Shown here piece by piece: positions 1 to 37,590 of a stretch of 37,590 nt of DNA. The stretch lies in assembly GCA_902536515.1 (NCBI GenBank), contig CACAXU010000009.1, positions 1 through 37,590 of the forward strand, given 5' to 3'. Every line of letters starts with the position of its first letter. The stretch's first letter is position 1. This DNA comes from an uncultured Litorivicinus sp. (GTDB taxonomy: Bacteria; Pseudomonadota; Gammaproteobacteria; Pseudomonadales; Litorivicinaceae). The notes under the pieces were generated by a model, which had not been told where the DNA came from, ran no database searches, and saw only the letters and a list, made by a program, of their open reading frames with translations. The position numbers and the translations under genes were made by a program.

Positions 1-125
1 GAGCCGGTTGGGCATTGGATCATTTGATGTGAGCCTGTAGCGGATTGTGTCCAGGCTTCAATCTGGAATGGGAATGGTTGAAACCCTTTCGTTTCAAAGT
101 AGCGCTTGATGTGTTCAAACTGCAT
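1..125 (-). CDS. Ligase-associated Lhr-type DEXH helicase, N-terminal fragment (cut by window edge)
   Basis: Reading the minus strand from an ATG at 125-123 gives 41 codons that stay open to the window edge. The peptide starts MQFEHIKRYF, then has FQPFPFQIEAW, which matches the Q-motif region of superfamily 2 helicases, and ends in QCPTG(S), the start of the Walker A motif. In the known ligase-associated DEXH helicase family the N-terminus has this same layout (a PFPFQ-x-E-x-W core, then a GTGKT-type P-loop). The ATG overlaps the end of the upstream ligase gene by 11 bases, which suggests translational coupling in an exonuclease-ligase-helicase operon. The helicase core and C-terminus lie outside the window. 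Identity is inferred from a short fragment plus strong gene context. Confidence 0.8.
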   Translation of the reverse strand, partial: MQFEHIKRYFETKGFQPFPFQIEAWTQSATGSHQMIQCPTG

Positions 126-1698
126 GAGAGTCGCTCATCAATGCTTCGAAATGTGTTAAGTGGTCAGCATCCTTGGGTCCAACATCTTGCCGCCAGCGTA
201 ATATCCTTGGAAACCTCAGCGCGATACCGCTTTTGTGCCGGGTGGAACGCGCGATCCCTTCGAACCCAATCTCAAAAACGTGGAATGCTTCAACGTGTCG
301 TACCGGCCCAAATTTTTGTAGAGTGTGTTTTCGAATCCATTGGTCCATATCCTTTAATTCGGCGTCCGTCAGGCCTGAGTACGCTTTAGCCACTGGAACA
401 AGTTCATTATCCTGATTCCAGCAAGCCAAGGTATAGTCGCTATGAAGACTTGCTCTGCGCCCATGTCCTGCTTGGGCATAAATCAGTACACAGTCTGCAG
501 TCATCGGGTCAAGTTTCCATTTCCACCAATGACCTACTTTTCGACCACCGACATAGCAGCTTTGCTTACCTTTGATCATTACTCCTTCGGCCCCTCTCGC
601 TCGAGCTTCCAGGCGCATGGTGTGAATGCGCTCTGAACACATCGGATGAACTGTAAGACTTTGAGTCACCGCGATTTTGCTTAAAGCAGTTTTGCGAGCG
701 ATAAGTGGGTGACCTCGCATATCCTCACCATCGAGCCTTAAGAGATCATAGGCTTTAAAAAAAGCTGGATGGGTTTTGAGTAGGGTTTGCGTGATGCGTT
801 TTCGATTCAATCGCGTTTGAAGATCGTTGAAGGTTTGTAGGCGCTCGGTCGTCCCCGCAAGAATTTCCCCGTCTAGAATGATTTGTGAAGGTAGTGCTTT
901 TGCTACTTCGACGATGTCTGGAAATTGCTCAGTGATATCCTGATCACCACGTGACCAGAGTCTGATGGTTTCATACGTTTTGATTAATTGGGCGCGGATC
1001 CCATCCCACTTGTATTCCACTAAAACGTCTGTTGGATTGAGCGCAGATATCTCGGACTCAGACATAGGATTGGCAAGTAGGAATGGCAACGGTTTTGCAT
1101 CGAGTTCATCCTGAGTAACAGGTGCTTTGAGTCTGTCTAACCAATCTGGATCAGGAGAGAAGTCACCCATCAAACGTTCCTCGATGACCGCACGATCCAT
1201 ATCGATAGCGCGAGCAATAGCTTCATGGACCAATCCTTTACTCACACCAACCCTGAAGCCTCCTGAAGAGAGTTTTAAAAATAGAAAAGCTTCATCTCGT
1301 GATAGGGTATTGAGTAGTGAAGGAAGCTCCGACACCAGTACCTCGGGTTTCTGTTGGGATAAGGCATGTTGGCGCTGTCGCCATTGGTCGAGAATCGGTT
1401 GATCTGTTTGCGAGACCGCGTCTTGGTTGGCAAATAGGATTGCTAGGGTCTCCGACAGGTCGCCGACCGCCGCATAGCATTCGTCAAACAACCAGCTCTC
1501 GCCAGCAAACGCCTGATATGCCGCTTGCTTGAGCAGGCTTGGTTTCAGTTGCTTCCGATCACGGCGACCTGTGAGTGCCTCGACAGCAAGGGCGCTTTCA
1601 AGTGGATCAGCTTTCTGGATAAATTCAACGAGTCCATTCCGTTTAGCATTGGTCGACTGACTGGTGTCAAGTATCTGAAAGAGCTGCACAAAATTCAT
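115..1698 (-). CDS. ATP-dependent DNA ligase, ligase-associated repair cluster type
   Basis: A 527-residue DNA ligase that seals nicks using ATP. The N-terminal ~200 residues form the helical DNA-binding domain. The nucleotidyltransferase core has motif I YKWDGIR with the adenylated lysine at K230, motif III ILDGEIL at about 274-280, motif IV EGVMIK at 371-376 and motif V WKWKLD at 392-397. An OB-fold domain with a GFEGIARS segment near 478-485 closes the protein. This architecture matches the bacterial ATP ligase family that is encoded with an exonuclease, an Lhr helicase and often a phosphoesterase, and has been linked to DNA damage response. Replication normally uses NAD-dependent LigA, so this enzyme is probably accessory. 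Its ATG overlaps the stop of the exonuclease gene by 4 bases, and the helicase start overlaps its own end. Confidence 0.93.
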   Translation of the reverse strand: MNFVQLFQILDTSQSTNAKRNGLVEFIQKADPLESALAVEALTGRRDRKQLKPSLLKQAAYQAFAGESWLFDECYAAVGDLSETLAILFANQDAVSQTDQPILDQWRQRQHALSQQKPEVLVSELPSLLNTLSRDEAFLFLKLSSGGFRVGVSKGLVHEAIARAIDMDRAVIEERLMGDFSPDPDWLDRLKAPVTQDELDAKPLPFLLANPMSESEISALNPTDVLVEYKWDGIRAQLIKTYETIRLWSRGDQDITEQFPDIVEVAKALPSQIILDGEILAGTTERLQTFNDLQTRLNRKRITQTLLKTHPAFFKAYDLLRLDGEDMRGHPLIARKTALSKIAVTQSLTVHPMCSERIHTMRLEARARGAEGVMIKGKQSCYVGGRKVGHWWKWKLDPMTADCVLIYAQAGHGRRASLHSDYTLACWNQDNELVPVAKAYSGLTDAELKDMDQWIRKHTLQKFGPVRHVEAFHVFEIGFEGIARSTRHKSGIALRFPRILRWRQDVGPKDADHLTHFEALMSDSHAV

Positions 1699-2717
1699 TG
1701 ATCGGTACCTTGTTCGATTCCGAATGTCGTTTCTAAGCGATCGACTGCGACTCCCATGTGGTCGTTCAAATAGCGGGTGAGCACACGTGTTTCACCGTGT
1801 GTTGCATAAATTTGTCTGGCTTTACTCTGCTGGATGGTCTGAATCAAGCTCTGCCAGTCTGCATGATCACTGACAACAAACCCATGATGTATTGCCGATC
1901 TTCGGCGGACACCGCGGACTTGCATCCATCCAGATGCCATGGCGACTTCGGTCGGATGAAAACGTTTCAGAAACGATGATCCAGCCACTTGTGGGGGCGC
2001 AATGAGAAGTTCAGTTGAAACACCCTTGTCGGCCTCGCTTGCGCGCTGCCAGGGGCAAAGCGCAACGCCCTGTCTCTCATATTCGAGGTTTAAATTTGCA
2101 ACAGCACCATGGACTCGGACGGATCGATCAGACCGCTGTCGAATTTCTGCCATGATCCGCTGCGCTTTACCAAGCGAATAGCACAACAGAACGGGGGTTC
2201 TGTGATTTCTAATATGATGGTCCCACCAGCGAAACATGTGTTCCATCACTTGATCCATCGACGGCCAGCGATAAATCGGTAGTGCAAACGTCGCCTCTGT
2301 AATTAGGACATCACAGTGAATTGGCTCGAATCTCTGGCATGTTGGGTCAGGGTCACGTTTATAGTCACCCGTAATCACCCACACAGAATCTCCATCAGCA
2401 ATGCGAATCTGAGCTGAACCCAGAACATGGCCCGCTGGGTGAAAACTGATTTGCACATCACCAAGCACGAAAGGTTCACCGTATGGGTGGGCATCAATAA
2501 TTTGCGGACCCAGGCGCTTCTCGAGCAATCCCTCACCTCCGAGAGCACAGTGATAGTGCTTTGATCCAGCGCGGGCATGGTCGGCATGAGCATGCGTGAT
2601 TAGAGCACAGTCAACCGGACGCCACGGATCGATATGCGCCCGCGCTTTTGGGCAGTACAGTCCTTGCGGTGTCACGATGATCAAGGGGTCACGGTGGCGG
2701 CTTTTTTTCGATACCAT
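1695..2717 (-). CDS. Ligase-associated DNA exonuclease, metallo-beta-lactamase/beta-CASP fold
   Basis: A 340-residue cytoplasmic nuclease candidate. The metal site motif HAHADH lies at residues 42-47, further ligands are likely H97 in FHPAGH and D118 in TGDYKRD, and the late beta-CASP motifs appear as SDHADW and YATHGET. These features match the mRNA 3'-processing-like/Artemis-like nuclease group, in the subfamily named for its association with ATP-dependent DNA ligases. The gene is first in the minus-strand operon and its stop overlaps the ligase start (ATGA), so co-translation is likely. A coupled nuclease, ligase and helicase suggest end processing and resealing of damaged DNA; this role is inferred from family and context. 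The ATG at 2717 lies only 37 bases from the divergent patatin gene start, so the two genes must share or overlap their promoters. Confidence 0.9.
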   Translation of the reverse strand: MVSKKSRHRDPLIIVTPQGLYCPKARAHIDPWRPVDCALITHAHADHARAGSKHYHCALGGEGLLEKRLGPQIIDAHPYGEPFVLGDVQISFHPAGHVLGSAQIRIADGDSVWVITGDYKRDPDPTCQRFEPIHCDVLITEATFALPIYRWPSMDQVMEHMFRWWDHHIRNHRTPVLLCYSLGKAQRIMAEIRQRSDRSVRVHGAVANLNLEYERQGVALCPWQRASEADKGVSTELLIAPPQVAGSSFLKRFHPTEVAMASGWMQVRGVRRRSAIHHGFVVSDHADWQSLIQTIQQSKARQIYATHGETRVLTRYLNDHMGVAVDRLETTFGIEQGTDQ

Positions 2718-2754
2718 GGTGTCTTTATTACCTGATGAAGCGAAATTACGCCCT

Positions 2755-4962
2755 ATGTTAAGACCATTTCATGTCGTCTTTGTCGTCCTGGTGTTTCTCA
2801 GTATTACTGAGATTGCCTCTGCACGCGAGAAAACGGGGTTGGTTTTATCCGGCGGGGGTGCGCGTGGGTTTGCGCATGTCGCTGTTCTTGAAGCACTGGA
2901 GGCTAATCAGGTCCGAATTGACTACATCGCTGGAACATCGATGGGAGCAGTTATTGGTGCGTTGTATGCATCGGGCTTAACTGCATCAGAGGTTCGCGAC
3001 AAACTGTTGTCGGTGGACTGGGATTCCACGTTGCGTGATGTTACTGATCGAAATGAGCGAAGTTTTCGAAATAAAAGTTTTGAAGGCCGTAATTTTTTAG
3101 GTCTCGACTTGGGTGTTGCCCCAGGCGATGTGCGATTGCCTTTGGCGGCGCTTCGCGGTCAAAAACTGGCGCTTGCGCTCAATTCGCTGACGCTTGAAAC
3201 AGCGACTGTGACTGATTTTGATTCCTTTACGATTCCATTTCGAGCGATAGCTACAGACCTGGCGACGGGGGATGCAGTGGTATTGGATCGAGGATCACTT
3301 GCGACCGCGCTTCGAGCGTCATTGGCTGTTCCAGTTGTTTATTCACCTGTCGAAATCGACGGTCGACTCTACGTGGATGGAGGGGTGGCCAATAACCTCC
3401 CGGTTGATGTTGCTCGTGATATGGGTGCAGATCGCGTTATTGTGGTTGATACCTCGTCACTAAGATATTCAACCAATGAGTTGACCTCAGTTGTGACGGT
3501 CGTTGATCAGTTGACTAACCTGCTTACTCGCCGAAATACCGAGGCGCAACTCGAAAACTTGACTGATCAAGATGTACTGATTGAGATTTTCCCCGCGGGT
3601 ATTGCAACTGCGGATTTCAATAAGGCTGAGGATGCGCTGGCCATTGGTCGAAAGTCACTCGCAGCGGTACCTGATGTGTTTGCTGCATTTCGCGATGACA
3701 AAGCGTCCTACCAAGCATGGAATGCAGGGCGTTTAAATCGAAGCGAACCACCAACGCTGGCATTTGTCGAGGTGATCAGTGATGCACCAAGAACCTCTAG
3801 TAAAACCATTGCTAATCGATTAACAGTTCGACCAGGTCAGCCGCTTGATAATGAGCGATTAAAATCGGATCTTGGTAAAATATATGCACTCGAGACAATC
3901 GATCAAGTCGAGGTATCTGTTGTTGAAAGAGAGGATCAGGTAGGTCTATCGCTTGAGACCAAAGAGAAAGCGTGGGGGCCTGACTATCTGGATCTTGGAT
4001 TCACGCTCGAGGACAGTCTGGATGGGCGCGCTTCTTATAATCTCAACGGCGTGGTTCGAGCCACAAATATTAATCCACTTGGGGGTGAATGGCGGACTGA
4101 ATTAACCCTCGGTGATAAGACTCGGGTGACCTCTGAACTCTACCAACCCATTGATTACGGCTCTGATTGGTTCGTTTCCGCAATAGTTGGATTCGTCCGT
4201 GAGGATCGTGCGCTTTATGAGGAGGGAATGCTGACATCGACCTACTCGACGGAGACACGCGAGTATGGCTTTGACGGTGGCTATTCGCTCGATACCCGTG
4301 GCGAATTCCGGCTCGGTTTCCGTCAGGCTGATATCAAAAATAATAAATTATTGGGTGTCGATTCTTTAAGCACGAAGGTGGATGATTCGCGTTACTTTGC
4401 GCGTGCTGGATTTGATACGCTCGATTCATTGGGATTCCCAACGGAAGGAGTTCGCGTCCTTGGAGAGTATTCGATTTACGATGCAAAACTGGGTGCAACC
4501 CGCCAGTATGATGGGTTAACCCTCGACGTGTTGTATCCGTTCTACCACAGAAAAGGTAGGACCTTTATTGGGCAAGGGTATTTCGGTTATTTATTCGAAA
4601 CAGCCGTGACCGACGTAACGCCGCGTTACAGCTTGGGCGGCTTTACCCGCTTATCTGGCTATAGCCCCAATGAGATTTCAGGTCGTCACGCCGGTCTTAT
4701 TTCGTTCATGGGCTATCAGCGCTTTAATGAGCGAGCGGTGATTCCAGTCGATCAACCACTATTTATCGGATTCTCGCTCGAGGCTGGAAATGTCTTCCAA
4801 GACCGAAATGAAATTCGTTGGGGAAATACACTCTCCGGTGGTTCTGTATTTGTTGGTGCTGATACGGCGGTCGGTCCAGGGTATCTATCTTTTGGACGGA
4901 CAGAAGGTGGCCGTCAATCAGTAACACTGTCCGTTGGACGCCCATTTGCGGAGCGAGATTGA
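2755..4962 (+). CDS. Patatin-like phospholipase with POTRA and outer-membrane beta-barrel (PlpD-like, type Vd secretion)
   Basis: A 735-residue protein read from the ATG at 2755. The frame is open further upstream, but this start gives a clean signal peptide (MLRPFHVV... cleaved after ASA, residue 23). The patatin domain follows: oxyanion motif GGGARG at 33-38, nucleophile elbow GTSMG with Ser62, and the dyad aspartate D208 in VDGGVANNLP. A POTRA-like segment is at about 333-405. The remainder alternates polar and aromatic residues like a 16-strand Omp85 barrel and ends near VTLSVGRPF. Length and domain order match P. aeruginosa PlpD, the model type Vd autotransporter, whose lipase domain is carried to the surface by its own barrel. 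The substrate is probably a phospholipid. It is translationally linked to the next gene through TGATG. Confidence 0.9.
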   Translation: MLRPFHVVFVVLVFLSITEIASAREKTGLVLSGGGARGFAHVAVLEALEANQVRIDYIAGTSMGAVIGALYASGLTASEVRDKLLSVDWDSTLRDVTDRNERSFRNKSFEGRNFLGLDLGVAPGDVRLPLAALRGQKLALALNSLTLETATVTDFDSFTIPFRAIATDLATGDAVVLDRGSLATALRASLAVPVVYSPVEIDGRLYVDGGVANNLPVDVARDMGADRVIVVDTSSLRYSTNELTSVVTVVDQLTNLLTRRNTEAQLENLTDQDVLIEIFPAGIATADFNKAEDALAIGRKSLAAVPDVFAAFRDDKASYQAWNAGRLNRSEPPTLAFVEVISDAPRTSSKTIANRLTVRPGQPLDNERLKSDLGKIYALETIDQVEVSVVEREDQVGLSLETKEKAWGPDYLDLGFTLEDSLDGRASYNLNGVVRATNINPLGGEWRTELTLGDKTRVTSELYQPIDYGSDWFVSAIVGFVREDRALYEEGMLTSTYSTETREYGFDGGYSLDTRGEFRLGFRQADIKNNKLLGVDSLSTKVDDSRYFARAGFDTLDSLGFPTEGVRVLGEYSIYDAKLGATRQYDGLTLDVLYPFYHRKGRTFIGQGYFGYLFETAVTDVTPRYSLGGFTRLSGYSPNEISGRHAGLISFMGYQRFNERAVIPVDQPLFIGFSLEAGNVFQDRNEIRWGNTLSGGSVFVGADTAVGPGYLSFGRTEGGRQSVTLSVGRPFAERD

Positions 4963-5387
4963 TGCGATTTGAACGTCGATTGTATGTATCAAAACCACCT
5001 GAGGAGACATTGCGCCTGATCGCTGACTTTCGGAATTTGAAAGCATGGGATGACTCAGTGCAATCAGTCTTACCCCATGATGATATCTTTGGTCAGGGAT
5101 CAAAATATGATGTTCGTGTATTGTTCAGCGGTAATCCGATCGACATGGTGTACACCGTTACCGTTTATGAGCCAGGCGTCTGCGCGGTCTTAACTGGCGT
5201 TGCGCCGAAAGCGACCGCTATCGATCGGGTTGAGGTCGCAGCAACTGAGCAAGGGACTCAGGTCGATTATGTCGCAGAGATCCGACTCGCATTTCCCTAC
5301 AACTTGCTTGACACTCTCTTAGCCATTGGATTCAAGAAAACAGTTGACCACGCGGTCGCTGGCTTAAGTCGATTCTTGTCCGCGTAG
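4962..5387 (+). CDS. SRPBCC (START/polyketide-cyclase fold) family protein
   Basis: A 141-residue protein with the layout of SRPBCC proteins: an N-terminal strand (FERRLYVSKPPEETLRLIAD), a WDDSV segment, several central strands with YTVTVYEPG, and a long C-terminal helix ending AVAGLSRFLSA. Such proteins bind hydrophobic ligands in a deep pocket; no ligand can be read from the sequence. I chose the ATG at 4962, which shares a base with the TGA of the patatin gene (TGATG); a TTG one codon upstream is possible. Coupling to a secreted lipase suggests a lipid-related role, but the protein has no signal peptide and should be cytoplasmic. Its last 24 bases overlap the end of the convergent SDR gene. 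Confidence 0.75.
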   Translation: MRFERRLYVSKPPEETLRLIADFRNLKAWDDSVQSVLPHDDIFGQGSKYDVRVLFSGNPIDMVYTVTVYEPGVCAVLTGVAPKATAIDRVEVAATEQGTQVDYVAEIRLAFPYNLLDTLLAIGFKKTVDHAVAGLSRFLSA

Positions 5388-6167
5388 GACTGCTCGACTA
5401 ATGAGTGCCTTAAACAAGCTATCTGGTAACAGTCTTCGCAATAACAACAGGCTGCCACTGTGCTTTCCTGCGTGATACCTCAGCGTATGCTTTGTATCGA
5501 ATAAGGCGTTGACAATCACTGGGGCGATCACTGTTGGTGGCGTTGCCGTTGTACCTTCTCGCATTGACTGAGCAAGCCATGAGAGACCGTTGACATGGTA
5601 GGGGCTCGTCTCTCCCGACATTTGCATCCCGTGAGTCGCGAAGTTGGTTTGAGTGAATCCTGGCTCGATGATTTTGATGTGGATATTTGAACCGCGACAT
5701 TCGTACCAGAGTGCCTCATAGGAAGCTTCGAGCGCATGTTTGGTTGCGTTATAATAGCCAAAGTAGGGAAATGCCATACGCCCACCGATCGATGTGTTGA
5801 CCATTAATTTGCCGCGACCGCGTTGTCTGAAGTGCTCCATTGCGCGTCGCGTAATCGCCATGGTTCCAAAATAATTGGCTTCGAATTGTTGTCGTATTGC
5901 ATCGTCTGATGCTGATTCGATTGGTGCAATGAGGCCAAAGCCCGCGTTGTTGAAAACAGCGTCGATGGGTTTGTCCCAAACAGAGCTTTGACAAAACGCG
6001 TGAACACTCTCGGGCTCACTGAGGTCCAGAGTGAACCATTCACTTGAACCGGGCCCGGACTGAACTGAGCGTGACGTGCAGATGACCTCATGTCCCTGTT
6101 TGATTAAATGTTTTGCAACGGCTTGACCGATACCCGCCGAGCCCCCAGTGACGAGAACGTGAGCCAA
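5364..6167 (-). CDS. Short-chain dehydrogenase/reductase (classical SDR)
   Basis: A 267-residue NAD(P)-dependent oxidoreductase. The cofactor motif TGGSAGIG is at 7-14, NNAG at 73-76, the catalytic serine is probably Ser126 in NTSIGG, and the YxxxK pair is Tyr139/Lys143 in YYNATK. The arginine in TSRS after the second strand suggests NADPH preference. The FEANYFG and EPGFTQTNF segments also fit classical SDRs. The substrate cannot be deduced. The start lies 2 bases after the msrA stop, so the gene is the last member of ispB-msrA-SDR. The terminal 24 bases run antisense to the SRPBCC gene, leaving no room for a separate terminator. Confidence 0.9.
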   Translation of the reverse strand: MAHVLVTGGSAGIGQAVAKHLIKQGHEVICTSRSVQSGPGSSEWFTLDLSEPESVHAFCQSSVWDKPIDAVFNNAGFGLIAPIESASDDAIRQQFEANYFGTMAITRRAMEHFRQRGRGKLMVNTSIGGRMAFPYFGYYNATKHALEASYEALWYECRGSNIHIKIIEPGFTQTNFATHGMQMSGETSPYHVNGLSWLAQSMREGTTATPPTVIAPVIVNALFDTKHTLRYHAGKHSGSLLLLRRLLPDSLFKALISRAVLRGQEST

Positions 6168-6169
6168 TT

Positions 6170-6640
6170 TTAGATTCCGGAGGGGCCTAAGCCACGCTTA
6201 TCGAGGTAGTGTTGGTGATAGTCTTCAGCGATCCAGAACGAATCCGCTGACTCGATGGTCGTGGCAATGGGTTGGCTGTAGTCACCGGATTGGTTGAGTT
6301 GATTGATCATCTCTTGCGCTTCAACCCTTTGCGTGTCGGTTTGTGGGAAAATTGCAGTTCGATATTGGGTACCGACATCGGGTCCTTGCCGATTCACCTG
6401 CGTTGGGTTGTGCCATTCAAAAAAGCGCGACATGAGGGTTGAGAAGTCAATTTGTGTTGGATCGTATTCAATTTCTACGACCTCTGCATGACCAGTCTGA
6501 CCTGTGCAAACGGAACGATAATCGGGAGATTGCATTGTGCCACCCATGTATCCAACCGCTGTCTCGATTACACCCGTTAGTTTGGAAAAGCGCTGCTGGA
6601 CACCCCAGAAGCACCCGGCTGCGAAATAGGCTTTGGCCAT
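6170..6640 (-). CDS. msrA: Peptide-methionine (S)-S-oxide reductase MsrA
   Basis: A 156-residue enzyme that reduces methionine-S-sulfoxide in damaged proteins. The signature GCFWG has the catalytic Cys10, and conserved segments follow: VGYMGG, CTGQTGHAEVVE, FFEWHNPTQ and GTQYRTAIF. The protein ends soon after the YHQHYLDKRG segment and has no C-terminal cysteine, so the usual C-terminal resolving cysteine is missing; only Cys10 and Cys45 are present, and reductant use may differ from E. coli MsrA. It begins 9 bases after the ispB stop and is followed closely by the SDR gene, which makes a three-gene minus-strand operon. Confidence 0.96.
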   Translation of the reverse strand: MAKAYFAAGCFWGVQQRFSKLTGVIETAVGYMGGTMQSPDYRSVCTGQTGHAEVVEIEYDPTQIDFSTLMSRFFEWHNPTQVNRQGPDVGTQYRTAIFPQTDTQRVEAQEMINQLNQSGDYSQPIATTIESADSFWIAEDYHQHYLDKRGLGPSGI

Positions 6641-6649
6641 AAAGTTACC

Positions 6650-7621
6650 TCAATTACCACGACTGACTGACAAATCCGCAAGCCCGATGAGCCCATCTTT
6701 AAACGCCGAGTCAGGCAGTATACGAAGTGCCTGCTTGGCTTTTTTGACAGCGGATAATGCGCGTTCTTTTGTATAGGTAAGTCCGCTTGTTCTGGTTACA
6801 ATTGCGGCCACGTCGGAAAATCGATCACGATCCCCAAAAGTAATCGCTCGTGTGATGAGATCGGACTCCTCTTTGGAGGTCTCCTTCAGCCCCCTGATCA
6901 ACGGAAGCGTACATTTTCCATCCGCAAGATCATCGCCCAAATTCTTGCCAAGATCGTTTGAGTCGCCAGCGTAGTCGAGGTAGTCATCGATTAGTTGAAA
7001 TGCGAATCCAAGTTCTAGCCCATAGGTCTTGAGTGCGCCGATCACTTCATCCGGCTGATCCGTTGCAAGACCCGCACAGGCCGCAGCTGCCTCAAAAAGT
7101 ACAGCAGTTTTCCGTGTGATGACTTGATCATATTCAGCCTCAGAGACGTCAGCACGATGCTGATTTTTAAGCTGCCATACTTCGCCTTCAGAAATTTGGT
7201 TGGTCGTATCAGCGAGGAGCTTGAGGACGTCGAGCCGTCCGACTGAAACCATCATCTGGAATGCGCGCGAGTATACAAAGTCGCCGACCAAAATACTGGC
7301 GCTGTTACCAAACGTCGCGTTTGCGCTGGGCTGCCCGCGTCGTGCCTCTGAGCTATCGACAACATCATCGTGGAATAGTGTTGCGGTGTGGAGACACTCA
7401 ATCGAGGCTGCGAGCGGAATGTGATGATCATTGTGTGTGTTGAGTGCGCGTGCCGTCATTAAAGTCACGAGAGGCCGAACCCGTTTCCCCCCTGACTGAA
7501 TCAAATATTGGCTCACTTGTTCAATGAGATCGATGTCCGATCCGAGTTGAGAAATCAGTAAGTCATTTAATGCATCAAAATCTGGTCGGATCAGATCAAT
7601 GAGTTGGTCAGCAGTCGGCAT
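6650..7621 (-). CDS. ispB: Polyprenyl diphosphate synthase (octaprenyl diphosphate synthase) IspB
   Basis: A 323-residue trans-prenyltransferase that makes the ubiquinone/menaquinone side chain from isopentenyl diphosphate. The two aspartate-rich motifs are DDVVD at 85-89 and DDYLD at 212-216, with GGKRVRP near 44-50 and RRGQPSANATFGN after the first motif. It is colinear with E. coli IspB over its length. I use the ATG at 7621, preceded by a GGACG-type ribosome site; a TTG six codons upstream (7639) is also open. The gene is divergent from rplU, the arrangement seen in E. coli and pseudomonads. Chain length (8 or 9 units) cannot be told from sequence alone. Confidence 0.95.
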   Translation of the reverse strand: MPTADQLIDLIRPDFDALNDLLISQLGSDIDLIEQVSQYLIQSGGKRVRPLVTLMTARALNTHNDHHIPLAASIECLHTATLFHDDVVDSSEARRGQPSANATFGNSASILVGDFVYSRAFQMMVSVGRLDVLKLLADTTNQISEGEVWQLKNQHRADVSEAEYDQVITRKTAVLFEAAAACAGLATDQPDEVIGALKTYGLELGFAFQLIDDYLDYAGDSNDLGKNLGDDLADGKCTLPLIRGLKETSKEESDLITRAITFGDRDRFSDVAAIVTRTSGLTYTKERALSAVKKAKQALRILPDSAFKDGLIGLADLSVSRGN

Positions 7622-7690
7622 GAATTCGTCCGGTATCAATCGAGGCTGTATTTTAACGATTATTCGGTTGAGAAAAAGAGAAATTAAAAC

Positions 7691-7719
7691 TTGTCATCTG
7701 CTAAGGAACTTCCTATCAT
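7691..7719 (+). promoter_or_regulatory. Sigma-70-type promoter of rplU-rpmA
   Basis: TTGTCA at 7691-7696 and TATCAT at 7714-7719 are separated by exactly 17 bases, a strong match to the sigma-70 consensus. The -10 element is 52 bases upstream of the rplU GTG. It lies in the 150-base ispB/rplU divergent spacer, which holds no other gene. The rest of the spacer is A+T-rich upstream of the -35, as in many ribosomal-protein promoters. Confidence 0.7.
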
Positions 7720-7771
7720 TACGCGCTTTTTGGGGGCAAGAGCCGCCGAGATTTAGAAACGGAGTGGGAAC

Positions 7772-8083
7772 GTGTACGCGATCATTGAAACAGGCGGCAA
7801 ACAGCATCGCGTTGTAGAGGGCGAGCTTATCAAGGTCGAGAAAATCGAAGCCGAGACCGGTTCAACCATTAATTTTGATCGTGTGTTGATGGTCGGAGAA
7901 GGTGAATCAATCAAAGTCGGCACACCAGTCGTAGACGGTGCAAAAGTGTCAGCAGAGGTGGTTCAGCATGGCCGTGGCGACAAAGTGACAATCGTGAAGT
8001 TCAAGCGTCGCAAGCACCACATGAAGCGCCAGGGACACCGTCAGTGGTTTACTGAAATTAAGATCACAGCGATCAATGGTTAA
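7772..8083 (+). CDS. rplU: Large-subunit ribosomal protein bL21
   Basis: A 103-residue ribosomal protein, the usual bL21 length. It begins [13 protein letters not shown] after a GTG start at 7772, and has the conserved [17 protein letters not shown] basic block near the C-terminus that contacts 23S rRNA. GGAG lies upstream of the GTG, which supports the start. The gene is followed after 14 bases by rpmA, the near-universal rplU-rpmA pair. Confidence 0.98.
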
Positions 8084-8097
8084 GGTAGGAGACAAAA

Positions 8098-8358
8098 ATG
8101 GCTCACAAGAAAGCTGGTGGTAGTACCCGTAACGGACGCGATTCAAAAAGTAAACGCCTTGGCGTGAAGAAGTTTGGTGGTCAACACGTGTTGGCTGGTA
8201 ACATTCTTGTGCGCCAGCGTGGAACACAGTTCCATCCGGGAGTGAACGTCGGATGTGGTACCGACTACACGCTCTTCGCAAAAGCGGATGGCGAAGTGAA
8301 GTTTGAAGTGAAGGGGCCACACAAGCGCCGCTTCGTCAGTGTCGTGCCCTCTGCTTAA
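8098..8358 (+). CDS. rpmA: Large-subunit ribosomal protein bL27
   Basis: An 86-residue protein starting [16 protein letters not shown], the hallmark N-terminus of bL27 that reaches the peptidyl-transferase centre. It also has LGVKKFGGQ and [10 protein letters not shown], both conserved. TAGGAGA precedes the ATG at good spacing. It is co-transcribed with rplU and followed by a clear intrinsic terminator before obgE. Confidence 0.98.
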
Positions 8359-8374
8359 GTAATCGCATCACTGA

Positions 8375-10742
<2,368 letters not shown>

Positions 10743-10761
10743 TTCAGCACCGATGTCGGCA

Positions 10762-11028
10762 TTAAGACGCGATTGCCTTAATTTTTGCGTTCAGGCGGCT
10801 CTTGATGCGAGCACACTTGTTTTTCTTGTAGATGCCTTTGGTCACCATGCTATCAAGAATTGGCGTGGTTTCACGAAAGGCATCCGTCGCAACTTGTTGT
10901 TCACCGGTAGCAATTGCTGCCAGTGTTTTCTTAACGTATGTGCGAGCCCGTGAACGCAGGCTGGCGTTATGATTACGACGGACATCCGCCTGCTTCGCGC
11001 GCTTACGCGCTTGGGGACTATTTGCCAC
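10762..11028 (-). CDS. rpsT: Small-subunit ribosomal protein bS20
   Basis: An 88-residue basic protein, the expected bS20 length. It begins [17 protein letters not shown] and contains [17 protein letters not shown], both diagnostic. It starts with GTG at 11028, with GGGAG upstream. E. coli rpsT also uses a non-ATG start and is autoregulated at translation; whether that holds here cannot be read directly. It stands alone on the minus strand, divergent from murJ, as in related genomes. Confidence 0.98.
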
Positions 11029-11091
11029 CGGGGTTGCTCCCTTACACTAAACCTCAAATCAGTTGAACTAACCGGAAAGTAGAGGCGCGGG

Positions 11092-11120
11092 AAGATACCG
11101 AATATGGAGTCAGAGGTCAA
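11092..11120 (-). promoter_or_regulatory. Sigma-70-type promoter of rpsT
   Basis: On the minus strand TTGACC (11120-11115) and TATCTT (11097-11092) are spaced by 17 bases, near consensus. The -10 lies about 63 bases upstream of the rpsT GTG. It sits within the 104-base rpsT/murJ spacer, whose opposite strand shows no equally good promoter for murJ. Confidence 0.7.
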
Positions 11121-11132
11121 GGAAAGTAAAGC

Positions 11133-12680
11133 GTGACGACAGAAAAGATGGTTCGGTCTGGAATAACGGTCGGCGGTTGGACGCTCGGTTCTCGCCTGCT
11201 CGGGTTGGTACGAGATATCGTTTTAGCAAACTCGGTCGGCGCTTCTGCTGGCGCTGACGCGTTTTTTGTTGCATTTAAAATTCCAAATTTTCTTCGTCGT
11301 CTTTTTGGTGAAGGTGCTTTTGCACAGGCGTTTGTTCCTGTGTTTTCAGAAACACGCGAGAAAGACGGTGAAGCATCAGTCAAACGCCTGATTGATCAGG
11401 TCGCCGGGCGCTTTGGCCTCATCCTAGTGGCGATCAGCATCCTCGGTGTGCTTCTGGCACCTTGGATTGCGATGTTGTTTGCACCTGGGTTTTCTGATGA
11501 TCCAGGCAAGCTCGCGCTGACTGCTGATCTTTTACGCTGGACGTTCCCTTATCTTGGATTTATTTGCTTTGTCGCCTTTGCTGGCGGCATATTGAATAGT
11601 GTTGGCCGATTTGCTGTACCGGCAGCCACTCCTATTTTTTTAAATCTGTCACTGATTGGGAGTGCACTGTTTTTGGTACCGCTGGTTTCACCGTCGGTCA
11701 TGGGGCTTGCGATCGGTGTTGCGATCGCTGGTTTGATTCAGCTTCTCATCCAGATACCGCCACTTATAGCAGCAGGGTTACTGCCGAAACCGTCTTTGCA
11801 AGCGGATCATCCGGGTGTTTCGAAAATTTTGAAGTTGATGGCGCCAGCGCTGTTTGGTGTTTCCGTGAGTCAGATCAATTTGTTGCTTGATACGGTGTTG
11901 GCATCATTGTTGGTCTCTGGATCGGTCTCTTGGCTTTACTACTCAGACCGCCTGATGGAGCTACCGCTTGGTGTCATTGCGATCGCTGTCTCCACCGTCA
12001 TTCTTCCGAAGCTGTCACGTGAGTTTGCGCAAGATGAACGCAATGCATCACAGCAAACGCAAAGCTGGGCCATTTGGGTGGTTCTGGTCTTGGGGCTTCC
12101 GTGTGCAGCAGCGCTTGCTGTATTTGGCGAGCTCATTTTGTCGACCTTGTTCCAGTACGGTGCGATGACTCTCACAGATATCGAAGCATCTGCATTGTCA
12201 TTGATGGCCTATGCTGCAGGTCTGCCGGCATTCATGATGATTAAGGTGCTAGCGCCCCATTACTTTGCGCACCAAGATACCAAGACGCCAGTGAAAATCG
12301 GGTTAATTGCTATGACTGCAAATATGGGTTTCAACCTGATTCTTGTATGGTCGTTAGATCATGTGGGCTTGGCGCTTGCAACATCCCTCTCTGCCTGGGT
12401 GAATGCGATGTTGTTATTGCGTGGTCTGCACCGGCGCGGCTGGTACGAAATTCGGGGCCTCCCGTGGAAATCTGCCCTTCAAATTGGACTTGCATTGTTG
12501 CTAATGGTTCAGGTGGGTTGGTGGGCACCAACGGCTGCTGTACTTTCCGATTACGCGATCATGGAACGGATTGGATGGACCGCACTTCTGCTGATTGTTT
12601 CTGGACTTTTGTATCTGGTGACTCTGAGGCTGACAGGGATCCGGTATACTTCGTTGCTTGTCCCACCATCAGCCCGTTAA
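11133..12680 (+). CDS. murJ: Lipid II flippase MurJ
   Basis: A 515-residue inner-membrane protein of the MOP superfamily that flips lipid II for peptidoglycan synthesis. Nearly the whole length is made of about 14 hydrophobic helices. The N-terminal signature SRLLGLVRDIVLAN and the following GAGADAFFVAFKIPNFLRRLFGEGA-type segment (about residues 39-60) are typical, including the conserved arginines. Start is GTG at 11133 with AAGGAAAG upstream. The stop is just before ribF, and the gene probably heads the murJ-ribF-ileS-lspA-fkpB-ispH unit. Confidence 0.97.
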   Translation: MTTEKMVRSGITVGGWTLGSRLLGLVRDIVLANSVGASAGADAFFVAFKIPNFLRRLFGEGAFAQAFVPVFSETREKDGEASVKRLIDQVAGRFGLILVAISILGVLLAPWIAMLFAPGFSDDPGKLALTADLLRWTFPYLGFICFVAFAGGILNSVGRFAVPAATPIFLNLSLIGSALFLVPLVSPSVMGLAIGVAIAGLIQLLIQIPPLIAAGLLPKPSLQADHPGVSKILKLMAPALFGVSVSQINLLLDTVLASLLVSGSVSWLYYSDRLMELPLGVIAIAVSTVILPKLSREFAQDERNASQQTQSWAIWVVLVLGLPCAAALAVFGELILSTLFQYGAMTLTDIEASALSLMAYAAGLPAFMMIKVLAPHYFAHQDTKTPVKIGLIAMTANMGFNLILVWSLDHVGLALATSLSAWVNAMLLLRGLHRRGWYEIRGLPWKSALQIGLALLLMVQVGWWAPTAAVLSDYAIMERIGWTALLLIVSGLLYLVTLRLTGIRYTSLLVPPSAR

Positions 12681-12684
12681 CGTG

Positions 12685-13626
12685 ATGCAGTTTGTTTTTG
12701 GTCGACATGCAGAGTTTCGGTCACCACATGTTTTAACCATCGGTAATTTCGATGGGGTGCATGTGGGGCATCAGCGTGTTATTCATCAAGCCCAGCAGGT
12801 TGCCAAACAGTTACAACTTCCGCTGACCGTGTTGTTGTTTGAGCCACAGCCAAAGGAATACTTTTCAGATCGTATTGGCGAGGTGGCACCCGCACGATTG
12901 ATGAATCTCAAATCCAAAGTGGCTGCCCTGAGTGCCTTGGGTGTTGATTGCACCTGGTGTCTTAAATTTTCTGATATTCGCCCGATGTCGGCAGAAACGT
13001 TTGTGAGTCAGCTGGTTGCTGGCAAGCAAGTGAGACATCTTGTTGTTGGTGATGATTTTCGGTTTGGTTGTGACCGTCAGGGCGACTTCAACTACCTCAT
13101 TGATACGGGTGAGCGCTCTGGTTTTACGGTTGAGCAGTCAGAGACCCATCGAGTCAGTGATGAGCGGGTTTCGTCGTCACGGATACGGGATTTGTTGAAG
13201 GCCCATGATTTCGATGGCGCATCGCAATTACTTGGTCGACAGTATGCGCTGTGTGGACGGGTGTTTTACGGGCAACAATTGGGGCGGAAAATTGGATTCC
13301 CGACTGCTAACATAGCGCTTTCCAATTCACCGCCGTTGCATGGCGTGTTTGGTTGCACGGTTGAGCTTCCAGAAGGACGCGTAGTCACTGGGGTCGCCAA
13401 TATAGGTTCACGCCCAACCGTCTCTGGCCAAAAGGTCAGCTTGGAAGTGCATTTGCACGAGTTTACTGGGGAGTTGTATGGTCGCACCTTGATCGTGATT
13501 CCACAGGTATTTATTCGCGCTGAACAAAAATTCGAAAGTATCGATGCGTTGACCGCACAAATTCAGGTCGATAACGCAAAGGCTTTGGAATTACTGAGCG
13601 TATTAACTGGATCTGAAACTGAATGA
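12685..13626 (+). CDS. ribF: Bifunctional riboflavin kinase/FAD synthetase RibF
   Basis: A 313-residue enzyme that phosphorylates riboflavin to FMN and adenylates FMN to FAD. The N-terminal nucleotidyltransferase domain has [12 protein letters not shown] and the SSSRIRDLL segment (ISSTxIR type). The C-terminal kinase domain has [22 protein letters not shown] and the LEVHLHEF strand. I use the ATG at 12685; a GTG directly before it (12682) and a TTG at 12658 inside murJ are open too. The end overlaps ileS by ATGA. Confidence 0.96.
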
Positions 13627-16448
13627 CTGATTACAAACAGACACTGAATCTTCCTGACACTGAGTTTCCAATGCGCGGAAACTTGGCAAAACGTGAGCCT
13701 GACATGATTGAGTCATGGATTGCGGATGATTGGTATCAGCAGATCCGTGACGCGCAGGCGAATCGAGAAAAGACCTTTATTCTGCATGACGGCCCTCCTT
13801 ACGCAAATGGCGATATTCATATCGGTCATGCGGTGAATAAAGTGCTGAAAGACATCATTGTCAAAGCCAAAGGACTGGCGGGATATAACTCGCCCTATGT
13901 TCCAGGCTGGGACTGTCACGGGTTGCCCATCGAACACAAGGTCGAAACGACGATTGGTAAAATCGGGGATCAATTTCAATCCGCGAGTGAGTTCAGGAAC
14001 GCTTGTCGAGACTACGCAGCTTCACAGATCGAGCGACAGAAGGTCGACTTTCAGCGCCTTGGTATCTTGGGTGATTGGGATAATCCCTACCTGACAATGA
14101 ATTACCACGTTGAGGCAGATATCGTTCGATCGTTGGGGCGAATTATCAACAACGGTCATTTCCACCAAGGCGCAAAGCCTGTGTATTGGTGCATGGATTG
14201 CGAAAGTGCGTTGGCTGAAGCTGAAGTCGAGTACCAAGATCGTCAGACCTGGACTGTTGATGTCGCCTTTCCAATTCAAAACACCAATCAAATCGAAAGT
14301 GTCTTTGGCGTGTCATCAGATATCGCCTCAAACGCCTCGATGGCGATTTGGACAACTACGCCCTGGACCCTTCCAGCGAACCAATTTGTCGCGGTTAACG
14401 CTCAACTCCCCTACGTTTTGACGCAGTTTGAAAGGGATGACACAAGCTGGACCTTGGTTTTGGCCGAGGGACGTTTGGAGGCGTTGTCAGAGCGTTATGG
14501 TATCGATGAATTTACAATCCTCGGTCACACCACAGGCATCACTTTAGCTGGAATTCAATGTGAAGCGCCATGGGATGACCGGATTGTTCCTGTGATTACT
14601 GGCGAGCATGTGACGCTCGAAGCAGGTACAGGTGCTGTTCACTCGGCGCCTGCCTATGGTCTTGAAGATTTTAATGCAGCCAAGGGACTCGATATTGAAT
14701 TATTGACACCGGTGCGTGATGACGGGACATTTGCTGATTCGGTATCTATCGTTGCAGGCCTGCATGTTGAAAAAGCCGGACCAGTGATTGCAGAGTACCT
14801 CGCCGACAAGGGACGTTTGGTTCATCAAGCAAAGCTTGAACACTCCTATCCGCATTGTTGGCGGCACAAATCACCGGTGATTTATCGAGCGACCGCTCAA
14901 TGGTTTGTACGTATGAAAGGTGAGGGGCTTCTCGAGACGGCTCGAGAAGCAGTCGATTCAAAAATCTCATTCACACCGAGTTGGGGTAAGAATCGCTTGG
15001 CTGCGATGCTTCAGGACCGACCTGACTGGTGTATTTCACGGCAACGCAATTGGGGTGTCCCAATTACTGTATTCGTGCATAAAGAGACAAGTCAGTTACA
15101 TCCTGAGACAGAAGCACTGTTTGAAAAAATTGCGGCCAAAATTGAACAATGCGGAATTAATGCTTGGTTTGACCTCGAACCGGGCGAGCTGCTTGGTGAT
15201 GATGCTGCGAATTACCGTAAGGTCACGGATGTGCTGGATGTTTGGTTTGATTCTGGAACAACTCATGCATCAGTTCTCGGGCGTCGCGATGGTCTGAGCT
15301 TCCCTGCAGATCTATATCTTGAAGGGTCTGACCAACACCGGGGCTGGTTCCAGTCATCGCTTCTGACCTCTGTTGCGATTCATGGTCGCGCGCCATACGA
15401 GGGATTGCTAACTCATGGGTTTACCGTGGATCAAGACGGCCGAAAAATGTCGAAGTCGCTCGGTAATGTGATTCCACCGCAGGATGTGGTGAATACCTTA
15501 GGCGCCGATATTTTGCGATTGTGGATTGCGTCAACTGACTTTACAAAAGAAATGACAGTCAGTCATGAGATCCTCAACCGAACATCAGATACCTATCGCC
15601 GTATCCGCAACACATCGCGATTCTTGTTGGCAAATATGGCTGGTTTCAATCCAGAAACTGATCAGGTCGCCATGGATGACTTGGTGTCACTGGATGCTGA
15701 AATGATCCGTCGTACTGCAGTGCTTTCGGAAAAGATTATTGCTCACTACGAGGGTTATGAATTTTCTGAAGTGACTCAAGCATTGCACCACTTCTGTGTG
15801 GATGATCTCGGTGGGTTCTATCTCGATATCATCAAAGATCGCCAATACACACTCAAAGCAGATAGCCATGCCCGGAGAAGTTGTCAGACGGCGATGTACT
15901 GGATCACTGATACGCTTGTTCGTTGGATGGCGCCGATCTTATCGTTTACTGCGCAAGAAATTTGGGAAGTGATGCCTGGGACCCGGCCGCATCAATTTGT
16001 GTTTGCGATGACTGAGGCTGAGCTTCCTCAAGCAAATGGTCGTGCAACAGTGGATTGGTCGTTGATCCAGTCAGCGAAAGAGTTGGTCAATCAGGCGATT
16101 GAAGCGGCGCGAAATGATGGGCTGGTGAAGGGTTCGTTATCGGCTGAGGTCGGGTTGTACGCTGAAGGCCCTGTGTTTGATGCTCTAGCCACCTTGGGTG
16201 ACGAATTACGATTTGTCATGATTACATCTGAAGTGACCTTGCACCGGTTGTCGGATGTACCGAGTCAAGCAGTCTCTGATCCTGCATTCTCGCAATTGGC
16301 GGTTGTTGTATCCGCGACTTCATCGGAGAAATGTGAGCGCTGTTGGCATCATCGCCCGGATGTCGGCACTCTGAACGAGCATCCAACCTTGTGCACGCGT
16401 TGTGTCGATAATGTTGAAGGTTCAGGCGAAGAGCGAACATTTGCATGA
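13623..16448 (+). CDS. ileS: Isoleucyl-tRNA synthetase IleS
   Basis: A 941-residue class I aminoacyl-tRNA synthetase that charges tRNA-Ile. HIGH is at 66-69 and KMSKS at 608-612. The central editing domain (about 190-400) includes [11 protein letters not shown] and [12 protein letters not shown]. The anticodon-binding helices follow, and the C-terminus has a zinc-finger pair CERCWHH...CTRC, typical of the bacterial form that is sensitive to mupirocin. It overlaps both ribF and lspA by 4 bases (ATGA), so the three are tightly coupled. Confidence 0.98.
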
Positions 16449-16924
16449 GGCTTGATTTTGCAATGGTGTTTGGGACGATTTTCCTGGTCGATCAATGCAC
16501 CAAGCTACTGGCATCGACCTACCTGAATTATGCCGAGCCGGTGAGCCTGCTCCCGTTTTTTTCTCTTACGCTTTTACACAATACCGGCGCTGCTTTTAGC
16601 TTTTTGGCAGATGCAGGTGGGTGGCAACAGTGGCTGTTTCTGGTTTTGGCGGTGGGTGTGTCTGCATATTCACTGCGGTCGTTGCGCGATCCAGAATTAT
16701 CTCAATGGATGCAAGCAGGCTTCGTTCTCTTGGTTCCTGGTGCGATTGGAAATGCGATTGATCGTGTGGCCTTTGGCTATGTAGTGGATTTTTTGCATTT
16801 TCATTGGGGACATTGGTCGTTCCCGGCCTTTAATGTTGCTGACACAAGTATTACGTTAGCAGCAGGCTGTTTATTAATTGGATGGTATTTGGATGCTCGA
16901 CATCGGCCCAAATTGCAAAGTTGA
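16445..16924 (+). CDS. lspA: Lipoprotein signal peptidase LspA
   Basis: A 159-residue inner-membrane aspartic protease that removes the signal peptide from prolipoproteins after lipidation. Four hydrophobic helices are visible. The [10 protein letters not shown] segment, the GNAIDR segment and the catalytic aspartates D115 (VVDF) and D133 (FNVAD) match the family. The location between ileS and fkpB is conserved. Its last 32 bases overlap the start of fkpB. BamD in this window is one predicted lipoprotein substrate. Confidence 0.97.
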
Positions 16925-17339
16925 ACTGCACTTCTCTCTGAAACTCTCAGATACTGGCGAACTCGTGGATTCAACATTTGAAAAAAAGCCCGCTGAACTG
17001 GTGATTGGCGATGGTAATTTGCCTGCCGCTTTCGAGGCGGTGATTCATGGGATGAGAGCAGGTGAGCGGAAAATCGAACGGATTGAACCCAAAGACGGGT
17101 TTGGTCAGCATAATCCATCCAATGTGCAGCGAATTCCGAAAGATCAGTTCGACCCATCCGTTGAATTATCGGAAGGTCTGGTGGTGAGTTTTCAGGATAA
17201 AGCCAAATCTGAGTTGCCCGGTATCGTCTCGACAATTGGTGACACGATGGTGACTGTTGACTTTAATCACCCGCTCGCAGGTCGTGATCTTGAGTTTGAG
17301 GTCGAGATTTTATCCGTTGCTCCATCGGGGACGCACTGA
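16893..17339 (+). CDS. fkpB: FKBP-type peptidyl-prolyl isomerase FkpB (SlpA/SlyD-like)
   Basis: A 148-residue isomerase and chaperone with an FKBP domain split by an insert-in-flap domain. Conserved segments are [21 protein letters not shown], the flap around DGFGQHNP, and [20 protein letters not shown]. It lacks the His-rich tail of SlyD and has the length of E. coli FkpB. I use the ATG at 16893 inside lspA; a TTG at 16878 is also open. The stop shares a base with the ispH ATG (TGATG). Confidence 0.93.
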
Positions 17340-18286
17340 TGCATGTGACGCTTGCGAACCCGCGTGGTTTTTGCGCTGGTGTTGATCGAGCGATTGACAT
17401 CGTGAATCGAGCGATCGAGGTTTTTGGTACGCCGGTCTATGTCCGTCATGAAGTAGTCCACAACAAAACGGTCGTTGACGACTTAAAGGCTCGGGGTGCC
17501 ATTTTTGTGGATGAACTCGATCAAGTCCCTGATGACACCATTGTCATTTTCTCTGCCCATGGGGTGTCCCGTGCGGTCCAAGACGAGGCTGCGCGGCGTC
17601 AACTGAAAGTATTTGACGCAACCTGTCCTTTGGTAACGAAAGTGCATATGGAAGTGATCAAATTTTCCAAAGAAGGGCGAGAGTGCATTTTGATTGGTCA
17701 CGCAGGGCATCCGGAGGTTGAAGGGACGATGGGCCAGTTTGATACCTCAAATGGTGGAACCATCAAGCTGGTCGAGGATGAAGATGGTGCGCGGACAGTT
17801 CAGATCAATGACCCAACAACTGCGTCATTCGTGACACAAACGACACTTTCTATGGACGATACAGCAAGGATCATCTATATCTTGCGCGAGCGGTTTCCTG
17901 AGATTCAAGGACCGCGGAAAGACGATATCTGTTACGCCACTCAAAACCGTCAGGATGCCGTCAAGCGTTTGGCGATTGCACACGATCTTGTCTTAGTGGT
18001 TGGTTCCCCAAACTCATCGAATTCCAACCGTCTAAGGGAGCTCGCGGTGCGTTTGGGCTCGCAGTCCTATCTCATTGGCGGTCCCGAACAGATTGATCCG
18101 GCATGGGTTCAGGCAGCTACAGCCATTGCGGTCACAGCGGGCGCATCAGCACCTGAAAATATCGTACGTGCAGTGTGCGTACGATTGGAAGAACTGGGCG
18201 CTGAGACAATCTCGCAGGAGCGCGGTGTTGACGAATCAATTCAATTTTCATTACCGAAGGAATTGAAGCTTCACTCTGTCGACTAG
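17339..18286 (+). CDS. ispH: 4-hydroxy-3-methylbut-2-enyl diphosphate reductase IspH
   Basis: A 315-residue iron-sulfur enzyme for the last step of the MEP pathway, making IPP and DMAPP. The three cluster cysteines are Cys12 (RGFCAG), Cys96 (DATCPLV) and Cys198 (DDICYAT), at positions almost identical to E. coli. [17 protein letters not shown] and SNSNRLRE are also conserved. It supplies precursors to IspB, encoded upstream. It closes the murJ-to-ispH run; downstream lies the short prepilin-like ORF. Confidence 0.98.
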
Positions 18287-18344
18287 CGCCGAAGTTCAAT
18301 CGACTCCTTGTTTTGCTCTGCTGTTCTCCCCAGACGAAGATGGT

Positions 18345-18449
18345 ATGCGCGGATTTGCTTTATCTGAGAGTTTGATGGCTCTTTCCATGGTCAGTCTTCT
18401 ATTCATTGTGATGTTGAGTCGAGGGCCTGATCGAGAGAGCGGTGATTGA
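18345..18449 (+). pseudogene. 34-codon prepilin-like ORF, probable remnant of a minor pilin (PilV/FimT type)
   Basis: The ATG at 18345 opens a 34-codon frame starting MRGFALSESLMAL and continuing as an unbroken hydrophobic helix to about residue 24, then SRG and a short charged tail. G-F at the cleavage point with glutamate at mature position +5 is the prepilin peptidase signature of type IV pilins, and ESLMALS resembles PilV/GspI-type minor pilins. Normal minor pilins have over 100 residues, so the globular domain is missing. A weak GAAG ribosome site lies 5 bases upstream. The spot between ispH and thiO holds the fimT-pilE minor pilin cluster in P. aeruginosa, which makes a deletion scar likely. 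A functional micro-pilin cannot be excluded. Confidence 0.55.
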
Positions 18450-18518
18450 CCAAATCATTTGCATGGACAGAGTGTAGTTCGTTCTGACGAAATCCTTTTT
18501 GCATGCAATAATTTAGGC

Positions 18519-19613
18519 ATGGTGCAAGCAACGATTTCCCCGTGCGACGTATTGATCATTGGCGCAGGTGTCATGGGTATGCTGTCCGCCTTGGAATTGG
18601 CTGAAGCGGGCCAGGATGTTGTGGTCCTTGATAAAGGTCAAGCAGGACTCGAGGCCTCCTGGGCTGGCGGGGGGATTATTTCACCCCTCTATCCATGGCG
18701 TTATTCCCCTTCAATTAGCACGTTAGCGACTTGGTCTCAGAACGCCTTTCCTGATTTGATTGCGCAGCTCCGCGATTCCACAGGGATTGACCCGGAACTC
18801 CTAGCAAACGGGATGTTGGTGACAGCAACCAACGAACGCGAGCAGGCCCTCGCTTGGGGTGCTGGTGTATCGCGTGCGGTTATCGAAATTACGGATGACG
18901 AGGCTCAAGCGTTAGAGCCCCACGTAGTTCTCAATGAAACTCCTCTATGGATGCCGCGTGTATCGAGTGTGCGTAATCCACGCATGGGTCAGGCCCTGAG
19001 ACTGATGTGTCTCAATCATCCACATATTCAACTCCGTGAATATCATGAAGCACAGGTGTCCGGCTCTCTGTCATTGCCTGTGGTCTCAAGTCATGGTCAG
19101 CGAGTTGTAGCGGATCGAATTGTACTCACAACGGGAGCATGGACTGGGGATCTGCTGTCAGGATTGGATCTCACCTGTCCGATCAAGCCTATGAAAGGCC
19201 AAATGCTTTTATTTAGCCCATGTCGACTTGTTAATCGTGTGGTTTTAGCCAATGGTCGCTATGCGATTCCACGTGCAGATGGACGGATTGTCTTTGGCTC
19301 GACGCTTGAGGATGTGGGTTTTCAAAGAACGCCGGATCGTGATGCGTTCGAATCACTGCATGCATCAGCACTCGCTATGATTCCTGCACTCAATAACGTT
19401 GACTTGGAAGCCCAGTGGGCTGGCTTTCGGCCAGGCTCTCCTGAGGGTATGCCGTGGATCGGTGCAATGTCAGAGAAGTTATGGGTGAATTCGGGACACT
19501 TTAGAAATGGTGTAGTCTTGAGTCCTGCATCCAGCCGACTATTATGCGATCTGATGTTGGATCGAACGCCGATCGTTGATCCTTTACCCTATCAACCTCG
19601 GAACACACAATGA
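18519..19613 (+). CDS. thiO: Glycine oxidase ThiO (FAD-dependent, thiamine synthesis)
   Basis: A 364-residue flavoenzyme that oxidises glycine to the imine used for the thiazole part of thiamine. The dinucleotide motif GAGVMG is at 15-20, and the ThiO signature SWAGGGIISPLYPWR follows near 49-63. The C-terminal GFRPGSPEGMPWIG and HFRNGVVLSPAS segments bind FAD and close the active site. I use the ATG at 18519, which gives the standard N-terminus; the frame is open back to the TGA of the pilin-like ORF, and no strong ribosome site precedes the ATG. It overlaps nadE by ATGA. No other thi gene is in the window. Confidence 0.92.
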   Translation: MVQATISPCDVLIIGAGVMGMLSALELAEAGQDVVVLDKGQAGLEASWAGGGIISPLYPWRYSPSISTLATWSQNAFPDLIAQLRDSTGIDPELLANGMLVTATNEREQALAWGAGVSRAVIEITDDEAQALEPHVVLNETPLWMPRVSSVRNPRMGQALRLMCLNHPHIQLREYHEAQVSGSLSLPVVSSHGQRVVADRIVLTTGAWTGDLLSGLDLTCPIKPMKGQMLLFSPCRLVNRVVLANGRYAIPRADGRIVFGSTLEDVGFQRTPDRDAFESLHASALAMIPALNNVDLEAQWAGFRPGSPEGMPWIGAMSEKLWVNSGHFRNGVVLSPASSRLLCDLMLDRTPIVDPLPYQPRNTQ

Positions 19614-21265
19614 TACGGACTTCTTGTATTCGACTGCTACAAATGGATGCTGTTGTTGGTGACTTTGACGCGAACCTGCGAAAACTAGCTGACGCCGCCA
19701 AGACTGCGCGTCAGGATCGTGTATCAGTTTTGATCGCACCCGAACTCGCGCTGACCGGCTATCCACCGGAGGATCTGTTATTACGTCCTGCATTGATCGA
19801 TAAATTGAATGCATCTGAATCTCGATTGTGCGATATCAGTCAGGGTTTGACGCTAATGGTCGGTGCGCCGAGCGAACTCGTGCGTGAACCGAGTACATGG
19901 GACCTTGGCAACAATAGCGCGCGTCCCGCTTCTCTCTTTAATAGTCTGATCGTCTACAACGATGGGGTCCGGGTGATGACCTATCACAAACAATCACTGC
20001 CTAACTATCAGGTATTTGATGAGCGTCGCTATTTTGTGGCTGGCTCTGAGCCTCAGATATGTGACCTTGATGGGGTGCGAATTGGTCTTCTTGTGTGCGA
20101 AGACGTTTGGGTTCCAGAGATTGTAGAAGCAACTTGCGAGCTTGGCGTTGATTGTATCGTTGTCGTGAATGCATCACCCTTTGCAGAAAATAAAGTAGTC
20201 GAGCGGCACGAACACCTGAAACATCGTGCACGTGTGAATCAGGTACCAATCGCTTATGTGAATTTGGTGGGTGGGCAGGACGAGCTCATTTTCGACGGTG
20301 GTTCCTTCGCCGTGAATCGCGTTGGGCAGATCATTGCTCAGGCTAATTTTTTCACTGAAGATGTGCTGGACCTCTTTTGGGATGGGTCAGATTTCATAGG
20401 GCATCGTTTGGAAAATGTGCCATCGTCTGATTGGATGCTGTATCAAGCACTTGTGACTGGAGTCCGTGATTATTTTAAGAAGACGGGCTTCAACAAAGCG
20501 GTTCTCGGATTATCAGGAGGAATCGACTCAGCATTGACGCTAGCAGTTGCCACAGATGCGCTTGGTGCAGAAAACGTTCACGCGGTGATGATGCCCTATT
20601 TGTATACCGCCGATATCAGTGTGACGGATGCGGAGCGACAGGCTCAAATCTTGGGATGCGAATTCTCGATTGTTTCCATTGAACCGATGGTCCGAGAATT
20701 TATGCAGACGTTGAAACCCTTTTTTGAAGGACACCCGGTCGATTCAACAGAAGAAAATTTGCAAAGTCGCTGCCGGGGTATGCTACTGATGGCGCTTTCG
20801 AATAAAACTGGCGCTTTAGTTTTAACAACTGGTAACAAGAGTGAAATGGCTGTCGGTTACGCGACGCTCTATGGCGATATGGCTGGTGGGTATGCGGTTT
20901 TAAAAGACGTTTGGAAAACCCGAGTCTATGATCTTGCAAGATATGTGAATCGAGATTGTGAAGTGATTCCCAAGCGAGTTATTGTTCGACCACCATCTGC
21001 TGAGTTGGCTCCTGGGCAAGAAGATTCGGATAGCCTGCCGCCCTACGATCGCCTAGATACCATGTTGTCGCTATATATCGAGTCCGATCTATCGCCTCAG
21101 GAAATTATTGAATCGGGATTTGATTCGACTGAGGTGAAGCGAATGTGTCGCCTCGTCGATATAAATGAATACAAGCGTCAACAGTCCGCTGTCGGACCGC
21201 GCGTGACCGTTCGGGGATTTGGTCGCGATCGGAGATATCCGATCGCGAATCGTTGGTCTTTCTAA
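19610..21265 (+). CDS. nadE: Glutamine-dependent NAD+ synthetase NadE
   Basis: A 551-residue two-domain enzyme that amidates nicotinic acid adenine dinucleotide to NAD. The N-terminal nitrilase-type glutaminase has its Glu in PELALTGYPPEDL, Lys in YHKQSLPNY and Cys163 in LLVCEDVW. The C-terminal synthetase domain has the ATP-pyrophosphatase P-loop SGGIDS at 302-307 and TGNKSEMAVGYATLYGD. It can thus use glutamine as nitrogen donor. It overlaps thiO by 4 bases and converges on bamD with a 4-base overlap of stops. Confidence 0.96.
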   Translation: MIRTSCIRLLQMDAVVGDFDANLRKLADAAKTARQDRVSVLIAPELALTGYPPEDLLLRPALIDKLNASESRLCDISQGLTLMVGAPSELVREPSTWDLGNNSARPASLFNSLIVYNDGVRVMTYHKQSLPNYQVFDERRYFVAGSEPQICDLDGVRIGLLVCEDVWVPEIVEATCELGVDCIVVVNASPFAENKVVERHEHLKHRARVNQVPIAYVNLVGGQDELIFDGGSFAVNRVGQIIAQANFFTEDVLDLFWDGSDFIGHRLENVPSSDWMLYQALVTGVRDYFKKTGFNKAVLGLSGGIDSALTLAVATDALGAENVHAVMMPYLYTADISVTDAERQAQILGCEFSIVSIEPMVREFMQTLKPFFEGHPVDSTEENLQSRCRGMLLMALSNKTGALVLTTGNKSEMAVGYATLYGDMAGGYAVLKDVWKTRVYDLARYVNRDCEVIPKRVIVRPPSAELAPGQEDSDSLPPYDRLDTMLSLYIESDLSPQEIIESGFDSTEVKRMCRLVDINEYKRQQSAVGPRVTVRGFGRDRRYPIANRWSF

Positions 21266-22233
21266 AAGAAAACCTCGTCGACAACTCGAGGTGCGTCTAC
21301 GGCAGGGGGATCTTCTGCAGGACGGAGCGTTGCTTGTGGACGACGGCTTGTGTCTAGACGGCGCGACTGGCTGAATGCTGCTAGCCGGTCCGCGAGGTTG
21401 CCCCCACTCCCCATAAATCCGAGTGTGAGGATGCTGGTGAGCGTTTCTCCTTCTTCGTATAAAACCCCTGCCGCTAGCCGCTGATTACCACGCTCACCTG
21501 CGACGTATTCAGGATAGTTTTCAGAGAGTACAAACAAGGCATCTTGTGATTCTTGTGGGAGACCCAGTGCCTCGAATGCTAGGTACATAACGATCAAAGC
21601 ATCGATCACAGCTGGGGTCGACGGATAGCCCTCAATCACCCGACGTGCGCGGTTGGCAGCCGCTAAATAAGCGCCTTTTCTGATGTAGTAACGTGATACA
21701 TTGACTTCATATTCGGCTAGCTGATTACGAACATAAATCAAGCGGAGTGTTGCATCCTCAGTGAATTCACTGTCTGGATAGCGTTCAAGCAATTGTTTGA
21801 AATCATTAATGGCATCGCGCGCACCACCGATATCTCTGCCTGTCTCATCGCCTGGCAGATAACGCGATACCATAGAGTCGTTAGACGAGTATGAGGACAA
21901 GCCTTTCATGTACTGCGCATAGTCTGCTTCGGGATGATCTGGATTGAGGCGGATAAATCGATCAGCGGTGAGTCTTGTCAGCTCATACTTCGATGATTTG
22001 AAATAGGCGTAGACCAGATCCAATTGAGTTCCATCAGCGTATCGGCCGAATGGGAAGCGACGATCAAGTTCTTCAAGCGAGGTGATTGCTTCAAGATACC
22101 GGCTACCATCCATATGTCCCTTTGCCTCTTCCCAAAGCTGCCGTTCGCTTTTCAGGTTGGCTTCTGGATCGAACAGCGTACAGGCGGTAAGTACAACAGA
22201 AATAAGCAGAGAGCTAAGGGTCCGGGTTATCAT
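21262..22233 (-). CDS. bamD: Outer-membrane assembly lipoprotein BamD
   Basis: A 323-residue lipoprotein of the BAM complex, which inserts beta-barrels into the outer membrane. The signal peptide ends in the lipobox LTAC with the lipidated Cys18. Tetratricopeptide-like repeats follow (YLEAITSLEELDRRFPFG, ELTRLTADRFIRLNPDHPEADYA, AINDFKQLLERYPDSEF, and others). It has a C-terminal extension of about 70 residues, rich in Pro, Ala and Arg, beyond the E. coli protein; pseudomonad BamD is also long. AAGGA precedes the ATG. It is divergent from rluD, a widely conserved arrangement. The patatin-barrel protein here would depend on this complex. Confidence 0.96.
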   Translation of the reverse strand: MITRTLSSLLISVVLTACTLFDPEANLKSERQLWEEAKGHMDGSRYLEAITSLEELDRRFPFGRYADGTQLDLVYAYFKSSKYELTRLTADRFIRLNPDHPEADYAQYMKGLSSYSSNDSMVSRYLPGDETGRDIGGARDAINDFKQLLERYPDSEFTEDATLRLIYVRNQLAEYEVNVSRYYIRKGAYLAAANRARRVIEGYPSTPAVIDALIVMYLAFEALGLPQESQDALFVLSENYPEYVAGERGNQRLAAGVLYEEGETLTSILTLGFMGSGGNLADRLAAFSQSRRLDTSRRPQATLRPAEDPPAVDAPRVVDEVFF

Positions 22234-22261
22234 GGAATTCCTTGTTTAGATGAATAGATAA

Positions 22262-23230
22262 ATGACCGATCGGCAATATACTAAAACACATATTCAAGCA
22301 CAGATTCAGGTTCCTTTGGAGGAATCTGGCTCTCGGATCGACCAGGTTCTGGCCCGCTTGATGCCAGATTACTCACGCGCTCGTCTGACACAATGGCTAA
22401 CCGACGGGCAGATTTTAGTCGATGGGGCTCGATTAAAGCCAAAAAATAAGGTGGTTGGTGGCGAACAAATTGTTATCGATGCTGAACTTGAGGCGCAAAT
22501 TGATTGGTCAGCTGAGGATATCCCTCTTGATCTCGTTCATATGGACAATGATCTGATCATCGTGAATAAACCGGCTGGTCTTGTCGTCCACCCTGGACAT
22601 GGAAATCCATCGGGTACGCTGGTGAATGCATTATTGTCTCGGTTTCCTGAGCTTGAAGAGATTCCGAGAGCGGGCATCGTGCATCGTCTTGACAAAAACA
22701 CCAGTGGTGTTTTGGTGGTTGCTCGTTCATTAAAAGCACAGGTCAATCTGGTGAAGCAACTGAAGGATCGATCGATGAGTCGTCAATATGTTGCGCTTGT
22801 ATACGGGCAGCCTAATAAAGAAGGCACAGTTGATGTTGCTATAGATCGACATCGGCTTCAACGAACGAAAATGGCTGTGGTGTATTCTGGTAAGCCGGCA
22901 GTCACACATTACCGACTGTCTGAGACGACAGCACACTTTGCTTGGCTGCATGTGAAGTTGGAAACAGGTCGAACGCATCAGATCCGGGTTCATCTGACAC
23001 ATATTGGCCATCCGTTGGTCGGTGATCCCGTCTATCGCCAACGCCGTCCAGGTCTTGGATATGCAACGCAAGAAGCTCGTGCGTTAATCGACGCATTTCC
23101 AAGACAGGCTCTGCATGCGAGGACCCTTGGTTTGATTCATCCGACGCACGGCGAACATGTCGAGTTTGAGGTACCACTTGCATCTGATTTGCAAGAATTA
23201 TCTGTCGCTCTGAGGCGTGTGGATGTCTGA
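22262..23230 (+). CDS. rluD: 23S rRNA pseudouridine synthase RluD
   Basis: A 322-residue enzyme that makes pseudouridines in helix 69 of 23S rRNA (positions 1911, 1915 and 1917 in E. coli). An S4 RNA-binding domain occupies about residues 17-80 (SRIDQVLARLMPDYSRARLTQW-type segment). The catalytic Asp144 lies in HRLDKNTSG, and GRTHQIRVH and GDPVYRQR are conserved. It starts 28 bases from bamD on the opposite strand. Its end overlaps pgeF by 8 bases. Confidence 0.96.
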   Translation: MTDRQYTKTHIQAQIQVPLEESGSRIDQVLARLMPDYSRARLTQWLTDGQILVDGARLKPKNKVVGGEQIVIDAELEAQIDWSAEDIPLDLVHMDNDLIIVNKPAGLVVHPGHGNPSGTLVNALLSRFPELEEIPRAGIVHRLDKNTSGVLVVARSLKAQVNLVKQLKDRSMSRQYVALVYGQPNKEGTVDVAIDRHRLQRTKMAVVYSGKPAVTHYRLSETTAHFAWLHVKLETGRTHQIRVHLTHIGHPLVGDPVYRQRRPGLGYATQEARALIDAFPRQALHARTLGLIHPTHGEHVEFEVPLASDLQELSVALRRVDV

Positions 23231-23936
23231 TCCGTGGCTTGAGATTGACTTTGGGCCAAACGTTCAAGCTATACAGACGATCTGTCGTTCCGAGCCCGGC
23301 CCTTATGGATCGTTTAATCTGGGATTGCATGTTGGTGACGACATGGGTTCTGTTGTCACCAATCGAGCTCGTCTGGCTCAGCGATTTGGTCGTGAGGTAT
23401 ATTTTCCTGAGCAGGTTCACGGATTCGATGTCATCTGTGTCGATCAGGAGTCTCTGGTCGTCGCTGCTGATGCAGTGGTGACAGATCAGTTGCTCTGTCC
23501 AATCGGCGTTACAACCGCGGATTGTCTCCCAGTGTTGTTTGCAAGCCAAGATCTGATTGGTGTTGCCCATGCTGGTTGGCGAGGACTCGTTTCTGGGGTA
23601 CTCGAACGAACGCTTCAAGAATTCCCCAATCCTGCAAAGGTGCGCGTGTGGCTCGGTCCGTGTATCGGTCGAGATGCATTTGAAGTTGGGCCTGAAGTTG
23701 TGGACGCTTTTGTATCTAAAAACGCGGACTGGGGCCGTTATTTCAAATCGGTCGGCGATTCTGATCGCTCGATGGCCGATCTGCAGGGCATCGCTTATGA
23801 TGTCCTTGAAAACCTTGGTGTTGTGACTACTGAAAGGTTCGATGCTTGCACATATAGCGACCCGACGCAGTGGTATTCCTATCGGCGATCAGGCCTTACT
23901 GGGCGAATGGCAAGCTGTATTATGCGCACTGAATAA
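23223..23936 (+). CDS. pgeF: Laccase-domain protein PgeF/YfiH (peptidoglycan editing factor)
   Basis: A 237-residue member of the DUF152 family. QVHGFDV, TTADCLPVLF, VAHAGWRGL and LGPCIGRDAFEVG carry the metal-binding His and Cys residues of the family. Homologues have been described as multi-copper oxidase-like proteins, as purine nucleoside phosphorylases, and as a factor that keeps MurC from mis-incorporating serine into peptidoglycan; the true role here is inferred. I use the ATG at 23223, with GTG at 23217 as alternative. The rluD-pgeF-clpB order is conserved in gammaproteobacteria. Confidence 0.93.
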   Translation: MSDPWLEIDFGPNVQAIQTICRSEPGPYGSFNLGLHVGDDMGSVVTNRARLAQRFGREVYFPEQVHGFDVICVDQESLVVAADAVVTDQLLCPIGVTTADCLPVLFASQDLIGVAHAGWRGLVSGVLERTLQEFPNPAKVRVWLGPCIGRDAFEVGPEVVDAFVSKNADWGRYFKSVGDSDRSMADLQGIAYDVLENLGVVTTERFDACTYSDPTQWYSYRRSGLTGRMASCIMRTE

Positions 23937-23947
23937 CCTGTGGATAA

Positions 23948-23974
23948 CTTGTAATTTGTAGTCGTTGCCTCCAT
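23948..23974 (+). promoter_or_regulatory. Sigma-32-like heat-shock promoter of clpB
   Basis: CTTGTAA at 23948-23954 is one mismatch from the sigma-32 -35 element CTTGAAA. After a 14-base spacer comes CTCCAT at 23969-23974, one mismatch from CCCCAT. Spacing and sequence fit the RpoH class. The site lies in the short pgeF/clpB gap, 38 bases before the clpB ATG. clpB is a known RpoH target in E. coli. Confidence 0.65.
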
Positions 23975-24011
23975 CACAACATGCACATTGGTTTAGATAA
24001 AGGATTACCTA

Positions 24012-26585
24012 ATGCGAATGGATCGGTTAACAAATCGTCTCATGCAGGCGCTTCAGGAAGCGCAAAGTCTCGCCTTAAGTCTTGATCATAATGAGATGTC
24101 GCCGTGGCATCTTTTGAAAGCGTTACTGACACAACAGGGTGGTTCGGCCCGTTCCTTAGTACTTTCTGCCGGGGGGCATTTTGATCAATTGCTTAGGGAA
24201 GTCGACCATGCTTTAGAGGAATGGGCAAAGGTTGCTAACCACGATGGTGAGGTCCGAATGAGTCAGGACCTGGTCCGCCAGGTTAATTTGGCTGAGAAGC
24301 AGTCAATGGTTCAGAAAGACGCATATCTCTCTTCTGAAACCGTTTTGGCTGTGATGTCGAAAGATAAGGCGACAAAAGCTGCGTTTCAGGCAGCTTCAGT
24401 TAATGAAGATCACTTTGGCGATGCAATTGAGAAACTCCGTGGAGGCGAGTCAGTGCAAACCGAAAATGACGAAGACAACCGTGGGGCCTTAAACAAGTAT
24501 TGCCTTGATCTGACCGCGCGAGCGTCAGACGGCAAACTGGATCCGGTGATTGGACGTGACGAGGAAATTCGACGTGCTGTTCAAGTACTGCAGCGTCGAA
24601 CAAAGAATAACCCTGTATTGATCGGTGAACCGGGTGTTGGAAAGACAGCCATCGTTGAGGGTCTAGCTTCTCGGATTATCAATGGTGAAGTACCTGAAGG
24701 ATTAAAAGGGAAGCGCGTATTATCGCTTGATATGGGATCGCTTATAGCGGGTGCGAAATTCCGTGGCGAATTCGAAGAGCGATTGAAGGTTGTATTGAAA
24801 GAATTGGCGCAGCAAGAAGGGCAAATCATCTTATTTATCGATGAAATCCACACCATGGTGGGAGCAGGAAAGTCCGAAGGAGCCATGGATGCAGGTAATA
24901 TGCTGAAGCCTGCACTGGCTCGCGGAGAACTTCATTGCGTAGGAGCAACAACACTTGATGAATATCGTCAGTATTTTGAAAAAGATGCGGCTCTCGAGCG
25001 TCGCTTCCAGAAAGTGTTGGTCGGTGAGCCGACAGAAACCGATACGATCGCAATTCTTCGTGGATTGAAGCCGAAATACGAAGTGCATCATGGGGTTGAG
25101 ATTTCTGATTCGGCCATCATTGCGGCGGCCAAATTGTCTAGCCGCTATATCACTGATAGACAGTTGCCTGATAAGGCGATTGATCTGATGGATGAGGCGG
25201 CAAGTCGCATCCGTTTGGAAATGGATTCGAAGCCTGAAGAGTTGGATCGCTTAGATCGTCGACTGATTCAATTAAAGATCGAACGTGAGGTACTCAAAAA
25301 GGAGAAAGACAAGGCGAGTAAGGCGCGCCTGATTGAACTTGAAGAAACGATTGCTGAAGTCGCAGAAGAAGCCGGTGCACTTGAGAAGGTGTGGGCATCA
25401 GAAAAAGCGCAAACTCAGGGTGTGCAAACCATTAAAGAAGAGCTTGATCGCGCTGAAATTGATCTCGAGCAGGCACGGCGTGCTGGTGACTTGGCCCGTA
25501 TGAGTGAGATTCAGTATGGAGTCATACCAACGCTCGAGAAGCGGATGGTTGAAGCTCAGGAAGCCAATGAGTCTGATGAAGGAAAGCTTGTGCGCTCTCG
25601 AGTCACAGAAGAGGAAATTGCTGAAGTTGTCAGTCGTTGGACTGGAATCCCTGTTGCGAAGATGCTTGAAGGTGAGAAAGACAAGCTACTTCAAATGGAA
25701 GATGCATTGCATGCTCGAGTGGTTGGGCAAGATATAGCAGTGACGGCTGTCGCCAATGCGGTACGCCGATCGCGATCTGGTTTATCGGATCCAAAGCGAC
25801 CCAATGGTTCGTTTTTATTCTTAGGTCCAACCGGTGTAGGCAAAACCGAACTATCTAAAAGTTTGGCTGAATTTCTATTTGATTCGGAAGATGCAATGAT
25901 TCGGATTGACATGTCCGAATTCATGGAGAAACATTCAGTCGCTCGATTGGTGGGCGCACCTCCGGGATATGTTGGATATGAACAAGGCGGTTATTTGACT
26001 GAAGCGGTCCGTCGCCGTCCTTATGCAGTAGTGCTATTGGATGAAGTTGAGAAAGCACATCCCGACGTGTTTAATATTTTGTTGCAAGTACTTGATGACG
26101 GTCGTCTCACTGACGGCCAGGGTCGTACGGTTGATTTTTCGAATTCGGTTGTGGTCATGACCTCGAACCTAGGGTCTGACTTAATTCAGAGTATGGTTGG
26201 TGAGTCGCACGAAACAATTCGCGATGCTGTGATGGGTGTTGTGGGTGCGCATTTCCGACCTGAGTTTATCAATCGAATCGATGATGCAGTTGTTTTCCAC
26301 GCGCTTGGCCGAGATCATATTCGTGGGATCTTAGATGTTCAGTTATCTTATTTGCGCGCTCGACTCGACGAGCTGGAATATGCATTTGAACTGACTGATG
26401 AAGTTGCTGAAAAACTATGTGAGGCAGGTTACGATCCGGTTTATGGTGCGCGACCCTTGAAAAGAGCGATCCAGCTTCATCTTGAAAATCCGCTTGCTGA
26501 AGCAATCCTGAAAGGTCAGTTCGCACCTGGTGCAACTATTCGAGCAACGCTCACGAGTGCCGGCGAGATAACCTTCCAGACCTAA
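24012..26585 (+). CDS. clpB: ATP-dependent disaggregase ClpB
   Basis: An 857-residue Hsp100 chaperone that rescues aggregated proteins with DnaK. Residues 1-145 form the Clp N domain ([18 protein letters not shown]...). The first AAA+ module has Walker A GEPGVGKT at 205-212 and a Walker B/IDEIH segment. The long coiled-coil M domain runs from about 405 to 525. The second module has GPTGVGKT at 605-612 and ends with the D2 small domain ([13 protein letters not shown]). Length matches E. coli ClpB. AAGGA precedes the ATG. A sigma-32-like promoter lies just upstream. Confidence 0.98.
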
Positions 26586-26592
26586 AATGCCG

Positions 26593-26613
26593 CGGCCTTC
26601 AGTTGACAGGCCG
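26593..26613 (+). other. Inverted repeat between clpB and ilvI, overlapping the ilvI -35 element
   Basis: CGGCCT (26593-26598) and AGGCCG (26608-26613) form a 6-bp perfect stem with a 9-base loop that contains part of TTGACA. No T-run follows, so it is a poor intrinsic terminator. It could be a weak clpB 3' hairpin or a protein-binding palindrome at the ilvI promoter; the sequence does not decide. Confidence 0.45.
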
Positions 26614-26630
26614 TGTGTGGGTGTCACAAT
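26603..26630 (+). promoter_or_regulatory. Sigma-70-type promoter of the ilvI operon
   Basis: A perfect -35 TTGACA at 26603-26608 and CACAAT at 26625-26630 (4 of 6) with a 16-base spacer. The -10 is 40 bases from the ilvI GTG, so the 5' leader would be only about 33 bases, too short for a classical attenuator. Confidence 0.55.
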
Positions 26631-26670
26631 TGCCCGCTTACCTAAACTATTTACTCGGAGAGGGTCGGAA

Positions 26671-28403
26671 GTGGAATTGCTTTCTGGCGGTGAAATGATC
26701 ATGCGCGCGCTGAAAGAGGAAGGAGTCAAAATCATTTTTGGCTACCCCGGCGGCGCTGTTCTGCATATTTATGACGCCCTGTATCAGCAAGATGCAGTTG
26801 AACACATTTTGGTACGCCACGAACAGGCTGCAGTCCACGCCGCAGACGGATTTGCGCGATCGACTGGCGAAGTTGGCGTTAGCCTGGTGACCTCGGGTCC
26901 TGGGGCGACAAATGCTATTACGGGGATTGCGACTGCTTATATGGATTCCATTCCCTTGGTTGTGATTTCCGGGAACGTGCCGAGTCATTTGATGGGAACT
27001 GATGCATTCCAAGAGACGGATATGATCGGTTGTTGTCGCCCAATCGTGAAGCATTCGTTTCTCGTGCGCTCGATTGCAGAAATCCCGAGTGTGATGAAAA
27101 AAGCGTTTCATATCGCGAAGAGTGGTCGCCCGGGTCCTGTGGTCGTTGATGTACCGAAAGACATGACAGCACCGACCGAAAAACGTCCATTTGTATACCC
27201 AGAAACAGTCAAAATGCGTTCTTACACACCGGCGCTTAAAGGGCATGCCGGTCAGATTCGTAAAGCACTCGACCTTCTCCTTGAAGCGAAACGTCCAGTT
27301 ATTTATGCCGGCGGCGGCGTGGTATTGGGCAATGCAGCAAAGGAACTCACCGCGATTGCGAAGCGTCTTGGTTATCCGGTGACCAATACGCTAATGGGTT
27401 TGGGTGCGTTTCCCGGATCGGATGATCAGTTCATTGGAATGCTGGGTATGCACGGTTTTTATGAAGCGAACCAAGCGATGCATCAAGCGGATGTAATTTT
27501 TGCTGTAGGTGCTCGATTTGATGATCGAGTGACGAATAACCCGAAAAAATTCTGCCCTAACGCACGGATCGTACACATCGATATCGATCCTGCCTCAATC
27601 CAAAAAACAGTTCAGCATATCGAAGTCCCTTTAGTTGGTCCTGTAGGGCCTGTATTGGCGGATATGGTGGAAATGTTAAATCAGATGGCTGTCGAGCCTG
27701 ACCAGAATGCACTAAGCGCCTGGTGGGAAACCATCAATGGCTGGCGCGAAAAGCATGGACTCTGGACTGGTGATCGTTTTATACGTCGTGACAAAATCAT
27801 GCCTCAGGATGTGATTCGCACATTGTACGAAGTAACCAAAGGCGAAGCGTTCGTTTGCTCGGACGTTGGACAACATCAAATGTTTGCCGCGCAATATTAC
27901 AAGTATGACCAACCGCGAAGGTGGATTAATTCTGGTGGGCTCGGAACGATGGGATTCGGTTTACCCGCTGCGATGGGTGTTCAGCTTGCACACCCAGACA
28001 GCCCGGTTGCTGTTGTCACAGGCGAGGGCTCGATTCAGATGTGTATCGAAGAACTATCGACTTGCACTCAATACAACATGCCTGTGAAGATCATTAACCT
28101 CAACAATGCCGCTTTAGGTATGGTCAAGCAATGGCAGGATATGCAGTACGGCGGTCGTTATGCGGGCTCAACCTATGCGGATTCGCTACCAGATTTCGTC
28201 AAGCTCGCCGAAGCCTATGGGCACGTGGGAATGATCGTGACAGATCCATCAGAGCTAAAAGAAAAAATGGAAGAGTGTTTCGCGATGAAGGATCGCGTGG
28301 TGTTTATGGATATATATATTGATCCGGATGAGCACGTCTATCCAATGCAGATACCAACTGGCTCGATGAAGGATATGATTTTGAGTAAGACGGAGCCTTC
28401 GAA

Positions 28404-28407
<4 letters not shown>
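26671..28407 (+). CDS. ilvI: Acetolactate synthase large (catalytic) subunit IlvI
   Basis: A 578-residue thiamine-diphosphate enzyme for the first common step of valine, leucine and isoleucine synthesis. The N-terminal domain has [14 protein letters not shown], and the catalytic glutamate is in [13 protein letters not shown]. The C-terminal ThDP-binding motif reads GEGSIQ...NLNN, with the GEG form usual in proteobacterial IlvI. I chose the GTG at 26671: GGAG and CGGAA lie upstream and the protein then begins [13 protein letters not shown] as in relatives. The frame is open to 26587, but that extension has no family similarity and would overlap the promoter. The stop overlaps the TTG start of ilvN. 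Confidence 0.96.
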
Positions 28408-29944
<1,537 letters not shown>

Positions 29945-29950
29945 TTGAGG

Positions 29951-29968
29951 GCGGGCCCTCTAGCCCGC
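29951..29968 (+). terminator. GC-rich hairpin between ilvC and pssA (weak or partial terminator)
   Basis: GCGGGC (29951-29956), a CCTCTA loop and GCCCGC (29963-29968) form a 6-bp all-GC stem right after the ilvC stop. Only TTGT follows, so termination would be partial. It may reduce pssA expression relative to ilvC or stabilise the upstream mRNA end. Confidence 0.5.
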
Positions 29969-29973
29969 TTGTC

Positions 29974-30726
29974 ATGATGACTCAGTCAAAAGGTATTTAC
30001 CTCCTCCCCAACATCCTGACGACCGCAGCACTGCTGGCGGGATTTTTTTCAATTATCACCGCAACACGAGCGGTTTATGAGGGAGAAGGGCTGTTTGAGA
30101 CCGCTGCAATTGCGATTCTTGTCTCAGGGCTTTTTGATGGTCTTGATGGCCGCGTTGCCCGGCTTACTAACACTCAAAGTGAATTTGGTGCGCAATATGA
30201 TTCGCTGAGTGACGTAGTTGCTTTTGGTGTCGCGCCGGCCGTTTTGGTATTTAGTTGGTCTCTATCGGCACTTGGCAAACTTGGCTGGGTCGCAGCCTTC
30301 GTCTACGTCGCGGGAACAGCTTTGAGACTTGCCCGTTTTAATATTCAGCGTGAAATTGTCGATTCAAATTACTTTATTGGCCTAGCGTGTCCTGCCGCAG
30401 CCTATTTCTTAGCATCTGCTGTCTGGACGCTGGTCGATTCAAATATCCAAGGTGAGACAGTCGCATTAACCATGGTGATATTGACTGCAATCTGTGGTCT
30501 CCTGATGGTGTCATCTGTTCCTTATCCCTCATTTAAGAATTCTGATTTGAAGGCACGCGTGCCTTTACTTGCGATCATGGCTGCTGCGTTGATATTCGCT
30601 TTTGTCTCTCTTGACCCACCTCGGGTTCTATTTTTGTTGACCAGTCTCTATATTCTTAGTGGTCCAGCACTTTGGTTCAGAAATCGCTTGGATGGGAAAA
30701 AACGTGAGCCGAAAGAAGAAGAGTAA
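29974..30726 (+). CDS. pssA: CDP-diacylglycerol-serine O-phosphatidyltransferase PssA (membrane type)
   Basis: A 250-residue integral membrane enzyme that makes phosphatidylserine, the precursor of phosphatidylethanolamine. The CDP-alcohol phosphatidyltransferase motif spans 55-80 with D55, D58, G59, A62-R63, G72, D76 and D80 in the expected spacing. About eight hydrophobic segments follow. This is the membrane-bound type II enzyme, not the phospholipase-D-like PssA of E. coli. Start at 29974 (two adjacent ATG codons). The last part overlaps the next small gene. Confidence 0.93.
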   Translation: MMTQSKGIYLLPNILTTAALLAGFFSIITATRAVYEGEGLFETAAIAILVSGLFDGLDGRVARLTNTQSEFGAQYDSLSDVVAFGVAPAVLVFSWSLSALGKLGWVAAFVYVAGTALRLARFNIQREIVDSNYFIGLACPAAAYFLASAVWTLVDSNIQGETVALTMVILTAICGLLMVSSVPYPSFKNSDLKARVPLLAIMAAALIFAFVSLDPPRVLFLLTSLYILSGPALWFRNRLDGKKREPKEEE

Positions 30727-30961
30727 ACGCGGGATCATTGATGAAGATATCCCGACGGTGTCAGAAAATGAGGCGAGACGCCAGGTAATCTATGGTGCGA
30801 TTGGTTTTATCTTCAGTTTTGTACTGGTTCTGCTGTTCCGACCAGGGACTGGTCACTTAATTGAAGCGATCGTTTTGATCGGTATTGTGGCGTCAAGCAC
30901 TTTTGGTGGTATGAAGTTAGCCAGTTGGTTGGAATCAAAACAATACAATCTCAAAGGATAA
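30692..30961 (+). CDS. Small two-helix membrane protein of unknown function
   Basis: An 89-residue protein from the ATG at 30692, or 85 residues from a GTG at 30704 that has a GGGA site upstream. I do not recognise a family. A very basic start (SRKKKSKRG) is followed by an acidic stretch (IIDEDIPTVSENEARR) and two hydrophobic segments: VIYGAIGFIFSFVLVLLF and LIEAIVLIGIVASSTFGGM. No cysteine or enzyme motif is seen. By the positive-inside rule the basic N-terminus should be cytoplasmic. It overlaps the end of pssA and is followed after 3 bases by the DUF1330 gene, so it belongs to the same transcript. Confidence 0.7.
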   Translation: MGKNVSRKKKSKRGIIDEDIPTVSENEARRQVIYGAIGFIFSFVLVLLFRPGTGHLIEAIVLIGIVASSTFGGMKLASWLESKQYNLKG

Positions 30962-30964
30962 GCA

Positions 30965-31255
30965 ATGCAAAAGGGGTATTGGATTAGTTGTTACCGCGAA
31001 ATTTATGATACTGGCAAGTTGGCGGCTTATGCGGCACTCGCGAAGCCTGCGGTTGAGAGCCAAGGTGGACGCTTTCTCGTTCGTGGCTCTGCTGTCTATG
31101 CAGCTGGTTCAGGCGTGATGGAGCGTACAGTGATCGTTGAATGGCCGACGTTGATTGATGCGCAAAACGCCTATGATTCGGATGCTTACCAAGCTGCATT
31201 GGATGCGTTGGCAGACGGCGTTGATCGTGATTTTCGTATTGTTGAGGGTGCTTAG
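30965..31255 (+). CDS. DUF1330 family protein
   Basis: A 96-residue protein with the DUF1330 layout, a dimeric alpha-beta barrel related in fold to antibiotic-biosynthesis monooxygenases. Visible marks are the N-terminal GYWISCYRE strand, LAAYAALAKPAVESQGGRFLVRG, RTVIVEWPTLIDAQNAYDS and YQAALDAL. The biochemical role of the family is unknown. AAAGGA precedes the ATG. It is the last gene before the long leuA leader and the probable end of the ilvI-pssA transcript. Confidence 0.88.
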   Translation: MQKGYWISCYREIYDTGKLAAYAALAKPAVESQGGRFLVRGSAVYAAGSGVMERTVIVEWPTLIDAQNAYDSDAYQAALDALADGVDRDFRIVEGA

Positions 31256-31264
31256 TGTAGATAG

Positions 31265-31463
31265 TCGCGCTCAATTGGCGCGATTGAAAAAAACTTTCTT
31301 GCAGAAAGCCACTTTCATTGGCATCCTCGAGTTATGAACACGTTAGGTATCTATAACACTCTGCTATTTGGTCGTCGACTGCCCTGATGGGCGGTTCAGT
31401 TTGTCTCGTATTCGATTTCTTTTTGTATTCAGTTTTATGTATTACCGGACGGTTTTAAACCGT
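31265..31463 (+). promoter_or_regulatory. leuA: Structured leader upstream of leuA, attenuator-like
   Basis: This 221-base gap before leuA (31256-31476) holds several inverted repeats. TCGCGC/GCGCGA (31265-31270, 31278-31283) competes with TCAAT/ATTGA (31271-31275, 31283-31287). GAAAG (31304-31308) can pair with either of two flanking CTTTC copies (31294-31298 or 31312-31316). ACTGCCC/GGGCGGT (31378-31384, 31389-31395) is a 7-bp stem with one G-T pair and a TGAT loop. ACGGT/ACCGT (31449-31453, 31459-31463) sits just before the leuA ribosome site. No convincing -35/-10 pair was found. Competing stems resemble leucine attenuation, but no clean U-tract follows the main hairpin. Confidence 0.45.
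31334..31387 (+). CDS. Candidate 17-residue leader peptide upstream of leuA
   Basis: ATG at 31334 opens a 17-codon frame with four leucine codons (TTA, CTG, CTA, CTG), including a Leu-Leu pair and an ending GRRLP. Its stop codon lies in the loop of the 31378-31395 hairpin, a position seen in amino-acid attenuators. Leu enrichment is modest and no strong ribosome site precedes it. It may be chance. Confidence 0.3.
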   Translation: MNTLGIYNTLLFGRRLP

Positions 31464-31476
31464 TGGAGAAATGAAG

Positions 31477-33027
31477 ATGGCGAAAGATCAGTTAATCATT
31501 TTTGACACAACATTGCGTGATGGAGAGCAGAGTCCGGGCGCTTCAATGACTCGTGATGAAAAAGTTCGCATTGCCAAAGCGCTCGAGCGTCTTCGCGTTG
31601 ATGTCATTGAAGCCGGCTTTGCTGTAGCGAGCCCCGGTGATTTTGAGGCCGTCAAAGCGGTTGCGTCGGCCATTCAAGAATCGACTGTCTGCAGCTTATC
31701 GCGTGCACTTGAACGAGATATTGAAATTGCTGCAGAAGCTATCGCCCCAGCACCAAGGCGTCGGATTCATACATTTATCGCAACGAGCCCGATACATATG
31801 AAGCACAAGCTCAAGCTAGAGCCTGAGCAAGTGATTAAGCAGGCTGTCTATGCAGTAAAAAAAGCGCGACAATATACGGATGACGTCGAGTTTTCCGCAG
31901 AAGACGCGGGCCGCTCAGATATCGACTTCCTTGCTCGAGTGTTCGAAGCCGTAATCGATGCTGGTGCGAGTACATGTAATTTTCCAGACACGGTTGGATA
32001 TAACCTCCCATTCCAAATCGAAGAGACCGTTCGGATACTTCTATCGAAAATACCGAATGCTGATAAAGCGATTTTTTCAGTGCACTGCCACAACGACCTG
32101 GGAGTCGCTGTTGCGAATTCACTAGCGGCTGTCCGTGCCGGATGTCGTCAAATTGAATGTACGATAAATGGACTTGGCGAGCGTGCAGGAAATACGTCGC
32201 TTGAAGAGGTAGTGATGGCCGTCAAAACGCGATCTGACATTGTCGATGTTGAAACACATATTGAGACACAGCATATTCTCCCCGCGTCACGATTGGTCTC
32301 AACTATTACGGGATTTCCAGTTCAGCCAAACAAGGCAATCGTTGGTGCGAATGCATTTGCGCATGAGTCTGGTATTCACCAAGACGGTGTTTTGAAGCAT
32401 CGCGAAACCTACGAAATCATGCGCGCTGAAGACGTGGGCTGGAATACCAACAAAATGGTCTTGGGTAAACATTCGGGACGTGCTGCTTTCAAATCTCGAC
32501 TTGATGAACTTGGGATTGTTCTGGCCGATGACCAAGCGCTGAATGAGGCTTTTGCACGCTTTAAGGACCTGGCTGACCGAAAACATGAAATCTTTGATGA
32601 AGATCTGCAAGTATTGATGAATTCCCAGAAAATGGAGGCTGACATTGCGCGCTACGATCTCGCAGACCTGTCTGTCACATCAAAAATGGGAGTGGCTCCA
32701 ACAGCACACCTTAAGCTACGGGTCGACGGCTCTGAGATTGATACCTCTGCAGAAGGCGACGGTCCAGTCGACGCGGTGTATAAAGCGATCGAGTCCGTTG
32801 CAAATTCTGGTAGCGACCTTCAGCTATATTCGGTCAATGCCATCACAACAGGAACGGACTCTCAAGGTGAAGTGACGGTTCGTCTTGAAAAATCCGGTCG
32901 AATCGTGAATGGACTCGGCGCGGATACTGATATTGTTGTTGCCTCGGCGAAAGCCTACCTTCACGCATTGAATTTGATTGAAAGACCATTGGATAAGGAG
33001 CATCCACAAAAGTCCGAGGGCATTTGA
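31477..33027 (+). CDS. leuA: 2-isopropylmalate synthase LeuA
   Basis: A 516-residue enzyme that condenses 2-ketoisovalerate with acetyl-CoA, the first step of leucine synthesis. [13 protein letters not shown] near the N-terminus and HCHNDLG with metal-binding histidines at about 203-206 are diagnostic. The C-terminal third is the LeuA allosteric domain ([18 protein letters not shown] ... [21 protein letters not shown]), so leucine feedback inhibition is expected. I use the ATG at 31477: TTGGAGAA then stands 8 bases away, while the ATG at 31471 is too close. Its stop overlaps the next gene (TGATG). Confidence 0.97.
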
Positions 33028-33731
33028 TGCAGACATTGCCATCGGAGGAATCGCGAAGGATTCTTGATGCAATGGGTATCCCGGTCGTTGTGCTTCGTGA
33101 GGATTCTTATGAAGCTACAGAGGTTTCGAAAATCACAACTGTTGAGTCTGGTCTGAGTCGGGGGTTATCAGAACTGGTGGAGGTTCTGGAAAAAAGCGTA
33201 GCTCCTAGTGGCAAGGTATTCGAGGCAGATAAGAATCAGATGAATGTCGCAGACAATGAGGCTTCTGATAGATCAGTTATACGGCCTGATTCCACTGATG
33301 CGGTAGATGAGCTAAAACCGCTTCGATTTACTTTAGTCAGTGCGGTGACAGCAGATGTTTTATTTGCCTGCGAACTTCCCGATTGGGCAGGTGGTTTGCT
33401 TGAAGGTCGTTTGACGGGTTTATGTTCCGATCTATTAAGGGCTTTATCTCCGTCGACTAATGATGTTGATTGGCAGTATTTCAATTGGCCTATTGTAGGA
33501 ATCAAAGATCACGGGCGCGAGGCAGCGACAGATGCGGTGGATGCTTGGTTACATCGCCGATGGGCTGAGACTCGCTCCGGAGACCCTGTGATCGCATTTG
33601 CCGTTTCTGAAATCGATTTATCCGCTAGCTTTTCTGATGCGTTGATACTTCCGCCTTTGGATCAACTCGCTGTTTCAGGTGATGTAAAGCGATCCGCTTG
33701 GAAAGTGATTCAAGAGCACAAGCGTGGCTAA
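33027..33731 (+). CDS. HolD-like protein (candidate DNA polymerase III psi subunit) upstream of rimI
   Basis: A 234-residue protein with no strong motif. Three parts recall HolD: an N-terminal helix and strand (RRILDAMGIPVVVLRED), a central strand-helix region (LLEGRLTGLCSDLLRALSPS), and a C-terminal LPPLDQLAVSGDVKRSAWKVI segment like the PALTDL-NP-ALW end of E. coli psi. The holD-rimI order is also that of E. coli. Psi links the clamp loader to SSB through chi. The protein is much longer than E. coli HolD (137), with a polar, low-conservation insert at about 55-95. I use ATG at 33027 (GAGGG upstream). Assignment rests on weak similarity plus context. Confidence 0.5.
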   Translation: MQTLPSEESRRILDAMGIPVVVLREDSYEATEVSKITTVESGLSRGLSELVEVLEKSVAPSGKVFEADKNQMNVADNEASDRSVIRPDSTDAVDELKPLRFTLVSAVTADVLFACELPDWAGGLLEGRLTGLCSDLLRALSPSTNDVDWQYFNWPIVGIKDHGREAATDAVDAWLHRRWAETRSGDPVIAFAVSEIDLSASFSDALILPPLDQLAVSGDVKRSAWKVIQEHKRG

Positions 33732-34194
33732 TACGCTGACATTTCGATTGCTAGAAGAGTCTGACCTCGATGCTGTTTGCGAGCTTGAGTCACGTGCATA
33801 TGAATTTCCATGGTCTCGCGCCATCATCGGTGGGTGTACAACCGTCCCTTACCGGATTTGGCTAGGTTTTCAAGCGGACCAATCCGTTCATATCTGCCAG
33901 GCATTTTTATCAATCACGCTTGATGAAGCGCACATTTTGAATGTTTCAGTTGACCCTCGCTTCCAGGGCCAAGGGTTTGGCGGTCAGATGCTTAATCATT
34001 TAATAGACGATGCACGAGCGCAAGGTGCACGACAAATGTTTCTTGAGGTGCGTGAATCAAATACCGTTGCAATCCATATGTATCTGAATCAAGGATTCAA
34101 TGAAGTTGGACGGAGACGGGATTACTATCCGACTGCAACGAGGCGAGAGGACGCCTTGGTTTTTGGGCTACAGCTACGATTTGATCAACTCTGA
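33724..34194 (+). CDS. rimI: Ribosomal protein S18-alanine N-acetyltransferase RimI
   Basis: A 156-residue GNAT acetyltransferase expected to acetylate the N-terminal alanine of bS18. The acetyl-CoA loop reads VDPRFQGQGFGGQML (R/Q-x-x-G-x-G/A pattern), followed by LEVRESNTVAIHMYLNQGF and RRRDYYPT, typical of RimI. The start is GTG at 33724, overlapping the HolD-like gene by 8 bases. The 3' end overlaps the convergent fabY by 21 bases. Confidence 0.92.
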   Translation: MANTLTFRLLEESDLDAVCELESRAYEFPWSRAIIGGCTTVPYRIWLGFQADQSVHICQAFLSITLDEAHILNVSVDPRFQGQGFGGQMLNHLIDDARAQGARQMFLEVRESNTVAIHMYLNQGFNEVGRRRDYYPTATRREDALVFGLQLRFDQL

Positions 34195-36015
34195 ATATTT
34201 GATTCTTGTCTGATCCAAGGACAGGCAATTCCCAAAGCCCGGTATTTTGATTGAATCATGGCCAATCTCGATATCTAAACCCTCCACAATATTCTCACCA
34301 TAGTGGTAGAGAATCTCGATCGCTCCACGATCAATATTCTGGCGATAACGTGCTTGTCTGGATTGGACTTCATCCGATCCCTGTATCTCAATTGGTCCGT
34401 GACGTGATTGAAGAAGTGTCGCCGTTGCTTCAGGCGACACAATGGCAGCAGTTGAGTTGTTGCCACCAAACCCCTTTGCGTTGATCAGCACGGCCTTGAT
34501 TCGTTGTTCTCTAGACGTCAATATGAATTCAAGCCCTTCTTCAGCGACATCTGGAGCCAACGAGTCGGTCGTTTGGATTCCCGGTGCAATCTGTGAAGCA
34601 AATGCGCCGAGACTTATAGCCAATTGGTCACCACCCGCAGTTCCTTGGGAGTGACCGAGTTGACTTTTGACTGCACTGACTGACCAGGCGTCGAGTCCAA
34701 AGGCTGTCGCAACCCGAGACAATACATCAGACTCTGTGACTCGATTTTGTGGGGTGCTGGTTCCATGGGCTTGGACCAGGGTTTCATTTGCGAGCACATC
34801 TTGTCCGAGCAAATCTCGAATGCTGGCTGCAGCTTGCGCCAGCGTCAGGTAGTTACCTGCACCAGGAGCAGAAATACTACGTTTTCCACCATCAGCATGA
34901 CTGGCTACTGTTGGTATGGATCCAAAAATTGTTGCGCCGAGTTCAACTGCCAACTGATCATTCATTAAGATAACGTATTGACTGGATTCGCCTATGGTAA
35001 AACCACAGTTAATACCAAAGGGCCGGCTGGCCTTGCGATAGTTTGGGATCTCATGTTCGCTCAACCCATCGAGCTCTCGGAGATCTTGGTCCTCAGCGAG
35101 TGCCCCCATCGCACGAAAGCCTTCAATCACTTCAGGTGTGATAGGGCAGTCAGCTCCACCAACGACAGCAATCTTATAGCGTTCTTCTTGAATGCCTTCC
35201 ACCGCATTATGAAGGTTGTATAAAAAGCTTGCGCATGCACCCATGCTGGCTCCTGACCGGCCAAGACTCCCAAGCACGTAGGCATTTGTGAAATCCGCCG
35301 GCATTTGAGGATATCCAAGTGGCAATTGCTTTGATGTGGTTCGTTTGCCAAGCAGTGCACTTTTTAGCATGCCACCAAAACCAGGTTCATCCATTTGTCC
35401 GATGGATGAGCCAGCAAAAACAGCAATCTGATTAGGGGCGATATGTTGCTTGATTTGATGCCATTGAAGCCCAGAACTAAACCAGCAGTCGGACAAGGCG
35501 AATAAAGCAAGCTGAAGCGTTCGGGGATGATTTCTCGACGGGTAGAACATAGCTGGTCGAAATCCTGTTGGCGCCATCCCAGCGGATTGTACAGTTGACT
35601 TTCGTGTACAGGGTGCCAGTAGTTCACTGGGCTCAATGACGTATTCGGTCAGTCGTCCTTCCTTTTGCCCCACAGCCCACCCAGGTGGGAGTGGATTTGG
35701 TGCCTGCAGTGGGCCTAGCCAAACACTTGTTGGCTGTTTTGTGTGCCCAAGCCGGTGCAGAGGAATTTGATCTGGATTAAACCAATCCGGATGAATTCTT
35801 CGGATCAATGTATTCTCAAGGATATGCTGAATTTGCGACTCATTTATCGAGGTCTCTTTACCCATGCCGATGAGCGCTCCGATTTGATCGACTGTTCGGG
35901 CCTTTTCAGAGGGAGAGAGCGCGTCCATGATCAGGCGTCTGAATGCCTGGTGGTCTGAGCTTCGGCCTGCGGCATTGATTCCGCCAAATCCGACGATAAG
36001 AGGTAATGGAGTCAC
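34174..36015 (-). CDS. fabY: Beta-ketoacyl-ACP synthase FabY
   Basis: A 613-residue ketoacyl synthase close in length and sequence to P. aeruginosa FabY (PA5174), which starts fatty acid synthesis by condensing acetyl-CoA with malonyl-ACP. The N-terminus LPLIVGFGGINAAGRSS, TVQSAGMAPTGF, QLPLGYPQMPADFTNAYVLG-type region and C-terminal GFGGNNS match. The catalytic triad is Cys261 (GACAS), His417 (AHGTSTP) and His455 (LGHSQGTA), with Lys450. Start is GTG at 36015 with GGA 7 bases upstream. Its presence suggests that the usual FabH initiator may be absent or redundant. It is divergent from ampD. Confidence 0.92.
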   Translation of the reverse strand: MTPLPLIVGFGGINAAGRSSDHQAFRRLIMDALSPSEKARTVDQIGALIGMGKETSINESQIQHILENTLIRRIHPDWFNPDQIPLHRLGHTKQPTSVWLGPLQAPNPLPPGWAVGQKEGRLTEYVIEPSELLAPCTRKSTVQSAGMAPTGFRPAMFYPSRNHPRTLQLALFALSDCWFSSGLQWHQIKQHIAPNQIAVFAGSSIGQMDEPGFGGMLKSALLGKRTTSKQLPLGYPQMPADFTNAYVLGSLGRSGASMGACASFLYNLHNAVEGIQEERYKIAVVGGADCPITPEVIEGFRAMGALAEDQDLRELDGLSEHEIPNYRKASRPFGINCGFTIGESSQYVILMNDQLAVELGATIFGSIPTVASHADGGKRSISAPGAGNYLTLAQAAASIRDLLGQDVLANETLVQAHGTSTPQNRVTESDVLSRVATAFGLDAWSVSAVKSQLGHSQGTAGGDQLAISLGAFASQIAPGIQTTDSLAPDVAEEGLEFILTSREQRIKAVLINAKGFGGNNSTAAIVSPEATATLLQSRHGPIEIQGSDEVQSRQARYRQNIDRGAIEILYHYGENIVEGLDIEIGHDSIKIPGFGNCLSLDQTRIKYSELIKS

Positions 36016-36052
36016 AGTATTATCCGAGGTCTAAAGGAGGTAATGTACCAAG

Positions 36053-36598
36053 ATGAGACCCAGTTGTGCTATGCAGAATCATCGCTTTTCTGATGCTTTG
36101 TGGATCCCGAGTCCACATTGCGACGAAAGACCATCGAATGAAATCAGCTTAATTGTAATTCATGCGATTTCTCTTCCGCCAGAATTATTCAACGCTTTAC
36201 CAGTCATGGCATTTTTCCAAGGAACCTTGGATACCGAGACCGACCCTTATTTTGAAGCATTGAAGGATGTTCGGGTCTCTGCTCATTTGGTGATTGGGCG
36301 ACAGGGAGAGGTGTATCAATTGGTACCTTTTGATAAACGGGCTTGGCATGCTGGTGAGTCTGAATTTGATGGGCGTTCACGGTGTAATGATTTTAGTATT
36401 GGAATCGAACTGATCGGACCGGTAGAGGGACCATTTACCGATCGACAATATCAATCACTTGCAGCGGTCTGTTCTGAACTCTGTTTGAGTTATGCAATCG
36501 AACCCGGCCACATTGTGGGTCATCGTGAGATAGCACCAGGTCGCAAGATCGATCCTGGCGCAGATTTTGACTACGAACGCATTCGACCTGGTGGTTAA
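36053..36598 (+). CDS. ampD: 1,6-anhydro-N-acetylmuramyl-L-alanine amidase AmpD
   Basis: A 181-residue cytoplasmic zinc amidase that removes the peptide from anhydro-muropeptides in cell-wall recycling and so limits AmpR-driven beta-lactamase induction. Zinc ligands are His37 (IVIHAIS), His157 (VGHREIAPGRK) and Asp167 (DPG). PFDKRAWHAG and CNDFSIGIELIG are diagnostic. AAAGGAGG lies 12 bases before the ATG at 36053; the ATG at 36071 is a possible alternative. No signal peptide is present, which separates it from AmpDh2/AmiD. Its stop overlaps the convergent transporter gene by 4 bases. Confidence 0.95.
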   Translation: MRPSCAMQNHRFSDALWIPSPHCDERPSNEISLIVIHAISLPPELFNALPVMAFFQGTLDTETDPYFEALKDVRVSAHLVIGRQGEVYQLVPFDKRAWHAGESEFDGRSRCNDFSIGIELIGPVEGPFTDRQYQSLAAVCSELCLSYAIEPGHIVGHREIAPGRKIDPGADFDYERIRPGG

Positions 36599-37488
36599 AA
36601 TGTTGGTGCAAGAGCGAGTGCTAAGGGCATCCAAAAGATTGCGCTTATATTACCGATCAGGACGATCGAGGCGACCCGGGTAGGTTCTTGCTTGTATTGT
36701 TCTGCCAGCATAAAACAGAGTACGGCTGGCGGGAGTGCTGCGAACAGCAAAAATACACTCCATTGAATTGGGTTTAAATCCAGAAGTGGTTTTAGTAGAA
36801 ACGCAATTACAAGACTGACCAGTGGACACCATATAGCCCCGAAAACCGCTATCTTAATATCGCGAGCAGACACGCTATTCATGCGGATTCCTAGAGCAAA
36901 TAACACGAGTGTCACGCCTGTATTTGCTAGGAAATCTAACGGTACTAACATTGTCTCGTTTATCTCCACAGACGTTAACGCGACCATTACCCCGGCTGTG
37001 GTTGCAAAAATAGTTGGAGTTGAGATTGGGTTGAAGATTTTTGCCTTTCCTTCCAGGATGTAAAAGCCAAGCGAGAAATGCAACAATTGTGAGACGATGA
37101 AAACGATAACGATGGCAGGCATCGCCTCCTGTCCAAACGCCAAAAGGACCAGCGGAAACGCCAAGTTTCCGGTATTGGTAAACATCATCGGTGGGACAAA
37201 TGTTTTGGATTCTATCTTGACAAACAGGCATAGAAGCCAGGTGATTAATCCACAACCCAAGATAGTGCAGGTCACCCCGAATGCCAGGGAGATATACTCT
37301 TCGAGTTGAACATTTTTTCCTGCTAACACGGAAAAAATGAGAATAGGGACTAGTAATTCCATGCATAGCTTATTAATCGTTGACATATTTGGTTTGCGCC
37401 ACCTGCCGTAGATGTAGCCGATAATCACCACTATCAGCACAGGTATGACGCTACGCAGAATGCGATCAACAATTAGGTCGTTAGGCAC
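36595..37488 (-). CDS. AEC (auxin efflux carrier) family transporter
   Basis: A 297-residue membrane protein with about ten hydrophobic helices in two halves, separated by a short polar loop near 145-155. The first half has the family-like MELLVPILIFSVLAG and MMFTNTGNLAFPLVLLAFG with its conserved Asn-Thr-Gly-Asn; the second has NTGVTLVLFALGIRMN and AALPPAVLCFMLAEQY. Bacterial members carry organic acids such as malate or malonate, but the substrate here is unknown. The start is GTG at 37488 with AAAGGA 12 bases upstream. It lacks an obvious operon partner in the window. The last 102 bases (37489-37590) hold no gene I can support. Confidence 0.9.
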   Translation of the reverse strand: MPNDLIVDRILRSVIPVLIVVIIGYIYGRWRKPNMSTINKLCMELLVPILIFSVLAGKNVQLEEYISLAFGVTCTILGCGLITWLLCLFVKIESKTFVPPMMFTNTGNLAFPLVLLAFGQEAMPAIVIVFIVSQLLHFSLGFYILEGKAKIFNPISTPTIFATTAGVMVALTSVEINETMLVPLDFLANTGVTLVLFALGIRMNSVSARDIKIAVFGAIWCPLVSLVIAFLLKPLLDLNPIQWSVFLLFAALPPAVLCFMLAEQYKQEPTRVASIVLIGNISAIFWMPLALALAPTF

Positions 37489-37590
37489 GTGACTATTGGT
37501 TCCTTTGTTATAAGTCGGTTCCAGGGACGGTCCGGCGATTTAACTTTGGACTATTTTCGGTGAAAACCGTCAGGAATAATGAGGATATCT

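Follow-up and report, generated by a model that had tools for sequence, protein, structure and literature searches.

A prepilin-like mini-ORF between ispH and thiO of an uncultured Litorivicinus species is very probably the deletion scar of a minor-pilin operon

A 34-codon open reading frame (ORF) with a type IV prepilin cleavage signature, located between ispH and thiO in the genome of an uncultured Litorivicinus species, is almost certainly a gene relic, the putative scar of a deletion that removed a minor-pilin operon. Judged by its homology, the mini-ORF is the 5' end of the first gene of this operon, here called g1, and not an independent mini-gene. A sequence-only reading of the window, by which we mean the whole stretch of 37,590 nucleotides analysed, had left the choice between the truncation scar of a minor pilin and a micro-pilin or pilin-derived membrane peptide. 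The first of these is borne out by homology and position, as full-length g1 occupies this position in sister species, by identifiable breakpoints, by the disappearance of the rest of the operon, by the loss of the Shine-Dalgarno site and by independent damage to a second pilus operon, pilMNOPQ, which is also broken.

The mini-ORF and its surroundings

The mini-ORF was confirmed at its coordinates with Gly at -1, Phe at +1 and Glu at +5 of the predicted cleavage site and an uncharged stretch reaching residue 25, and it is the only one among the window ORFs of 25-60 codons to carry the prepilin signature. As a mean of 0.02 such ORFs per 37.6 kb arises by chance in 100 first-order Markov sequences of the size of the window, the observation is correct and requires an explanation. 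With the N-terminal signal of type IV prepilins (TIGR02532, PF07963) the mini-ORF shares the Gly, Phe and Glu residues and the hydrophobic helix, but it scores only 13.0 bits against TIGR02532, below the curated cut-off of 16.3, and does not possess a head domain. A Pfam search with the 34 residues gave no match, including to N_methyl (PF07963), and NCBIfam returned sub-threshold prepilin matches only. The comparison with pilin profiles suggested earlier thus pointed to prepilins, at scores that were all sub-threshold, and it was homology to the full-length gene that decided. An Rfam search of the window and two relatives found no RNA family. The features of the locus are as follows.

17339..18286, plus strand: ispH (lytB), the upstream flank and neighbour of the presumed ancestral cassette (Pfam LYTB, 1.1e-93)
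18335..18341, plus strand: decayed Shine-Dalgarno site GAAGATG, three bases 5' of the ATG (GGAGGTG in relatives)
18345-18449, plus strand: mini-ORF of 34 codons between ispH and thiO, MRGFALSESLMALSMVSLLFIVMLSRGPDRESGD
18345..18431, plus strand: g1 codons 1-29, which cover the prepilin cleavage site and a portion of the N-terminal helix, recognized by tblastn with relatives
18399..18464, minus strand: chimeric frame of 21 codons, MQMIWSITALSIRPSTQHHNE*, which starts as the convergent fimT-like gene
18427..18437, no strand: proposed deletion junction with a single copy of a short repeat, CTGATCGAGAG
18432..18449, plus strand: codons 30-34 and stop (RESGD*), from the far side of the proposed deletion, in frame by accident
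18519..19613, plus strand: thiO (FAD-dependent oxidoreductase), the downstream flank (Pfam DAO, 6.3e-61)
For comparison, locus L033, 2731-3093, minus strand: convergent fimT-like gene with the GRTR/GRLR end, alike in relatives

The upstream flank ispH is the best match in 54 of the 58 genomes searched. The longest ORF of thiO extends from a TTG over 18459-19613, of which the first 20 codons are spacer; the aligned relatives point to the ATG at 18519, and not the TTG at 18459, as the most likely translation start.

An intact minor-pilin cassette in related species

Nine sister species of the genus (Litoricola group, Pseudomonadales) harbour a four-gene minor-pilin cassette between ispH and thiO (G001, G013, G009, G002, G003, G005, G020, G015, where it is cut by the contig end, and G008), with g2-g4 read only in relatives whose contig continues past g1. 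Full-length g1 of 134 codons occupies this position in G001, G013, G009 and G002, with orthologues in G003, G005, G015 and G020. The second gene, g2, has about 169 codons with a start near G(L/F)LAE in most species, g3 about 113 codons with the start RGSALI or similar, and g4 115-142 codons with the start GFSLIE, scoring above the TIGR02532 and N_methyl cut-offs. Profile-profile comparison of g1 with PilV, FimU, PilW and PilX led to no assignment (probabilities 1-23%) and, by the same approach, g1-g3 are too diverged to be assigned to PilV, PilW or PilX; g4 is the only clearly prepilin-like gene of the cassette and equally close to three classes. The protein model of the intact g1 of G020 consists of a long helix from residue 4 to 54 followed by strands, at low confidence (mean pLDDT 55).

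Between g4 and thiO, the opposite strand bears an additional gene, about 120 codons long, which ends with GRTR or GRLR and in one species matches GspH just under the cut-off. Its GRxR-like end provides a lead that it may be FimT, for which a GRxR DNA-binding motif has been described (PMC8897410). The gene product starts with MQ(L/I/M) and does not display the canonical G/F/xxx/E cleavage signature.

Beyond the genus, 73 of 80 Pseudomonadales loci have an ORF with a prepilin motif downstream of ispH, as do 22 of the 23 loci that reach thiO in the region between the two genes, so that a minor-pilin operon in this position is probably ancestral. In Pseudomonas aeruginosa, the corresponding locus is fimU-pilV-pilW-pilX-pilY1-pilE next to ispH, with fimT and thiO. 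The relatives of the window species share with this operon the ispH and thiO flanks, prepilin-type genes in a row and a FimT-like neighbour of thiO, but their cassette is small, with the codon numbers given above, and does not contain a gene of the size of pilY1, while the window retains no more than the first 29 codons of g1 plus a few of the fimT-like gene.

The proposal to align this gap in close relatives was thus rewarding, as G001 and other species carry full-length g1 there. The outcome is the opposite of the missing conservation in sister species that had been named as grounds for refutation, with the qualification that the full-length gene is conserved and not the mini-ORF. With respect to the individual residues, g1 of the relatives starts with MRG(F/Y)AL(S/T)(D/E). 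Eight relatives have Asp at position +5, with Glu confined to the window and G008, which makes the textbook Glu a recent change; of the three signature residues whose conservation was to be checked, this one is not conserved, the conserved state being Asp.

A junction at a short repeat

In a tree of seven locus proteins, G008 and the window genome are sisters with a local support of 1.0, and their IspH proteins are 97% identical. The g1 remnant is 87.5% identical to G008 by tblastn (E=7.6e-14). The ispH-thiO gap of the window aligns to that of G008 as two pieces with an overlap of 11 bases, the left piece (window 18254-18437) with the start of the G008 gap at 87.8% identity and the right piece (window 18427-18580) with its end at 90.9% identity, and 1,790 bp of G008 between the two pieces are absent from the window. 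Both flanks of the intact locus are therefore joined in the window with identifiable breakpoints. In G008 the left copy of the repeat, CTGATC(T/G)AGAG, reads CTGATCTAGAG and the right copy, at a distance of 1,790 bp, CTGATCGAGAG, with the overlap in the window identical to the right copy; within the ispH-thiO stretch of G008, the core CTGATC is confined to these two edges, with one occurrence at each.

In the simplest reading, the ancestor would have possessed ispH, the minor-pilin genes g1, g2, g3 and g4, the convergent fimT-like gene and thiO, and in the lineage of the window one event, slippage or recombination at the repeat, would have deleted 1,790 bp between the two repeat copies. Such an event would have taken codons 30-134 of g1, g2-g4 entirely and most of the fimT-like gene, cut near its start, and would have fused codons 1-29 of g1 to spacer, which by chance adds five further codons before a stop. 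The pilus would presumably already have been useless before the deletion. The description of the mini-ORF as the export and assembly module of a pilin without its globular head consequently needs amendment: the signature stands, while the head is missing through deletion of codons 30-134, which g1 of the relatives possesses, and not by design; likewise, the module comprises codons 1-29, with codons 30-34 (RESGD) coming from beyond the deletion. The chimeric frame on the minus strand is original only before the junction, compared with the 120 codons of the fimT-like gene in relatives.

In shrinking genomes, pseudogenes arise by deletion between short direct repeats. The window resembles such cases in the junction at the repeat, the remnant of the first gene and the decay of related genes elsewhere, and we noticed no difference.

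Translation signal and constraint of the remnant

In the six closest relatives, the sequence 5' of the ATG is GGAGGTGGT with the Shine-Dalgarno site GGAGGTG, versus GAAGATGGT with GAAGATG in the window, so that the translation signal looked for in a functional prepilin is degraded. The ATG and the reading frame of the 29 g1 codons are intact, which is a counterpoint to a relic. Over these 29 codons, window and G008 differ by two non-synonymous and four synonymous changes, compared with 0 or 1 non-synonymous and 4-14 synonymous changes between intact genes (G001/G013, G001/G015, G009/G002 and G001/G009). This leans towards a relaxed constraint on the remnant, in numbers too small to carry weight, and the dN/dS comparison proposed earlier could be made over 29 codons only, where the count does not decide on a loss of constraint. 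Most likely, translation of the remnant has fallen below a useful rate, and the remnant would be without function.

Decay of pilus genes in the window species and across the genus

The window is contig 9 of an assembly (G000) of 1.07 Mb in 60 contigs that is 61% complete. The species was represented by this single assembly, and the deletion was seen in one genome. On contig 8 of the same assembly (31841-32342, minus strand; L191:9842-10343), a second deletion scar with several in-frame stops affects pilMNOPQ between the gene for penicillin-binding protein 1A and an aroK-like gene. What remains is the beginning of a PilM-like gene, ~92 codons long, and the end of the gene for the PilQ secretin, 77 codons long, and about 2.4 kb of the pilM-pilQ region of G008 are missing. 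A profile search of the 61% complete genome gave no match for N_methyl, T2SSE (PF00437), T2SSF (PF00482) or Peptidase_A24 (PF01478), and the assembly, in which the pilABCD neighbourhood with coaE is missing, yielded no intact copy of a prepilin, PilB, PilC or PilD. As the assembly is 61% complete, the absence of PilB, PilC and PilD from the species is not proven. Of the three components that the sequence-only reading had wished to see checked, PilD and PilB thus remain without a match in this incomplete assembly and PilQ is reduced to its terminal codons. The relic appears to reflect a loss of the entire type IV pilus by the window species, in whose genome pilMNOPQ is damaged independently.

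In the case of G008, the whole cassette is retained, with a TAA within the otherwise open frame of g1 and a broken frame of g4. At about 173270-174170 of its contig 30 (L197:9273-10171), pilB and pilC are entirely absent beside pilD and pilA lacks its N-terminal part, which leaves G008 without a major pilin and an assembly ATPase at that locus. It keeps pilMNOPQ along with the damaged minor-pilin cassette, and another pilin-type system resides on contig 20. The pilus genes of G008 are decaying as well.

No trace of the cassette was found in G012, in G014 and in a clade of five species (G004, G007, G011, G016 and G017); the placement of these lineages on the tree requires at least three losses besides the one in the window. 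Whatever the exact number of losses, the locus can be seen across the genus in an intact, a damaged, a scarred and an empty state. Among the carriers, G001 (99% complete) has PilB as its sole assembly ATPase scoring above the cut-off and lacks a second, PilT-like match, so that its intact type IV pilus may lack a retraction ATPase. A second ATPase together with two short platform proteins is present in G003 (contig 35), G005 (contig 101) and G020 (contig 6), adjoined by a secretin in G003 and G005; this looks like a Tad-type pilus, separate from the minor-pilin system.

Alternative explanations

That the 34-residue peptide is still made, cut after Gly3 by a prepilin peptidase and inserted into the inner membrane to serve a separate function would be consistent with an intact cleavage signature and helix, in frame, with +1 Phe and +5 Glu of the canonical type. 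However, the short form occurs in no relative, its head has been lost by deletion, the Shine-Dalgarno site is damaged only in the window, PilM and PilQ are broken, and neither a prepilin peptidase, an assembly ATPase, a platform protein nor another prepilin was found in the 61% complete genome. The micro-pilin, which has no support beyond the remnant's own sequence, is thus not upheld and we consider it very unlikely. A variant in which the remnant is translated and cut by the prepilin peptidase of another system, to yield a membrane helix of 31 residues with a new role such as membrane or peptidase regulation, is given a very slight chance.

Short hydrophobic ORFs are common in spacers, and the lack of a Pfam match, with sub-threshold NCBIfam matches only, would suit a chance ORF with a coincidental likeness to prepilins. 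Homology to full-length g1 at the same locus, on the DNA as well as the protein level, refutes this explanation, to which the chance expectation given above is also opposed, and leaves it a vanishingly small probability. An assembly error hiding a full cassette in the real genome might be suspected in a fragmented and incomplete assembly that stands alone for its species, but an imperfect repeat of 11 bases is far too short for an assembly collapse, substitutions and an upstream gap of 5 bases also set the remnant apart from G008, the Shine-Dalgarno site is lost and pilMNOPQ has been broken independently, which makes such an error extremely improbable.

Implications

Cumulatively, the scar of the minor-pilin operon represents gene loss of an ordinary kind, for which the record at this one site is unusually good, and a new class of peptides is not supported. 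A literature search on pilus loss in marine bacteria yielded nothing usable. The odd annotation between ispH and thiO is settled, as the gap contains a trace of pilus loss, with the full and already damaged operon present in the sister species. With its independent losses and intermediate stages, the genus is suited to study how surface machines are dismantled in marine bacteria with small genomes.
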